From contig JBBCHM010000001.1 of the NCBI GenBank assembly GCA_037200045.1, forward strand, positions 2,728,001 to 2,792,000: a stretch of 64,000 bases of DNA, in the 5' to 3' direction. Below are positions 1 through 64,000 of the stretch, in pieces (within the stretch, counting starts at the first letter, position 1; every line of letters begins with the position of its first letter). The translations under genes and the position numbers were made by a program. This DNA is from Rhizomicrobium sp. (GTDB lineage Bacteria; Pseudomonadota; Alphaproteobacteria; Micropepsales; Micropepsaceae). The notes under the pieces were generated by a model. That model did not search any database. It was not told the DNA's origin and worked only from the letters and a program-made list of their open reading frames with translations.

Positions 1-1
1 C

Positions 2-1063
2 AAGGCCGGCGCCAAGGCCGCCGGCAGGCTGTCGCCGTCGAGTTTCGGCATCATCGCCGAAGCGGTCGGCGGCACGGCGAAGCTCGGCCAGAAGATCCGC
101 GCCGCCTTGGGCGAGACCGACGCGAGCAGCCTTTCGATCGAGGAGACGCTGGTCTCGCTCAAGGGCAAGGGCATCAGCGACGCGCAGCGCGATCTGGTGC
201 TGCGCTACGTGGTCGACAAATTCGCCAGCGGCCAATGGCAGGGCGAAGCGGCGTCGGACGTCGCCACCCAGTTCGGCCTGATGATGGAAGAGACCCAGCG
301 TAAGCTGAAGCAACTCACTGACACCGTCGCCGACGGCGCCTTCTCGATGTCGTTCCAGCCGATCGTCGACCTGAAAACCGGCGACCCTTCGCATTTCGAG
401 GCGCGGGCGCGGTTCTCCGGCGAAATGACCGAGGACACCATTGCCATGATGGAGGCGCTGGGCGTCTCCGATGCCTTCGATCTCGCGGTCGCGATCAAGG
501 TCCTCGGCATCGCGGAATCGCGCGCCGCGCATGGACAAAGCGTCGCCTTCAACATCTCGGGCAAAACGATCTGCGCGCCGTCCAATTTCGGCCTTCTCGC
601 CGGGCTTCTGGCGCGCAAGCGGGCCCTGGCCGGCAAACTGCTCATCGAAGTCACCGAAAGCTCCGAAGTCACCAATCTGGACGACGCCGCCAAGGGAGTC
701 GCCGCCCTGCGCGCGCTCGGCTATCGCGTGGGCATCGACGATTTCGGCGCCGGCGCCGCGTCGCTGACCTATCTGCATGCGATGCCGGTCGACTTCGTGA
801 AGTTCGACAGCGCGCTGATCGCCAAGCTCGGCCAGTCCAAGCGCGACGACGTGCTGCTCGCGGGGCTGGTGAAGCTCTGCCGCGAACTCGGCGTGACGAC
901 CATCGCCGAGCGGATCGAGACGGCCGAGCAGGGCGCCGCGGCCAAGGCGATGGGCTTCGACCTCGGCCAGGGGTATCTTTACGGCAAGCCCGCCGCCGAA
1001 CTGCCGGTGCCGCAGGTCACGTTCGCCGCCAAGCGCAAGGGCATCCAGGAAAGCTGGGCCTAG
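2..1063 (+). CDS. Degenerate GGDEF-EAL cyclic-di-GMP signalling protein (5' partial)
   Basis: The reading frame is open from the window edge, so the N-terminus is missing; 353 residues are visible. Residues 9-16 read RLSPSSFG, which aligns with the RxGGDEFG active site of diguanylate cyclases but lacks every catalytic residue. From about residue 115 an EAL phosphodiesterase domain follows. It keeps the metal and substrate residues: E133 in FEARAR, N in FNISG, E in IEVTES, DD in GIDDFGAG, K in VKFD, E in AERIE and Q in GQGYLYG. The EAL domain is therefore probably active or c-di-GMP binding, with the GGDEF part a remnant or regulatory module. An earlier TTG at 107 is not needed as a start, since coding sequence continues upstream of it. 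Confidence 0.85.
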   Translation, partial: KAGAKAAGRLSPSSFGIIAEAVGGTAKLGQKIRAALGETDASSLSIEETLVSLKGKGISDAQRDLVLRYVVDKFASGQWQGEAASDVATQFGLMMEETQRKLKQLTDTVADGAFSMSFQPIVDLKTGDPSHFEARARFSGEMTEDTIAMMEALGVSDAFDLAVAIKVLGIAESRAAHGQSVAFNISGKTICAPSNFGLLAGLLARKRALAGKLLIEVTESSEVTNLDDAAKGVAALRALGYRVGIDDFGAGAASLTYLHAMPVDFVKFDSALIAKLGQSKRDDVLLAGLVKLCRELGVTTIAERIETAEQGAAAKAMGFDLGQGYLYGKPAAELPVPQVTFAAKRKGIQESWA

Positions 1064-1117
1064 ATTTCGCCGCCGACCGGCCGCGCTCCCGGCCACACAA
1101 TTTCCGCTTGACGATAT

Positions 1118-1150
1118 GTAAGTTTAAACTTACCGTAAGTCATGGCTTAC
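1118..1150. promoter_or_regulatory. Two tandem GTAAG-N6-CTTAC operators at the ArsR gene start
   Basis: Two inverted repeats of identical geometry lie side by side: GTAAG-N6-CTTAC at 1118-1133 (a perfect 16-bp palindrome, spacer TTTAAA) and again at 1135-1150, 17 bp further on. The ATG at 1142 sits inside the second spacer. A possible -35 TTGACG lies at 1108-1113. Dyads of this kind overlapping promoter and start codon fit autorepression by the ArsR-type protein encoded immediately downstream. Binding by that protein is inferred. Confidence 0.75.
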
Positions 1151-1459
1151 GATAATGCCCTCGAAGCTCTGGCGGACCCGACGCGGCGGCGGGTTTTCGA
1201 GCGTCTGCGCGCCGGGCCTTCACCGGTCGGGCATCTGGCGCGCGGGCTGCCGGTCAGCCGGCCGGCCGTGTCGCAGCACCTCAAAGTGCTGAAGGAGGCG
1301 GGGCTCGTCAGCGAAGTGCAGGACGGCACGCGCCGCATCTACCGCATCGATCCGCAGGGCCTCGGCGCGCTGCGCGCCTGGCTCGATCAATTCTGGGAGA
1401 ACGCCCTCGACGCCTTCAAGGCGGAGGCCGAACAATCGCACAAGGACGAGGACAAATGA
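1142..1459 (+). CDS. ArsR/SmtB-family winged-helix repressor
   Basis: A 105-residue protein with the ArsR fold: an N-terminal helix (ALADPTRRRVFERL), then a helix-turn-helix at about residues 35-60 (SRPAVSQHLKVLKEAGLV) and a wing (DGTRRIYRID). No metal-binding cysteine cluster is present, so this is the non-metal subgroup usually found beside SRPBCC (AHSA1-like) genes. Its stop overlaps the start of the next gene (ATGA at 1456-1459), so the two are translationally coupled. Twin palindromes at its own start codon suggest autoregulation. The ligand is unknown. Confidence 0.9.
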   Translation: MAYDNALEALADPTRRRVFERLRAGPSPVGHLARGLPVSRPAVSQHLKVLKEAGLVSEVQDGTRRIYRIDPQGLGALRAWLDQFWENALDAFKAEAEQSHKDEDK

Positions 1460-1935
1460 CGCAGACGATCACCATCGCTCCGGTGCGCAAGGCGATCACC
1501 GTGAATGTGAGCCAGCCGCGCGCCTTCGAGGTCTTCACCGCGGGCATCGACCGCTGGTGGCCGAAGAGCCATCACATCGGCGGGGCGCCACTCGTCCGCT
1601 CGGCGATCGAGCCGCGCGTCGGCGGCCGCTGGTATTCGGTCCATGAGGACGGCAGCGAGAGCGTGACCGGCATCGTGAAGGTGTGGGATCCGCCGCACCG
1701 GCTCGTCCATAGCTGGGACATCAATGCGATGTGGAAGCCGGACGCGGCGGCCGGTTCGGAAGTCGAAGTGCGCTTCGTCGCCGAAAGCCCGAACCGCACG
1801 CGCGTCGAACTCGAGCACCGCAATTTCGAGCGGATGGGCCAGGACGGCGGCCAGAAGATGCGCGACGCGGTCGGCGGCGAAGGCGGCTGGAATTCGATTC
1901 TCGAACTGTACCGCAAGGACGCGGAAGCGGCCTGA
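1456..1935 (+). CDS. SRPBCC (AHSA1-like) domain protein
   Basis: A 159-residue single-domain START/SRPBCC protein of the Aha1-C-terminal (AHSA1) group. It begins with the usual strand VNVSQPRAFEVFTAGIDRWW and ends with a C-terminal helix (GGWNSILELYRKD). The family forms a hydrophobic cavity for small lipophilic ligands; the substrate here cannot be told. ArsR-AHSA1 gene pairs are common in Alphaproteobacteria, and the overlap with the repressor indicates one operon. No signal peptide, so cytoplasmic. Confidence 0.85.
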   Translation: MTQTITIAPVRKAITVNVSQPRAFEVFTAGIDRWWPKSHHIGGAPLVRSAIEPRVGGRWYSVHEDGSESVTGIVKVWDPPHRLVHSWDINAMWKPDAAAGSEVEVRFVAESPNRTRVELEHRNFERMGQDGGQKMRDAVGGEGGWNSILELYRKDAEAA

Positions 1936-1958
1936 TATACGCAAGGAGGGGAATTCTC

Positions 1959-2522
1959 ATGCAGCGCATCTTCCACGCAGCCATCGGCTTGCTGATCGCG
2001 TCGGTGCTGGCCTGTCCGGGGCGGGCCGCCGTGGTCGAAGCCACGGCGAACGGCTTTGCCATCGAACAGACCGTTCACATCGCCGCGCCGCCGGCCAAGG
2101 TCTATGACGCGCTCGTCCATCCGGCCGAATGGTGGGATTCCGGCCATACGTTCTCGGGCAGCGCCGCGAACCTGTCGATCGAGCCGCATGCGGGCGGCTG
2201 CTTCTGCGAGGCGCTGGCCGATGGCGGCTCGGTCCAGCACGCCCAAGTCGTGGTCGCCGCGCCGGGCGAAACGCTGCGCCTGCGCGGACCGCTCGGGCCG
2301 TTCCAGGACCAGGGCGTGGACGGCGCCCTCACCTTCGCCCTGAAGGCGGAAGCCGGCGGCACCGAGCTGACGCTTTCGAACAATATCGGCGGCTTCATGA
2401 AGGGCGGCTTCGGCGACTGGCCGGGGCGCGCCGACGCGATGCTGGCGCAGCAGATGGCCCATCTGAAGCAATATCTCGAGACCGGCTCGCCGGGGCTCAA
2501 GCCCGCGGAGGATCTGCCGTGA
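1959..2522 (+). CDS. Exported SRPBCC-domain protein
   Basis: 187 residues. The ATG at 1959 is chosen because an AGGAGGGG ribosome-binding site lies at 1944-1951 and the first residues form a signal peptide (MQRIFHAAIGLLIASVLAC, cleavage near ACPGRAA). The mature part is a second SRPBCC domain (VHIAAPPAKVYDALV...EWW), related to the preceding gene but addressed to the periplasm. It lies 23 bp after that gene and probably belongs to the same operon. A cytoplasmic plus a periplasmic SRPBCC protein under one ArsR repressor suggests handling of a lipophilic compound on both sides of the membrane; that is inference. Confidence 0.85.
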   Translation: MQRIFHAAIGLLIASVLACPGRAAVVEATANGFAIEQTVHIAAPPAKVYDALVHPAEWWDSGHTFSGSAANLSIEPHAGGCFCEALADGGSVQHAQVVVAAPGETLRLRGPLGPFQDQGVDGALTFALKAEAGGTELTLSNNIGGFMKGGFGDWPGRADAMLAQQMAHLKQYLETGSPGLKPAEDLP

Positions 2523-2595
2523 CGACCAAGCGCCCCGTATTTCCATTCTGCCCGCGCCGCTTCTAAGCGCCGACCATGCCTGCTACGCTCTCGCC

Positions 2596-2719
2596 ATGAC
2601 TGCAAAGCGCGCCCTGCTCATCCTGTGCGCGCGGATCGGGTTCAATCCCTAGGGTCCGCGCGGCGCGCGCTTGCGCGCCCGCTCTTTCGACCCGATCCCC
2701 CTCACGGAGTGCGCGCATC
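2596..2719 (+). promoter_or_regulatory. Structured leader before the aminotransferase
   Basis: The 197-bp gap before the aminotransferase holds a perfect 9-bp inverted repeat GGATCGGGT (2633-2641) / ACCCGATCC (2690-2698) enclosing a GC-only inner hairpin around 2664-2680. An 18-codon open frame starting ATG at 2596 and ending TAG at 2652 runs through its left arm but has no Shine-Dalgarno sequence. The gene's own GGAG lies just outside the stem at about 2709. This could be a regulated leader; no known riboswitch is recognised. Confidence 0.35.
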
Positions 2720-4120
2720 ATGGCCCCGCACGGCAGCAACCAGACCAAGCATTGGCAGGCGCTCGACGCCGCCCATCACGTCCATCCCTTCAGCGACACC
2801 GCGGCCCTCAATGCGGAGGGCGTGCGCGTCATCACGCGCGGCAAGGGCGTCTATCTGTGGGACAGCGAGGGCGGGAAGATCATCGACGGCATGTCCGGCC
2901 TGTGGTGCGTGCAGGTCGGCTACGGCAACGAGGAATTGGCCGAGGCGGGCTGCGAAGCGCTGCGCACGCTTCCCTACTACAACCACTTCTTCAAGACCTC
3001 GAATCCCTGGACCATCGAGCTCGCCGCGAAGCTGGCGACGCTGCTGCCGGACGGCCATGAGCGCATCCTGTTCGCCAATTCCGGCTCGGAGGCGAACGAC
3101 ACCGCGCTCAAGCTGATCCGCTATTACTGGAACCTGAAGGGCAGGCCCGACAAGAAGATCCATCTGTCGCGCGACTACGCCTATCACGGCGTGACCCTGG
3201 CGGCGGCGTCGCTGTCGGGGCTGACACCGATGCATCCGCAATGGGACCTGCCGCTGCCCGGCTTCGAGAAGGTGCCGGCGCCCTATTGGTACGGCGCGAA
3301 GGAGGCCGGTTATGGCGACATCGCGCCGGCCGAGTTCGGCCTGCTGATCGCCGGGAAGCTGGAAAAGAAGATCCTGGAACTGGGGCCGGATAGCGTCGCG
3401 TCCTTCTCGGCGGAGCCGGTGCAGGGCGCGGGCGGGCTGATCTTCCCGCCGCCGACCTATTGGCAAGAAGTGCAGCGCATCTGCGCCCGCTACGACGTAC
3501 TGCTGCATCTGGACGAGGTCATCACCGGCTTCGGCCGCACCGGCGAATGGTTCGGGGCGCAGACTTACGGGATCGCGCCCGACATCCTGACGATGGCCAA
3601 GGGATTGTCCTCCGGCTACCAGCCGATCTCGGCGATCTCACTGGGCGAGCGCATGGCCGACACGATCCTCAATGCCAATGAGGAACTGGTGCACGGCTTC
3701 ACCTATTCCGGCCATCCGGTGGCCTGCGCCGTGGCGCTCAAGAACCTCGAAGTGATCGAGACGGCCGGTCTGGTGTCGCGCGTGAAAACGTCGATCGGTC
3801 CCTATCTGCAGCGGCGCCTGGCGGAGACCTTCGCGGATCATCCCATCGTCGGCGAGGTGCGCGGCGAGGGACTGCTCGCGGCGGTGGAGCTCGTGCGCGA
3901 CAGGAAGGAGCGCAAATTCTTTCCCGATCCGGGGAACATCGGCACGCTTTGCCGCAACCACTGCTTCAACGACGGGCTCGTCTGCCGCGCGATCCGCGAC
4001 ACGATGGTGCTGGCGCCGCCGCTGGTGGTTTCCGAGAGCGAGATCGAGGAGATCGTGGCGAAACTGAAAAATGCCGTCGATCGTACGGCCAATGATTGCG
4101 GCAGGATCGCGCCCGCGTGA
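2720..4120 (+). CDS. Class III (omega) aminotransferase
   Basis: A 466-residue PLP-dependent class III aminotransferase of the putrescine/taurine/beta-alanine:pyruvate type. Visible marks are GLWCVQVGYG in the N-terminal substrate region, the phosphate-binding FANSGSEAND segment, the cofactor aspartate in LHLDEVITGFGRTGEW, and the Schiff-base lysine K294 in MAKGLSSGYQP. The family moves an amino group from an omega-amine or beta-amino acid to pyruvate or 2-oxoglutarate. The donor cannot be read from sequence and the neighbours give no pathway. Full length; transcription is probably monocistronic behind a structured leader. Confidence 0.9.
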   Translation: MAPHGSNQTKHWQALDAAHHVHPFSDTAALNAEGVRVITRGKGVYLWDSEGGKIIDGMSGLWCVQVGYGNEELAEAGCEALRTLPYYNHFFKTSNPWTIELAAKLATLLPDGHERILFANSGSEANDTALKLIRYYWNLKGRPDKKIHLSRDYAYHGVTLAAASLSGLTPMHPQWDLPLPGFEKVPAPYWYGAKEAGYGDIAPAEFGLLIAGKLEKKILELGPDSVASFSAEPVQGAGGLIFPPPTYWQEVQRICARYDVLLHLDEVITGFGRTGEWFGAQTYGIAPDILTMAKGLSSGYQPISAISLGERMADTILNANEELVHGFTYSGHPVACAVALKNLEVIETAGLVSRVKTSIGPYLQRRLAETFADHPIVGEVRGEGLLAAVELVRDRKERKFFPDPGNIGTLCRNHCFNDGLVCRAIRDTMVLAPPLVVSESEIEEIVAKLKNAVDRTANDCGRIAPA

Positions 4121-4260
4121 GGATGAGGGAAACTACGTAGGAGCTCTGCGCCGGGTCACGAAAACGCCCCGAATTCCGGCTTGATGGCACCTCAAACATT
4201 GTTGCAGATTTATCTCTGTCATTAAAAATAATGCAGTTTTCGCTTTCCGCGAAAAAAATC

Positions 4261-4289
4261 TTGCAATGTGTGGCTTCGATGCATAGCTT
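4261..4289 (+). promoter_or_regulatory. Sigma-70-type promoter of the candidate small RNA
   Basis: TTGCAA (4261-4266), a 17-bp spacer, then TAGCTT (4284-4289), at the end of a conspicuously AT-rich stretch (about 4190-4270) in an otherwise GC-rich region. The predicted transcription start, 6-8 nt downstream, falls at about G4297, exactly where the first stem of the predicted RNA begins. Confidence 0.55.
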
Positions 4290-4296
4290 GCTTATC

Positions 4297-4440
4297 GAAG
4301 GATGAAACATCGCCTGGCAAGCACTGCCCCCCCGCTCGCAAGCCGGGTGACATCCTTCACCGGTGCCGGTCATCCCCTCCCGGCACCAGCGCGTAACGGC
4401 GCATCCGGCGCCCGGTTGGCCCCCCAACCGGGCGTCATTT
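4297..4440 (+). ncRNA. Candidate trans-acting small RNA with C-rich loops
   Basis: The 314-bp gap between the aminotransferase and alkB holds a self-contained transcription unit of about 140 nt. It has a promoter (4261-4289), a first stem GAAGGATG (4297-4304) / CATCCTTC (4351-4358), a second stem GGTGCCGG (4362-4369) / CCGGCACC (4380-4387), and a terminator hairpin. The single-stranded parts are rich in C: CTGCCCCCCCGC in loop 1 and TCATCCCCTC in loop 2. The latter is complementary to GGAGGGGA-type Shine-Dalgarno sequences, as in alphaproteobacterial CCUCC-motif small RNAs. The next gene is on the other strand, so this is not a leader. No 6S, SRP or tmRNA features fit. Confidence 0.55.
4410..4440 (+). 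terminator. Rho-independent terminator of the small RNA
   Basis: Perfect 10-bp stem GCCCGGTTGG (4410-4419) / CCAACCGGGC (4424-4433) with a CCCC loop, followed by GTCATTTTATTT. It lies 290 bp beyond the aminotransferase stop, too far to be its ordinary terminator. It may also stop minus-strand transcription out of alkB. Confidence 0.8.
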
Positions 4441-5058
4441 TATTTGGGTGATACGCCTCAGAGTCAGGTTTATCCGCCCGCCGCCGGGGACGAGCTGGGA
4501 ACTGCCGGCGATGACGCGGTCTATGCCGTGGAACATCAGCCGGGCCGGTCCGCCGAAGACGAGCACGTCGCCGGACGACAGCGTGATGCTCTGGGTCGGT
4601 CCCTTGCGGATCGTGCCGCCGAAGCGGAACAGCGCCTCGTCGCCCAGTGAGACCGAGACCACCGGCGCCTCGGTCGCCTGCTCGTCACGATCCTGGTGCG
4701 CGCCCATTTTCGCGGACCCGCGATAGAGATTGACCAGGCAGCACTCCGGCGGCGCGGGAAAGTCCGCGACCGCATCCCACAGCTTCAGCAGCGCAGGCGG
4801 GATATCCGGCCATGGATGGCCCGTGTACGGATGGCGTGGCGCATAGCGATAGCCTGCGCGATCCGACACCCAGCCCAGCGGCCCGAAATTGGTCTCCTCG
4901 ACCGAGAACGGCTTGCCCGATATCGGCATGACCGGCTTGTAGAACGGCGCCGCCTCGACACGCGCCAGCACGTCGGCGAGCAGGGTCCGCTGGCTTTCGC
5001 GGGAAAAGTATTCGCGCCACAGGGCCACGCCGGGCGCCAGCGCCAGCGGCCTCACCAT
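4435..5058 (-). CDS. alkB: AlkB-type Fe(II)/2-oxoglutarate dioxygenase
   Basis: 207 residues, the size of E. coli AlkB (216). The ATG at 5058 gives the compact family length and overlaps the upstream gene by 7 bp; an in-frame extension further upstream is a shadow of that gene. The iron ligands are seen as HQDRDE (HxD) and the distal histidine in LMFHGIDRV. The 2-oxoglutarate-binding arginines are in GRINLTLRR. The family removes N1-methyladenine and N3-methylcytosine damage from DNA and RNA by oxidative demethylation. The overlap places it in one transcript with a tyrosine phosphatase. Confidence 0.93.
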   Translation of the reverse strand: MVRPLALAPGVALWREYFSRESQRTLLADVLARVEAAPFYKPVMPISGKPFSVEETNFGPLGWVSDRAGYRYAPRHPYTGHPWPDIPPALLKLWDAVADFPAPPECCLVNLYRGSAKMGAHQDRDEQATEAPVVSVSLGDEALFRFGGTIRKGPTQSITLSSGDVLVFGGPARLMFHGIDRVIAGSSQLVPGGGRINLTLRRITQIK

Positions 5059-5675
5059 TGCCAGCGGTTGGCCGGCGCGGGCTTCTCGAAGATCGCCTTG
5101 AACGTGTCGCTCCGGCCCCGTGCCGCCAGCCAGTCGCGCAGGCGCTCCGGCGTGTAAACCGAGCGGATCCAATTCGCGATGGGAATGCCCTCGGCATCGT
5201 CCTGCGCGAATTCGATGAAGTGGCGCAGCCAGCGCTGTTCCGGCTTCGGAAAATGCAGATAGGGCCAGCGGGCGAATTGCGCCCGCGCCGGCGCCATCGC
5301 GCTCCAGCCGCCCCGATGCAGGAGATAGAGCGCCGCCGCCAGGCTGGTGCGGTCCTGCCCGCCGGAGCATTTGACGAGGAACGGCTTGGGCGCCGCGTCG
5401 AACGCCTCGATCAGCGCGACCAGCATCGCCCGGGTCGGCAGGTGGCGCGAATCGAGCGTCGTGTCGAGATGGGCGACGCCGCGCGCCTGCGTCACGCTTT
5501 TCTCGCCGCGCCACCAGCCGTATTTCGGATTGGGGCCGCGCAGATTGATCATCGCGCGGATGCCGTTGCGGGTCAGGAAAGGTCCCAGCGCTCCCGCCCA
5601 GGCCTGCGCCGCGCGCGCCGCTTCGCCCGGCACGATCCAATGGAAATTGTAAAGGACGTCGCGTGGGGTCCGCAT
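5052..5675 (-). CDS. Dual-specificity/tyrosine phosphatase family protein
   Basis: 207 residues from ATG 5675; a longer start at 5714 would run into the divergent gene's ribosome-binding region. The P-loop signature Cx5R is CSGGQDR at about residues 103-109, inside the typical segment FLVKCSGGQDRTSLAAALYL. A general-acid aspartate may lie in HLDTTLDSR. The fold is the cysteine-dependent DSP type, removing phosphate from phosphotyrosine or other phospho-substrates. Its 3' end overlaps alkB, so the two are co-translated. The physiological substrate is unknown. Confidence 0.8.
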   Translation of the reverse strand: MRTPRDVLYNFHWIVPGEAARAAQAWAGALGPFLTRNGIRAMINLRGPNPKYGWWRGEKSVTQARGVAHLDTTLDSRHLPTRAMLVALIEAFDAAPKPFLVKCSGGQDRTSLAAALYLLHRGGWSAMAPARAQFARWPYLHFPKPEQRWLRHFIEFAQDDAEGIPIANWIRSVYTPERLRDWLAARGRSDTFKAIFEKPAPANRWQW

Positions 5676-5731
5676 GGCGGATATGTAGCGGCGCGGGCTA
5701 TCATCCGCAAACATGCGGGGAGGGTGGCGGC

Positions 5732-6280
5732 ATGCGGCTGAGTTCCTTGATACGGCTTTGGGTGTGGACGACGCTTCTGGCGATTGTTGCCTTCGCGATC
5801 CTTGCCATCACCGACCAGACGCTGAAGGCGCAGACCGGTTTCGGCACCGTCGATCTGCAGAGCGCGTCCAGCGCGCTGGGCTTCAAGCGGGTGTTCGCCG
5901 CCTGGATCGCGCGGCCGCACGCCGCGGCGGCCGGCTTCGGGCTCGGTTTCGACTATCTCTTCATGCCGCTCTACGCGATGTCGTTCTATTTCTCGGCGAT
6001 CCTGGCGCGCGAGGCTTTCGCGCCCAAGCGCGGCCTGGCGCGGCGCGCCATCGACTATTTGGGTTTCGTGCCTCTGCTCGGCGCGCTGGCCGACGCGGCG
6101 GAGAATGCGCTCGAATTCTCCATGCTGCTGGGCGGCGCCACGGATTCGACCGCCTATGCCGCGTTCATCGCCACGAATGTGAAGATGACCTGCTTCTATG
6201 TCGGCCTCGCCCTGCTCGTGGCGGGGATCGTGGGCGTGCTGAAACTCCGGCGCCCAAAGAAGGAAGATCCGGCGTCTTAG
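5732..6280 (+). CDS. Four-helix inner-membrane protein, function unknown
   Basis: 182 residues from the ATG at 5732, chosen for its GGGGAGGG ribosome-binding site at 5717-5724. Four hydrophobic segments are visible: about residues 8-28 (VWTTLLAIVAFAILAI), 65-90 (a long glycine/phenylalanine-rich stretch), 108-130 and 150-172 (CFYVGLALLVAGIVGVLKL). It ends in a basic tail, RRPKKEDPAS. It is divergent from the phosphatase-alkB pair. I do not recognise a named family. Confidence 0.75.
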   Translation: MRLSSLIRLWVWTTLLAIVAFAILAITDQTLKAQTGFGTVDLQSASSALGFKRVFAAWIARPHAAAAGFGLGFDYLFMPLYAMSFYFSAILAREAFAPKRGLARRAIDYLGFVPLLGALADAAENALEFSMLLGGATDSTAYAAFIATNVKMTCFYVGLALLVAGIVGVLKLRRPKKEDPAS

Positions 6281-6825
6281 GAGGAAGATGAGATCTCTTT
6301 CCCCATGCGGATCAGCGGCACGCGCACGCCAGACGGCGTGTCGCTCTCGAAGGCTTCGATGACGAAATAGCCGCAGGCGCGGTAGAGCGGCTCGCCCGCC
6401 AGCGTCGCGGCGAGTTCGACGCGCGCGAAGCCTTCGCGCGCCGCCGCCTGCTCGCACAGTTCGAGGATCAATCTTCCGATGCCGCGCCGCGCGAAGGCCG
6501 GGTCGGTATACATCGCGCGCACCCGCGCCGCGTCCTTCCGGGGATCGAGCAGGGCCGCGTCACGGCCGGCCGAATGATCGCCGCCGAACAGCGTGGCGCG
6601 CCGGCTCCAGCCGCCACAGCCGGCGACGGTGCCGCCACAAGCAACGACGAAATAGGTCCCGTCGGCGATCAGCTGGGTGTCGAGCCCCATGATGGAGAAC
6701 GACGCGGCCACGGCCTCGGGCGGCAGGAAGGGCTCGAGAAGCTCGCCGATGGCGCGGTCCATCAGCGGCTTCAGAACCGCGATATCGTCCGGCCGCGCCA
6801 GCCGGTGCGTGAGTCCCGTCGTCAT
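6277..6825 (-). CDS. GNAT-family N-acetyltransferase
   Basis: 182 residues. The acetyl-CoA-binding motif A is read as VRAMYTDPAFARRGIGRLIL (R/Q-x-x-G-x-G/A as RRGIGR), followed by the helix LCEQAAAREG and motif B with the GYFVIEAFE strand. It is a single-domain enzyme that transfers an acetyl group to an unknown amine. Its stop overlaps the end of the preceding plus-strand membrane gene by 4 bp, so the two converge tail to tail. Confidence 0.85.
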   Translation of the reverse strand: MTTGLTHRLARPDDIAVLKPLMDRAIGELLEPFLPPEAVAASFSIMGLDTQLIADGTYFVVACGGTVAGCGGWSRRATLFGGDHSAGRDAALLDPRKDAARVRAMYTDPAFARRGIGRLILELCEQAAAREGFARVELAATLAGEPLYRACGYFVIEAFESDTPSGVRVPLIRMGKEISSSS

Positions 6826-6875
6826 GGCTCAATTTTGCGCGGCGCGCGGCGAACGCCAAGCCCGCCGCCGTAAGC

Positions 6876-7871
6876 CTAAAGCCGGAAGGTCAGGTCGACC
6901 GAGCCGAACTGGTCGGCGGAAGCCTGGGTGCTGAATTCCTTGGTTCGGAAGACATGGGTAAAGGAAAGCCGGGTCCCGCCCAGTTGCACGACCGCGCCGA
7001 TCTGGACATCGCCGACCAGGATTCGCTTGTCGACACTGCGGCTCGCCTCGAAGCTGTTGCCGTCCAGGAAGATGTTGCGGCCCACCGCGCGTCCGTCCAC
7101 GCCGGCGAAGGCGTAGGCGCTGATCGCGCCGTTGGGCTCGAAGAAGCTGCTGCCCGGCAGGCTGGGCTCGAGCCGTGGCGGCCCGAAGTCGTCGGGCAGG
7201 TTGATGCCCAGCCGCACCATCGCGCCGGCGTTCGCATAGTCATAGGCGTTGCCCGCCGCAAAGCCGGCATGCGGCTCCAGGTCGACAAACAGGCCGAGAA
7301 TCGATTTGGGCGGAATGAGCTTCCAGCTCCGCTCGTAGAAGACGTTCGCGACCGGCTCGTCGCGGAGCTGGTAGTGCCAGCCGAGCGCCTTGCGGTCGCC
7401 GATGACGGTATGCACCCAGTTCTGCGCGTCCTCTCCCAGCGAGGCGGGCCCGACGACGCCGAGCTGGAGCTCGGCCTGATCGAGATGGGTGTCCGACTTC
7501 GAAAGGATGCCGAGGCCGACATAGAGATATCCCGCATAGGGGCGGTCCGTGGGGTCGGGCACGAGGAGGCCGGTTCGCCGGGGCGTGAAGATGTCCTGGC
7601 CCAGCGCGTAGCTCGTCCGCACTTCGCCGGTCCTTTCGAAGAACGGCAAATGATGCGCGAAATTCGCCAGCCAATCCGGTGTGTCCTGCGGCGCGGTCGT
7701 GTAATTCAGCGCGACGCCGTTGGTGTAATGCTGGTCGGTGTTGAAGAAGATGTCGTTCTCGAACTGGATCGACAGCGCCCCGGAGCGGCTATCCTCGGCC
7801 GGCGCGGCGGCAGCCAGGCCCGGCAGGCACAGGACCACCAGCCCCGCGGCGGCTATTGAATATTTATGCAT
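6876..7871 (-). CDS. LpxR-family lipid A 3'-O-deacylase, outer membrane
   Basis: 331 residues from ATG 7871, which follows AAGGGG with good spacing. An N-terminal signal peptide (MHKYSIAAAGLVVLCLPGLA) is followed by the LpxR/DUF2219 hallmark FENDIFFNTDQHYTNG at about residues 37-52, carrying the conserved N and D of the active site. Alternating beta-strands continue to a C-terminal aromatic strand ending FGSVDLTFRL, typical of outer-membrane barrels. The family removes the 3' acyloxyacyl chain of lipid A and so remodels the outer leaflet. It is transcribed away from rplU. Calcium dependence is known for the Salmonella enzyme and only presumed here. Confidence 0.85.
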   Translation of the reverse strand: MHKYSIAAAGLVVLCLPGLAAAAPAEDSRSGALSIQFENDIFFNTDQHYTNGVALNYTTAPQDTPDWLANFAHHLPFFERTGEVRTSYALGQDIFTPRRTGLLVPDPTDRPYAGYLYVGLGILSKSDTHLDQAELQLGVVGPASLGEDAQNWVHTVIGDRKALGWHYQLRDEPVANVFYERSWKLIPPKSILGLFVDLEPHAGFAAGNAYDYANAGAMVRLGINLPDDFGPPRLEPSLPGSSFFEPNGAISAYAFAGVDGRAVGRNIFLDGNSFEASRSVDKRILVGDVQIGAVVQLGGTRLSFTHVFRTKEFSTQASADQFGSVDLTFRL

Positions 7872-7963
7872 CCAGATTGGCCCCTTACTGCAATGCACAA
7901 CGCGAACGGGCACCTTCGGTTTCACGCGGCGGCGCCGCAGGCAGGGATATTTCCGCCTACCGC

Positions 7964-7991
7964 TTGACCCAGAGGCGCCCCTCAGTATATT
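7964..7991 (+). promoter_or_regulatory. Promoter of the rplU-rpmA operon
   Basis: TTGACC (7964-7969), 16-bp spacer, TATATT (7986-7991): the closest match to the sigma-70 consensus in the window. It predicts a start near 7998 and a 54-nt leader before the rplU ATG at 8052. Such strength suits a ribosomal protein operon. Confidence 0.75.
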
Positions 7992-8051
7992 GCGCGGCTC
8001 CCGAAGACTCCGAGTTCGGCGGGAACACACATATATTCAAGGACTTAAGTC

Positions 8052-8363
8052 ATGTTCGCGGTTATCCGCACCGGCGGCAAGCAGTACAAAGTGGCCAAGG
8101 ACGACGTCCTGACCATCGAGAAGGTCGGCGGCGACGTCGGCTCGACGCTGACCATCGGCGAGGTTCTGCTGCTGAGCGGCGACACGCTCACCCATGGCGC
8201 GCCCTTGGTGGCCGGCGCCTCGGTCGCCTGCGAAATCCTCGAACAGGGCAAGGGCCCCAAGGTCGTCGCCTTCAAGAAGAAGCGGCGCAAAAACACCCAT
8301 CGCAAGCGCGGTCATCGCCAGCCCTTCACCAAGGTGAAGGTCACGGCGATCTTGGCGGCTTAA
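8052..8363 (+). CDS. rplU: 50S ribosomal protein L21
   Basis: 103 residues, the normal length. The N-terminus [14 protein letters not shown] is the family signature, and the basic C-terminal half carries [17 protein letters not shown] followed by the final KVKVTAI strand. L21 binds 23S rRNA and L20 in the large subunit. It is the first gene of the operon, 25 bp ahead of rpmA. Confidence 0.98.
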
Positions 8364-8388
8364 AGAACGGTTTCGAAGGACTAGGGTC

Positions 8389-8673
8389 ATGGCACACAAG
8401 AAAGCAGGCGGTTCCTCGCGCAACGGTCGCGACTCGAACCCCAAGATGCTCGGCGTGAAGCTGTTCGGCGGCGAGAAGGTCGCGGGCGGCAACATTATCG
8501 TGCGCCAGCGCGGCACCAAGTTCTGGGCCGGCGAAGGCGTCGGCATGGGCAAGGACCATTCGCTCTTCGCGCTTACCGACGGCCAGGTCGCGTTCCGCCA
8601 GGGCTTCAAGCGCCGCACCTACGTATCGGTGATTAACGCGCAGAATCCGGCGACGAAGAGCGCAGCGGAATAG
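8389..8673 (+). CDS. rpmA: 50S ribosomal protein L27
   Basis: 94 residues. It starts [16 protein letters not shown], the conserved N-terminal tail that reaches the peptidyl-transferase centre, followed by [21 protein letters not shown]. No cleavable N-terminal extension of the Firmicutes kind is present. A strong terminator follows at 8722-8750. Confidence 0.98.
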
Positions 8674-8721
8674 GCGGCTGAAGACATAGGCCGCCCGAGA
8701 AATCGGCGGCCCGTTATCAGG

Positions 8722-8750
8722 AGGGAGATGGTCCGCCAGCTCCCTTTTTT
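8722..8750 (+). terminator. Terminator after rpmA
   Basis: Stem AGGGAG (8722-8727) / CTCCCT (8740-8745), extended by TGG/CCA across one mismatch with a TCCG loop, then a run of T residues to 8750. It separates the ribosomal genes from the GNAT pair, although readthrough would explain the conserved order with obgE. Confidence 0.8.
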
Positions 8751-8770
8751 CGTCCCTCCACGGAGGGACG
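8751..8770 (+). promoter_or_regulatory. Hairpin that masks the GNAT ribosome-binding site
   Basis: Perfect 8-bp stem CGTCCCTC (8751-8758) / GAGGGACG (8763-8770) with a CACG loop, directly after the terminator. The right arm contains the Shine-Dalgarno GGAGGG (8762-8767) of the GNAT gene starting at 8775, so folding would reduce its translation. Confidence 0.5.
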
Positions 8771-8774
8771 TGCC

Positions 8775-9326
8775 ATGTGCTCAACTGAATCAGGCTTTCT
8801 GGAATCCGAGAGACTGCTGTTACGCCGACCCGAGCGGCGCGACATTCCCGCGATCGTGCCGCTGGCGAACGACTACGAGGTCGCCAAGAATCTCTCCACG
8901 ATGCCCCATCCCTACACCGCGACGGACGGTGAGGCCTTTCTGGCACGGCTGGACGAGAAGCGGGACACCGATTTCGTATTCGCGATCACGCGAAAGGCGG
9001 ACTCCGTCTACATGGGCAGCATCGGATTGCACCTGCGCGACGACGGCTACGAGTTCGGCTATTGGCTGGGCAAGCCTTTCTGGCGGCAGGGTTACGCGAC
9101 CGAGGCGGCGCGGCGGCTGATCGCCTTCGCCTTCGACGAATTGGAGGCGCAACTCGTGTGGGCCGGCTGGTTCCACGACAATCCGCGCTCCGGCAACGTG
9201 CTCGCCAAGCTCGGCTGCGTGCCCAGGGGCTTCACGAAGCGCCGCTGCCTGGCGCGCGGCATGGAGATCGGCTGCAACGAGGTGACGCTGAGCCGCGAGG
9301 CCTATCTCGTCAGGAGGGTGGCATGA
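8775..9326 (+). CDS. RimJ/RimL-type GNAT acetyltransferase (first of a tandem pair)
   Basis: 183 residues. The RimJ/RimL pattern is clear: an N-terminal RLLLRRPERRDIPAI segment, a central YEFGYWLGKPFWRQGYATEAA block (acetyl-CoA-binding RQGYAT) and NPRSGNVLAKLGC near the end. These enzymes acetylate N-terminal or side-chain amines, in the best-known cases of ribosomal proteins, but the target here is unknown. It overlaps the next gene by 4 bp (ATGA at 9323) and is clearly its paralogue. Its ribosome-binding site lies in a hairpin. Confidence 0.88.
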   Translation: MCSTESGFLESERLLLRRPERRDIPAIVPLANDYEVAKNLSTMPHPYTATDGEAFLARLDEKRDTDFVFAITRKADSVYMGSIGLHLRDDGYEFGYWLGKPFWRQGYATEAARRLIAFAFDELEAQLVWAGWFHDNPRSGNVLAKLGCVPRGFTKRRCLARGMEIGCNEVTLSREAYLVRRVA

Positions 9327-9871
9327 GCTTCCATCCGACGACGCAGCGGCTGATCCTGCGGCCGCCGACCTTGACCGACATGCCGGCCTTCGTGGCGATC
9401 CTGAACGACTACGACGTGGCCAAGAACCTGCGCCTGGTGGCGCATCCGTTCACCGAAACGCTGTTCCGCGAGGCGCTTGTGCGCATCGATCGGGAGCGGC
9501 AGGACGGCACCGGCTACAGCTTCGCGGTCACGCGCGCGATGGACGGCGCGCTGATCGGGCTGTGCGCGGCCGACCGCGGCCCGAACGGCGCCTGGGAGTT
9601 CGGCTATTGGTACGGCCGGCCCTATTGGGGCCAGGGCTACGCCACGGAAGCGGCGCGGCCGGTGATGCGCTTCGCCTTCGAGGACAGGGGGGCGGAGCGG
9701 CTGACGGCCGGCTGGTTCGACGACAATCCGGCCTCCGGCGCGGTTCTGCACAAGCTGGGCTTCGCCATCGCGGGCGTGGCGCGCGTCCGCTGCCTGGCGC
9801 GGGGCTGCGAAGTGCTCTCCAACCGGGCGCAGTTGACGCGCGAGCAATTTGCGCGAAAGAAGGCGGCATGA
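9323..9871 (+). CDS. RimJ/RimL-type GNAT acetyltransferase (second of a tandem pair)
   Basis: 182 residues from ATG 9323, preceded by CAGGAGGG. It repeats the layout of the gene before it almost line by line: RLILRPPTLTDMPAF, LNDYDVAKNLR, WEFGYWYGRPYWGQGYATEA, NPASGAVLHKLGF, and a shared RVRCLARGCE stretch. This shows a local duplication. The acetyl-CoA loop is WGQGYAT. It probably acts on a related substrate. The 147-bp palindromic element follows before obgE. Confidence 0.88.
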   Translation: MSFHPTTQRLILRPPTLTDMPAFVAILNDYDVAKNLRLVAHPFTETLFREALVRIDRERQDGTGYSFAVTRAMDGALIGLCAADRGPNGAWEFGYWYGRPYWGQGYATEAARPVMRFAFEDRGAERLTAGWFDDNPASGAVLHKLGFAIAGVARVRCLARGCEVLSNRAQLTREQFARKKAA

Positions 9872-9907
9872 CGCTCCTATTTCACGCGCCCGATATCGCC
9901 CCGATAA

Positions 9908-12228
<2,321 letters not shown>

Positions 12229-12232
<4 letters not shown>

Positions 12233-13488
12233 GTTTGCGCGAGAACATGCTGGCGCTGGGCGCCGCCGCGAAGGAAGCGACGCGCGCCATGCGCGAAGCC
12301 TCGACCGAGACGAAAAACAAGGCCCTGCTCGCCGCCGCCGCCGCGATCCACGCCCGCAAGGGCGATATTCTCGCGGCCAACGCGAAGGACATCGCGGCGG
12401 GAAAATTGTCCGGCCTGACGGCGGCGCTGCTCGACCGCCTAACGCTGGACGACAAGCGGGTCGAAGCGATGGCGCAGGGCGTCGAAGACGTGGCCGCGCT
12501 ACCCGATCCTGTCGGCCGCGAGATGGCGCGCTGGATGGTGCCCAGCGGACTCGACATTGCGCGCATCGCCACGCCCATCGGCGTCATCGGGATGATCTAT
12601 GAGAGCCGGCCCAATGTAACGGCGGATGCCGGCGCGCTCTGTCTGAAATCCGGCAATGTCTGCATCCTGCGCGGCGGTTCGGATTCGGCGCATTCGTCCG
12701 CGGCCATCCATGCGGCGATGCTCGAAGGGCTGCGCGCCGCCGGCCTGCCCGAAGCCGCGATCACGCGCGTGCCGACCACGGACCGTGAGGCGGTCGGATT
12801 GATGCTCGAAGGCCTCGGCGGCGTCATCGACCTCATCATCCCGCGCGGCGGCAAGGGGCTGACCGGCCGCGTGATGGCCGAGGCGCGGGTGCCGGTGCTG
12901 GCGCATCTGGAAGGTGTCTGCCACGTCTATATCCACGCCGCCGCCGATCCGGCGAAGGCACGCGCCATCGCGGTGAACGCGAAGATGCGGCGGACATCCG
13001 TTTGCGGCGCGGCGGAGACGCTGCTCATCGACCGCGCGATATTGCCGACGCTGGGCATCGTGGTTCTGAACGATCTCGCGAAAGCCGGCTGCGAAATTCG
13101 TGCCGACGCAGCGGTGCGTGCCGCGTTTCCCGATGCCAAGGCCGCCAACGACGAAGACTGGTCCACGGAATATCTCGATGCGGTGATCGCGGCGAAGGTC
13201 GTCGATGGCGTTGAGGACGCCATCGCGCATATCGAAAAGTACGGCTCGCACCACACGGAAAGCATCGTCACAGAAGACAAGGCGGCGGCGGAGCGGTTCC
13301 TTTCGGCGCTCGACTCGGCCATCGTGCTGTGGAACGCCTCGACGCAATTCGCCGACGGCGCGGAGTTCGGCATGGGGGCGGAAATCGGCATCGGCACGGG
13401 CAAGCTGCACGCGCGCGGTCCCGTCGGGGTGGAGCAGCTCACGACCTTCAAATACATCGTGCGTGGAACGGGGCAGATCCGGCCGTGA
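12229..13488 (+). CDS. proA: Gamma-glutamyl phosphate reductase
   Basis: 419 residues, GTG start at 12229 overlapping the proB stop (GTGA). Aldehyde dehydrogenase fold; the catalytic cysteine is in [14 protein letters not shown] at about residue 260, and the NADPH-binding region includes [18 protein letters not shown]. It reduces glutamyl 5-phosphate to glutamate semialdehyde, the second proline-synthesis step, probably in complex with ProB. Confidence 0.96.
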
Positions 13489-14135
13489 AGACAAAGCTGG
13501 AACGACCGCACGCCAACTGGGTGCGCCCGCCGGGGCCGGTGGCACCGGGACTGCGCATCGGCCTGCTGGGCGGCTCGTTCAATCCGGCGCATGAGGGCCA
13601 TGTCCATGTCAGCGAGGTGGCGCTGAAGCGGCTCGGCCTCGATTATGTCTGGTGGCTGGTCACGCCGCAGAATCCGCTCAAGCCGACCCACGGCATGGCG
13701 CCGCTCGCCGAGCGGGTGCGGTCCGCCCGGATCGTGGCGCGCCATCCGCGCATCGTGGTGATGGACATCGAACACGATTTCCGCACGCACTATTCCTTCG
13801 ACACGCTGCGGGCGCTCCAGAAGCGGTTCCCGCAGGTGAAATTCACCTGGCTGATGGGCAGCGACAATCTGCAGATTTTCCGCCGTTGGCATCGCTGGGC
13901 CGATTTCGCCCGGCGCGTGCCCATCGCGGTGATCCAGCGGCCGGGAACCGTGATGGCGATGCGCTCTGCCAAGCCGATCCAGCGGTTCGGCCAGGTCCGG
14001 CATGAAAAGCGGCTGTGCCTTCGGCGGGCGCCGGCCATCGTCATCCTGGAAGGCAGGCGCAATGCGCAGAGCGCGACCGCGATCCGCGCCTCGCAGCTCT
14101 ATTCGGAGGGCTTTGTCGGCGTGTTGCCCGCGTGA
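13485..14135 (+). CDS. nadD: Nicotinate-nucleotide adenylyltransferase
   Basis: 216 residues, GTG start at 13485 overlapping the proA stop (GTGA). The nucleotidyltransferase motif [18 protein letters not shown] (GxFxPxHxGH) and the C-terminal SATAIRAS (SxTxxR) are both present. It adenylates nicotinate mononucleotide to deamido-NAD in NAD synthesis. The position between proA and rsfS matches the usual alphaproteobacterial order. Confidence 0.94.
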
Positions 14136-14165
14136 TAGGCTGGGTTTCGTGATGGAGAAAGACCA

Positions 14166-14639
14166 CTGACCGCCAAGACCGTTAAGGCCGCCAAGAAGCC
14201 CGCGCCCAAGCGCAAAGCGGCGGCGAAGAAACCCGCCGTCAAGAAAACCAAGAAGGCCGCGCCCGAAGCGCCGAGCGCCGTGAGCACGGTTGAGGCGGCC
14301 GATCCGGCGCTGCTTGAGCGCATCCGCGCCTCGCTGGAAGACGACAAGGCCGAGGATATCGTGACCATCGACATGGGCGGGCGTTCGTCTCTTGCGGACG
14401 CAATAGTCGTGGCGAGCGGACGCTCGTCGCGCCACGTCGCCGCGATCGCGGAACATCTGGCGCGCCGGCTGAAGGATGCCGGCTACGGCACGCGGCCGGT
14501 CAACGGCGCGCAGCAGGGCGACTGGGTTCTGGTCGATGCCGGCGACGTGATCGTCCATATCTTCCGGCCCGAAGTGCGCGACTACTACAATCTCGAAAGC
14601 ATGTGGTCGGTCGAAGAGCCCCGGCGCAGCCGGGCCTGA
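14166..14639 (+). CDS. rsfS: Ribosome silencing factor RsfS with a lysine/alanine-rich N-terminal tail
   Basis: The conserved RsfS/Iojap domain (DDKAEDIVTIDMGGRSS, ADAIVVASGRSSRHV, RPEVRDYYNLESMW) starts soon after the GTG at 14280. Upstream, the frame stays open to a TAG at 14136. From 14166 it encodes about 38 residues of K/A/P-rich sequence with almost only G/C in third positions, so this part looks translated. The only start codon that fits is the CTG at 14166, with GGAG at 14154-14157 (spacing 8), giving 157 residues. A GTG 14280 start gives 119. RsfS binds L14 and blocks subunit joining in starvation. The true start is undecided. Confidence 0.8.
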   Translation: MTAKTVKAAKKPAPKRKAAAKKPAVKKTKKAAPEAPSAVSTVEAADPALLERIRASLEDDKAEDIVTIDMGGRSSLADAIVVASGRSSRHVAAIAEHLARRLKDAGYGTRPVNGAQQGDWVLVDAGDVIVHIFRPEVRDYYNLESMWSVEEPRRSRA

Positions 14640-14645
14640 TCCGCC

Positions 14646-15128
14646 ATGCGCCTGCACATCCTCGCGGTCGGTTTCGCGCGCGGCACGCAGGAAGGCGCGC
14701 TGACGGACGATTTCGTCGGTCGCGCGCTGGCGATGGGTCGCCGCATGGGCTTCACCGCCGTCAGCTGCGACGAGCTGGCGGTCTCCAAGGAACGCGAAAC
14801 GGCGAAGCGCATGGCGGACGAGGCCGAGCGGCTGGCCCGCCGCGTGCCAGAGGGCGCGCATGTGATCCTGCTCGACGCCAAGGGCAAGGGCATGACGAGC
14901 GAGGATTTTGCCGAGATGCTGGGCGCACTGCGCGATGCCGGCACACGCGACTTGGTCTTCGTGATTGGCGGGCCGGATGGGCTGGCGCCGCTGCCGGGTC
15001 GGAAAGCCGGTCGCAGCCTCGCCTTCGGTCCGCAGACCTGGCCGCATCTGATGGTGCGCGCGATGCTGAGCGAGCAGATCTACCGCGCGCTGACGATATT
15101 GGCCGGGCACCCGTATCACAGGGCCTAA
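14646..15128 (+). CDS. rlmH: 23S rRNA pseudouridine-1915 N3-methyltransferase
   Basis: 160 residues with the SPOUT trefoil-knot features: LLDAKGKGMTSEDFA, DLVFVIGGPDG, and the conserved C-terminal end LSEQIYRALTILAGHPYHRA. It uses S-adenosylmethionine to methylate pseudouridine 1915 in helix 69 of assembled ribosomes. It is the last gene of the obgE-proB-proA-nadD-rsfS-rlmH run, seven bases after rsfS. Confidence 0.95.
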   Translation: MRLHILAVGFARGTQEGALTDDFVGRALAMGRRMGFTAVSCDELAVSKERETAKRMADEAERLARRVPEGAHVILLDAKGKGMTSEDFAEMLGALRDAGTRDLVFVIGGPDGLAPLPGRKAGRSLAFGPQTWPHLMVRAMLSEQIYRALTILAGHPYHRA

Positions 15129-15130
15129 CA

Positions 15131-15146
15131 CTCCCGCTTGCGGGAG
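15131..15146. repeat. Solo copy of the CTCCCGC palindrome, likely terminator
   Basis: CTCCCGC-TT-GCGGGAG, the core of the palindrome that bounds the element at 9908-10054, directly after the rlmH stop. As a 7-bp GC hairpin at the end of the operon it may end transcription, though it has no T-run of the classic kind. Confidence 0.6.
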
Positions 15147-15151
15147 GGTAA

Positions 15152-15168
15152 TTATCCCTTCCTTAACC
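15152..15168 (+). promoter_or_regulatory. CtrA-like box upstream of fliX
   Basis: TTAT-N7-TTAACC, one base off the CtrA consensus TTAA-N7-TTAA, lying 43 bp before the fliX start. fliX belongs to the early, CtrA-controlled tier of the flagellar hierarchy in Caulobacter, which supports the reading. CtrA itself is not in this window. Confidence 0.45.
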
Positions 15169-15210
15169 ACAATCTGCGAAGTTCGTGTGTCGCAATGGGA
15201 CGAGGGGCCC

Positions 15211-15639
15211 ATGGAGATCAACGGACCCAGAAGGATCGAAACGAGCACGGTGCGCCGCGTCGCCAAGGGCGCGTCCGGCACTTCGTCCTCGTTCCAGGTC
15301 TCCGACGCGGGCGAAACCCGCGGCGCGGTGGTGAGCGGCCCCGGCCCGATCGGCGCGCTCGATTCCATCCTGATGCTGCAGGGCATGGACGATTCCACCG
15401 ACGGCAAGTCCAAGGCCGCGGCGCATGGCGAGAAGCTGCTCGATATGCTCGACGAAATCCGTGACGGGTTGCTTGCCGGCGGCGTGCCGCGCACGACGCT
15501 CAACCGCCTCGCCAACGCGGTGACCCGCCGCCACGACCAGTTCAACGATCCCAAGCTGCAAGGCGTGCTCGACGAGATCGAGCTGCGCGCCCATGTCGAG
15601 ATCGCCAAGCTCGAGATGATGGACAAGCGGGTGGCTTAG
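15211..15639 (+). CDS. fliX: Flagellar assembly protein FliX
   Basis: 142 residues from ATG 15211, preceded by GAGGGG; the 5'-most GTG at 15187 would add eight poorly fitting residues. The family start MEINGPRR, the central DSILMLQGMDD and the helical C-terminal part (LLDMLDEIRDGLLAGGVP, LDEIELRAHVEIAKLEM) match FliX. In Caulobacter FliX couples completion of early flagellar structures to activity of the sigma-54 regulator FlbD. No other flagellar gene is in the window. Confidence 0.88.
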   Translation: MEINGPRRIETSTVRRVAKGASGTSSSFQVSDAGETRGAVVSGPGPIGALDSILMLQGMDDSTDGKSKAAAHGEKLLDMLDEIRDGLLAGGVPRTTLNRLANAVTRRHDQFNDPKLQGVLDEIELRAHVEIAKLEMMDKRVA

Positions 15640-15830
15640 GGGCTTTTCTCGATCGCCGCAGCTATGCGTTCCAGCGCCGCGACCTGCGCCCTCATCTGCT
15701 CCAGATAGGCGGCTTGGTATTTCGATTGAAATCCGCCGCGCCGCCACATGACCATGAAGCCAACCCACACCGCGATGAGCAGGAGCATAGGAAACGCATT
15801 GACGAGTGTCTCGATCCAGAACTGATCCAT
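15636..15830 (-). CDS. Small single-pass membrane protein
   Basis: 64 residues: an N-terminal membrane segment (about residues 12-29, AFPMLLLIAVWVGFMVMW), a basic step RRGG, and a helical cytoplasmic tail with likely coiled-coil spacing (YLEQMRAQVAALERIAAAIE). It lies 35 bp after sucB on the same strand and overlaps the convergent fliX stop by 4 bp. The topology is N-out/C-in. Function not known. Confidence 0.7.
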   Translation of the reverse strand: MDQFWIETLVNAFPMLLLIAVWVGFMVMWRRGGFQSKYQAAYLEQMRAQVAALERIAAAIEKSP

Positions 15831-15865
15831 ATCTTCCCTCCGTCGATCGAAGAGAGAATGGCTAT

Positions 15866-17140
15866 TCAGATATCCAGCAGCAAGCGCTGCGGGTCTTCCA
15901 GGTTTTCCTTCACGCGCACCAGGAAGGTCACCGCTTCGCGGCCGTCGACCAAGCGGTGGTCGTAGGACAGCGCCAGATACATCATCGGCTTGATCACGAC
16001 CTTGTCGTCCTCCGCCACCGGGCGCGGCTGGATCTTGTGCATGCCGAGGATACCGGACTGCGGCGTGTTCAGGATCGGGGTCGACATCAGGGAGCCGAAC
16101 ACCCCGCCATTGGTGATCGTGAAGGTGCCACCCTGGAGCTCCTCAAGCTTCAATTTGTTGTCGCGGGCGCGCAGGCCGTAGTCGTGGATCTTCGCCTCGA
16201 TCCCGGCAAGTGACAGCAGGTCGGCGTCGCGCACAACCGGCACGACAAGGCCGCGCTCGGTCGAGACCGCCACGCCGATGTCGTAGTAGTTCTTGTAGAC
16301 GACGTCGTCGCCTTCGAGTTCGGCGTTGACGTTGGGCAGCTCCTTGAGCGCCGCGATGCAGGCCTTGACGAAGAAGCCCATGAAGCCGAGGCGCACGCCG
16401 TGCTTCTTCTCGAAGCTGTCCTTGTATTCCGTGCGCAGGGCCATGACGTGGCTCATGTCGACCTCGTTGAAGGTCGTGAGCTGGGCGGCGGTGTTCTGCG
16501 ATTCCTTGAGGCGCAGCGCGATGGTCTTGCGCAGGCGGCTCATCGTCACGCGCTCTTCGCGGTCGGCGCGCGGGCGCGGGCCGGCATGCACCGGCGCGGG
16601 GGCAGGGCGCGGCGCGCTACGCTCGGCGGCGCGGGCCTCCAGCGCTTCAAGCACGTCGCCTTTCAGCACGCGGCCGTCGCGGCCGCTGCCGGCGAGGGTC
16701 GACAGATCGACGCCGCTCTCTTCCGCGATCCGGCGCGTGGCGGGCATGACGGGCGCGGCAACGATAGGCGCGGCGGCGACGGGAGCCGGCTTCGGCGGCT
16801 CGACCTTCGGCGCGGGTGCCGGTTTGGGAGCTGGAGCAGGCGCCGGCTTGGGCGCCGCAGCCTGCGGGTTCTTGGCGGGCGTCGCGGAAGCCTTGCCCTT
16901 GGCGCCTTCGGCGATGGCGCCGAGCAGGGCGCCGACCTGGACCGTGTCGCCTTCCTTGACCGAGATGGATTCGAGCGACCCGTCGGCGGGCGAGGGCACC
17001 TCGACCGTGACCTTGTCGGTCTCCAGTTCGAGCAGCGGCTCGTCGCGGGCGACGGCCTCACCCTCCTTCTTGAACCAGCGCGCCACCGTGGCTTCGGTGA
17101 CCGATTCGCCCATGGCGGGAACTTTGATTTCGATGCTCAT
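15866..17140 (-). CDS. sucB: Dihydrolipoyl succinyltransferase, E2 of 2-oxoglutarate dehydrogenase
   Basis: 424 residues from ATG 17140. A GTG 27 bp further upstream would add residues not seen in the family. Order of parts: lipoyl domain (residues 1-76, lipoylated K43 in ETDKVTVEV), an Ala/Pro/Lys linker, the peripheral subunit-binding domain ([18 protein letters not shown]), a second linker, and the acyltransferase domain ending [12 protein letters not shown] with catalytic H and D. It transfers the succinyl group to CoA in the TCA cycle. It follows sucA, separated by a palindromic repeat. Confidence 0.96.
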
Positions 17141-17222
17141 CGGAGGTTTCTCACCAAGAGGGTTCACGCGGAGCCGCGGAGGACGCGGAGTTCGGTGTGA
17201 ACAGTTTCACTCTAACCTATTT

Positions 17223-17304
17223 CGTCATCGCCCGGCTCGTCCGCGCGACCCATTTTGTATCGCCATGACAAAATAGGTCGTCCGGATACGGGGTGATGAC
17301 GGCT
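17223..17304. repeat. Imperfect long palindrome between sucA and sucB
   Basis: Outer arms GTCATC (17224-17229 region) and GATGAC (near 17294-17299), middle arms CCCG.../...GGG, and inner arms GACCCATTTTGT / ACAAAATAGGTC (11 of 12 paired) around a short loop. It is a decayed copy of the GTCATCCC...GGGATGAC type of intergenic palindrome common in Alphaproteobacteria. It sits in the 167-bp sucA-sucB gap and could reduce expression of sucB or stabilise the upstream message. Confidence 0.6.
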
Positions 17305-17307
17305 TAC

Positions 17308-20238
17308 TCACAATGTCAGCGCTTCGGCGAGGAAGGCCTTCAGTTCGGCGTTGTGCTGGCTCATCAGGCCGGCCGCGGTCGAGGCGTATTCGGGCCGCCC
17401 GACATAGCGCGGGCTGGCCGTGCCGCCCAACTGGGCGATGGTCTGCTCGATGCGGGGGCGCACGAAGGTCCAGGCGCCCTGGTTCTGCGGCTCTTCCTGG
17501 CACCAGACGATGTCGGCCTTGGGAAAGCGGTTCAGCTCCAGCGCCAGCGGGCCTTCCGGGAAGGGATAGAGCTGCTCCAGCCGCAGGATGTACACGCCGC
17601 TTTCGTTCAGCTTGTCGCGCGCCTCCATCAGGTCGAAATAGACCTTGCCGCTGCACAGGATCACCCGCTTGATCTCGCGGTCCTCGGCCAGCTTGGTCGT
17701 CCAGGCGCCCGGCACGGACTCGGTCTGGTCGCGCAGCACGCGATGGAAGGACGAGCCGGGACCGAAATCGGCCAGGAACGAGGTGCACTTCTTGTGGCGC
17801 AGCAGCGATTTCGGCGTCATCAGGATCAGCGGCTTGCGGAACGGCCGGTGCATCTGGCGGCGCAGGACATGGAAGTAATTCGCCGGCGTCGTGCAATAGG
17901 CGACCTGGATGTTGTCCTGGGCACAGAGCTGGAGATAGCGCTCGAGCCGGGCCGACGAATGTTCGGGGCCCTGGCCTTCGTAGCCGTGCGGCAGGAGCAT
18001 CACGAGGCCGCACATGCGCAGCCACTTGGTTTCGCCCGAGGCGATGAACTGATCGATGATGACCTGCGCGCCGTTGGCGAAGTCGCCGAACTGCGCTTCC
18101 CACAGCGTCAGCGCCTTGGGCTCCGCGGAGGAATAGCCGTATTCGAAGCCGAGCACGGCCTCTTCGGAAAGCAGCGAGTCGATGATCTCGAAATTCGCCT
18201 GGCCGTCGCGGATGTTGGCCAGCGGGTAGTAGCGCTTCTCGGTCTGCTGATCGACCAGCGCGGCATGGCGTTGCGAGAACGTGCCCTCGGTCGAATCCTG
18301 GCCGGAAAACCGGATCGGCATGCCTTCGAGCATCAGCGTGCCGAAGGCGAGCGCTTCGGCCGTCGCCCAGTCGAAGCCCTCGCCGGAGGCAAACATCGCG
18401 TCCTTGGCTTCGAGGCTGCGCGCCACCGTCTTGTGCAGGCTGAAGCCTTCGGGCAGGCGGGTCAGCGCCGCGCCGACCTCGCGCACGACGTCGAGCGGCA
18501 CGGCGGTGTCGCCGCGGCGGTCGCCCTTGGGCGCGACGCCCAGGCCCGACCAGCGGCCGTCGAGCCAATCGGCCTGTTCCGGCTTATGGGTCTTGGAGGC
18601 GGCCAGTTCCTCGTCGAGGCGGGCGACGAAGGCCTTGCTCATCGCCTCGGCCTCGGCCTGGGTCAGCGTGCCTTCGTCGACCAGCTTCTTGGCGTAGATC
18701 TGCAAGGTCGTCGGATGATCCTTGATCGCCTTGTACATCAGGGGCTGGCTGAAGGTCGGCTCCAGCGTCTCGTTGTGACCGAAGCGGCGGTAGCACACCA
18801 TGTCGATCACCACGTCCTTGTGGAACAGCTGGCGGAATTCGGTGGCGATGCGGGCGCAATGCACCACGGCCTCCGGATCGTCGCCGTTCACATGGAAGAT
18901 CGGCGCCTGCACCATCAGCGCGATGTCGGTGCAATAGGGCGAGGAGCGCGAGAACGCCGGCGAGGTCGTGAAACCGATCTGGTTGTTGATGATGAAGTGG
19001 ATCGTGCCGCCGGTCTTGAAGCCCTTGGTTCCGCTCATCGCGAAGCATTCCGCCACGACGCCCTGGCCAGCGAAAGCCGCGTCGCCATGCAGCAGAAGCG
19101 GCAGCACGCTGGTGCGCTCGGTATTGTCCTCGCGCTGCTGCTGCTTGGCGCGCGCCTTGCCCAGCACGACGGGATCCGATGCTTCGAGATGCGACGGGTT
19201 GGCGGTCAGCGACAGATGGACGTTGTGGTTGTCGAAGCCGCGGTCGGACGAGGCGCCGAGATGATACTTCACGTCGCCCGAGCCTTGAACTTCTTCCGGA
19301 TTGGCGCTGCCGCCGGAGAATTCGTGGAACAGCTGGCGATAGGGCTTGGACATCACATTGGCGAGCACGTTCAGCCGGCCGCGATGGGCCATGCCGATGA
19401 CGATCTCCTGCACGCCGAGCTGGCCGCCGCGCTTGATGATCTGCTCCAGCGCCGGGATCATCGCCTCGCCGCCGTCCAGGCCGAACCGCTTGGTGCCGAG
19501 GAAGCGCAGGCTGGCGAACTTCTCGAAGCCTTCCGCCTCGACCAGCTTGTTCAGGATCGCCTTCTTGCCTTCGGGCGAGAACACGATCTCCTTGTCCGGC
19601 CCCTCGATGCGGCGCTGCAGCCAGTCCTTCTGCTCGGCGTCGTTGATGTGCATGAACTCGTAGCCGATGCGGCCGCAATAGGTGCGCTTGAGGATGTCCG
19701 TCACCTGGCGCGGCGTCGAGGTCGACAATCCCATGACGCCGTCAAGGAAGATCGGGCGGTCCAGGTCTTCGGTGTGGAACCCGTAGAAATTCGGGTCGAG
19801 CTGGGGATGTGGCTGCCTGGGCGTGATCTTCAGCGGGTCGAGATCGGCCTCGAGATGGCCGATGACGCGATAGGCGCGGACGAGCTGGATGGCGCGGATC
19901 GAATCCTGCGCCGCCTTGTGCAGGTCGGCCTCGCTGGTGACGCCTTTGCGGGCCGGCCATTGGCCGGTCAGGGCGCCGACGAGATCGCCATTCTCCAATT
20001 GGGGTTTCTTGTCTCGCCGCCATTCCGGGCCGCGGCCGAGCTGGGCCGGGTCGAGCGCCGTCTGGCCAAGGCCCGAAAAATAGGCACGCCAGCTCGGGTC
20101 CACCGCATCGGGGTTCTCCAGATACTGGCCGTAGAGCGATTCCACGAAGGCGGCGTTGGTGCCGGACAGGAAGGAGGTCGCCTCCAGCAACTCGTTGGAG
20201 CTGCGGGCGAGGCGGGCGGGCGGGGATTGGTCTGTCAT
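17308..20238 (-). CDS. sucA: 2-oxoglutarate dehydrogenase E1 (thiamine-dependent)
   Basis: 976 residues, full length for the family. It begins with the E1o N-terminal segment (FLSGTNAAFVESLYGQYLENP) that docks E1 to E2/E3. The core shows GMAHRGRLNVLANV, the thiamine-diphosphate region GDAAFAGQGVV and NNQIGFTTSP, and the C-terminal transketolase-like part PHGYEGQGPEHSSARLER. It decarboxylates 2-oxoglutarate and succinylates the lipoyl group of SucB. The upstream gap 20239-20461 (223 bp) shows no convincing promoter hexamers or RNA gene. Confidence 0.97.
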   Translation of the reverse strand: MTDQSPPARLARSSNELLEATSFLSGTNAAFVESLYGQYLENPDAVDPSWRAYFSGLGQTALDPAQLGRGPEWRRDKKPQLENGDLVGALTGQWPARKGVTSEADLHKAAQDSIRAIQLVRAYRVIGHLEADLDPLKITPRQPHPQLDPNFYGFHTEDLDRPIFLDGVMGLSTSTPRQVTDILKRTYCGRIGYEFMHINDAEQKDWLQRRIEGPDKEIVFSPEGKKAILNKLVEAEGFEKFASLRFLGTKRFGLDGGEAMIPALEQIIKRGGQLGVQEIVIGMAHRGRLNVLANVMSKPYRQLFHEFSGGSANPEEVQGSGDVKYHLGASSDRGFDNHNVHLSLTANPSHLEASDPVVLGKARAKQQQREDNTERTSVLPLLLHGDAAFAGQGVVAECFAMSGTKGFKTGGTIHFIINNQIGFTTSPAFSRSSPYCTDIALMVQAPIFHVNGDDPEAVVHCARIATEFRQLFHKDVVIDMVCYRRFGHNETLEPTFSQPLMYKAIKDHPTTLQIYAKKLVDEGTLTQAEAEAMSKAFVARLDEELAASKTHKPEQADWLDGRWSGLGVAPKGDRRGDTAVPLDVVREVGAALTRLPEGFSLHKTVARSLEAKDAMFASGEGFDWATAEALAFGTLMLEGMPIRFSGQDSTEGTFSQRHAALVDQQTEKRYYPLANIRDGQANFEIIDSLLSEEAVLGFEYGYSSAEPKALTLWEAQFGDFANGAQVIIDQFIASGETKWLRMCGLVMLLPHGYEGQGPEHSSARLERYLQLCAQDNIQVAYCTTPANYFHVLRRQMHRPFRKPLILMTPKSLLRHKKCTSFLADFGPGSSFHRVLRDQTESVPGAWTTKLAEDREIKRVILCSGKVYFDLMEARDKLNESGVYILRLEQLYPFPEGPLALELNRFPKADIVWCQEEPQNQGAWTFVRPRIEQTIAQLGGTASPRYVGRPEYASTAAGLMSQHNAELKAFLAEALTL

Positions 20239-20461
20239 TTCAAAATGTTAGGGCGGGACTTCTTGGGTCGGGCCACTTTTCCGTTGGGGCATGAACCGTG
20301 GGGAGGCGTGGTAGCGCCGTTGGGGCGCCAATTCAACGCTTCTTGAGGTTAAATATGGGTGTGAAGACGTCGAATTACGACAGTCCTTTGACGGCCTGCG
20401 CCCGATCAATGTCACCGCGAATTCATTTCGATAAGAGCCGCGCCCAGGGGTAAGACGGCGC

Positions 20462-21586
20462 ATGGAACCCAGGCGACTGACTTCGCTGGACGCGTTGCGC
20501 GGCATCGCCGCGCTGTCGATCGTGTTCTGGCACTGGCAGCATTTCTTCGCGATCGACGGCGACTGGATGGAGGGTTGGAGCCGCGACCAGCAGCCTCTAT
20601 TCTGGCTGTTCAAGCCGCTCTATCTGCAGGGCTGGGCCGCGGTCGACCTGTTCTTCGTGCTCTCCGGCTTCGTGTTCTTCTGGCTCTACGGCGCGGCGAT
20701 CCGCGAAGCCCGCCTCGGCGCCTGGCGCTTCGCGCTGCTGCGCTTCTCGCGGCTCTATCCGCTGCATCTTGCGCTGCTCCTGGCGGTGGCGGCGATGCAG
20801 TACGCCTTCTGGCAGCAGAACGGCGCGTTCTTCATCTATGACGCAAACGATGCGCCGCACTTCCTGGCGCAGCTTTTCCTGGTGCAGAACTGGTACCCGC
20901 TGGCGCCGCAGAGCTTCGACGGCCCGGCCTGGTCGGTGTCGCTCGAATGCCTGCTTTACGCGGTATTCTTCGTCGCCTGCCGGCTCGGGGTCCGCGCCGG
21001 CTGGCGCGCGCTGTTGCTGGCGCTGATGGGCGTGCCGCTGCTCTGGCTCGACGAGCACATCGCGCGCGGCGTCATCGGCTTCTTCATGGGCGGCGTCATG
21101 GTCGCCTGCTGGCAGGCCTTGCGCGAACACGCGCGCGCCCGGGCGATCTCGCGCGGCCTGACGACGGCGGCCATCGCCGGCTGGCTGACGCTGGCCGCGC
21201 TGCTCTATCTCGACAGCCCATTGCTCGCCGGCGGGGAGGGCAATGTCGGATTCTTGCTGGTGTTCGATCTGTTGCTGTGCCCGCTCACCGTCCTGTCGCT
21301 GGCGATGCGCGAGCGCGGGCAGAAGCGGCGGCCCTGGCTCGGCTTTCTGGGCGACATCAGCTATGCGACCTATCTGATCCATTTCCCGCTGCAGCTCGCG
21401 CTGGCGCTGGTCGCGAACCGCTACGATCTCGAACCGCAATTCTTCATGCAGGGCTGGGTGCTGGCGGCGTTCTATGTCGTGCTGATCGGTTTGGGCGCGC
21501 TGTCGTACAATTTCCTCGAGCGGCCGCTGCAAACGTTCCTGCGCAACGCGTTCTACGCCAAGCCGGCCATCGTGGAGCGCGGCTGA
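20462..21586 (+). CDS. Acyltransferase-3 family membrane protein (OafA/YrhL-like)
   Basis: 374 residues, about ten membrane segments. The N-terminus has the family hallmarks: [18 protein letters not shown] with R-x-x-x catalytic-region histidine in FWHWQHFF, then [13 protein letters not shown]. The family O-acetylates or otherwise acylates surface polysaccharides, LPS or exported small molecules. It stands alone and opposite to the suc genes, interrupting them, and its 3' end overlaps the convergent dehydrogenase by 34 bp. Substrate unknown. Confidence 0.88.
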
Positions 21587-22470
21587 GCGGCGGCCGTCCG
21601 GTCCTCGATGGCGCGGATGACCGCCGCCATGTCGGCTTCGCCCAGGCCTTGCGCCACCGCCTCGCCATAGAGTGCATCGCTGGCGTCGAGCAGCGGCGTC
21701 GCGATGCCGGCCGCCCGCGCCGCGGCGGCCACCAGCCGGCTGTTCTTGAGGACGTCGCGCGCCGCCGCCTGCACCGCGAAGTCGCGCGCCACCAGCTTGC
21801 GGCCCTTGGCGCGCGACACCGCGCTCGCCATCGGTCCGGCGTCGAGCACGGCGAGAAACCGCTCCATGTCGAGGCCATGCGCTTCCGCGAAATGCACCGC
21901 TTCGGCGAGGCCCGCGACCATCGTCAGGAGATAGAGGTTGACCGCGAGCTTCATGGTCAAGCCGTTCGGCACCGCGCCGCACAGCACCGTCTCGCGACAC
22001 ATCGGCGCCAGCAGCGGCCGCACTTGCGCGACGGCCGCGGGATCTCCGGCCAGCATTACGACAAGTTCGCCGGTCTCGGCCGGTCCACGCGAGCCGGAGA
22101 CCGGCGCCTCGACATAGGCGCCGCCCGCGGCGCGGATGTCGGCTTCCAGCGTGCGCGAATAATCCGGCGGCACCGTTCCCATCTGGACGACGACATGGCC
22201 CGCGACAGTGCCGGCGAAAGCCGGCGTGGCGCGACCGAGAACCGCGTCGATCGCCATTCCGTCCGCCAGCATGAGGATCGCGATGCGCGCGCGCCGGAAG
22301 AAATCCACGGCATTCGTCGCGACATGCGCACCCGATGCGCGCAAGGCTTCGGTCTTGTCCGCCGACCGGTTCCAGACCACGAGGCCCGGATGCGCACGCA
22401 GAAGATTGTGCGCCATGGCCTCGCCCATGACGCCCAGCCCCGCGAAACCGAGGGATGAATCCGTTTCCAT
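21553..22470 (-). CDS. Beta-hydroxyacid dehydrogenase (3-hydroxyisobutyrate dehydrogenase family)
   Basis: 305 residues. Rossmann motif [12 protein letters not shown] at residues 8-19, the substrate-binding signature [15 protein letters not shown] at about 122-136, and the catalytic K174 with N178 in [10 protein letters not shown]. The family oxidises or reduces beta-hydroxy acids with NAD(P); glyoxylate/succinate-semialdehyde reductases and 3-hydroxyisobutyrate dehydrogenase are all possible. It lies 85 bp after sucD on the same strand and may be transcribed with sucCD. Confidence 0.85.
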
Positions 22471-22555
22471 CGCGCAGAACGCTAGCCGCGCGGCGCGGCC
22501 GCGTCCTCAAGCGATTGCGCAGGCCCCCGATGCGCCGGACGCATCGGGCTGGAGA

Positions 22556-23434
22556 CTATTTCCCGGCCAGCAGCTCGACCAGCGTCGTGCCGAGCGCGGC
22601 GGGGTTGGGAGAGACACGGATGCCGGCGCTCTTCATCGCCTCGATCTTGGAGTTCGCGTCGCCCTTGCCGCCGGAGATGATCGCGCCGGCGTGACCCATG
22701 CGGCGCCCGGGCGGGGCGGTGACGCCGGCGATGAAGCCGACCATCGGCTTCTTGGCCTTGTTGTGCTTGATGAAATCGGCGGCGTCTTCCTCGGCGCTGC
22801 CGCCGATCTCGCCGATCATGATGATGCTCTGGGTTTCCGGGTCCGCCAGCAGCATCTCCAGCACTTCGATATGCTCGGTGCCCTTGACCGGATCGCCGCC
22901 GATGCCCACGCAGGTCGTCTGGCCGAGGCCGACGGCGGTGGTCTGCGCCACCGCCTCATAGGTCAGCGTGCCGGAGCGCGACACGATGCCGACCGTGCCA
23001 CGGCGATGGATGTGGCCGGGCATGATGCCGATCTTGCACTCGCCGGGCGTGATCACGCCGGGGCAGTTGGGCCCGATCAGCCGCGTCTTGGAGCCCGACA
23101 GCGCGCGCTTGACCTTGACCATGTCGAGCACCGGGATGCCTTCGGTGATGCAGACCACCAGTGGCACGCCCGCGTCGATGGCTTCCAGGATCGCGTCGGC
23201 GGCGAAGGGCGGCGGCACATAGATCGCGCTGGCCGTGGCTCCGGTCGCCTCGACCGCCTCGCGCACCGTGTCGAACACGGGAAGGCCCAGATGGGTCGTG
23301 CCGCCTTTGCCCGGCGAGGTGCCGCCGACCATCTTGGTGCCATAGGCGATGGCCTGCTCGGAATGGAAGGTGCCTTGGTTGCCGGTGAAGCCCTGGGTGA
23401 TGACGCGCGTGTTCTTGTCGACGAGGATGGACAT
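22556..23434 (-). CDS. sucD: Succinyl-CoA synthetase alpha subunit
   Basis: 292 residues. Its ATG overlaps the sucC stop by one base (TAATG). It shows the CoA-binding Rossmann part ([20 protein letters not shown]), the [20 protein letters not shown] signature and the phosphohistidine region [13 protein letters not shown] near residue 245. With SucC it makes ATP or GTP from succinyl-CoA. Translationally coupled to sucC. Confidence 0.97.
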
Positions 23435-24603
23435 TACTTGGAACCCTTCACGGCTTTCACGATCTTCTGCGCGGCGTCCGCGAGGTCGTTGGCGGAGACG
23501 ATGGGAAGGCCGCTGTCGGCCAGGATCTTCTTGCCGAGCTCGACATTGGTGCCTTCGAGACGGACGACCAAAGGCACTTTCAGCGACACTTCCTTCGCGG
23601 CGGCGATGATGCCTTCCGCGATGATGTCGCATTTCATGATGCCGCCGAAGATGTTGACCAGGATGCCTTTCACGTTGGGATCGGAGACGATGATCTTGAA
23701 CGCCGCCGTCACCTTTTCCTTGCTGGCGCCGCCGCCGACGTCGAGGAAGTTCGCCGGCTCGCTGCCATAGAGCTTGATGATGTCCATCGTCGCCATGGCA
23801 AGGCCGGCGCCGTTGACCATGCAGCCGATCTCGCCGTCGAGCTTGATGTAGGAGAGGTCGTATTTGCTCGCCTCGACCTCCATCGGGTCTTCCTCGTCGA
23901 GGTCGCGCAGCGCCTGGATGTCCTTGTGGCGGTAGAGCGCGTTGTCGTCGAAATTGATCTTGGCGTCGAGGCAGATCACCTTACCATCCTTGGTCAGGAC
24001 CAGCGGATTGATTTCCAGCAGGCTCATGTCCTTGGCGATCACCGCGTCATAGAGCGACTTGATCACGCCGCCGACCTGCTTGGCCGCGTCGCCTTTCAGC
24101 TTCAGCGCGGTCGCGATCTCCAGCCCGACATAGGGCGAATAGCCGACGACCGGCTCGATCTGGAAGGTCTTGATCCGGTCCGGGGTATTGTGCGCGACCT
24201 CTTCGATGTCCATGCCGCCCTCGGTCGAGGCGATGAAAGCGACCCGGCTCGTCGCGCGGTCGACCAGCGCCGAAAGATAGAGCTCGCGGTCGATCGCCGA
24301 GCCGTCTTCGATATAGAGCCGCTTGACGACCCGGCCATGCGGCCCGGTCTGATGCGTCACCAGCGTCATGCCGAGCATGCGCTTGGCTTCTTTTTCCACG
24401 TCGTCGATGGATTTGACCACCTTGACGCCGCCGCCCTTGCCGCGGCCGCCGGCATGGATCTGCGCCTTCACCACCCAGACCGGCCCGCCCAGTTCCTTGG
24501 CGGCCGCGACCGCCTCTTCGACCGTGAAAGCCGCCTTGCCGCGCGGCACGGGGGCGCCGAAGCCGCGGAGAACCTCCTTGGCCTGGTATTCGTGGATGTT
24601 CAT
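23434..24603 (-). CDS. sucC: Succinyl-CoA synthetase beta subunit
   Basis: 389 residues from ATG 24603. The family start [20 protein letters not shown] opens the ATP-grasp domain ([17 protein letters not shown]). The C-terminal CoA-ligase domain includes [17 protein letters not shown] and [17 protein letters not shown]. It binds the nucleotide and succinate. A promoter is visible just upstream at 24641-24668. Confidence 0.97.
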
Positions 24604-24640
24604 GGGGAAACCTTGCGCTGGAAATGGCGGGATGGGCGGC

Positions 24641-24668
24641 ACAATAGCAGCCGACCCCTTGCACGCAA
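24641..24668 (-). promoter_or_regulatory. Promoter of sucCD
   Basis: On the minus strand TTGCGT (24668-24663), 16-bp spacer, TATTGT (24646-24641), giving a start near 24634 and a leader of about 30 nt before the sucC ATG. Confidence 0.55.
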
Positions 24669-24723
24669 GGTGGGGTTCGAGTGCGCGGGAAGCCGCATAT
24701 GCCGCAGGGGAATTACGGGGGAA

Positions 24724-25689
24724 TTAGAGGCCGGCGGGCTCGATTCGAAGGCTTGCCGCCGTCGCCGGTCGCGCCGCGAAGCGGGCGGCCAGATCGGCGG
24801 CGCGCACCGCCAGCACGGCGACGGCGAACCCGGCCAGCACGTCGACGACATGATGCCCGCCCTGGATCGGCGTCGCGATCAGGACGGCCGAATTGACGCC
24901 GAGCGCGATCCAGCGCGCGACCGGAATGGTCCGCGCGTACCACACGACCAGCAGCGCCAGCGCGGCGTGGTAGGAGGGAAAGCCGATCAGGCCCTTCGCG
25001 GCGGCCGGCGAGATGCGTCCCGGCCCGTGTGCCAGAAGATTGACCAGTTCATGCGCATAGCGGCCGTCGAGCGCGAGCGCGAGATGGCTCGCGACGTTGG
25101 GGGGCAGGTCGTAGACGCTGAAGGCGCCGAAGGACGGCGCCACGGTCCAGACCGCGATCGAAATGGCGGCACCGGCCGCCACCGAGATGCACAGCCGGTA
25201 GATCTGCTCGGTCGTTCCGAAGAAACCCAGGCAAAGGACGAGCACTGCGATCTGCGGCAGGACGGAGACATAAACAAGCTGCAAGCCCATATCGGTCACC
25301 GGGTGGCGCGCGGCCCAGGCCATCATGGCAGGCCAGTCGACGCCGAGGCCGCGGTCAAGGGCGGCGAGGGCCCAATCGATGCGCTGGCCCGCCACCGTCA
25401 GCAGCAGATAGTTGAGCACGCTGAAGCTCGCCGACATGCCGATCAGGAACGCGGTCGCCATTAACATCGCGGCCAGCCGCTCGTCCTTGCGGATGTGGGT
25501 GTAATAGAGCCCACCGCCGGCCAGCGCCGCCGCCAGCAGCGCCAGCAGTCCATAGGCACGCGCATCGACGTCGAAATGCCCGGCCCGCGCCCAAACGATG
25601 TCGGCGGCGCCGGCGGCCGCGACGATGGCGAAAAGAATGCGTTGCAGGCGTGCGGTCACGAAGGAACCATGCGCGGAAATTCCGCGCAT
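24724..25689 (-). CDS. PAP2/AUR1-like membrane phosphatase
   Basis: 321 residues with six or more membrane helices. The C-terminal part carries a PAP2-type active site in AUR1-like form: GFPSYHAALALLVVWYA (conserved S and H) and GGHHVVDVLAGFAVA (second H and D); the classical KxxxxxxRP motif is not evident. Such enzymes dephosphorylate lipid phosphates or transfer phospho-head groups facing the periplasm. It lies 32 bp downstream of the NINK-repeat gene on the same strand. Lipid substrate unknown. Confidence 0.8.
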   Translation of the reverse strand: MRGISAHGSFVTARLQRILFAIVAAAGAADIVWARAGHFDVDARAYGLLALLAAALAGGGLYYTHIRKDERLAAMLMATAFLIGMSASFSVLNYLLLTVAGQRIDWALAALDRGLGVDWPAMMAWAARHPVTDMGLQLVYVSVLPQIAVLVLCLGFFGTTEQIYRLCISVAAGAAISIAVWTVAPSFGAFSVYDLPPNVASHLALALDGRYAHELVNLLAHGPGRISPAAAKGLIGFPSYHAALALLVVWYARTIPVARWIALGVNSAVLIATPIQGGHHVVDVLAGFAVAVLAVRAADLAARFAARPATAASLRIEPAGL

Positions 25690-25721
25690 GGTCCGACTTT
25701 TGGCTTAACGAATGTTTGCGC

Positions 25722-26657
25722 TCAGTTGCCGGAATTGTCGCCCACGCCGCCGTCGAGGCTCATGCCGCCCACTTCGGCGGCCTCGGTCGCCGCGTCCGCG
25801 GTGGTCGTCGAGGTCACGCAGACCTGGGTGCGGAAGGAGAAGAAGAAGTCGCCTTCGCCGTAACGGCGCAGATTGGTGCGCTCGGTGCAGTCCGGAACCG
25901 GGATTGCCGGCGCGCATTTGACCATGCCGTCCTTGAAGTGGCGCAGCGCCTCGTGCTCGCCGCACATCAGCACCTGGCCGTGGTCATAGGTTCCCGCCAG
26001 ACCCTGGTCCGACTGCAGCACTTCGCCGATGATCACCTTCAGGTGCGAGCCGGGAATGCAGCGGGCGATTTCGCCCTCATAGCCTGAGTCGATCCAGGTA
26101 TCGCCGATCATGTGCGAGGCGGCGTATTCGCGGCCCTCGAAGGAGACGCACACGGCGTGGATCGATTTGACGACGGTGGCTTCCTGCATGTGGCAGGCGC
26201 CGCCGCCATGCACCGCCGCGATGGCGATGGCGCCGCCGGCGCCGCGGTTGTTGTAGTTGATGATCTGATAGCTGCCGGAATAGACGATGGTCTGCGCCGC
26301 GGCGCCGGCCTGCGCCGCGCTGGCCGCGGTCGCGAAGGCGGATGCCTCGGCCGACGAGAATGCGTTGACCTTGTTGATCACGATGTTCTTGTTGATGATG
26401 ACGTTCTTGTTGATGTTGATGTTCTTGTTGATGTTCACCGGCTTGAAGATATTGATGTTCTTGTTGATGTTGATGTTGGAGCCGCCGCCGTGACCGCCGC
26501 CATGGCCGCCGCCGCCACCCATGTTGGGGCAGTCCGGGGTCGAGCCGCCATGGCCGCCGCCACCGCCCATATTGCCGGCGACCGCCGGCGAGAGCGGGGC
26601 AAGCGTCAGTGCGACGCTGGCGAACGCGGCGATGAGGCTGCTGGTCTGGCGCGGCAT
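25722..26657 (-). CDS. Exported protein with Gly/His-rich and N/I/K alternating repeats
   Basis: 311 residues from ATG 26657, which follows GAAGGAG at ideal spacing. Parts in order: signal peptide (1-28), Gly/His-rich segment (about 30-60), a tract made of ININ/NINK units (61-98), an Ala-rich stretch (100-125), and a conserved-looking C-terminal region of about 180 residues with nine or so cysteines (GACHMQ, VCVSFE, ARCIPGS, VLMCGEHE, CAPAIPVPDC). Alternating polar and hydrophobic residues in the NINK tract favour beta-strands with one apolar face, as in amyloid-forming or adhesive surface proteins. I do not recognise a characterised family. Confidence 0.8.
   Translation of the reverse strand: MPRQTSSLIAAFASVALTLAPLSPAVAGNMGGGGGHGGSTPDCPNMGGGGGHGGGHGGGSNININKNINIFKPVNINKNININKNVIINKNIVINKVNAFSSAEASAFATAASAAQAGAAAQTIVYSGSYQIINYNNRGAGGAIAIAAVHGGGACHMQEATVVKSIHAVCVSFEGREYAASHMIGDTWIDSGYEGEIARCIPGSHLKVIIGEVLQSDQGLAGTYDHGQVLMCGEHEALRHFKDGMVKCAPAIPVPDCTERTNLRRYGEGDFFFSFRTQVCVTSTTTADAATEAAEVGGMSLDGGVGDNSGN
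26364..26477 (-). repeat. Tandem coding repeat for the N/I/K tract
   Basis: On the plus strand a run of TTGTTGATG/TTGATGTTC-type units with markedly lower GC than the surroundings, coding (minus strand) for units such as NINKNI and NVIINK. The periodicity is six codons or less, with variants, which suggests growth by replication slippage. Confidence 0.75.
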
Positions 26658-26826
26658 GCTATGCTCCTTCGATCCCCGGTCCCCCGGCAACGTGCCGGAT
26701 ATCGGACAAGGCCTTGATGTCGGTGCCCTCCGCTTCACGTTTTATGCCAGCGCGGCGGGCGCCCCGCCCCGCGCCGCCGGCCCGATTTGGCACAGCGCCG
26801 GCCCAGCCGGGCGCGGATGGCGGGAC

Positions 26827-27537
26827 ATGATCCCCTTCTCGGACGAAAATCCGGCCACGCTCCGGCCCTATGTCACGGTGACGATCATCGTCCTGTGCGT
26901 GCTGGCGTTCCTGTGGGAGCTGGCGCTGGGTCCGCGGACCGACGAGGCGCTCACCGCCTTTGGCTTCACGCCCAACACCTTCTCGCACCCCGAAGGCGTG
27001 CAATTCGTGGGGTTGGGCCTGCCGGTCTGGACGACGATCCTGACGTCGATGTTCCTGCACGCCGGCTTCCTGCATATCGGCGGCAACATGCTCTATCTCT
27101 GGATCTTCGGGAACAATATCGAAGACGCCATGGGGCATGCGAAGTTTACCGTCTTCTACGTGGTCTGCGGCGCCGTCGCGGCGCTGACGCTGGCGGCGAT
27201 CGATCCCAATTCGCATACACCCGTGGTCGGCGCCTCGGGCGCGATCTCGGGCGTGCTGGCGGCCTATATGCTTCTTTATCCGCGCGCGCGGGTGCACGCG
27301 CTGCTGACGTTGGGCATCTTCCTCTACCCGGTCCGGATCCGCGCGGTGTGGGTGATCGGCTTCTGGTTCGCGCTGCAGCTCGCGACGGCGGCGATCACGC
27401 CGGCATCCGAGCCCGGCACCGCCTGGTGGGCGCATGTCGGCGGCTTCGCGGCCGGCCTGATCCTCACGCCGCTGCTCAAATCCCGCGACGTGCCCTACTT
27501 CGGGCCGTTCGACTTCCGCGGGCCCTGGGGCCGATAG
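26827..27537 (+). CDS. Rhomboid-family intramembrane serine protease
   Basis: 236 residues from ATG 26827, with six to seven membrane segments. The catalytic pair is complete: S137 in VVGASGAISG (GxSG) and H203 in WAHVGGFAAG. The HxxxN oxyanion region is seen as FLHAGFLHIGGNMLYLWIFG. It cleaves substrates within the membrane; the partner is not known. It is divergent from the NINK-repeat gene, 169 bp apart. Confidence 0.92.
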   Translation: MIPFSDENPATLRPYVTVTIIVLCVLAFLWELALGPRTDEALTAFGFTPNTFSHPEGVQFVGLGLPVWTTILTSMFLHAGFLHIGGNMLYLWIFGNNIEDAMGHAKFTVFYVVCGAVAALTLAAIDPNSHTPVVGASGAISGVLAAYMLLYPRARVHALLTLGIFLYPVRIRAVWVIGFWFALQLATAAITPASEPGTAWWAHVGGFAAGLILTPLLKSRDVPYFGPFDFRGPWGR

Positions 27538-27632
27538 TTCCGGCCGCTGGCACGGTCTTCGCTCTCCTCCTCGTCCAAGAGCAAACCGGCGTTCCGAAAC
27601 GGGAACGCCCCGAGCAACGGGATGATGGGGAT

Positions 27633-28322
27633 ATGAAGCACAAGAACAGCCATCTGCTGGTGGGTTACTGGAGCCGCCTGCGCAAGGGCCGCGACGTTCC
27701 CGATCAGACGGACATCGATCCGCGCGCCATCAAGCGCATGCTGTCCCAGGTCTTCATCCTCGACGTCGAGAACCCGCAGCGTCCGATCTATCGCCTCGCC
27801 GGCACCGGCCTGTGCGAGCGCTTCGGCTTCGAACTCAAGGGCACCGGCTTCCTCGCCCATTGGGAGGCGCAGTCGAGCCTCGCGCTCGGCTCGCTGCTGC
27901 GCCAGGCGATGACGCTTAAGCAGCCCATTTGCCTGTCTTCCATCGGCGCGACCTCCGATTGCGGCATGGTCGAAATCGAGACCGTATTGGCGCCCATCAG
28001 CTTCAACGGCAGCCAGCCGACGCGCTTCATCGGCATGATCCAGATCCTGAGCGACTCCTCCGCGCTCGCCGGCAAGCCGATCGCCTTCCAGCGCCTCGCC
28101 GCCTCGCAGCTCATCCGCGAGGACGACCCGCTCCCCTCCTACGACAACCTGCCGCCGCCTCCGCCGCCCGGCCCGACGGCCCTGCGCAACCATCCGCGCG
28201 CGCCGCATCTGCGCCTCGTCGTGTCGCAGAACCGCCCCGCCACGGTGCACTTCACCGACCAGGACGCGGTCGACCTGATCCAGGCGCTGGGCAAGGGATT
28301 GGGCCGGCTCGAACTGGTCTAG
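27633..28322 (+). CDS. PAS-domain (PAS_5-type) protein
   Basis: 229 residues from ATG 27633. The fold of the alphaproteobacterial PAS_5 group is suggested by LLVGYWSRLRKGRDVPDQTD, DIDPRAIKRMLSQVFILDV, YRLAGTGLCERFG and LAPISFNGSQPTRFIGMIQ. No kinase, cyclase or HTH output domain follows; instead there is a proline-rich linker and a short C-terminal helix. Single PAS_5 proteins act as small sensory adaptors, for example in Caulobacter cell-cycle control, but a ligand or partner cannot be named here. Confidence 0.75.
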   Translation: MKHKNSHLLVGYWSRLRKGRDVPDQTDIDPRAIKRMLSQVFILDVENPQRPIYRLAGTGLCERFGFELKGTGFLAHWEAQSSLALGSLLRQAMTLKQPICLSSIGATSDCGMVEIETVLAPISFNGSQPTRFIGMIQILSDSSALAGKPIAFQRLAASQLIREDDPLPSYDNLPPPPPPGPTALRNHPRAPHLRLVVSQNRPATVHFTDQDAVDLIQALGKGLGRLELV

Positions 28323-28340
28323 CCGCCGGCACGGCCGCGA

Positions 28341-28916
28341 TCATTCCGCCGCCACCGCGATGCGCCGGCGCAGGACGCTCGTCACGTGCACGCGGATCGC
28401 GAGATATTGGATGGCGAACAGGACCCAGGGCGCCGCCACGGGGACGGTGCCGAGGAACCAGGCCCAGGCCTGCTGGCTCATCGTCAGGCCGATATAGAGA
28501 TTGGCGGCGGCGAGGCCGAACATCATGAGCGGCCACATCGCGCTGTAGATCGTCAGTTCGGTCGCCGACAGCGTGTCGGTGACGATCTTCGGCAGATAGC
28601 GGCTCATCCAGTTCGGCTTGAGCATCGCGGCGCCGATAGCAAGCTTGCCGATGGTGAACTTCACGATCACGAAGCGCGGATCGTGGAAATAAAGCGTCAG
28701 CGTGCCGAACACGATCACCATGGCGAGGCTCGTCCACTGCATGACGGCGATCTCGCGCCCGAGCAGCTTCTGCAGCACGACCTGGCCGATGCCGACCGTA
28801 ATGCCGACGCCCGTCGCCCAATAGACATTGCCGGTGATCGCGATCAGGAGCGCGAAGAAGATCGTCGAGGCGAGGTCGCTCAGGAGCGGCTTCATGGCGT
28901 TCAAGAGATTGGACAT
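28341..28916 (-). CDS. YciB/IspZ-like septation-family membrane protein
   Basis: 191 residues with five to six membrane segments. The arrangement (MKPLLSDLASTIFFALLIAITG at the start, KFTIGKLAIGAAMLKPNWMSRYLPKIV in the middle) matches the intracellular septation protein A/YciB family. In E. coli that family links inner-membrane integrity and cell-envelope elongation. It is the last gene of a three-gene unit behind a winged-helix regulator, 12 bp downstream of it. Confidence 0.75.
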   Translation of the reverse strand: MSNLLNAMKPLLSDLASTIFFALLIAITGNVYWATGVGITVGIGQVVLQKLLGREIAVMQWTSLAMVIVFGTLTLYFHDPRFVIVKFTIGKLAIGAAMLKPNWMSRYLPKIVTDTLSATELTIYSAMWPLMMFGLAAANLYIGLTMSQQAWAWFLGTVPVAAPWVLFAIQYLAIRVHVTSVLRRRIAVAAE

Positions 28917-28928
28917 GAAATTCTCCCG

Positions 28929-29222
28929 TCAGTCGGTGGGTTGATCGAGGATGCCGCGCAGATAGGCGACATGGTCGGCGAAGGCGCGGCGGCCCACGGC
29001 GGTCGCCCTGACGCGGGTCTGCGGCCGCTTGCCCTCGAAGCGCTTGTCGATCTGGATGTAGCCGGCCTTCGACAGGGTCTCCAGATGGGCGCCGAGATTG
29101 CCGTCGGTGGTTTCCAGGATGGACTTCAGCCGCGTGAAATCGAGCCAGTCGTTGCGCCCCAGGACACTGAGCGACGACATGATCTTCAGCCGCATCGACT
29201 GGTGGATGATCTCGTCGGCCAT
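28929..29222 (-). CDS. Winged-helix transcriptional regulator
   Basis: 97 residues of the small winged-helix type: MRLKIMSSLSVLGRNDWLDFTRLK (helix 1-2), ILETTDGNLGAHLETLSKAGY (recognition helix) and a wing KRFEGKRPQTRVRATAVG. It is placed between two membrane-protein genes, starting one base after the upstream gene ends. Two identical-geometry palindromes at the operon promoter are its probable binding sites. Confidence 0.88.
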   Translation of the reverse strand: MADEIIHQSMRLKIMSSLSVLGRNDWLDFTRLKSILETTDGNLGAHLETLSKAGYIQIDKRFEGKRPQTRVRATAVGRRAFADHVAYLRGILDQPTD

Positions 29223-29223
29223 G

Positions 29224-29781
29224 TCAGCGCCTCAGCCACAAGCCGCCGAGGATCAGCGCGCCGCCGCAGGTGACCGCGATCCACAGGTCGAACCAGGGAC
29301 CGGACCAGAAATAGCCCGCCATGGTCAGCGCCACGACGACCGCCGCGGCGATGGAAAGCGTGCGTCCCGCCCACAGGCCGAAACAGAACAGCAAGGCGCC
29401 GCACAGCGTCGGCCAGAACGCGGACTGCTCGCGGCCGCCGAAATGGGCGAGCCACACCCACAAGGTGCCGAAACCGATCATCACGAGCGTCGCGATCACG
29501 GGCCGGACATAGACGAAGCGGCGCCGGCCGGGCTCGATGCAGCTCGCGGCGCGCCAGGTGATGATCGCCGTGCCGGCGATGCCGATCGCCTCGAGCACCA
29601 GCCAGAAGTCGTAGGTGTAGGGCCGCAGATGCTCGCCGAGGCCGAAGCCGATCGCCCACAGCACGCCCCACAGGATCATGTAGTCGCCGGCCCGGGCATA
29701 GACGAGAAGTTCGCGCGTGCGCTTCTCGATGCCTTCGACACCCTTCAGCAGGGCATCGGCTTCATGGGGGTCGATGGTCAT
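29224..29781 (-). CDS. Inner-membrane protein, first gene of the winged-helix operon
   Basis: 185 residues: a soluble N-terminal helix (ADALLKGVEGIEKRTREL) followed by about five membrane segments, starting YMILWGVLWAIGFGLGEHL. Its ATG lies 16 bp from the nearer of two operator palindromes. Genes of this layout beside a small winged-helix regulator are common but uncharacterised; a role in sensing or signal relay to the regulator is possible. Confidence 0.75.
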   Translation of the reverse strand: MTIDPHEADALLKGVEGIEKRTRELLVYARAGDYMILWGVLWAIGFGLGEHLRPYTYDFWLVLEAIGIAGTAIITWRAASCIEPGRRRFVYVRPVIATLVMIGFGTLWVWLAHFGGREQSAFWPTLCGALLFCFGLWAGRTLSIAAAVVVALTMAGYFWSGPWFDLWIAVTCGGALILGGLWLRR

Positions 29782-29796
29782 GCTGCGTTACCGAGA

Positions 29797-29841
29797 ACTC
29801 TGTGATGCAGAGTAATATATACTCTGTAGCGCAGAGTTCAA
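29797..29841 (-). promoter_or_regulatory. Promoter flanked by twin ACTCTG/CAGAGT operators
   Basis: Two 17-bp palindromes, ACTCTGT-GAT-GCAGAGT (29797-29813) and ACTCTGT-AGC-GCAGAGT (29821-29837), 24 bp centre to centre. Between them, on the minus strand, lies TATATT (29819-29814), and TTGAAC (29841-29836) lies 16 bp upstream, partly inside the distal palindrome. A repressor bound here would cover the whole promoter. Confidence 0.8.
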
Positions 29842-29893
29842 GGGGGTGCGCTCTCCTCCCATGGGGCGAGTCGGTGCAATCCTCGCGGGAGAG

Positions 29894-30259
29894 TTACTGC
29901 GGCTTGGGCGGATTGGTCGGCGACACGGCCTGCTGCTGCTGGGCCGAGGGGTTCTTGTCGACCGGATTGTCGATCGGATCGGCGTGCAGGATGGTGCGGT
30001 CGAGCTGCGCGCCGGTCTGCTGGCCCTGGAGATAGGGTATCTCGTATTGCTCGACCTTGGCGGTGTAGGCCTCGTAATCGGCCTCGTCCTTCGGCAGGCG
30101 CTTGTCGCAGCGGTCGGGCGCCAGGTGCTGGGTCTCCTGGCACCACAGGTCGAAATTGATCGTGCGCACGTGATAGCGGTCGCTCTGCGCGCCGGCCGGC
30201 GCCCAGCTCAGGAGCACCGCCGCCGCGGCCAGGATCATGGTCCGTTTCATCCCGCTCAT
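29894..30259 (-). CDS. Small exported protein, function unknown
   Basis: 121 residues (118 if the second ATG is used). Signal peptide MKRTMILAAAAVLLSWAPAGA, then a polar domain with two cysteines (LWCQETQHLAPDRC) that could form a disulfide, and a Gln/Pro-rich disordered tail. Periplasmic. It stands alone between the winged-helix promoter and the GMC gene. No family recognised. Confidence 0.65.
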   Translation of the reverse strand: MSGMKRTMILAAAAVLLSWAPAGAQSDRYHVRTINFDLWCQETQHLAPDRCDKRLPKDEADYEAYTAKVEQYEIPYLQGQQTGAQLDRTILHADPIDNPVDKNPSAQQQQAVSPTNPPKPQ

Positions 30260-30418
30260 GTCTCCAACCTACTCCCACCAGGAACGCCGCGATAGCGCGC
30301 CGGGCTCCATGCTTGCGACGATACGACAAAGGTGTGTCGAATTTATCCGCGCGCAAGCTCATCAACCATGCCTTGGCGGCATGGCGGCGTTGTTGCGTCC
30401 GGTCAACGACCGCGCGGA

Positions 30419-32065
30419 TTATTCCGCGGCGGCGGCGCGGTCTTCGGCAACGTTTACCGTCATCGGCGCCAAGGGCGGGCGGCCCAGGATCATGTCGGCG
30501 GCCTTTTCCGCGATCATGATGGTCGGCGCATTGGTGTTGCCGCTGACCAGGGTCGGCATGACCGAGGCGTCGACCACGCGCAGGCCCTCGATGCCGTAGA
30601 CCTTGAGCTCGGCGTCGACCACGCTTTCGCTGTCCTTGCCCATCTTGGCACTGCCCACCGGGTGGTAGATCGTCTCGGCGGTCTTGCGGATCCAGGCGTC
30701 GATCTGCTCATCGGTGCGGACATGGGCACCCGGCCACAATTCGGGGCCGCGATAGGGATCGAACGCCTCCTGGGCGAAGATGTCGCGCGCGATCTTGGTG
30801 CCCTCGCGCATGGCGCGGCGGTCTTCCTCGGCCTCCAGATAGTTCGGCTGGATGATCGGCGCGGCCAGCGGATCGGACGATTTGATCGAGATATAGCCTC
30901 GGCTCTGCGGGCGAAGCTGGCAGACATGCGCCATGAAGCCGTGGCGGTCGGCCTTCTTGCGGGTGTGGTCCGTCATCAGCGCGGCGATGAAATGGTATTG
31001 CAGGTCGGGATGTTCGAGGTCCGGCCGGCTCTTCAGGAAGGCGCCGCTTTCCAGGCCCTGGCCGGTCGCAAGCCCCTTCTTGAACAGCATGTAGGTGAGG
31101 CCGGTCTTCAGCGCGTTGATCGGATTGGCCTGGCTGTAGAGCGTGATCGGCTGGCTCGATTCATACTGGATCGAGGCGTCGAGATGGTCCTGCAAATTCT
31201 TGCCGACGCCCTTGAGGTCGGCGACGACGGGGATGTCGAAGCGATTGAGGATCGCCGGATCGCCGATGCCCGACAGCAGCAGGGTCTGCGGCGAGTTCAC
31301 CGCGCCGCCCGACAGCAGGCATTCGCGGGTGACCGTCACGCGGACGGGCTGCTTGTTCTGGATGAATTCTACGCCGGTGACGCGCTTGCCGTCGAACAGG
31401 ATGCGGCTGACATGCGCGTTGCTCTCGATGGTGAGATTCTTGCGGCCGAGGATCGGCGTCAGATAGGCCTTGGCCGCGCTCCAGCGCGCGCCTTCGTGGA
31501 TGGTGAGCTGGTAGGGGCCGAAGCCCTCCTGCTGATAGCCGTTGAAATCCGGCGTCTGCTTGAAGCCGGCCTCGACGCCGGCCTGCACGAAGGCGCGGAA
31601 CAAGGGATTGGTCGAGCGGCCGTTCGAAACCTTCAGCGGCCCTTCCTGGCCGTGGAAATTGTCGCCGCCGTTCTCGTTGCACTCGGAGCGCTTGAAGTAA
31701 GGTAGCACGTCGGCGAAGGACCAGCCTTCAAGGCCGAGCTGGCGCCAGGAATCGTAATCGCGGGCATGGCCGCGGATATAGATCATGCCGTTGATGGACG
31801 ACGAGCCGCCCCAGCCCCTGCCGCGCGGCCAGTACAGGCTGCGGCCGTTCAGATGCTGCTGGCCCTCGGTCTGGTAGTACCAGTTGAACGGATTGGGCTT
31901 GCCGAGCAGGGCCGGGATGCCGGCCGGCATGTGGATCATCATCGACTTGTCGCGCCCGCCCGCCTCGATCAGCAGCACCTCGACGGTGGGATCGGCCGAC
32001 AGCCGGTTGGCCAGCACGCAGCCCGCGCTGCCGGCGCCGATGATGACGTAGTCATAGGCTTTCAT
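30419..32065 (-). CDS. GMC-family FAD oxidoreductase (choline/alcohol dehydrogenase-like)
   Basis: 548 residues from ATG 32065. FAD-binding motif DYVIIGAGSAGCVLANRL at residues 5-22, GMC signature GRGWGGSSSINGMIYIRG at about 80-97, and the C-terminal active-site histidines in IYHPVGSAKMG and SGNTNAPTIMIAEKAAD. The family oxidises alcohols with FAD and an electron acceptor. BetA-like choline dehydrogenase is closest in motif pattern, but no betaine genes are nearby, so an alcohol or long-chain substrate is as likely. Confidence 0.9.
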   Translation of the reverse strand: MKAYDYVIIGAGSAGCVLANRLSADPTVEVLLIEAGGRDKSMMIHMPAGIPALLGKPNPFNWYYQTEGQQHLNGRSLYWPRGRGWGGSSSINGMIYIRGHARDYDSWRQLGLEGWSFADVLPYFKRSECNENGGDNFHGQEGPLKVSNGRSTNPLFRAFVQAGVEAGFKQTPDFNGYQQEGFGPYQLTIHEGARWSAAKAYLTPILGRKNLTIESNAHVSRILFDGKRVTGVEFIQNKQPVRVTVTRECLLSGGAVNSPQTLLLSGIGDPAILNRFDIPVVADLKGVGKNLQDHLDASIQYESSQPITLYSQANPINALKTGLTYMLFKKGLATGQGLESGAFLKSRPDLEHPDLQYHFIAALMTDHTRKKADRHGFMAHVCQLRPQSRGYISIKSSDPLAAPIIQPNYLEAEEDRRAMREGTKIARDIFAQEAFDPYRGPELWPGAHVRTDEQIDAWIRKTAETIYHPVGSAKMGKDSESVVDAELKVYGIEGLRVVDASVMPTLVSGNTNAPTIMIAEKAADMILGRPPLAPMTVNVAEDRAAAAE

Positions 32066-32177
32066 GGTTTTCCGCCCTTTGTTCTTGACGCGGACCATAG
32101 CCAAAGATGACGCCTGTGTCGCCTTTGACGGCGGCACGACGCAACGTCAATTTGGCGCGTCATTCCGGAGCCCTCGC

Positions 32178-32675
32178 GTGGCGCGCATCGTCATTCTCGG
32201 CTGTGCCGGCAGCGGCAAATCGCGCGTCGCGCGGCGGATCGGCGCCCGCGACGGCGTGCCGGTCATTTCTCTCGACGAGATCTGGCAGCCCGGTTGGGGC
32301 AGCGACCGGACGCCTGCCTTCCGTGAGATGCTGACGCGGCTGCATACGGGCGATGCCTGGGTCAGCGACGGGAATTTCGCTGCCGTCAGCTTCGACATCC
32401 GCCTGCCGCGCGCCACGCTCGTGGTCTGGCTGGAGCGCCCGCGCCGGCTTTGCGCCTGGCGGGCGGTGCGCAGGGCTCTTGGCGGCGACCGCGTTCATCG
32501 CCTGGGCAAGCTGCCCGAGGTGCTCCGCTACATCCGCAATTTCGACCGCATCAACCGCCCGCTGATCGAGGCCCTTCGGATAAAGCACGGACCGGATGTG
32601 CCGCTGGTTCGGCTGCGAACCGAGGCGGACGTCGAGTCCTTCGTCTCGAATCTATCTTCCCGTGCGGGAAGGTAG
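32178..32675 (+). CDS. P-loop kinase of the adenylate-kinase/FlaR type
   Basis: 165 residues from GTG 32178, preceded by GGAG at 32167-32170. Walker A GCAGSGKS at residues 8-15, an acidic second strand LDEIW, and LVVWLERPRRLC typical of small nucleotide-kinase-like ATPases once called DNA-topology-modulation proteins. Substrate unknown. Its last eight codons lie within a palindromic repeat, so the C-terminal SSRAGR is repeat-derived. Confidence 0.8.
   Translation: MARIVILGCAGSGKSRVARRIGARDGVPVISLDEIWQPGWGSDRTPAFREMLTRLHTGDAWVSDGNFAAVSFDIRLPRATLVVWLERPRRLCAWRAVRRALGGDRVHRLGKLPEVLRYIRNFDRINRPLIEALRIKHGPDVPLVRLRTEADVESFVSNLSSRAGR
32652..32675. terminator. Palindromic repeat between convergent genes, likely bidirectional terminator
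   Basis: CTATCTTCCCG-TG-CGGGAAGGTAG, an 11-bp stem with one G-T pair, related in style to the CTCCCGC palindromes elsewhere in the window. It carries the stop codon of the kinase gene and lies 4 bp from the end of the convergent OmpA gene. Confidence 0.6.
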
Positions 32676-32679
32676 AAAG

Positions 32680-33576
32680 TCACGGCAGCAGCGTCACCAC
32701 GGTGCGGCGGTTCTTGGGTTCGCGCACGCCGTCGGCGGTCGGGACCGCGAGGTCGGCCTCGCCGACACCGGATATCTGGATCGCCTCGCGCCGCGCCCCC
32801 ATATCGACCAGAGTCTCGGTCACGACATTGGCGCGCTTCACCGAGAGGGCCTGGTTGTAGGCCGCCGATCCCGACGTGTCGGTGTGGCCGACCACGGTGA
32901 TATGTGACTGGCCGCCGGCGCGCGCCGTGGCGATGGCCTTCTGCAGCACGCCAAGCTGTTCGCCCGACAGCGACCAGGAATCGAAGTCGAAATAGACGGT
33001 GTAGTCCGAGGACGGTGCGACGGGCGCCGGCTCGGGCGTTGCGGCAACCGGCCGGCGGTCGTTTTCGAGCCTGGCGATGGAACGGTCGAACGAGGCCCTG
33101 CACTGGGCGGCCGCCCCGGCCTGGGATTCGACCGCGCTGTTCAGCATCCAGCAGTCGAAATCGGTCTGCGCCCGCGCCGCATCGGCGGGGAAGCGGTCCT
33201 TGCCTTCGGCGAGCGCATGGACCAGCCGCGCGCGCGCCGTGGCCGAATCGCCGTCGATGCTGGGCTCGGGCTCCGGCTCGCTGCCGCGCGCGGCGATCAG
33301 CGCCTTGGTCGCGAAAGCCTCGGCGAGCGTGTCGGTGTCGCCGCCGCCGAAGACCGAAACGACGCCATCGCTGTCGGGGCTTCCGCCGCCCCCGAAGGAA
33401 TTCGCGAGGTAGGAATAGTTCCGGAACAATTGCTGGGTGAAGGCCGAGCCGGTCGGCGTGGTGCCCGCGAGCTGGTCGAGCGCGGAGGTGCTGACGCAGC
33501 CCGCCAGCGCCAAACCGGTCAGGAAAAGCGCCAGGCCGGTGGCGAACCTGCTAAAGAATCGGTGCTTATGCTGCAT
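32680..33576 (-). CDS. OmpA-family lipoprotein
   Basis: 298 residues from ATG 33576 with GGGGGAG upstream. A lipoprotein signal peptide ends in LALAGC with lipidated C27. A low-complexity middle region (GGGGSPDSDG, SEPEPEPS) and a helical part lead to the OmpA-like peptidoglycan-binding domain (about 185-298): YFDFDSWSLS, VVGHTDTSGSAAYNQALSVK and the C-terminal NRRTVVTLLP. It tethers the outer membrane to peptidoglycan, as Pal does. No tol genes adjoin it. Confidence 0.9.
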   Translation of the reverse strand: MQHKHRFFSRFATGLALFLTGLALAGCVSTSALDQLAGTTPTGSAFTQQLFRNYSYLANSFGGGGSPDSDGVVSVFGGGDTDTLAEAFATKALIAARGSEPEPEPSIDGDSATARARLVHALAEGKDRFPADAARAQTDFDCWMLNSAVESQAGAAAQCRASFDRSIARLENDRRPVAATPEPAPVAPSSDYTVYFDFDSWSLSGEQLGVLQKAIATARAGGQSHITVVGHTDTSGSAAYNQALSVKRANVVTETLVDMGARREAIQISGVGEADLAVPTADGVREPKNRRTVVTLLP

Positions 33577-33739
33577 GGGCTCCCCCGGACCGGTCGGCCG
33601 CGACCGGGCGGCAAATCCTTCGAAGGTTCCTATAGCGTGTGGGCGCGGGAAGGTTAAGCGCGGGCCGGGAAGAAACCGTCCCTTATCCTCACCAAGTTGT
33701 GTCGGCGGTAACCTTCTGTTGATCCTGCCGGGAGAAACT

Positions 33740-33790
33740 ATGGCCGATTTCAAAGCCCGGAGTGGCGGTCCATGGGACAGCCTCTGTTGA
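33740..33790 (+). CDS. Short upstream ORF overlapping the PilZ start
   Basis: ATG 33740 with a strong GGGAG (33730-33734) opens a 16-codon frame (MADFKARSGGPWDSLC) that ends at 33790, reading through the PilZ start codon at 33772 in another frame. It looks like a translated leader that could couple or dampen PilZ translation. The PilZ start itself has only a weak ribosome-binding site. An N-terminal frameshift in PilZ is the alternative. Confidence 0.35.
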   Translation: MADFKARSGGPWDSLC

Positions 33791-34416
33791 AAAGGACCGA
33801 GGATCCCGTCGTCGCCAAGGCGCGCGCCGAGCGTCGCCGTTTCCGGCGCGTGCAGGTCGATCTGCCGGGCCGCCTGTTCATTCCGGAGAACGGCCACGAG
33901 GCGCCGTGCAAGGTGGTCGACCTGTCGCCGGGCGGCGCTTCGATCGAATGCGACTACGTTCCCGAGGTCGGCGCCCATATCGTGCTCTATATCGACGGCT
34001 TCGGCCGCTTCGAGGGCGCCGTGGCGCGCCGCGACGGCTTCGGCTTCGGCATGCGGTTCAACGCAACCCAGCTCAAGCGCGAGAAGATCGCCGAGCAGCT
34101 TACCCTGTTCCTCAACAAGTCGCTGATCGACGACACGGTGGTGCGGGTGCACGACCGCACCCCGACCAAGGGCGTCACGCAGTTCATCCGCGCCGACGGC
34201 ACGACCATGAAGTGCGAGGTGATCGACCTGTCGCCGACCGGCGTTTCGGTCAGGACCGCGATCCGCCCGCAGATCGGCGAGTTCGTGCTGATCGGCCAGC
34301 TCGCGGGCCGCGTCGCGCGGCATCATGCCGACGGCATCGGCATCCAGTTCGTCGGCCTGACGGCGGACAAGCCGACCACCGACCAGCTCCACGCCTCCAT
34401 CGCGCTGCCGCGCTAG
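33772..34416 (+). CDS. Tandem PilZ-domain protein
   Basis: 214 residues. The first PilZ domain (about 20-105) has the c-di-GMP-binding arginines in RRRFRRVQVDLPG and the DLSPGGASIEC motif (D/NxSxxG). The second (about 120-205) has DLSPTGVSVRT but no RxxxR box, so it probably does not bind c-di-GMP alone. Such proteins are cytoplasmic c-di-GMP receptors acting by protein contact. The window also holds two EAL proteins. Confidence 0.88.
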   Translation: MGQPLLKRTEDPVVAKARAERRRFRRVQVDLPGRLFIPENGHEAPCKVVDLSPGGASIECDYVPEVGAHIVLYIDGFGRFEGAVARRDGFGFGMRFNATQLKREKIAEQLTLFLNKSLIDDTVVRVHDRTPTKGVTQFIRADGTTMKCEVIDLSPTGVSVRTAIRPQIGEFVLIGQLAGRVARHHADGIGIQFVGLTADKPTTDQLHASIALPR

Positions 34417-34450
34417 GCGCCTTCCCCGGACCATCGATACGGCCAGACCA

Positions 34451-34822
34451 TCAGGCGGCGGGCGGCTCTCCGATGTGCAGCGCGGCGCGGGCCCGGGCGC
34501 GATGCTGTTCCTTGATGTTGCCGGCCACGACGCTCAGCGCCATGGCGATCACGGCAGCGTCGTCGGTGAAGCCGATGCCGGCGACGAAATCCGGGATTAG
34601 GTCGAACGGCATGACGAAATAGGCGAGAGCGGCGAACAGGATCGCTTTCACCCGCGCCGGCGTGGTGGGGTCGACGGCGCAAAAATAGGCCGCTGCGGCA
34701 TCCTCCGCGAAGGGAATGCGGCCGGCCACGCGCAGCAGCTTGTTCCAGAAGTCGCGGTCGACGATCTTCTCGTCGCCCTTCATCGGCACGGGAAGCTGGA
34801 CGTTGGGCGTATCGCTGGTCAT
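34451..34822 (-). CDS. DUF1232 membrane protein
   Basis: 123 residues. The DUF1232 core is ILFAALAYFVMPFDLIPDFVAGIGFTDD followed by a hydrophobic helix with VIAMALSVVAG. The family has one or two membrane segments and no established function. Convergent with the PilZ gene and divergent from the thioesterase. Confidence 0.85.
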   Translation of the reverse strand: MTSDTPNVQLPVPMKGDEKIVDRDFWNKLLRVAGRIPFAEDAAAAYFCAVDPTTPARVKAILFAALAYFVMPFDLIPDFVAGIGFTDDAAVIAMALSVVAGNIKEQHRARARAALHIGEPPAA

Positions 34823-34867
34823 CGTAGCAGTATAACGCCATCGAACGATGGCGGAAAAAGGAATGTC

Positions 34868-35266
34868 ATGGACATCGGCAAGCGGATCCTGGCGAACCAG
34901 CCCTTTCCGACGCTGATGGGCGTCGAGATCGTCAGCGCGGAACCGGACAAGGTCATCGCCCGCCTCCAGGTCAGGCCCGATCTCTGCACCGCCGGCCATA
35001 TCATGCATGGCGGCGCGATCATGGCCTTCGCCGACGCGCTGGGTGCCATCGGGGCGGTGCTCAACATGCCGCGCGAGGCCAACACCACGACCATCGAGAG
35101 CAAGACGAATTTCATCGGCGCGGCGAAGGAGGGCACGACCGTCACCGGCGAGAGCACGCCGGTCCATGTCGGCAAGCGGACCTCGGTGTGGACCACCCGC
35201 ATCGCGCGCGAGGACGGCAAGCTGGTCGCCATCGTGACGCAGACACAGATGATTTTGCTGCCCTAG
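34868..35266 (+). CDS. PaaI-type hotdog-fold thioesterase
   Basis: 132 residues, single hotdog domain. The active-site region is IMHGGAIMAFADALGAIGAV (HGG and acidic D), followed by strands IESKTNFIGAA and a C-terminal IVTQTQMILL. It hydrolyses acyl- or aryl-CoA thioesters. It lies 67 bp before an SDR gene on the same strand, possibly forming a small fatty-acid/CoA unit. Confidence 0.87.
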   Translation: MDIGKRILANQPFPTLMGVEIVSAEPDKVIARLQVRPDLCTAGHIMHGGAIMAFADALGAIGAVLNMPREANTTTIESKTNFIGAAKEGTTVTGESTPVHVGKRTSVWTTRIAREDGKLVAIVTQTQMILLP

Positions 35267-35333
35267 CGTCAGACTTGGCGCGGGCCCGTGCGTCGGTCTA
35301 AGAGTCCGCCCGGCCAACAGGAAGGGCATTCAC

Positions 35334-36116
35334 ATGGAACTGAATTCATCGATTGCGGCGGTCGTCACCGGCGGCGCCTCGGGTCTGGGCGAAGCCACGG
35401 CGCGGGCGCTGCGCGCCAAGGGCGTCAAGGTTGCGCTGCTCGACATGAACAAGGCCAAGGGCGAGGCGCTGGCGGCGGAGATCGGCGCGGTGTTCTGCGA
35501 GGCCAACGTCACCAGCGAAGAGAGCGTGCTCGCCGCCTTCGAGAAGGCGCGCGCCGCCAACGGGCAGGAGCGCATCCTGGTCAACTGCGCCGGCACCGGC
35601 AACGCGATCAAGACCGCCAGCCGCGACAAGAAGACGGGCGAGACGCGCCGCTTCCCGACCGACGCCTTCAACTTCATCATCCAGATCAACCTGGTCGGAA
35701 CCTTCCGCTGCATCGCCATCGCGGCGCAGGGCATGCTGTCGCTCGATCCGCTGCCGGGCGGCGAGCGCGGCGCGATCGTCAACACCGCTTCGGTAGCGGC
35801 GCAGGACGGCCAGATCGGCCAGGCCGCCTACACGGCGTCCAAGGCGGGCATCAACGGCGTGACGCTGGTGGTGGCGCGCGACCTGGCGCAGGAAGGCATC
35901 CGCTGCAACACGATCATGCCGGGCCTGTTCAACACGCCGTTGCTCGGCGCGGCGCCGGAGCAGGTCAAGGCCGCGCTCGGCGCACAAGTTCCGTTCCCGC
36001 CCCGGCTGGGCAATCCGCCGGAATATGCCTCGCTGGCGCTCGAAATGCTGTCGAACCCCTATTTCAATGGCGAATGCGTCCGTCTCGACGGCGCAATCCG
36101 CATGGCACCGCGGTAG
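35334..36116 (+). CDS. Short-chain dehydrogenase (3-hydroxyacyl-CoA dehydrogenase type)
   Basis: 260 residues. Cofactor motif VTGGASGLGEATARAL (TGxxxGxG) near the start, NCAG in the NAD-binding core, catalytic S in NTASVAA and YTASK (Y and K at about 167 and 171), and an insertion characteristic of the type-2 3-hydroxyacyl-CoA dehydrogenase group (TGETRRFPTDAFN). Likely NAD-dependent oxidation in fatty-acid or isoleucine breakdown. The C-terminal substrate loop is FPPRLGNPPEYASLAL. Confidence 0.88.
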   Translation: MELNSSIAAVVTGGASGLGEATARALRAKGVKVALLDMNKAKGEALAAEIGAVFCEANVTSEESVLAAFEKARAANGQERILVNCAGTGNAIKTASRDKKTGETRRFPTDAFNFIIQINLVGTFRCIAIAAQGMLSLDPLPGGERGAIVNTASVAAQDGQIGQAAYTASKAGINGVTLVVARDLAQEGIRCNTIMPGLFNTPLLGAAPEQVKAALGAQVPFPPRLGNPPEYASLALEMLSNPYFNGECVRLDGAIRMAPR

Positions 36117-36157
36117 AACCGATTGCGCAGGGTCATGGCCGCGCTACAGTCGCGGCC

Positions 36158-36682
36158 ATGACCGACGCCGTGATCGCTCACTGGCACGACTACTTCATGA
36201 CCGTGGCGCAGGTCAGCGCCACGCTGGCCGGCCTGCTGTTCGTCGGGCTGACGATCTCGCTCAGCCATGTGCTGGCGGGCAACGGCTATATGAGCCGCGC
36301 CTTCGTCTCGCTGTTCCTACAATTCGAGATGCTGCTGATCGGACTGTTCGGCGTGGTGCCGGGCCAGCCCGCCTGGGTGACCGGCGGCGAATTCATCGCG
36401 ACCGGCTTGGCGATTCTCGCCGGCACGTCGGTCTTCGTCTACCATTTCCCGGAAGATCCGAACTCGGTGCTGGGTTCGCGCGGGCCTCGCACCGTGCGCA
36501 TGCTGCTGGCCTGGATCGCGACGCTCGCGCCCGTCGCCACCGGCGCGGGTCTGATCGCCGGCTGGCCGTCGTCGCTCTACTTCCTCATCCCGGCGGAGAT
36601 CGCCTGCCTCTATCTGTCGATCGGCAATGCCTGGGTGTTCGCGGTGGAGATCCCGCGCCGCATGCTGCAGGGACCCAAATAG
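36158..36682 (+). CDS. Four-helix membrane protein, function unknown
   Basis: 174 residues from ATG 36158, 41 bp after the SDR. Membrane segments lie at about residues 16-38 (QVSATLAGLLFVGLTISLS), 48-68, 74-95 and 110-155. The first segment, with AQVSATLAGLLFVGL, recurs in small uncharacterised bacterial membrane proteins. No catalytic motif is seen. Confidence 0.7.
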   Translation: MTDAVIAHWHDYFMTVAQVSATLAGLLFVGLTISLSHVLAGNGYMSRAFVSLFLQFEMLLIGLFGVVPGQPAWVTGGEFIATGLAILAGTSVFVYHFPEDPNSVLGSRGPRTVRMLLAWIATLAPVATGAGLIAGWPSSLYFLIPAEIACLYLSIGNAWVFAVEIPRRMLQGPK

Positions 36683-36688
36683 CCGTTC

Positions 36689-38305
36689 TTATTTCGGTAT
36701 CGGCGCCAGGAAGTCGCGGCGCGACAGCAGCGGATTCACCTCGCTCGGCAGAAAGCTGAAATCCGACGGCACATTGGCGTTCGCCGTCAGCGTCGCCACG
36801 TTGTGGCACGAGACGCAGGAACCGGTGTTGAAGCCGTTCTTGGGCGAGTAGTAGGTCTGAAGGTAGGTCTCCACGACGCTGTTCGACAGGTAGTTCGGCG
36901 CGGCGTCCTCAGGTCCCGGCGACGGCGTGCCGCCCTCGATCGAGGTGCCCCACTGCGTGCCGATCAGCATGTAGTTCGCGAACACCGAATTGACCGCGCG
37001 CAATTGCTGCTGCCACTGGCTGTTGAGCTGCTGGGTGAGCCTGTAGATCTGCCAGCAGCGCGAGACCTGCGTGCCGACCCAGGTCGTGGCGTTCGCCGCC
37101 GTCTTGGTCAGATAGGCTTTCGCGTAGGGCGGCGTGGGATTCCACAGATAGGCCTTCGCGGTCTTCGGCTTGACCGGCGGCTGGTTGGTCAGCATGCCGG
37201 GGTATTTCGCGTTGAAATAGGAATAGTCCGGCGCCGGCTCGGTCAGGAGCTTCACCGGGCAGGCGAGCTGGTTGGGGTTGCCGCAGGTGGCCGGGTTGGT
37301 GATGTCGCACGGCACGGCGGCCAACGGCGCGTTGTCGACATGCTCGAAGGTCGACCAGAACCATTCGGGCTTCAGCGGCGGCTTGGTCAGCGGATTCTTC
37401 TGGATGATGTGCATCGCCACCAGGCCCATGTCGACATGGGCACAGATCGGCGCCACGATGGCCTTGGTGCCGCGGTCGACGAGTGCAGGCGCCACCGCCA
37501 GCACCGCGCGCACGACGTAGAAGTGCCTGGCATTGGCTGCGTGATTTTTGGGATCGAGAATGCGCCACGCCGCCTTGATCTCCATCGCGCCATTGGGCAG
37601 GGCGCCGATAGCGGGGAAGTTCACGCTCTGGCTCGCGGCGACGAAGTGCGCCTGGCCGGGCAGGGTGGTCAGGTCCCATTGCGTGTTGCCGCCCGGCGCT
37701 TTCAGATAGGCGATCTCGATGTCGTTGACGCGCCGCTCATAGATCGTCCAGTTGCCGTTGACGTCGATGGCGGGCTTGCCGGTCGCCGCCTGGATGTATT
37801 CCTCGTTGCGCGTCGCCGGCGATCCGTCGCGCTTGGCCGCGATCGAGAACACCTCTTCGCCTGGGCCCGCCGGACAGTTCGCCTGGATCGGGCTGTTGCC
37901 GAACACCTCCGAGATGCGTTTGTAGCCCTCCCAGACGCGCGGACCCCCGCCGTTCAGGCCGGCGCTGGCGGGGCTGTTCTTCTGGCCCTGCTTCCAGTTC
38001 AGCGCGACGAAAGTCTGCCAGGAATAGTTGTCGAACGGGCTTTCGACATCGTCGCCGAACGTGGCGGGGTAGCCGTCGGCGATTCCCTTGTAGCCCAGCC
38101 GCGGTTTGGTCAGCGCCGGGTCGGCCCCGATATTGCCGGGCAGGTTTGGACACAGGCCGTTGATGACCGGCCCATGCGTCGAAGCGGGCTGGTAGCAGAA
38201 GACTGCCGCGGGAATGTAGGGCGGCACGGGCGCCGGTGTTGCGTTCACCAGAAAGGCGGAGAGAAGAGCGACCGCCAATGGCAGCCAGCGGCGTGTTGAA
38301 TTCAT
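36689..38305 (-). CDS. Large exported protein with one C-type haem motif
   Basis: 538 residues from ATG 38305 (GAGGGGA 8 nt upstream). Signal peptide MNSTRRWLPLAVALLSAFLV. A long cysteine-containing body carries the recurring phrase NYSWQTFVALNW of a poorly known periplasmic family. A single haem-binding CVSCH (residues 497-501) follows, only 37 residues from the C-terminus. The haem end ending in FSFLPSEVNPLL resembles cytochrome c tails that carry an axial ligand. Likely a periplasmic redox or oxidoreductase component; the reaction is unknown. No cytochrome biogenesis genes adjoin. Confidence 0.7.
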   Translation of the reverse strand: MNSTRRWLPLAVALLSAFLVNATPAPVPPYIPAAVFCYQPASTHGPVINGLCPNLPGNIGADPALTKPRLGYKGIADGYPATFGDDVESPFDNYSWQTFVALNWKQGQKNSPASAGLNGGGPRVWEGYKRISEVFGNSPIQANCPAGPGEEVFSIAAKRDGSPATRNEEYIQAATGKPAIDVNGNWTIYERRVNDIEIAYLKAPGGNTQWDLTTLPGQAHFVAASQSVNFPAIGALPNGAMEIKAAWRILDPKNHAANARHFYVVRAVLAVAPALVDRGTKAIVAPICAHVDMGLVAMHIIQKNPLTKPPLKPEWFWSTFEHVDNAPLAAVPCDITNPATCGNPNQLACPVKLLTEPAPDYSYFNAKYPGMLTNQPPVKPKTAKAYLWNPTPPYAKAYLTKTAANATTWVGTQVSRCWQIYRLTQQLNSQWQQQLRAVNSVFANYMLIGTQWGTSIEGGTPSPGPEDAAPNYLSNSVVETYLQTYYSPKNGFNTGSCVSCHNVATLTANANVPSDFSFLPSEVNPLLSRRDFLAPIPK

Positions 38306-38399
38306 GATCGGTCCCCTCGAAAAGGAATCGCGAACACGCAACACGGCGATCACATTGAGGATACCACAACCGGCCAGACGCGCAACGATCTGCGGGATT

Positions 38400-41300
38400 T
38401 CAGCGCTCCGCCAGTTCGCGGATCTGGCTGTTGGCCAATGTCAGCTTGGCGATGGAGAGATCGCCGCTGCGTTCCAGCGCATCGAGGAAGCTCTTGGCGC
38501 GTTCCAGCGTTTCGCCACGCGCCTGCGCCCAGGTCTTCACCGCGTCCGATCCGTCGGTGCGCGTGCCTTGCGCCGGCGCGCCTTCGAGCGCCTCGGCGGT
38601 GAGCGCGCGCTGGCCGGCAAAGAGGTCGTCGACGATGCGGCGTATCGCGAGGCGGTCCCAGTGCTCGGTCGCCGAGATGCGCGCCGCCAGGCCGCGCAGC
38701 CGGCCGATGCCCACCGCCGCACCCATCGCGAAATAGGCGCCGGCGACGAGGTCGAGGCTGAGCGCGCGGTTGCGCGCGAGCTGCGCGATCTCCGGCGCGC
38801 CGCTCATCAGCGGCAGCACGGCCACGTCCTCCGCCACGTCGAGCGGCACGCCGGCGTCGGTGAGGCGCTTGATCTGGCCTTCCGTGTCGCTCGCCTCATA
38901 GGGCGAGACGAGGGTGTTGAAGGTGCCGCGCAGGCTCTCCACGCCGGCGCGGTAGAGCGCGACGGTCGAGGCAAGATCGGCATTGGCCGGCACATTGGTG
39001 ATGAACCACAGGCCCAGCCGGCGCAGGATCTCCGCGATATCGGTGTACATGCCGGTCTGCACCGCCGCGTCGGCCTTGCCGTCCAGCGCGTCGATGCGGG
39101 CCTTGAGCGCGGCAAGGCCGAAGGCGCCTTCCGCGACCACGAAGGCGCGCGCGACATGGGCGCCCGGCGCGCCCGACATCTCCGTCATGCGCGCGACGAA
39201 AACCGGGCCGGCCAGATTGACGAGGCGGTTGGCGAGCGAGGTCGAGACGATCTCGCGGCGCAGGCGATGCTGTTGGAGCGCGTCCGGGAAGCGCTTCACC
39301 GCGGCCGGCGGGAAATAGCCCGCGAGCACGGCGGCGAAGGCCGGATCGTCGGGCAGGTCGCTCGCCACGATCTCGGCGTCGAGGTCGAGCTTGGCATAGG
39401 CGAGCAGCACGGCGAGTTCGGGCCGCGTCAGCCCCTTGGTCTCGTTCTCGAGCTTCTGCAGTTCGCTGTCGGTGGGCAGGAATTCCACCGCGCGGTCGAG
39501 GCGCCCGCGGCGCTCCAGGTCGCGCATGTAGCGGCCATGGGCGTCGAGGTCGCGCACCGCGCGGCCCTGCGCGACGGAGAGCGCCAGCGTCTGGTCGTAA
39601 TTGTCCTTCAGCACATGCGCCGCCACATCGTCGGTCATCGCGCCCAGCAGCGCGTCGCGGGCCTCCGGCGTCAGCTCGCCGCGCCGCTGCGGCCCGCCGA
39701 GCAGGATCTTGAGATTGACTTCATGGTCGGAAGTGTCGACGCCGGCCGAATTGTCGATCGCGTCGGTGTTGATGCGCCCGCCGGCGCGGGCATATTCGAT
39801 GCGGCCCGGCTGGGTGACGCCCAGATTGGCGCCCTCGCCGATCACCTTGGCGCGCACCTCGCCGCCATTGACGCGCACCGCGTCGTTGGCGCGGTCGCCG
39901 GCTTCGAGATTGCCCTGGGTCGACGCCTTGATGAACGTCCCGATGCCACCGAAGAACAGAAGGTCGACCTCGGCCTTGAGAAGCGCCTTGATCAGTTCGC
40001 CCGGCGACAGCTTGTCCGCGGTCACGCCCGCGACGGCTTTCATCTCCGGCGTCAGCGCGATCTCCTTCAGCGTGCGCGCGAACACGCCGCCGCCCTTGGA
40101 GATCAGTGCCTTGTCGTAGTCCGCCCAGCTCGAACGCGGCAGGTCGAACAGCCGCTTGCGCTCGGTCCAACTCGTCTGCGGATCGGGATCGGGATCGGGA
40201 TCGAGGAAGATATGGCGGTGGTCGAACGCCGCCAGCAGCCGGGTCTGTTTCGACAGCAGCATGCCGTTGCCGAACACATCGCCCGACATGTCGCCGACGC
40301 CGACGCAGGTGAACGGCTTGGCCTGGATATCGCGGCCGTCGAGTTCGCGGAAATGCCGCTTGACCGCTTCCCAGGCGCCGCGCGCGGTGATGGCCATCTT
40401 CTTGTGGTCGTAGCCGTGGCTGCCGCCGCTCGCGAAGGCATCGCCGAGCCAGAAGCCGCGGCCTTCCGCGATGCCGTTGGCGATGTCGGAGAAGGTGGCG
40501 GTGCCCTTGTCGGCCGCGACCACGAGATAGGGATCGTCGCCGTCATGGCGCACGACATCCGCCGGCGGCACCACCGAGCCGTCGGTGTGGAGATTGTCGG
40601 TGACGTCCAGCAGGGCATTGATCAGCACGGTATAGGCGGCGATGCCGACGGCCTGGCTCTGGTCGCGCGTCGGATTGGCCGGCATGGCCTTGGGATAGAA
40701 CCCGCCCTTGGCGCCGACCGGCACGATGACGGCGTTCTTGACCTGCTGCGCCTTCACCAGCCCGAGAATCTCGGTGCGGAAATCCTCGCGCCGGTCGGAC
40801 CAGCGGATGCCGCCGCGCGCCACCTTGCCGAAGCGCAAGTGGACGCCCTCGACGTCCGGGGCGTAGACGAAGATCTCGACATGTGGGCGGGGCAACGGCA
40901 ACTCGTCGAGATTCTGCGAGTCGAGCTTGACCGCGATATAGGGCTTGGGCGCGCCATGTTCGTCGCGCTGGTAGAAATTCGTGCGCAGCACGTTGTCCAC
41001 GACATTGCGCAGCCGGCGGACGATGCGGTCGTCATCCAGGCTCTGCACATCGTCGAGCGCGCCGTCGATCCTTTTGGCGATCGCCGCGGCGACGCCTTCG
41101 CGGTCCTCCGCATTGGCGGGGTCGTGCTTCGCGTGGAACAGCGCCACCAGCAAACCCGCGAGGTCGGGATTGCGCGCCAGCGTCTGCTCGACATAGTCCT
41201 GGCTGAAGGCGAAACCGGCTTGTCGCAGGAACTTCGCCACGGTCCGCAGGATCGTGACGTCGCGCCAGGCGAGGCCGGCGCTCAGCACCAGGCGGTTGAA

Positions 41301-43232
41301 GCCGTCGTTCTCCGCCTGGCCGGCAATGATGGCGTGGAATGCATCTTCGAGCGGCTGCTTGATGGCGGCGAGATCGGCCGTGACCTGGTCGGCGCGCTCC
41401 ATGAGAAAGTCGAGGACGCTGGCCTCGTGCGTCCAGCCGTCGCCGGTCTTGAGCGTGACGGGGAAGGAATCCTCCGCGATCACTTTGAGGCCGAGATTCT
41501 CGAAGATCGGCAGCGAGGCCGATAGCGGCATGACCTCGCCCAGAATGTAGAGCTTCAGCCTCAGCGCATCATGCGCGTCGGCGTGGCGGCGATAGACCCG
41601 CGCCTTGATCTTCAGGCCATGCTCGATCTTCGCGAGGTCCGCGATCTCGTCCAGGTCGTGCACCGCTTCCATCGGCGTGAACGACCCGCGATAGCCGGGC
41701 GAGAAATGGGCCTGACGTTCCTGGGTCAGCCGCATGCCCTCGGTCTCGCCGTGCAGGGTCTCCATCGCCTGGGCGAAGCCGTCGTCCCAGGTGCGCACGG
41801 CGCCGCGAATCTGCTCTTCGAGAAGCTGCACGCTGACCGGCGGCCGTGCGCCCTCATTGCGGCTGATGATGTAATGCACCCGCGCCAGCACGGATTCGTC
41901 GATCGTCGGCGTCGCGGACGAGAGCCGGCCGTTCAGCGCCTTGGCGAGGATCTCGTGGATGCGCTCGCGCGCATGGGTGTCGTAGCGGTCGCGCGGCACG
42001 AAGACGAGCGCCGAGACGAAGCGGTCGAACCGGTCGAAGCGCAGGAAGACCCGCACCGTCGGGCGCTCGCCGAGCCGCAGGATGCCTTGCGCGATCGCGA
42101 ACAGGTCTTCTTCGGAGATCTGGAACAGCTCGTCGCGCGGATAGGTATCGAGGATATGCGCCAGCGCCTTGCCGTCATGGCTGGCCGGCGGCAGGCCGGC
42201 ATGGGCCAGCACATTGGCGACCTTGCGGCGCAAGAGCGGAATGTCGCTCGGCCTTCGGCTATAGGCGCCCGAGGTGAACAGGCCGACGAAGCGGCGCTCG
42301 CCGGTCAGCCTGCCGTCCGCCCCGAAGGTCTTCACGCCGACATAGTCCATATGGACGCGGCGATGCACCAGGCTGCGCTCGTTCGACTTGGTGATGATGA
42401 GCGGCGAGGGCTGAACCAGGAAGGCGCGCACCTGGGGCGTCAGCGCGGCGCGGTCGGGGCCGCGGCGGATGACGCGGGCGTCGGGATCGCTGAGCACGCC
42501 CAGGCCGCTATGCGCCACCGGCACAAGCGCGCCGTCGCCCGCCGGATCGAAATCGTAGTCGCGCGAGCCCAGGAAGGTGAAATGGTTGTCGCCGAGCCAT
42601 TCCAGCAGAGCGATGCTCTCGTCGAATTCCTCCTTGCTGACCTTGGGCGGATTGGCTTTCAGACCGTCGATCGACTCGCGCAGCCGCGCCGTCATCGCGC
42701 GCCAGTCGCGGACCGCGACGCCAACCTGGGCGAAGGTCGCGTGGGCGCTGTGCAGGATCGCCGCCTGGCGCACCTCGTTCAGGATCGGTTCCAGCGCCAG
42801 CACGATGACGCTCACCGCCTGGCAGTTCTGCTGCACGATGGGATGGAAGACGGCGCGCAGCCGGCCGCCGCCCGCCGTCACGTCGGCGATCAGCGAATCG
42901 AACAGGAACGGCTTGTCGTCGTTGACCGCGACGAGAACCGTGTCGTTCTCGCCATAATCCTTGTCTTCGTCGCGGGCGCAGAACAGGTCGACGTTGCTGC
43001 CGCCCGGCCGATGCGCCAAAGCGCGCTTGCGCACCAGCCTGGCGAGCGCGGCCAGCGCCGGCGGCGCGTAGCGGTTCACATCGTCCGGCGCGGCCTGGCC
43101 GAACAACGCCTTATAGAAGGCGAGTTCGGCCGGATCGCCCAGAAGCTTTGCGCCCGACACCAATCGCTCCGCCGCGTCCGCCTCGTTCTTGCGCGTGACG
43201 TGAGCGGAATCGTCGGATGGGGCGAGCGACAT
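38400..43232 (-). CDS. gdhB: NAD-specific glutamate dehydrogenase, 180-kDa class
   Basis: 1,610 residues from ATG 43232, the size of the Caulobacter and Pseudomonas enzymes. A long N-terminal ACT-like regulatory part is followed by the catalytic region: FGKVARGGIRWSDRREDFRTE, VPVGAKGGFYPKAMP, the TFSDIANGIAEGRGFWLGDAFASGG stretch split around the substrate lysine, and a nucleotide-binding GVGDMSGDVFGNGML. It deaminates glutamate to 2-oxoglutarate and feeds the TCA cycle. A DPDPDPDP run at about 40180-40206 comes from a GGATCG hexamer repeat. Confidence 0.96.
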   Translation of the reverse strand: MSLAPSDDSAHVTRKNEADAAERLVSGAKLLGDPAELAFYKALFGQAAPDDVNRYAPPALAALARLVRKRALAHRPGGSNVDLFCARDEDKDYGENDTVLVAVNDDKPFLFDSLIADVTAGGGRLRAVFHPIVQQNCQAVSVIVLALEPILNEVRQAAILHSAHATFAQVGVAVRDWRAMTARLRESIDGLKANPPKVSKEEFDESIALLEWLGDNHFTFLGSRDYDFDPAGDGALVPVAHSGLGVLSDPDARVIRRGPDRAALTPQVRAFLVQPSPLIITKSNERSLVHRRVHMDYVGVKTFGADGRLTGERRFVGLFTSGAYSRRPSDIPLLRRKVANVLAHAGLPPASHDGKALAHILDTYPRDELFQISEEDLFAIAQGILRLGERPTVRVFLRFDRFDRFVSALVFVPRDRYDTHARERIHEILAKALNGRLSSATPTIDESVLARVHYIISRNEGARPPVSVQLLEEQIRGAVRTWDDGFAQAMETLHGETEGMRLTQERQAHFSPGYRGSFTPMEAVHDLDEIADLAKIEHGLKIKARVYRRHADAHDALRLKLYILGEVMPLSASLPIFENLGLKVIAEDSFPVTLKTGDGWTHEASVLDFLMERADQVTADLAAIKQPLEDAFHAIIAGQAENDGFNRLVLSAGLAWRDVTILRTVAKFLRQAGFAFSQDYVEQTLARNPDLAGLLVALFHAKHDPANAEDREGVAAAIAKRIDGALDDVQSLDDDRIVRRLRNVVDNVLRTNFYQRDEHGAPKPYIAVKLDSQNLDELPLPRPHVEIFVYAPDVEGVHLRFGKVARGGIRWSDRREDFRTEILGLVKAQQVKNAVIVPVGAKGGFYPKAMPANPTRDQSQAVGIAAYTVLINALLDVTDNLHTDGSVVPPADVVRHDGDDPYLVVAADKGTATFSDIANGIAEGRGFWLGDAFASGGSHGYDHKKMAITARGAWEAVKRHFRELDGRDIQAKPFTCVGVGDMSGDVFGNGMLLSKQTRLLAAFDHRHIFLDPDPDPDPQTSWTERKRLFDLPRSSWADYDKALISKGGGVFARTLKEIALTPEMKAVAGVTADKLSPGELIKALLKAEVDLLFFGGIGTFIKASTQGNLEAGDRANDAVRVNGGEVRAKVIGEGANLGVTQPGRIEYARAGGRINTDAIDNSAGVDTSDHEVNLKILLGGPQRRGELTPEARDALLGAMTDDVAAHVLKDNYDQTLALSVAQGRAVRDLDAHGRYMRDLERRGRLDRAVEFLPTDSELQKLENETKGLTRPELAVLLAYAKLDLDAEIVASDLPDDPAFAAVLAGYFPPAAVKRFPDALQQHRLRREIVSTSLANRLVNLAGPVFVARMTEMSGAPGAHVARAFVVAEGAFGLAALKARIDALDGKADAAVQTGMYTDIAEILRRLGLWFITNVPANADLASTVALYRAGVESLRGTFNTLVSPYEASDTEGQIKRLTDAGVPLDVAEDVAVLPLMSGAPEIAQLARNRALSLDLVAGAYFAMGAAVGIGRLRGLAARISATEHWDRLAIRRIVDDLFAGQRALTAEALEGAPAQGTRTDGSDAVKTWAQARGETLERAKSFLDALERSGDLSIAKLTLANSQIRELAER

Positions 43233-43341
43233 GAAGGGCCTCGGAAGGGCGGAGCTTTCCGGCGGCGGCGCGCGAAAGCTTTCTCGTTTCGGGGCGGAGA
43301 CTATCCTCTCGCCCCGCGCCGGAAAACCCTTGCGATTGTGA

Positions 43342-43371
43342 TATTTACGAGGCGATAAGGCCGTGCGGCAA
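43342..43371 (-). promoter_or_regulatory. Possible promoter of the glutamate dehydrogenase gene
   Basis: Minus-strand TTGCCG (43371-43366), 18-bp spacer, TAAATA (43347-43342), within the end of the upstream membrane gene; leader about 100 nt. The 112-bp gap between the two genes makes an own promoter reasonable. Confidence 0.35.
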
Positions 43372-44031
43372 CACCGTGCCGGCCCGCGTCTCGCGGGCGC
43401 GCGCGACAAGCTGCATCGCGATGGCGATGGCGGTGCAGGCCATCAGCACAAGGCTCGCCGCAAGCGCGCCGCCCGCGAAGGGTCGCACGACGCAAGCCAA
43501 TGACGTCAGGCCGGCGACGGGCGCAAGAAAAAGCAGCACGGCCTGCCGCTCGCGCAACAACACGGCGATGGCGATGACGGGTGCGGCCGCGAACAGCAGC
43601 GCCGCGCCGCCGGACGCCGAAGCGGGCAGGGCCAGGAACGCGCCGGCGCCCCAGGCGAATCCGGCATAGAGAAGGCATGCGCTCATGTCCTGCGCGAAGG
43701 CGTGCAGGGCGGAACGCTCGAAGGGCTGGCGGATTGCGAAGGCATAGGCGCGCAGCATGGCAAGAAGGCCGACCGCCATCAGGATCGTCCAGGCGACGGT
43801 CTGCGACAGGGAGGCACCGCCGCCCAGCGCGAGGGACGCCGTGGCCATCGCCGCCAGGGCGACCGGCGCATAAAGCGAACGGCCCAGAAGATTGGCGAGG
43901 CGCGCGGTCTCCACGGCGTCGGCATGGATATGCGCCAGCCGGGCCAGCGCGTTCGTGGATGGCGGCGACGGATCGCCCGCCGGCGCGGCGGCTGGAGCGA
44001 TGTCGAACAAGGGATTTGCGCGCGCGGCCAT
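43345..44031 (-). CDS. Membrane protein, function unknown
   Basis: 228 residues: a soluble N-terminal part with helix ALARLAHIHADAVETARLANLLG, then six hydrophobic segments ending in LVLMACTAIAIAMQLVARARE. Alanine-rich, no catalytic motif. The layout recalls the membrane sensor part of EAL or GGDEF proteins without any output domain. It diverges from the exonuclease operon. Confidence 0.65.
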   Translation of the reverse strand: MAARANPLFDIAPAAAPAGDPSPPSTNALARLAHIHADAVETARLANLLGRSLYAPVALAAMATASLALGGGASLSQTVAWTILMAVGLLAMLRAYAFAIRQPFERSALHAFAQDMSACLLYAGFAWGAGAFLALPASASGGAALLFAAAPVIAIAVLLRERQAVLLFLAPVAGLTSLACVVRPFAGGALAASLVLMACTAIAIAMQLVARARETRAGTVLPHGLIAS

Positions 44032-44080
44032 GGGGCCTCCATCGGGAGACGAAACAGACCCCTACGGTCTGCCGTGGGTC

Positions 44081-44095
44081 TTAATAATGCATTAA
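44081..44095. promoter_or_regulatory. Perfect CtrA-type box TTAA-N7-TTAA
   Basis: TTAA (44081-44084), 7 bases, TTAA (44092-44095) in the 132-bp divergent gap. It overlaps the 3' side of a hairpin AGACCC.../...GGGTCT (44056-44081) that would lie in the leader of the minus-strand membrane gene. On the plus strand it lies upstream of possible hexamers TTGATT (44109-44114) and TAGTAT (44133-44138) for the exonuclease operon. The site is rare by chance at this GC content. Confidence 0.5.
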
Positions 44096-44163
44096 TTATG
44101 GTCCAGCTTTGATTCGGGTTTGCACGTATAAGTAGTATCACCGATCACGGAGCGCACGCTCAA

Positions 44164-44763
44164 GTGTCCATGGCCGTCATCTACGACCTTGAATTCACGG
44201 CCTGGGAAGGCTCGATGCGGCATCGCTGGCTTCGGCCCGGCGAGTTCAAGGAGGTCGTGCAGATCGGCGCGGTCAAGGTCGATCCGCTGAGCCTTGCGGT
44301 GCGCGACACCTTCTCGGTCTTCGTCCGTCCACGGATAAATCCGCGGCTCTCGCCCTATCTGGAAAGGCTGACCGGCATCACGACGCAGATCCTGCGCGAG
44401 CAGGGCCGCGATTTCGCCGATGCCTATGAGGCTTTTCTCGATTTCGCCGGCGGCGCGGTATGCGCCGCCTTCGGCCGCGACGAGGTCGTGTTCGAGGAGA
44501 ACCGGCGGCTTTACGGGCTCGGCGCGCCGGCCCGCACGCCCGAGTTCCGCGACCTGCACCCCTGGTTCCGTGCCAACGGCATCGACACCTGCGGCCTGCA
44601 TTCCTGCGACATCGGCCCGAGCCTCGGCGTGCCCTTCGAAGGACAGCCGCACAACGCGCTGGCCGACAGCCTGTCGGTCGCGGCGGGCATGAAGGTCCTC
44701 GTCGCGCGCGGCGCGCGCAGCCTGTTTGCCGATCGCGCCGTCGCTGCTAAAACAGCGGCATGA
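44164..44763 (+). CDS. DEDDh-type 3'-5' exonuclease
   Basis: 199 residues from GTG 44164 (GGAG at 44149-44152); an ATG at 44170 is also possible. Exonuclease motif I is VIYDLEFTAWEG (D8, E10), motif II lies in AFGRDEVVFEENRR or FRDLHPW, and motif III is HNALADSLSVAAG with H and D of the DEDDh class. It resembles the inhibitor-of-KinA/ERI-1-type RNase T fold. It degrades DNA or RNA from the 3' end. Its stop overlaps the DUF427 start by 4 bp. Confidence 0.82.
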   Translation: MSMAVIYDLEFTAWEGSMRHRWLRPGEFKEVVQIGAVKVDPLSLAVRDTFSVFVRPRINPRLSPYLERLTGITTQILREQGRDFADAYEAFLDFAGGAVCAAFGRDEVVFEENRRLYGLGAPARTPEFRDLHPWFRANGIDTCGLHSCDIGPSLGVPFEGQPHNALADSLSVAAGMKVLVARGARSLFADRAVAAKTAA

Positions 44764-45119
44764 AGATTCCAGGTCCGGACCACCCGATCACGATACGGCC
44801 GGCCGAAGGCCGCGTCGTCGTGCGTTTCGCCGGCGAGACGATCGCCGATACCCGCCACGCGCTCGAACTGCGCGAATCCACCTATCCGGCGGTGCTCTAC
44901 ATTCCGCGCGGCGACGCGGACATGGCGCATTTCTCGCCCACCGCGCACACGACGCATTGTCCCTACAAGGGCAATGCCAGCTATTTCGACCTCGCGGCCG
45001 GCACCGCCAAGGCGGCCAATGCGGTGTGGAGCTACCAGCAGCCCTATCCGGCGATGGCCGAGATCAAGGACCATCTCGCCTTCTATCCCCAGCACGTGTC
45101 CATCGAGCGCAGTGCGTGA
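44760..45119 (+). CDS. DUF427 protein
   Basis: 119 residues, full length for DUF427: GRVVVRFAGETIADTRHALELRE, YIPRGDADMAHF, the HCPYKGNASYF signature and a C-terminal AEIKDHLAFYPQHV. The family has a compact beta-rich fold and no agreed function; the conserved CPYKG cluster suggests a ligand or metal site. ATGA overlap with the exonuclease upstream and GTGA overlap with the cupin downstream. Confidence 0.92.
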   Translation: MKIPGPDHPITIRPAEGRVVVRFAGETIADTRHALELRESTYPAVLYIPRGDADMAHFSPTAHTTHCPYKGNASYFDLAAGTAKAANAVWSYQQPYPAMAEIKDHLAFYPQHVSIERSA

Positions 45120-45550
45120 GCGGCATACGCGAGGCCGACGATCTCATTCGCCTCCTGGAAATGCGGCCCCATCCGGAAGGCGGGCACTATCGCGAAAGCT
45201 TTCGCGACACCCCCGCCGGCGGCCGCGGCCGCGCCCATTCGACCGCGATCTATTTCCTGCTGCGCAAGGGCGAGGTCTCGCGCTGGCACCGCATCGACGC
45301 GGCGGAGGTCTGGCACTTCTATCGCGGCGGCCCGCTCGAATTGTCGATCGCGCCGCTGCGCGGGCCGGCGGTCAAGCACGTGCTCGGCACCGATATCGCC
45401 AAGGGCCAGCGGCCCCAGCTCGTGGTCCCGGCGCGCGGCTGGCAGAGCGCCAAGTCGCTCGGGGCCTATACCCTGGTCGGCTGCACCGTAGCACCCGGTT
45501 TCGATTTCACGACGTTCGAGCTCGCGCCGGAAGGCTTCGAGCCGGCTTAG
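45116..45550 (+). CDS. Cupin-fold DUF985 protein
   Basis: 144 residues, GTG start at 45116 overlapping the DUF427 stop. The DUF985 marks are HPEGGHYRESFRD, STAIYFLLRKGEVSRWHRID and AEVWHFYRGGPLEL, with histidines placed as in metal-binding cupins, and a C-terminal AYTLVGCTVAPGFDFTTFEL. Possible enzyme or sugar-binding protein; the reaction is unknown. Third gene of a fully overlapping operon. Confidence 0.9.
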   Translation: MSGIREADDLIRLLEMRPHPEGGHYRESFRDTPAGGRGRAHSTAIYFLLRKGEVSRWHRIDAAEVWHFYRGGPLELSIAPLRGPAVKHVLGTDIAKGQRPQLVVPARGWQSAKSLGAYTLVGCTVAPGFDFTTFELAPEGFEPA

Positions 45551-46308
45551 CCCGCCGTCGGCAGGTCGAACAGCCGGCCGAGCGCGCGCGCGATGCCATG
45601 GGAAGAGGCGCGTCCCACCAGGCCGTGCGCCGGCACGAATGTTACCATCAGCGTACGTCCGTGCAGCCCGATGGTCGGCTTGCCGCCGGTCAGCATGTGC
45701 ACCGTGTCCATCCGCGTGCCCAGAAGGGCGCGCGCGGCGGGGTTCTCGGCGAAGCGGTCGAGGCCGCGCGCCGCGTTCTGCATCGCGTCGAAGGTTAGCG
45801 CCCGCAGGCCCGAATCATCGGCAAGCGCCGCCCAGTCCGCCACGAAGGCGATGCGCAGGCCGCGCGCATAGGCCAGATGCGTCGCCTCGTCGGCCGCCGC
45901 CTTCTGCATCTCGGCGAGCGAGAGCGGCGGCAGGCTCGGCACCGCGCTGCTGCCGGTGCGTTCGGCGGGAAGTCCGCCGGGCTGCGCATCGGTGTAGACC
46001 GTCAACGCGCCCCAGCCGGAGACGGCGAGCGCGGTCTCGCCCGAATCGTATTTCAGCACGCCGCCGCCGAGCGAGGCGTGATTTGCATACAGGACGAAAA
46101 TCTCGGGATTGCCGTCGAAGCGCAGCAGGTAGTTCTCGGCATAGGCGCTGAGCGTGAACTTCGTGCCGCTGCTCGTGGTGTAGACGCCGGTCTGGATGTC
46201 GCCCAGCCGGTCGATCGACATGCGGGCGCCGAGGCCTTCCTGGCCGCGGACCATGCCGAAGCTCGCCAGCATCGCGATCGCCGCGAACAGGATCCCACGT
46301 CTGGGCAT
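45547..46308 (-). CDS. Exported protein, possibly DUF4908
   Basis: 253 residues. Signal peptide MPRRGILFAAIAMLASFGMVRG, then a predominantly beta N-terminal half (GVYTTSSGTKFTLSAYAENYLLRFDGNPEIF) that resembles DUF4908 of Alphaproteobacteria, and an alpha-rich C-terminal half ending in HGLVGRASSHGIARALGRLF. Periplasmic. Stop overlaps the convergent cupin gene by 4 bp. Function unknown. Confidence 0.65.
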   Translation of the reverse strand: MPRRGILFAAIAMLASFGMVRGQEGLGARMSIDRLGDIQTGVYTTSSGTKFTLSAYAENYLLRFDGNPEIFVLYANHASLGGGVLKYDSGETALAVSGWGALTVYTDAQPGGLPAERTGSSAVPSLPPLSLAEMQKAAADEATHLAYARGLRIAFVADWAALADDSGLRALTFDAMQNAARGLDRFAENPAARALLGTRMDTVHMLTGGKPTIGLHGRTLMVTFVPAHGLVGRASSHGIARALGRLFDLPTAG

Positions 46309-46409
46309 TCAAGCCTTCTTGTCTGCAGCCGCTCATGGCGCGCCGGTTCCATCGCCGGCACGACCCCCACAATGCTGTTAACAAGCGAATGGGGCGAATT
46401 TGGGACGTA

Positions 46410-46874
46410 TCAGGGCACCAGAAGAGCGATGGCGATGCCCATAAGCGGCGCAATAAGCCAACCTTCGAGACTCTGCACCAGCACGACGTCGAAGGGATTG
46501 CCGATGACGGCGTTCATGAGCGGCAGGCGAATCAACGCGTCGCCCATGAGCAGGACCAGCAGACCGAACGCCAGGCCTTTGACGATGCGCGAGCGGCCGG
46601 GCAGCCTTTCCTTGAGCAGAATATAGGCCAGCACCTTTCCGGCCGTGGGCACGAGCGCGGTCAGTGCCGCGATGACGACGATTGTCGTCGGATAGGGTTG
46701 GTGCAGCGCGCCGTTGAGGCGGCCCATATCGGCCGCTCTTTGCACATAGGCCTCCGCCCAGCCCTGTCCGTAGAGAACGTGAATGGAAAAGCCGATCGCC
46801 GCCGCCACGACCACGGCACCGGCAATGCGCGCCACGGACAACATGCCGCCTTTGGATTCGATTTGCGCCGTCAC
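46410..46874 (-). CDS. Small membrane protein coupled to enoyl-CoA hydratase
   Basis: 154 residues, GTG at 46874 overlapping the hydratase stop (GTGA). Four membrane segments: about 12-31 (VARIAGAVVVAAAIGFSIHV), 60-85, 98-118 and 130-152. The layout is like small integral membrane proteins of unknown role. The coupling to the hydratase gene implies co-expression. Confidence 0.7.
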   Translation of the reverse strand: MTAQIESKGGMLSVARIAGAVVVAAAIGFSIHVLYGQGWAEAYVQRAADMGRLNGALHQPYPTTIVVIAALTALVPTAGKVLAYILLKERLPGRSRIVKGLAFGLLVLLMGDALIRLPLMNAVIGNPFDVVLVQSLEGWLIAPLMGIAIALLVP

Positions 46875-47674
46875 AGGTCGTCGAACCTGCCGCCGCGGCC
46901 CTTGCCGCTGGCGAAGCGCGCGGCGCCGGCGCGCGACTCGCCGGTCTGCAACGTGGCCGTCCCATATTTGAATTCGTGCATCATCGCGTGGTGGTGATCG
47001 AAGTCCCATTGGTCGTAGACCGAGGCGCGGTCGCCCTTCATGCAGATCTCCGGGAAGCGCGAGATCTCGAGCGCCAGTTCCTCCGCCGCGCGGCGGCTGT
47101 CGCCCTTCGCCACGACGCGGTTCGCGAGGCCCCAGGCATAGGCCTCCTCCGCGCCGATCGGCCTTCCGGTGAGGATCAGGTCCAGCGCGCGCGACTGGCC
47201 GATGAGGCGCGGCAGGCGCACCGTGCCGCCGTCGATCAGGGGCACGCCCCAGCGGCGGCAGAACACGCCGAGCACCGCGTCCTCCTCCACCACGCGCAGG
47301 TCGCACCAGCAGGCGAGTTCGAGCCCGCCCGCAACCGCATGGCCCGCCACCGCCGCGATCACCGGCTTGAGCAGGCGCATGCGCGTGGGTCCCATCGGCG
47401 CGTCGCCGGAATGGGGATCGAAATGCTGGCTCGGCGCCGTCAGCCGGTTGCCGCGGCCCTCGCTCAGGCCCTTGAGGTCGGCGCCGGCGCAGAACGTGCC
47501 GCCCGCGCCCCACAGCACGGCGACCTTCTGGTCGTTGTCGTGTTCGAAGGCGAGAAAGGCCTTCACCAGCGCGTCTGCGGTCGGCCGGTCGACGGCGTTG
47601 CGCGCCTGCGGGCGGTCGATCACGACGGTCGTGATGCCGCCCTTGCGTTCGACCCGGACGTGCTCTGTTCCCAT
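46871..47674 (-). CDS. Enoyl-CoA hydratase/crotonase family protein
   Basis: 267 residues from ATG 47674. Crotonase fold: VVIDRPQARNAVD, oxyanion-hole region GTFCAGADLKGL and the second hole glycine in AVAGHAVAGGLELACWCDLR. The acidic residues in LELACWCDLRV and the following helix are not the typical double-glutamate set, so the reaction could be hydration or another crotonase reaction. Divergent from acnA. Confidence 0.87.
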   Translation of the reverse strand: MGTEHVRVERKGGITTVVIDRPQARNAVDRPTADALVKAFLAFEHDNDQKVAVLWGAGGTFCAGADLKGLSEGRGNRLTAPSQHFDPHSGDAPMGPTRMRLLKPVIAAVAGHAVAGGLELACWCDLRVVEEDAVLGVFCRRWGVPLIDGGTVRLPRLIGQSRALDLILTGRPIGAEEAYAWGLANRVVAKGDSRRAAEELALEISRFPEICMKGDRASVYDQWDFDHHHAMMHEFKYGTATLQTGESRAGAARFASGKGRGGRFDDL

Positions 47675-47746
47675 GGCAGATCCCCCCGCATCTTTCGCCA
47701 GTTTGTCACGGGCGGTCGCGCCCGGCCACCGTGACGTTGCGGGAGC

Positions 47747-47775
47747 TTGGATTTTGCGGGAAACGGGACTAATAC
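47747..47775 (+). promoter_or_regulatory. Promoter of aconitase
   Basis: TTGGAT (47747-47752), 17-bp spacer, TAATAC (47770-47775). Predicted start near 47782, 30-nt leader before the GTG at 47812. Confidence 0.65.
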
Positions 47776-47811
47776 CCGGCCCACTCAACCATCCTTGCGA
47801 AGGGCGCCCCC

Positions 47812-50523
<2,712 letters not shown>

Positions 50524-50964
50524 TTAGTCGTCCCTGTGTACCAGCCTTGCAGTGCGATTGCGGCGATGCAGTAGGTATTGCTGTGCAACGCGTCGCAGAA
50601 GATCGCCGGGAATCCTGCCGTAGATCGGCGTCGGGGGCTCGTGGCGGGGAATGAAGCGGATGTCGGGTCCGGGCCAACGGAAGGCATTTGCTTCCCGCGT
50701 GACGATCCATGAGCGTTCGTCATCCAGGCCCAGGCGCCGTTTTACATCCCCTGGCAATTCTATGGCATCGCCGGCGTCCGCTGGCGGCGCATGCGTTATC
50801 GCCAGCGCCATGACTGTCGTCACGCCGTTCTCATCCGTTACGGCGAGTGCGATCGCCAATGCTGGGCGATCCTTCCAAGCTTCGAAATGGCCGCGATCGA
50901 ACTCGTCGGCCCAAAGATAGGAAAATTGAAAGACGGTCCCGGGCGGCGGTGGCGGACCGATCAA
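50524..50964 (-). CDS. PemK/MazF-like toxin candidate
   Basis: 146 residues from TTG 50964, overlapping the antitoxin stop (TTGA). Early residues PPPPPGTVFQFSYLW and KDRPALAIALAV follow the PemK pattern (PxxGxVxxV...RPALV), and the strand ELPGDVKRRLGLDDERSWIV fits the beta-barrel core. The C-terminus is helical and basic. PemK/MazF proteins cleave mRNA or tRNA. The match is partial, so the toxin role rests mainly on the Phd-type gene before it. Confidence 0.6.
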   Translation of the reverse strand: MIGPPPPPGTVFQFSYLWADEFDRGHFEAWKDRPALAIALAVTDENGVTTVMALAITHAPPADAGDAIELPGDVKRRLGLDDERSWIVTREANAFRWPGPDIRFIPRHEPPTPIYGRIPGDLLRRVAQQYLLHRRNRTARLVHRDD

Positions 50965-51203
50965 GGAATCTCGCCGCGCGCGATGGCCTCAAGTTGCGGA
51001 ATGAATTCGTCGGGCGTGTCTTCGGCCAGGAACGCGATACGGTCGCGACTCTTGAGCCGTTCGTATTCGTCAACCGATATCAGTACGTTTCGCGGGCGAC
51101 CGTTTTTGGTGACGATCACCGGCTCGGACAGCGCGAGATCGCTATAATGCGAGAATTGGCGAACCAATTCGCCAGCCGTCGTCGTGTGTTTGTTCTTCGA
51201 CAT
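50961..51203 (-). CDS. Phd/YefM-family antitoxin
   Basis: 80 residues from ATG 51203; an in-frame ATG at 51209 is also possible, but the promoter places the mRNA start at about 51203. The Phd/YefM fold is clear: TTTAGELVRQFSHYSDLALS, PVIVTKNGRPRNVLISVDEYERLK. It should bind DNA as a dimer through the N-terminal half and neutralise the partner through the C-terminal half. The partner is PemK/MazF-like rather than Doc or RelE, and the two genes overlap by 4 bp. Confidence 0.82.
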   Translation of the reverse strand: MSKNKHTTTAGELVRQFSHYSDLALSEPVIVTKNGRPRNVLISVDEYERLKSRDRIAFLAEDTPDEFIPQLEAIARGEIP

Positions 51204-51209
51204 AGACAT

Positions 51210-51238
51210 ATAATACGAGAAATGCGTTAAATATGCAA
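51210..51238 (-). promoter_or_regulatory. Promoter of the toxin-antitoxin operon, probably leaderless
   Basis: Minus strand: TTGCAT (51238-51233), 17-bp spacer, TATTAT (51215-51210), a near-consensus promoter in an AT-rich pocket. Six bases after the -10 lies the ATG at 51203, so the transcript would begin at or next to the start codon. Confidence 0.6.
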
Positions 51239-51251
51239 ATTCTGTATTGCG

Positions 51252-51764
51252 CTACAATATCAAGGCCATCGCGATATCGTCCTCGATCACGCCGTTCGGA
51301 AGTCGGACGCGGCCCTTGAAACGGCCCTCGACGACAAAGCCGAGCCTCTCATAGAGCCGGATCGCGCCGGCATTGCCTTCGCGGGCGAAGAGTTCGATGC
51401 GTGTGACGGACGGCGTCATCGCGCGCGCCGCCTCGATCAGTTGGCCGAACAGCAGAGTGCCCAGGCCCTTGCCTTGCCAGTCAGGATGCACCGCCACGGT
51501 CAGGTCGGTTAGCACGTGCCGAAACTGGCGCGATGCCATGCGCAGCGCATGGATTTCGCCGGCCAGCGTGCCGTCGCCGGCGAAGACGGCCCGGCTGATG
51601 CCGTCGCGCGACGCGCTTTCGAGAAAGCGCCGGACATAGGCGTCGTCGATCTCGTCCGGTGCGCGCGCCAATCCGCCGTCGGCGGCCGCGGCTGCGCGGT
51701 AGAGCGCCACGACTTGTTCCGCTGCATCCGCATTCAGCGCGGCGATGAGGAATTCGTCCGCCAT
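51252..51764 (-). CDS. GNAT-family N-acetyltransferase
   Basis: 170 residues from ATG 51764 (GTG 51770 also in frame, overlapping the LysR stop). Acetyl-CoA motif VAVHPDWQGKGLGTLLFGQL (Q-x-x-G-x-G), the following RIELFAREGNAGAIRLYERL and a C-terminal IEDDIAMAL strand. It belongs to the broad N-acetyltransferase group; substrate unknown. It is directly coupled to the LysR gene, which may control it. Confidence 0.87.
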   Translation of the reverse strand: MADEFLIAALNADAAEQVVALYRAAAAADGGLARAPDEIDDAYVRRFLESASRDGISRAVFAGDGTLAGEIHALRMASRQFRHVLTDLTVAVHPDWQGKGLGTLLFGQLIEAARAMTPSVTRIELFAREGNAGAIRLYERLGFVVEGRFKGRVRLPNGVIEDDIAMALIL

Positions 51765-51766
51765 GG

Positions 51767-52666
51767 TCACGCCGCCCGCGAGGTCGCGGCATAGGCGGCG
51801 AGGCTTTCCGCAAGGTGATCGAACAAAAGCCGCATGCGCTTGGTGCCGCGCAGATCCTTGTGCATGGCCAGCCAGATCTCGAGTTCGAATTTCAGCGCAT
51901 CGGGGAGCAGCGGCACGAGATTGGACTCGCGCCGGCCGATGCCCAATTGCGTCACGCCGATCCCGAAGCCGGCGCGCAGCGCCGCAAGCTGGGCGAGATC
52001 GGCGTCAGTGCGAAGCGCGAACATTTCGCGCGTCAGCGGCAACCCGCCCTTGCGCAGCGCCTGGATGAACGGCGTCTCCTTGTCGAAGCCGATGACGGCG
52101 TGCGCCCGCATGTCCTCAAGGCTCTTCGGCGTGCCGTGCTTTTCCAGATAACTGCGATGGGCGAACAGTCCGAAGCCGATGCGCCCGATTTTCCTTGCCA
52201 CCAGCGCGCCCTGTGTCGGCCGGACCATGCGCACCGCGATGTCGGCGTCGCGCCGCAGCAGATCCTGCGTCGCGTCGGACAGCACCAGTTCGATCGTAAT
52301 GTGTGGATGCGCCTCGCGAAAGCGCGCCAGGATCGCGGGCAGCACCTCGCCGCCGACCACCACGCTCGCGGTCAGCCGGGCGGTCCCCCGCTCCTCGGCA
52401 TCGGCGCCGGAAGCGGCGCGCACCAGTGCCTCCGCCGCGCTCGCCATCGCCTGGGCATGTGGCAGAAGCTGGCGCGCCGCCTGGGTCGGAAGAAGGCTGG
52501 CCTGCGATCGCGTGAACAGCGGCAGGCCGAGATCGGCTTCGAGCTGGTCGACGTGCCGCCCGAGCGTCGGCTGGGTCAGCGACAGCTTGCGCGCCGCCGC
52601 CGACAGACTTCCTTCCGTCATCACCGCGAGAAAGGAACGGTAGGTCTCCCATTTCGGCTCGGCCAT
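51767..52666 (-). CDS. LysR-family transcriptional regulator
   Basis: 299 residues from ATG 52666. HTH at about residues 20-42 (GSLSAAARKLSLTQPTLGRHV), then the two-lobe effector-binding domain (TASVVVGGEVLPAILARFRE, DADIAVRMVRPTQGALVA, FGIGVTQLGIG). An inverted repeat ATACG-N4-CGTAT overlaps its start codon. It follows the ABC permease gene by 22 bp and overlaps the GNAT downstream. Effector unknown. Confidence 0.92.
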   Translation of the reverse strand: MAEPKWETYRSFLAVMTEGSLSAAARKLSLTQPTLGRHVDQLEADLGLPLFTRSQASLLPTQAARQLLPHAQAMASAAEALVRAASGADAEERGTARLTASVVVGGEVLPAILARFREAHPHITIELVLSDATQDLLRRDADIAVRMVRPTQGALVARKIGRIGFGLFAHRSYLEKHGTPKSLEDMRAHAVIGFDKETPFIQALRKGGLPLTREMFALRTDADLAQLAALRAGFGIGVTQLGIGRRESNLVPLLPDALKFELEIWLAMHKDLRGTKRMRLLFDHLAESLAAYAATSRAA

Positions 52667-52688
52667 ACGCAAACGTATAGCACGACGC

Positions 52689-53486
52689 TCAGCTTCCCGT
52701 GCTGGTGTAGTGGCGGATGCCGACGCCCCAGACCGCCAGGGCGACGGCGAGGAACGCAAATCCGGTCGCCGGCGACAGCACCGCCGCCCAGGCGGGCACG
52801 CCGACATCACGGCCGAGAACGAGCGCCACGGGAAAATAGAGCGAACAGCCGATCGGCACGAAATAACAGAGGAATTTGCGGAACCAGGCGGCGTAGATGT
52901 CGAGCGGAAACTGCGCCGCCGCCTCGCCGCCATAGGTCAGCGTGTTGGCGACTTCGAGGCCCTCGGTCGTCCAGAAGGCGAGCGTGCCCTCCAGCGTCTT
53001 GAGCGCGAAAAACAGCGCCGTTCCGCCCGCCACCGACCACAGCAGCAGCAGTGCCCGGCCGATGCCCCAGTCAGGCCGCAGCAGCCACACCGCGACGGCC
53101 AGCGCGACCAGCCCTTGCGCCGTGCGTCCCATCGAACCGAGCGTGAAGTCCTGCGCGGTGATCTGCAGCGCCGTGCTGCGCGGGCGCAGCAGCAGCCGGT
53201 CGAAATTGCCTGTCTTCACAAAGAGCGGCCCCACGCCGTCGAAGCCGCGCGACAGACCGTCGGCCAGCGCGAAAGCGATGCTCGTGATGGCATAGAACAG
53301 GGCGACCTGCGCGAAGCTCCAGCCGCGCACATGGTGGAAGCGCTGGAACAGCACCCACACGCCGGCGAACTCCACGATGGTGACGAGGAATTGCGAGACG
53401 AGCCTCAGGAGGAACGCGGTCGGATAGAGCATCTGACCGCGCAGGCTGACGCCGACATAGCGCCAGTAGATCGCAAAGCCGTTCAT
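52689..53486 (-). CDS. ABC-2 type exporter permease (COG3694-like)
   Basis: 265 residues, six membrane segments, starting with a soluble N-terminal helix and YPTAFLLRLVSQFLVTIVEFAG. The central RGFDGVGPLFVKTGNFDRLLLRPRS stretch (gate region with LLLRP) is typical of this permease group. Second of two non-identical permeases; it starts two bases after the first ends. Confidence 0.88.
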   Translation of the reverse strand: MNGFAIYWRYVGVSLRGQMLYPTAFLLRLVSQFLVTIVEFAGVWVLFQRFHHVRGWSFAQVALFYAITSIAFALADGLSRGFDGVGPLFVKTGNFDRLLLRPRSTALQITAQDFTLGSMGRTAQGLVALAVAVWLLRPDWGIGRALLLLWSVAGGTALFFALKTLEGTLAFWTTEGLEVANTLTYGGEAAAQFPLDIYAAWFRKFLCYFVPIGCSLYFPVALVLGRDVGVPAWAAVLSPATGFAFLAVALAVWGVGIRHYTSTGS

Positions 53487-53488
53487 GC

Positions 53489-54310
53489 TCAGCTTCCCTG
53501 CATGTCGATGCGCGCCATCACGCGGTTCAGCCACCAGCGGCCCAGAAGAACGAGCAGCCCGATCCACAGCGTCTGCGCCGCCAATCCCTGCGCCGCCATG
53601 CCGCCGGACAGCGCGCCGAAATAGACGCGGTAGGGAATATCGGCGAGGCCCGCGAAGGGCTGCCATAGAAGCGCGCCTTGCGCCCAGCCGGGAAACAGCG
53701 CCAGCGGAATCACCAGGCCGGAAAACAGATTGACCAGCCCCATCGAGAAACCGACGACACGCTGCGTCTTCAGCGCGGTGACGACGATGTTCAGCAGCAC
53801 CGTCATCGCCGATGACAAAAGCGCGGTCAGCGCGATGGAGAGCACGAAGAGCAGCGCGGACAGGCCGCTTGCCGGCATGCGCCACGCCCAGTCATGCATC
53901 TGCGTCAGCGGCAGGAGCAGCGCCGCCAGGATGAACACCGGCCCGGCGCGCAGCGTCGTGTTGGCGACGCGCCAGGCCAGCGCGCGGGCGAACCACAGCA
54001 GATAGGTGTCGATCGGGCGCAGGCGCTCGTAACCGACATTGCCGCTTTCGACCGCGGCGGCGATCTCGGCGTCGGCGGCCCAGGGCAGCATGGCGAGAAA
54101 CGCCTGACCGAGCCAGATATAGGTCACGACCTGCGCCAGGTTGAGCGGCTGGCGGCCCGCGCCGGCATAGAAGGCGACCAGCGTCATCACGCGGATGGTG
54201 CCGAACCAGAACTGCGTCGCGACGCCGGCCCAGGCGGCCGTGCGGTATTGCAGCATCAGCGAAAAGCGCGCCCGCAGGATCGAGAGATAGGGAAGGGCGG
54301 CGGCGCTCAT
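53489..54310 (-). CDS. ABC-2 type exporter permease (COG4587-like)
   Basis: 273 residues with six membrane segments. The features match the first-permease group: LSILRARFSLMLQYRTAAWAG, VESGNVGYERLRPIDTYLLW and a C-terminal LADIPYRVYFG. Its ATG overlaps the ATPase stop by 4 bp (ATGA). The three genes together form a complete two-permease ABC exporter of unknown cargo. Confidence 0.9.
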   Translation of the reverse strand: MSAAALPYLSILRARFSLMLQYRTAAWAGVATQFWFGTIRVMTLVAFYAGAGRQPLNLAQVVTYIWLGQAFLAMLPWAADAEIAAAVESGNVGYERLRPIDTYLLWFARALAWRVANTTLRAGPVFILAALLLPLTQMHDWAWRMPASGLSALLFVLSIALTALLSSAMTVLLNIVVTALKTQRVVGFSMGLVNLFSGLVIPLALFPGWAQGALLWQPFAGLADIPYRVYFGALSGGMAAQGLAAQTLWIGLLVLLGRWWLNRVMARIDMQGS

Positions 54311-55299
54311 GCGTCCACCGCGCCGTGCAGCGCGTAGAACCGCGCGATCACTTCCTCGATGCCGGGATCTTTTACGCGCATGTCGGCGATCTCGTGCGCC
54401 GCCGCGACGCGCGCGATCAGGATGTGGGCGGGCGTGCGCGATGGATCGAAGGCGAATTCGACGGTGCGGCCGTCGCGGCTGCGCACCGTCGCGCCCTCGA
54501 CCGCGACGCCGTCCGCGTCGCCCGCGAAATCCACAATGAGGCGGCGTTCGCCCAGAACGTCGGCGCGCATGGCTTCGAAGCTGGAATCGCGCAGCAGCCT
54601 GCCGTTGCCGATGATGATGACGCGCCGCGCCAGCGCCTCGATGTCGTGCATGTCGTGGGTGGTGAGGAGCACGGTCACGCCCTTCTCGCGATTCAGCGTC
54701 TTCACGAAGTCGCGGAGCGCCAGCTTCGATACCGCGTCGAGGCCGATGGTCGGCTCGTCCAGAAAGAGGATGCGCGGCGTGTGCAGAAGCGCGGCCGCGA
54801 TCTCGCAGCGCATGCGCTGGCCGAGCGAAAGCTGGCGCAGCGGCGTATCCAGGATCGGCCCGATCTTCAGCATCTCGACCAGCCTTTCGCAGGTCGCGGC
54901 GAATTTCGCCGGCGCGACGCGATAGATGTCGCGGAGCAGTTCGAAGCTCTCGATCACCGGCAGGTCCCACCACAATTGCGTGCGCTGGCCGAACACCACG
55001 CCGATCCGCGCGACATGGGCGATGCGGCTTTCCCATGGCACCAGGCCACCGACCTCGCAGCGTCCCGATGTCGGGCGCAGGATTCCCGACAGGATCTTGA
55101 TGGTGGTCGATTTGCCGGCGCCGTTCGGCCCAACGAAGCCGAGGAACTCGCCCTCCTCGAGCGCGAAGCTTACCGAGTCGAGGGCTACGACCTCCTTATG
55201 CTGCCGCCGGAACAGGCCGCGAAAGGCGCCCACGAGCCCCGGATCGCGGACGGCGACGCGATAGATTTTGCCGAGATTCTCGACTTTTATCTGGGCCAT
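54307..55299 (-). CDS. ABC exporter ATPase (COG4586-like)
   Basis: 330 residues from ATG 55299. Walker A GPNGAGKST, signature LSLGQRMRCEIAAALLH, Walker B ILFLDEPTIGLD and H-loop LLTTHDMHDIE. The long N-terminal YRVAVRDPGLVGAFRGLFRR insert and the 80-residue C-terminal extension (IVDFAGDADG...IADMRVKDPGIEEVIARFY) are those of the COG4586 group. It energises the two permeases downstream. The 132-bp gap to the S41 gene may hold an internal promoter. Confidence 0.93.
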   Translation of the reverse strand: MAQIKVENLGKIYRVAVRDPGLVGAFRGLFRRQHKEVVALDSVSFALEEGEFLGFVGPNGAGKSTTIKILSGILRPTSGRCEVGGLVPWESRIAHVARIGVVFGQRTQLWWDLPVIESFELLRDIYRVAPAKFAATCERLVEMLKIGPILDTPLRQLSLGQRMRCEIAAALLHTPRILFLDEPTIGLDAVSKLALRDFVKTLNREKGVTVLLTTHDMHDIEALARRVIIIGNGRLLRDSSFEAMRADVLGERRLIVDFAGDADGVAVEGATVRSRDGRTVEFAFDPSRTPAHILIARVAAAHEIADMRVKDPGIEEVIARFYALHGAVDA

Positions 55300-55431
55300 C
55301 GCGTGCGTTCCCCCCCCAAACGCCGTCCGCGGCGGACGGGAAATCCCGCCACCGTTCGACACGCCAAAACCGAAGGGCGAACCTAAATTGTGGCTTGCGG
55401 CGCGGTCAAGCGACGCCGGGTCGGCGCGGGT

Positions 55432-56706
55432 TCACGGCGAAGCGGCCGCGCCGCTCGCAGCATCGCGCGGGAAGACCTCCCGCTCCGCCTCGCTGCCGTG
55501 CAACAACTCCAACGTCGATCCGGTCAGCCGGACGCGGAGGTCGTCGAAGCTTTCGACGCCGAAGACGCCGTCCGCGGTCATCGGCGTCAGGAGAAGGTCC
55601 TGCTGCCAGCGCGGCCGGTCGGCGCGATCGAGCCGCAGACCGTCGTCGGTGAGGCGCAGCGTGATGGTCCCATAGGTCCCGGCCAGCGCCTGAAGCGGCG
55701 CGCGGGCGATCGTCACCGGATGAAGACGCGCCTCGACGCCGATCCGCGCCCAGCGATATTCCGCGCGCGTCTCGGGCTTCAGATTCGGCGCGGCGCCGAG
55801 TTTGTCGAGCGCCGCGAGCATCGCGGCGTCCAGCGCTTGCGAGGCCGGCACCGCGATGTCGGGCTTGACGCCGACGCCCTCCCAATTGGTTCCGCTGATC
55901 GGGTTGACCGGGCGATGATAGGAAACGCTCAGGATGAAGCACGGCGCGATGGGGAATTTCCGGTTGTTGTTGGCGGCGCCGTAGGTCGTGCTGCCGACGA
56001 TCGTCGCGGCGTGTTCCTGCTGCAGGCCATAGGCGACGGCTTCCGCGGCGGAGGCGACATGGCCGTCGACCAGGACATAATACTGCTTGTGACCGGGCCT
56101 GACGAAGGCCTTGGAGAAATAGTCTGCCGCATCGCTATCGCCGCCGCCGTTTTCGCGCAGGTCGAAAATGACCGCGTCGCCGTCCTTGAGGAATCGCGCC
56201 GCATCGTCATAGGCCGCGGCCGTGACACGCGGCGTCCAGTGGAAGGCTGTCAGTTTCAGATACCGGATGTTGCCAGGGAGTATGTCCAGCCGGGTGAGGC
56301 CGCTATGCTCGCGCAGGCTCACGGCGCGGTAATAGGCGCCAAGGCCCTTGTCGCTTTTCGGCGGCGCCAGGCTCGCGGCATATTCGCCGGGATCGCTGTC
56401 GAAATAGAGGTGTCCGTCATGGCTGACGGCCTGCAGATCCTCGGTGATCCGCTGCGCGAACACATCCGGATCGGCGACGTCATAGCGATGGGCCGCAAGC
56501 GCCTGCTCCAGCCGCGCGACGATCGGCGCCCGCCGCTCCGCGAAAACATAGGTCTTCCCGATCTTGTCCTCGATAGCGCGCACCGCGGCAAGCCGGTCGG
56601 CGGCGGACAGCGTGGCCGAGGCCGCCACGGCGCGCCCGCCGAAGGTCAAGGCGAGGACTGCCAGCAAGGCGACGGCGCCTCCAAGGACATTGCGTGAGAG
56701 CGTCAT
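55432..56706 (-). CDS. Exported S41-family serine peptidase
   Basis: 424 residues from ATG 56706, which overlaps the MarR stop (ATGA). Signal peptide MTLSRNVLGGAVALLAVLALTF. The S41/IRBP-like core shows IRYLKLTAFHWTP, the DLRENGGGD strand, and catalytic serine in VDGHVASAAEAVAYG. The C-terminal part is a beta-domain (GTYGTITLRLTDDGLRLD). No PDZ domain, so close to IRBP-type rather than CtpA. It probably cleaves peptides in the periplasm. Confidence 0.85.
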   Translation of the reverse strand: MTLSRNVLGGAVALLAVLALTFGGRAVAASATLSAADRLAAVRAIEDKIGKTYVFAERRAPIVARLEQALAAHRYDVADPDVFAQRITEDLQAVSHDGHLYFDSDPGEYAASLAPPKSDKGLGAYYRAVSLREHSGLTRLDILPGNIRYLKLTAFHWTPRVTAAAYDDAARFLKDGDAVIFDLRENGGGDSDAADYFSKAFVRPGHKQYYVLVDGHVASAAEAVAYGLQQEHAATIVGSTTYGAANNNRKFPIAPCFILSVSYHRPVNPISGTNWEGVGVKPDIAVPASQALDAAMLAALDKLGAAPNLKPETRAEYRWARIGVEARLHPVTIARAPLQALAGTYGTITLRLTDDGLRLDRADRPRWQQDLLLTPMTADGVFGVESFDDLRVRLTGSTLELLHGSEAEREVFPRDAASGAAASP

Positions 56707-57194
56707 GAGGGGATCCTTGCCGGGTCGTCCGTTCGGGTCAGCGTTTCCATGCGTTCGCCGAACGGCCTCTTTTCCAGCGCGCCGATCGTCTCCCGCAACA
56801 ACCGGGACAATGCGAAGGGCAATTCGGCATCGAGTTCGTCGGCCGCCGCATTCGTGGTCGCCCAAAACCGGCTGAGGGCCGGCACCATCGCCAGGGCGCG
56901 CCCGCTCAGCGATACGATGCGCTCGCGCCCATCTTCGCCGGCCTGCGTTTTCAACAGGCCCGCTTTTGTCATCTGGGCGACGGTCTGGCTGGCCGCGGAA
57001 TGGGTGAGACCGGCTCGTTTCGCGATCGTCCGGATCGACGCGGAACGCGTTTCGAGCAGGGCGCGCATCACCGGCGTATAGCGCGGGCGATAGTCGAGGC
57101 CGGCGCGGACGTAGCGCTCCTCGACCGCGCCGTCGAGCAGTTCGAGAACATGTCGCAACAAGGTGCCGAGTGTCGGTTGCGAGGAAAGGCTCAT
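56703..57194 (-). CDS. MarR-family transcriptional regulator
   Basis: 163 residues. Winged helix at about 50-100: ASIRTIAKRAGLTHSAASQTVAQMTKAGLL, wing AGEDGRERIVSLSG. The palindrome TAACAG-CA-CTGTTA lies 11 bp before its start and is the likely autoregulatory site. Translationally coupled with the S41 peptidase, so the two probably form one response unit. Confidence 0.9.
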   Translation of the reverse strand: MSLSSQPTLGTLLRHVLELLDGAVEERYVRAGLDYRPRYTPVMRALLETRSASIRTIAKRAGLTHSAASQTVAQMTKAGLLKTQAGEDGRERIVSLSGRALAMVPALSRFWATTNAAADELDAELPFALSRLLRETIGALEKRPFGERMETLTRTDDPARIPS

Positions 57195-57204
57195 TCGAAA
57201 TTTG

Positions 57205-57218
57205 TAACAGCACTGTTA
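57205..57218 (-). promoter_or_regulatory. Palindrome TAACAG-N2-CTGTTA before the MarR gene
   Basis: Perfect 6-bp arms with a 2-bp centre, 11 bp upstream of the MarR start codon, within the AT-rich promoter area. Geometry and place suit a MarR dimer; binding not shown. Confidence 0.5.
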
Positions 57219-57304
57219 TATCCGTCAACGCACGGACGAAGCAGGTTCCGGCATTCAAGTGGAAGTGACTGGAGGCGGCGGCGCTGTGATCCTATGGTCG
57301 CGCG

Positions 57305-58198
57305 ATGGTACGGATGGCTCGTTTTCTTGCGCCTGCGTTCGCGGTTTTTCTTATCGCGGGGCTGCATGCTGTTCGGGCCGATCCGGCCCAGCGGCCGGTG
57401 GTGGTCGAGCTCTACACCAGCCAGGGCTGCAGTTCCTGTCCGCCGGCGGATGTCCTGCTCGGACGGCTGGCGCAGCGGCCCGGCGTGATCGCGATCAGCC
57501 TGCCGATCACCTATTGGGACATGCTGGGCTGGAAAGACACGCTGGCGAGCGAAGCCAATACGCGCCGGCAGAAGGCCTATGCCGCCGCGATGGGCCATGG
57601 CGGCGTCTACACGCCGCAGATCATCGTCGACGGCGTGACCGACGTGGTGGGAAGCCGCGCCGGCGCGGTGGAGGCCGCTATCGCGGAACGCCGCGCCGAA
57701 CTGGTGCAATCCCAGGCGATGGCCGCACAGGGCGAGATGGCGCGTGTCCGCGTCGAAATCGATGCCGAACGCCCCGCGGAGGTTGCGCGTGGCGTGCCGG
57801 CCGCCATGCCGGTCGCGGTGATGTCTCCGGCGCCGCCCGTTCCGGCAGGCGACCCCATCGTGCCGGTGTCGCTGCGCGAGACGCCGCAGGACATGCGCAT
57901 CGACATCGGCGCCGTGCCGGGCGCGCAGAACGCGACGGTCTGGATGTTCCATCTGCGCTCCACGGTGAGCGTGAACATCCCGAGCGGCGAGAATGCGGGC
58001 CGCACCGTCACCTACCGCAACGTGGCGGGCGATCCGCGCGCCGTGGGCGTTTATCGGGGCAAGGCGTTGTCCCTCACGCTGCCCAAGGCCGGCAACGCCC
58101 CGCATGATGGCGTGGCCGTCATCGTGCAGCAGGGCGGCTATGGCCATGTCCTGGGTGCGGCCCTGCTCAGCCGGCCGGATTACTACGCCGAGCGATAA
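57305..58198 (+). CDS. DUF1223 thioredoxin-fold exported protein
   Basis: 297 residues; ATG 57305, with a second ATG at 57314. Signal peptide MARFLAPAFAVFLIAGLHAV. The DUF1223 core begins VVVELYTSQGCSSCPPADVLLG with a CxxC (CSSC) as in thioredoxins, and continues TYWDMLGWKDTLAS and VYTPQIIVDG. C-terminal beta-domain with LPKAGNAPHDGVAVIVQ. Probable periplasmic thiol protein; function not established. Confidence 0.87.
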   Translation: MVRMARFLAPAFAVFLIAGLHAVRADPAQRPVVVELYTSQGCSSCPPADVLLGRLAQRPGVIAISLPITYWDMLGWKDTLASEANTRRQKAYAAAMGHGGVYTPQIIVDGVTDVVGSRAGAVEAAIAERRAELVQSQAMAAQGEMARVRVEIDAERPAEVARGVPAAMPVAVMSPAPPVPAGDPIVPVSLRETPQDMRIDIGAVPGAQNATVWMFHLRSTVSVNIPSGENAGRTVTYRNVAGDPRAVGVYRGKALSLTLPKAGNAPHDGVAVIVQQGGYGHVLGAALLSRPDYYAER

Positions 58199-58217
58199 GC
58201 TCTAGAATCCGCCCGCT

Positions 58218-58562
58218 ATGGCGCTGTTCTTCGATTCGGTCTGGTTCGACGCGCGGCTCGCTTCCGCGGGCCTTACCCGCGCGACCGTCGCCGCGGCGCT
58301 CGGGCTGACCGAGGCGCAGGTCGCGGAGTTGTGGAAGGACCAGCGCGAGATGTCGGCGAACGATGTACGCGTGCTGTCCGCGCTCCTCGCCGTGCCGGCG
58401 GCGGAGATCGCGGACCGCGCCGGGATATCGACGCCGGTGCCGAAAGAGGCGGCCGCCGACGCCGTCGCGTTGCGCGAGTTGAGCGAGCGCGTGGCGCGTG
58501 TCGAAGGCGCGCTCGCGGAGATCAAGTCGCTGATCCTGGCGCTGGGCGCGAAGGCGCCGTGA
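58218..58562 (+). CDS. Cro/C1-type HTH protein with C-terminal coiled coil
   Basis: 114 residues. A helix-turn-helix-like region lies at about 18-55 (LTRATVAAALGLTEAQVAELW, MSANDVRVLSALLAVPAAEI), followed by a heptad-like helix ALRELSERVARVEGALAEIKSLI. Its stop overlaps the next gene's GTG start (GTGA at 58559). Probable DNA-binding or adaptor protein. No regulon visible. Confidence 0.72.
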   Translation: MALFFDSVWFDARLASAGLTRATVAAALGLTEAQVAELWKDQREMSANDVRVLSALLAVPAAEIADRAGISTPVPKEAAADAVALRELSERVARVEGALAEIKSLILALGAKAP

Positions 58563-59158
58563 TCGCGCGCGCCGCGTCCCTGCTGTTGCTCGCCTCCAGC
58601 CTGGCGGCGTGGCTGGTCGCGTCCGGCGCAAGGCCGCCCGCGCGCGTCCACATCCGCTTCGCGGCCATCCTGTTCGCCGCGCTTGGCGTCGCGTCGCTGG
58701 CGGTCGAGGCCGCGGCACCGGCGATCGCGCTGCTCGTCCTGCCGATCGGTTCGAGCGTGCTGGTGCTCGGCGCCGCCGCGGCACGGACGCGGCCGCTGGA
58801 GCCGGCCCTCGCAGCGGCCCTGCTGGCGGCGGTCAGTCTCGCGGCGCTGGCTGCGGCGGTCACGGGGATGGCCGCGCTTTCGCTTGCGCCCGCCGCGCTT
58901 TGCGCCGTCGCCATCGGCGTGCTGGGCGTCCGGAGCGCGGATCGGCTCGGTGCCTTTCAGGGTGTGGCGGCGTCGATGTGCTTTCTCGGCGCCGCGTCGG
59001 CCTTCGCCCTGGAAGGGGCGGGAGCGGCCCTGACGCTGTTCTGTGCCGCCGGACTTCTGGGACTGGCGCTGGCGCTGTCGCGATCAGGTGCCGTGGTCGA
59101 AGAACGCACCGGGCGCGATCTGCGCGGCGTCGCGATAGGCCGCCGTCGTCCGGATTGA
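58559..59158 (+). CDS. Alanine-rich multi-helix membrane protein
   Basis: 199 residues, about seven short hydrophobic segments starting MIARAASLLLLASSLAAWLV. It ends in a basic tail GRDLRGVAIGRRRPD. The last 75 bp overlap the convergent gene on the other strand. Coupled to the HTH gene. No family recognised. Confidence 0.6.
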   Translation: MIARAASLLLLASSLAAWLVASGARPPARVHIRFAAILFAALGVASLAVEAAAPAIALLVLPIGSSVLVLGAAAARTRPLEPALAAALLAAVSLAALAAAVTGMAALSLAPAALCAVAIGVLGVRSADRLGAFQGVAASMCFLGAASAFALEGAGAALTLFCAAGLLGLALALSRSGAVVEERTGRDLRGVAIGRRRPD

Positions 59159-59440
59159 GGCGCGCTCCTGCGCGTCCATCATGACCTGGCCCAGGACCTG
59201 GGCGACGAAAGCGGGGTTCAGGCGTGGGCCGTTCCAAAGCGGCTCGCGGGCATGCGTGCCGAGTTGGGACAGTTTGTCCGGATCGCGGCGACGCTCGGCG
59301 GTGGGGCCGCGCCGCTCTTCGCTCGCATCTCCGCTGCCCAAGGCGCTGGAATGATTGGCTTCCGCAACGCCGCGCGATGCCAACCGCGCGCGCAGGACGG
59401 GCGCGCTGATCGTCACGTTCGGGGTCGACAAAGGGCTCAT
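59084..59440 (-). CDS. Small hypothetical protein
   Basis: 118 residues: a polar, low-complexity N-terminal half (NHSSALGSGDASEERRG, ERRRDPDKLSQLG) and a C-terminal segment LNPAFVAQVLGQVM...AAYRDAAQIAPGAFFD that recurs, as I recall it, in small alphaproteobacterial proteins near signalling or motility genes. It overlaps the plus-strand membrane gene by 75 bp. Divergent from the GGDEF-EAL gene. Function unknown. Confidence 0.55.
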   Translation of the reverse strand: MSPLSTPNVTISAPVLRARLASRGVAEANHSSALGSGDASEERRGPTAERRRDPDKLSQLGTHAREPLWNGPRLNPAFVAQVLGQVMMDAQERASIRTTAAYRDAAQIAPGAFFDHGT

Positions 59441-59500
59441 AACCGGTCCTTAAGGCAAACCCCGCGCCGCGCCCGACCGTTCCCATCATTGCTCGCGCAA

Positions 59501-59515
59501 TTACCAGTTTTTTAA
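59501..59515 (+). promoter_or_regulatory. CtrA-like box before the second GGDEF-EAL gene
   Basis: TTAC-N7-TTAA, one mismatch from the CtrA consensus, 13 bp upstream of the ATG at 59528 in the 87-bp divergent gap. Weaker than the site at 44081. Confidence 0.35.
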
Positions 59516-59527
59516 GCCCCTGGCGGC

Positions 59528-61276
59528 ATGATCGGCGTCCATAAGGCCGCAAAACGGCCAGGGATGGTGGATGTGAGTCAGCCGCTTCAGAAGAAGCCAG
59601 CCGACGGTTTGAAGGCGCTAACGGCGGCCGAACAGATCGAAAGGCTGCGCTTGGCCCTTTTGGGCTCCAGCGTCGCGGGGTTCGATTGGACCATCGCGGA
59701 CGATCGCATCGTCTGGGACGGCGCGTTGGAGATCATCCCCTATCACACCGATCCACAGCGGCTGGCGCGCGGCGCCGCCTTCACGAGCTGGCTGAGTCCG
59801 GAATCGCGGGGCCGTCTCGCCGCCCTGATCGACACGCGCACGCCGCAGGATACGCAGTTCGAGCTGTCGCTCGAAGCCTCCACGGCGATGGGTTCGATCT
59901 GGCTGACCATGGTCGGCCTGCGCAGCGCGCGCCCTGACGGGCGCAGCGAAAGGCTGACCGGCCTGTTGCGCGTGACGACCGAGAAGCAGCGCGAGATCCA
60001 GCGCCTGACCTATCTGGCGACGCGCGACGAACTCACCGGGCACCTCAACCGCAATTCGCTGCGCGCCGAGCTGACCCAGGCGATCGACAAGGCACGCGCC
60101 GAGGACCGGCATTGCGCCTTCATCGTCGCCTCGATCGACCGGCTGGCGATGATCAATGACGGCTATGGCTTCGACGCCGGCGACGAGGTGATCGTCGCGG
60201 TGGGCGAAAGGCTGGCGCGCACGCTGCGCTCCAGCGACATCATCGGCCGCACCGCCGGCAACAAGTTCGGCGTCATCCTCAGGAACTGCAGCCAGCGCGA
60301 GATCGCGGTCGTGGCGGAGCGGCTGCGCGCCGCGGTGCGCAACCATGTGATCGACACGCGCTGCGGGCAGGTCTCCGCGACCACCTCGGTCGGCGCGGTG
60401 TGGCTGCCGGGCGGCGCGGCGTCGAGCCAGGAAGCCATGCTGCGCGCCGAGGAATCGCTCGACCGCGCGCGCAGCGCCGGACGCGACGGCTTCCACTCCT
60501 ACGAGAAATCCCCGCTGCGCGAGGGCGCGCGGCTGCGCCTGATGGCGATCGCCGACGAGGTCGTGGCCGCGCTGAACGACGGGCGCCTGCTGCTCGCCTA
60601 TCAGCCGATCATCCACGCCAAGGAACGCACCGTCTTCAAATACGAGTGCCTGCTGCGCATGCGCCGCGGCGACGGCTCGATCGCGACCGCCGGCCAGTTC
60701 GTGCCCGCCGCCGAACAGCTCGGCATCGTGGGCCTGATCGACCGCCGCGCGCTGGAGATCGCCGTCGCGACCTTGCGCGCCAATCCCGACGCCCAGCTCG
60801 GCGTCAACGTGTCCGGCACCGCGGCGGGCAATCCCGCCTGGCTCAACAGCTTCGTCGACTATGTCCGCGCCAATGCCGAGGTTGCGCCGCGCCTCAACAT
60901 CGAGCTCACCGAGACCGCGGCGCTGCATCACTTCGAGGAGAACGCGCAATTCATTTCGCAATTGCGCGACCTCGGCTGCACCATCGCGATCGACGATTTC
61001 GGCGCGGGCTACACCTCGTTCCGCAATTTGCAGATGCTGCACATCGACATGGTCAAGATCGACGGCGCCTATATCAAGGGCCTGTCGTCCTCGCCGGAGA
61101 ACCAGGTGTTCGTGCGCACGCTGGTCAGCCTCGCCAAGAACTTCAACCTGAAGGTCGTGGCGGAGTGGGTGGAGTCCGAAGAGGACGCCAAGCTGCTCGA
61201 AGCGATGGGCGTCGACTACTTCCAGGGCTTCTTCTTCGGCGAGCCGCTGATCGAGCCGGAGTGGCTGAAGCGCTGA
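59528..61276 (+). CDS. PAS-like/degenerate GGDEF/EAL c-di-GMP signalling protein
   Basis: 582 residues. A PAS-like N-terminal domain (about 40-155: LALLGSSVAGFDWTIADDRIVWDG) leads to a GGDEF domain (about 170-330) whose active site reads RTAGNKFG (241-248) rather than RxGGDEFG, so cyclase activity is unlikely. The EAL domain (about 345-580) keeps all key residues: E373 in YECLLRM, N in VNVSG, E in ELTETAAL, DD in IDDFGAGYTSF, K in MVKIDG, E in AEWVE and Q in YFQGFFFGE. It is predicted to be a c-di-GMP phosphodiesterase. It is followed by a palindromic terminator and convergent phaR. Confidence 0.92.
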   Translation: MIGVHKAAKRPGMVDVSQPLQKKPADGLKALTAAEQIERLRLALLGSSVAGFDWTIADDRIVWDGALEIIPYHTDPQRLARGAAFTSWLSPESRGRLAALIDTRTPQDTQFELSLEASTAMGSIWLTMVGLRSARPDGRSERLTGLLRVTTEKQREIQRLTYLATRDELTGHLNRNSLRAELTQAIDKARAEDRHCAFIVASIDRLAMINDGYGFDAGDEVIVAVGERLARTLRSSDIIGRTAGNKFGVILRNCSQREIAVVAERLRAAVRNHVIDTRCGQVSATTSVGAVWLPGGAASSQEAMLRAEESLDRARSAGRDGFHSYEKSPLREGARLRLMAIADEVVAALNDGRLLLAYQPIIHAKERTVFKYECLLRMRRGDGSIATAGQFVPAAEQLGIVGLIDRRALEIAVATLRANPDAQLGVNVSGTAAGNPAWLNSFVDYVRANAEVAPRLNIELTETAALHHFEENAQFISQLRDLGCTIAIDDFGAGYTSFRNLQMLHIDMVKIDGAYIKGLSSSPENQVFVRTLVSLAKNFNLKVVAEWVESEEDAKLLEAMGVDYFQGFFFGEPLIEPEWLKR

Positions 61277-61285
61277 CCCGACTGG

Positions 61286-61333
61286 ATCCCGGATCGCCTT
61301 CGGCGTCCGGGATGACTTCGCTGGCGCGAAGTC
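61286..61333. terminator. Double-hairpin palindromic repeat between convergent genes
   Basis: First hairpin ATCCCGGATCGCC (61286-61298) / GGCGTCCGGGAT (61302-61313), one bulged base. Second hairpin GACTTCGC (61314-61321) / GCGAAGTC (61326-61333). The pair GGATCCCGGA...TCCGGGATGAC is a typical alphaproteobacterial intergenic palindrome and overlaps the phaR stop. Likely works as a terminator both ways. Confidence 0.6.
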
Positions 61334-61934
61334 ATTTCCGCTGGCTGAGCTCCGCGAGCTGCTTGCGCATCGCTTCGATCTCGCTCTTGAGCTCGCTGAT
61401 CTCTTCCGAGGGCTTGGGCTTCGGCTCGGCCGAGCCGTTGGCCTTGGTCTCCTCTTCCGTCGCGGCGCGGCGCGTCGCGGCGAAGGGCGAGAACATCGAC
61501 ATGGCGCGCTCGAACATCGCCATGTTCTGGCGCGTGAGGTTCTCGATCACCTGGCCCGAGCCGCCGAACGCCTCGGCGAGGCGGTTGCGCATCGCTTCCT
61601 GGTTCTTGGCGAAGCCCTCCATGCTCATGTCGAGATAGCCCGGTACGAAGCTCTGCAAGGAGTCGCCGTAGAAGCGGATGAGCTGGCGCAGGAATTTGAT
61701 CGGCAGCAGGCTTTGGCCCTTGGCCTCTTCCTCGAAGATGATCTGGGTGAGAACCGAGCGGGTGATGTCCTCGCCGGTGCGCGCGTCGCGCACCTCGAAC
61801 TCGGTGCCCTCCTTCACCATCGACGCCAGATGATCGAGCGTGACGTAGCTCGACGTCTGCGTGTTGTAGAGCCGGCGGTTCGCGTATTTCTTGATGACGA
61901 CAGGCTCTTGAGCCTTGGGGTTTTCTTCCGACAC
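61332..61934 (-). CDS. phaR: PHB synthesis regulator PhaR
   Basis: 200 residues from GTG 61934. N-terminal PHB/PHA accumulation regulator DNA-binding domain: VIKKYANRRLYNTQTSSYVTLDHLASMV, then LPIKFLRQLIRFYGDSLQSFVPGYLDMSM (PhaR/phasin-like helix), and a Lys/Glu-rich C-terminal coil ending SEIEAMRKQLAELSQ. It represses phasin and PHB genes and is released by binding PHB granules. Divergent from phaA. Confidence 0.94.
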   Translation of the reverse strand: MSEENPKAQEPVVIKKYANRRLYNTQTSSYVTLDHLASMVKEGTEFEVRDARTGEDITRSVLTQIIFEEEAKGQSLLPIKFLRQLIRFYGDSLQSFVPGYLDMSMEGFAKNQEAMRNRLAEAFGGSGQVIENLTRQNMAMFERAMSMFSPFAATRRAATEEETKANGSAEPKPKPSEEISELKSEIEAMRKQLAELSQRK

Positions 61935-62031
61935 GGGCTCATCTCTTTTGATTTGTGGGCGTTTCGCGTCTCTGCCGGACGCTCGATCGGGATTAAAACA
62001 ACTACACGGAAATCCTCGTGTAAAGGGCCGC

Positions 62032-62081
62032 TTGCGCAGGCGCAACATGGGGTTGCACAGGGGTCCGACACTAACTATCTG
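62032..62081 (+). promoter_or_regulatory. phaA promoter with an upstream TTGCGC palindrome
   Basis: Palindrome TTGCGC-AG-GCGCAA (62032-62045) lies just before TTGCAC (62053-62058), 17-bp spacer and TATCTG (62076-62081). PhaR sites in related bacteria have TGC/GCA-containing dyads, so this is a fair operator candidate. Leader about 87 nt. Confidence 0.45.
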
Positions 62082-62174
62082 AAAGCATAGGCCGATTTGG
62101 CGCAGTTTACCGCTGCTCGCATTCGCGGCATTTTGCTTGGAATCCGCATCAAGGCGGATTTTCGGGAGGTTCTG

Positions 62175-63347
62175 GTGGAAGAAGTGGTCATCGTATCGGG
62201 CGCGCGTACGCCCGTCGGCGCGTTCAACGGCTCATTCGCGAGCGTTCCCGCCCATGAGCTCGGCAAGGTCGCGATCAAGGCGGCGCTGGAGCGCGCCGGG
62301 GTCAAGCCGGCGGACGTCTCCGAGGTCATCCTCGGCCAGGTGCTGACCGCGGCGCAGGGCCAGAACCCGGCGCGCCAGGCCTCGATCCATGCCGGCGTGC
62401 CCGTCGAAACGCCGGCCTGGGAAGTGAACATGGTGTGCGGCTCGGGCCTGCGCGCGGTCGCGCTCGGCGCCCAGGCGATCGCCCAGGGCGACTCGGCGAT
62501 CGTCGTCGCCGGCGGCCAGGAATCGATGAGCCAGTCGGTCCACGGCGCCTATCTGCGCGCCGGCCAGAAGATGGGCAATCTCGAATTCATCGACACCATG
62601 ATCAAGGACGGGCTGTGGGATGCCTTCAACGGCTACCATATGGGCGTCACGGCGGAGAACGTGGCGCGCGAATGGCAGATCACGCGCGAACAGCAGGACC
62701 AGTTCGCCGTCGGCTCGCAGAACAAGGCCGAGGCCGCCAAGAAAGCCGGCCGCTTCAAGGACGAGATCGCGCCGGTGACCGTCAAGGAGCGCAAGGGCGA
62801 GAAGATCATCGACACTGACGAATACATCCGCGACGGCGCCACGCTGGAAGCGATGGCGGCCCTGAGGCCTGCCTTCCAGAAGGACGGCACGGTCACGGCG
62901 GCCAACGCGTCGGGCATCAATGACGGCGCCGCGGCGCTGGTGCTGATGAGCGCGAGCGAGGCCAAGAAGCGCGGCCTGAGGCCGCTGGCGACGATCAAAT
63001 CCTGGGCCCAGGCCGGCGTGGATCCCAAGGTGATGGGCTCGGGTCCGATCCCGGCCTCGCGCAAGGCGCTGGAGAAAGCAGGCTGGAAGGCCTCCGACCT
63101 CGACCTGATCGAGGCGAACGAGGCGTTCGCCGCGCAGGCCTGCGCGGTGAACAAGGACATGGGCTGGGACACCACCAAGGTGAACGTGAACGGCGGCGCT
63201 ATCGCCATCGGCCATCCGATCGGCGCCTCGGGCGCGCGGGTGCTCGTCACCCTGCTGCACGAGATGCAGCGCCGCGACGCGCATAAGGGCCTCGCCACGC
63301 TCTGCATCGGCGGCGGCATGGGCATCGCCATGTGCGTCGAGCGGTAG
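62175..63347 (+). CDS. phaA: Acetyl-CoA C-acetyltransferase (beta-ketothiolase)
   Basis: 390 residues from GTG 62175, with GGGAGG at 62164-62169; longer in-frame starts lack a ribosome-binding site. Thiolase features: active-site cysteine in [11 protein letters not shown] (about residue 88), His in [18 protein letters not shown], and the second cysteine in [10 protein letters not shown] near the end. It condenses two acetyl-CoA into acetoacetyl-CoA, the first step of PHB synthesis. Followed by phaB after 170 bp. Confidence 0.96.
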
Positions 63348-63363
63348 CAATATCTGGTTTGCG

Positions 63364-63394
63364 GAAAGCGACGGAGCGATCCGCTGCTTTCTTT
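63364..63394 (+). terminator. Possible weak terminator after phaA
   Basis: GAAAGC (63364-63369) / GCTTTC (63386-63391) with an inner GGA/TCC pairing and three T residues following. Internal mismatches weaken it. It may give phaA and phaB partly separate expression. No other clear feature is seen in the 170-bp gap. Confidence 0.35.
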
Positions 63395-63517
63395 AGTTTC
63401 CGCTGGGTTCGAAAGTAACAAGCGTATCTGTCGCGGCGGCAGTTTATTGCGCGACCCCGAACGTCCGGGCTATGTGCTAGACAATGACAAAATCCAACAG
63501 GGCATGGGAATAACGGC

Positions 63518-64000
63518 ATGGCACGGGTGGCATTGGTGACGGGAGGCACGCGCGGCATCGGCGCGGCGATTTCGGTCGGCCTGAAGCATTGCGGCTACAG
63601 CGTTGCCGCGAATTACGCCGGCAACGACGAAGCGGCGGCGAAGTTCAAGGCCGAGACCGGCATTCCGGTGTTCAAATGGGACGTCGGCAACGCGGCGGCC
63701 TGCGCCGCCGGCCTCAAGGACGTCGAAGGTGCGCTCGGGCCCATCGACATCCTGGTCAACAATGCCGGCGTCACCAAGGACGCGATGCTGCACAAGATGA
63801 CGACGGAGCAGTGGGACGACGTCATCCGCGTCGATCTGGGCTCGATGTTCTATATGACGCGCCCGCTGATCGAGGGCATGCGCGAGCGCGGCTTCGGCCG
63901 CATCATCAACATCTCCTCGATCAACGGCCAGAAGGGCCAGATGGGCCAGACCAACTATTCTGCCGCCAAGGCCGGCATCATCGGCTTCACCAAGGCGCTG
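63518..64000 (+). CDS. phaB: Acetoacetyl-CoA reductase (3' partial)
   Basis: 161 residues are seen before the window ends. SDR motifs: VALVTGGTRGIGAAIS, NNAGVTKDAMLHKMT (typical of PhaB), catalytic S in NISSINGQKGQMGQTNYSAAKAG with Y and K. It reduces acetoacetyl-CoA to (R)-3-hydroxybutyryl-CoA for PHB polymerisation. It follows phaA, as in most Alphaproteobacteria. Confidence 0.95.
   Translation, partial: MARVALVTGGTRGIGAAISVGLKHCGYSVAANYAGNDEAAAKFKAETGIPVFKWDVGNAAACAAGLKDVEGALGPIDILVNNAGVTKDAMLHKMTTEQWDDVIRVDLGSMFYMTRPLIEGMRERGFGRIINISSINGQKGQMGQTNYSAAKAGIIGFTKAL

Follow-up and report, generated by a model that had tools for sequence, protein, structure and literature searches.

The trans-acting small RNA RusT (CCNA_R0199) of Caulobacter crescentus is 118 nt long and is encoded on the plus strand between lolA (CCNA_03820) and xth (CCNA_03821) (PMC11005374). 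It consists of four stem-loops; the second carries the conserved nt 45-57 that form the tested seed (with residue C53), and the third shows an Hfq-induced change at nt 72-87, the RNA being bound and stabilised by Hfq (PMC11005374). RusT is induced by iron shortage or high zinc and repressed by NtrX, and via its loop 2 it represses the mRNAs of TonB-dependent receptors and other transporters; upon its overexpression only 23 transcripts were changed, many of them for such receptors and transporters (PMC11005374). Published reports of it are confined to Caulobacter and close Caulobacteraceae (PMC11005374). This was the only paper that our literature search on lolA-linked small RNAs found, and a search for xthA together with Sinorhizobium gave no result.

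Several other alphaproteobacterial RNAs are comparable to the one described here. SmelA075 and SmelA099 likewise possess several hairpins with anti-Shine-Dalgarno loops, but there identical CCUCCUCCC loops are repeated (PMC3927594), whereas the two loops of our RNA differ from each other (CCCCCCCGCT and TCATCCCCTC). The alphaR8/SisA-D RNAs act on many mRNAs through an anti-Shine-Dalgarno seed, a single-stranded UUUCCUCCCU located 3' of a weak hairpin, and one copy is linked to an N-formylglutamate amidohydrolase gene (PMC12559287). Our RNA resembles them as an alphaproteobacterial RNA with a putative seed of this type, but it lacks both the amidohydrolase link and the single-stranded UUUCCUCCCU core, which is absent from 4297-4444. 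GsrN of Caulobacter, which depends on the general-stress sigma factor, is usually found near the ecfG-phyR locus and promotes katG expression, uses an exposed C-rich 5' loop as its target-pairing site (PMC5869019). Our RNA shares such a loop, but its promoter is of the TTG[AC]AA-N17-TA[GT]NTT type and its neighbours are aminotransferase, alkB and lolA genes rather than ecfG-nepR-phyR. A literature search for anti-Shine-Dalgarno RNAs of Alphaproteobacteria with an Rfam family found nothing.

The RNA in question lies in a 64,000-nucleotide stretch of a Rhizomicrobium genome (the window). We propose that positions 4297-4444 of its plus strand encode the Rhizomicrobium orthologue of RusT, a reading to which we assign a probability of roughly 0.82. 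This identification is based on comparing the locus, the length and layout, the hairpin positions and the seed in Caulobacterales genomes with the published description of RusT. As in RusT, there are four hairpins, the last of which is the terminator, the putative seed is in the loop of stem-loop 2, the ancestral site is between lolA and xth, and the host is rich in TonB-dependent receptors. On the other hand, the RNA is longer (about 148 nt vs 118), its gene now lies between the aminotransferase and alkB genes, and its promoter has TTG[AC]AA, a -10 box TA[GT]NTT and a TGTGGC element. Moreover, its longer stem-loop 1 bears an invariant C7 loop where Caulobacter-type rows of the class-wide alignment A4 (described below) have a gap.

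Architecture and conservation of the RNA gene

On the plus strand, a promoter, four hairpins and an intrinsic terminator form one unit, flanked by a class-III aminotransferase gene on one side and an alkB-type gene in convergent orientation on the other (Table 1). The fold of 4297-4440 reached -81.2 kcal/mol, compared with -52.6 +/- 3.9 in dinucleotide shuffles (z = -7.26; none of 200 as low). The predicted start, G4297, is indeed the first base of an 8-bp stem, as the earlier note on this DNA had claimed, namely of GAAGGATG, which pairs with CATCCTTC. That note had also recognized the 8-bp stem of stem-loop 2, but it overlooked the inner 9-bp stem of stem-loop 1, which bears the C7 loop, as well as the hairpin at 4389-4402, and the terminator, for which it had given a 10-bp stem and a T-rich tail, has the tail but a stem of 13 bp. 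Its view of a free-standing small RNA gene agrees with ours, transcription being predicted: the unit has its own promoter and terminator, a convergent downstream gene and covarying stems. The terminator overlaps the last codon of alkB. The alkB transcript is nevertheless unlikely to end at this hairpin, because the minus strand has no T-run there.

Table 1. Positions in the window of the putative RusT-family RNA, its elements and its neighbouring genes
Feature	Position	Strand	Details
Promoter	4261..4289	+	-35 TTGCAA 4261-4266; 17-base spacer containing TGTGGC; -10 TAGCTT 4284-4289
Small RNA, probably of the RusT family	4297..4444	+	predicted start G4297, end in T-rich tail at ~4440-4446; fold, covariation, blastn, models R1/R2
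Stem-loop 1	4297..4358	+	outer stem 4297-4304/4351-4358; inner stem 4310-4318/4342-4350; GC/GC pair 4321-4322/4338-4339
Loop 1, ACTGCCCCCCCGCTC	4323..4337	+	core CCCCCGC, putative second seed; invariant columns, 49 sequences
Stem-loop 2	4362..4387	+	GGTGCCGG/CCGGCACC (4362-4369/4380-4387); loop TCATCCCCTC 4370-4379
Stem-loop 3	4389..4402	+	GCGC-GTAACG-GCGC; position corresponds to Hfq-responsive stem-loop 3 of RusT
Intrinsic terminator	4407..4446	+	13-bp stem 4407-4419/4424-4436, CCCC loop, tail ATTTTATTTG
Class-III aminotransferase gene, upstream	2720..4120	+	PF00202, E 5.3e-86
alkB-type 2OG-Fe(II) oxygenase gene, convergent	4435..5121	-	stop codon 4435-4437, domain 4438-5121; PF13532, E 2e-56

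Of 96 genomes from the same family, 58 contain the RNA unit by blastn (two further matches, L020 and L021, are not the RNA). In an alignment of 49 sequences of near relatives (A1), the loop 1 core CCCCCGC and the loop 2 TCCCCTCC are invariant, the latter in 49/49, and the stems vary; the anti-Shine-Dalgarno-type loops noticed earlier are thus two invariant C-rich loops. The earlier note had made its reading depend on compensatory changes in the stems, and these are plentiful: when the structure of the window RNA is applied to this near set, 33 of its 44 pairs show changes on both sides, and cells with such changes number 269, against 89.6 +/- 9.7 in shuffles (0/500 as high), all slid versions of the structure scoring far lower. 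All 17 outer and inner pairs of stem-loop 1 have changed on both sides in relatives. Stem-loop 3 is 99.5% paired, with both-side changes none among near relatives and present class-wide.

The promoter proposed earlier, TTGCAA-N17-TAGCTT, has both elements in place, and 43 of 49 relatives have the pattern TTG[AC]NA-N16-18-TANNNT ahead of the RNA, vs none of 49 control windows. Conservation reaches beyond the hexamers in 48 relatives (AAAAtagTTG.AAacTGTGgC.t...TGCATAg.tT); in a simple sigma-70 scan of the window this promoter fell below the calling threshold. In addition, 33 of the 66 promoters of alignment A4 contain a GTGGC/GTGTC/GTGAC element some 10-30 bases ahead of the RNA start, where about 10 would be expected from control windows; this element could be a regulator site.

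With Rfam 15 at gathering scores, neither the window nor 40 loci of relatives gave a match. Matches to P15, ctRNA and tfoR that appeared at relaxed thresholds are due to chance, as they lie far under their gathering scores. The earlier note could not tie the RNA to any known one, which holds for Rfam, but the covariance-model matches at the lolA-xth locus do tie it to RusT.

The lolA-xth locus and the extent of the family

A pattern scan of GTDB genomes found both loops, among the matches listed, in Rhizomicrobium, Maricaulis, Marinicaulis and other Parvularculaceae, and also in a Hyphomicrobiales draft, a Rhodospirillales draft and Alphaproteobacteria bacterium SO-S41. The covariance model R1, whose training set contained no Caulobacter-type sequence, accepts these matches, with E down to ~1e-20 in Maricaulis, Marinicaulis and other orders. 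Pattern matches in Bosea, Planctomycetota, Streptomyces, Aeromonas, Oscillospiraceae and the PVC group are not matched by R1 and were rejected as chance. At E <= 0.01, R1 matched 75 of the 386 class genomes searched; for the Caulobacterales, at E <= 0.001, the figure was 111 of 249. In Caulobacterales genomes of 5.1-5.6 Mb the matches are weak (E 2.6e-5 to 7.5e-4 per genome) and of constant size, Caulobacter-type copies scoring only 28-34 bits; the whole series is nonetheless continuous, from 163 to 28 bits, with one match per locus. Each named genome searched has one strong copy, and second matches begin at E ~1e-3; since these occur beside strong ones, R1 matches with E above ~1e-4 per genome are doubtful unless supported by synteny. 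Double copies in two Maricaulis drafts proved to be the same RNA at two contig ends.

This support is provided by the gene neighbourhood. The weak Caulobacterales matches that we read (CCGTGCCGGACCTATCCCCTCCCGGCGGCGGCATGAGAGACC) have a LolA gene on one side and an exodeoxyribonuclease III gene on the other: 20 of 20 (L265-L284) adjoin lolA and/or xth, and the order is ftsK-lolA-RNA-xth wherever all members were seen. The copies of Maricaulis, Marinicaulis, Hyphomicrobiales and Rhodospirillales also stand in the order lolA-RNA-xth. A second model, R2, was built from alignment A4 of 66 sequences, which has 91.5% standard pairs and both-side changes in 43 of 44 pairs. At E <= 1e-4 it matched 72 of 387 class genomes; across 150 genomes of the phylum it matched 9 alphaproteobacterial ones (the window's own included) and 1 from outside the class. 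Synteny was checked for 20 R2 matches outside the training set, 19 from the class and 1 from outside. In 18 of the former 19, lolA and/or xth lies no more than 3 kb away, on the strand of the RNA and in the expected order; the latter has neither gene within that distance. Across many alphaproteobacterial families (L265-L284, L215-L234, L366-L383) the gene order ftsK-lolA-RNA-xth is retained, and the RNA itself varies much more than its neighbours.

At the window locus, xth does not adjoin the RNA, and lolA (G000:C1 2725315-2725812, in the window's own genome of 4.73 Mb, G000) is encoded on the same strand some 5 kb upstream of the aminotransferase gene, so that orthology by position requires bridging loci. 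Such loci exist, with the orders aminotransferase-RNA-xth (L096, L112, L194, L213, L217) and lolA-aminotransferase-RNA-alkB (L097, L101, L106). Through them, and with lolA upstream on the same strand, the RNA can be traced back to the ftsK-lolA-RNA-xth locus. A class-III aminotransferase gene stands directly 5' of the RNA in several families (the window, L096, L099, L112, L194, L213, L217). The genus also holds Rhizomicrobium electricum DSM 21034; in the part of it that includes R. electricum (L008, L013, L034, L036, L044), the alkB-type gene was not found beside the RNA, and a PTP-like gene (window 5052-5714, minus strand) adjoins it.

The putative seed of loop 2 in the window, TCATCCCCTCCC, aligns with the tested seed of RusT, nt 45-57. 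When one Caulobacterales copy (L266) is counted from the start of its match, nt 45-57 read ACCTATCCCCTCC and a GAGAG...CTTTC hairpin falls at about nt 71-86; in alignment, the loop 2 TCCCCTCC of near relatives corresponds to TATCCCCTCC of Caulobacter-type copies. The latter have a shorter stem-loop 1 with no C-rich loop. The window RNA and many non-Caulobacter relatives carry a C6-7 loop there, which in near relatives varies no more than loop 2 and so suggests a second seed. Other families show loop variants, e.g. CCCCUCCC together with CCCCCCUCC in L215/L216. In one family (L215, L216, L383) the RNA at the RusT locus has CACATCCCCTCCCTTGGTG as loop 1 and GGACCCCCCTCCTGG as loop 2, a different seed pair. 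Taken together, we lean towards the view that RusT represents a single branch within an old alphaproteobacterial family, class-wide in extent and fixed beside lolA/xth, of which a common non-Caulobacter form would have two seeds, the invariant C6-7 loop of stem-loop 1 and the invariant ATCCCCTCC loop of stem-loop 2, jointly controlling outer-membrane receptor synthesis.

One might argue that an unrelated small RNA has converged on the same anti-Shine-Dalgarno loop, the likeness to RusT being confined to this C-rich loop and the terminator. C-rich loops do recur in RNAs of the class (SmelA075/099, PMC3927594; alphaR8/SisA-D, PMC12559287; GsrN, PMC5869019), and the low R1 scores of the Caulobacter-type copies would fit such a scenario. 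Convergence, however, would not predict the same genomic locus, and this strongly disfavours it, given lolA/xth beside 20/20 and 18/19 matches and the bridging gene orders; the unbroken series of scores, with a single match at each locus, speaks against it too, and we regard it as very improbable. Slightly less credible still is the idea that the aminotransferase transcript ends in this RNA, which would then have no gene of its own and be either derived from the 3' UTR or just a terminator region. This would be in line with its position shortly downstream of the aminotransferase gene, on the same strand, in several families, but the promoter is conserved at a nearly fixed distance in 43/49 relatives, and the RNA is also kept at loci that lack the aminotransferase and have lolA upstream. 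As to a small protein, an ATG frame is present (49 codons, 4302-4451, plus strand), but the compensatory stem changes and the length changes of loops and stems in relatives would break any frame, which leaves this explanation with hardly any weight. An RNA gene orthologous to rusT is therefore the reading that we retain.

Candidate targets and a possible mode of action

The window's genome contains 47 Plug-domain receptor genes. With one Shine-Dalgarno rule applied to the start sites of receptors and controls alike, GGGG was found in the start regions of 36/46 receptors vs 45/253 controls (p 2e-15), and AGGGG in 25/46 vs 19/253 (p 1e-12). An open k-mer search of receptor start regions gave GGGG, AGGGG, GGGGA and GAGGG as top words, each of which lies within GGGAGGGGATGA, the complement of loop 2. 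A run of at least 7 bases matching the seed was seen in 10/47 receptors, compared with 8/253 controls. When the seed was permuted at constant composition, though, the excess of 6-base contiguous matches was reached in 62 of 300 cases, and once the ribosomal anti-Shine-Dalgarno was corrected for, the energy of the duplex between the seed and receptor start regions showed no extra preference. Since the corrected duplex energy shows no such preference, it is the word enrichment that bears the target claim. In G037, a receptor-rich genome with no detectable copy of the RNA, the same words are in excess in receptors vs other genes (GGGG 46% vs 10%, AGGGG 17% vs 2%); AGGGG in receptors is rarer there than in the window's genome (17% vs 54%, p = 0.002). 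Because a weaker excess exists even in G037, we treat the receptor-word excess as support and not as proof. That the receptor genes of both genomes prefer Shine-Dalgarno sequences of the GGGG type may have to do with C-rich regulatory RNAs in general. On these grounds, TonB-dependent receptor mRNAs are plausible targets of the RNA.

It could also be supposed that the C-rich loops imitate the anti-Shine-Dalgarno of 16S rRNA as a general decoy, which would damp translation broadly or titrate G-rich RNAs. There are two such invariant loops, loop 2 contains CCCCUCC, able to pair with Shine-Dalgarno sequences generally, and pairing with the ribosomal anti-Shine-Dalgarno is likewise better for the start regions of receptors. 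Nevertheless, a broad effect is at odds with the 23 transcripts changed on RusT overexpression, many of them for receptors and transporters (PMC11005374), and the words enriched in start regions are AGGGG and GAGGG, not AGGAG. We thus find a decoy unlikely, if somewhat less so than the alternatives discussed above, and prefer a trans-acting RNA of the RusT type.

For such an RNA, the following course of events may be envisaged. Transcription would begin at G4297, and Hfq would hold the RNA at stem-loop 3 and the terminator. The exposed loop 2 (TCATCCCCTCCC) would pair with G-rich Shine-Dalgarno regions (AGGGG, GAGGGGAT), and loop 1 (CCCCCCCGCT), the putative second seed, probably would as well. 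Above all, this pairing would concern TonB-dependent receptor mRNAs, whose translation would be blocked when iron or envelope homeostasis is disturbed. As for the switch, NtrYX control, known for RusT, is by analogy likely to operate here too.

What is new here is the class-wide extent of the RusT family, its gene neighbourhood and its two-loop form. An RNA of an uncharacterised soil genus becomes linked to the measured function of RusT, although in Rhizomicrobium this function is deduced by analogy. RusT would then be a family spread over the Alphaproteobacteria and not a speciality of Caulobacter. If the class-wide family is real, it would represent a regulatory RNA whose gene neighbourhood can be traced over many alphaproteobacterial families and would supply a family missing from Rfam, while the connection between two C-rich loops, receptor mRNAs and iron would become a testable hypothesis in Maricaulis, Marinicaulis, Rhizomicrobium and others.
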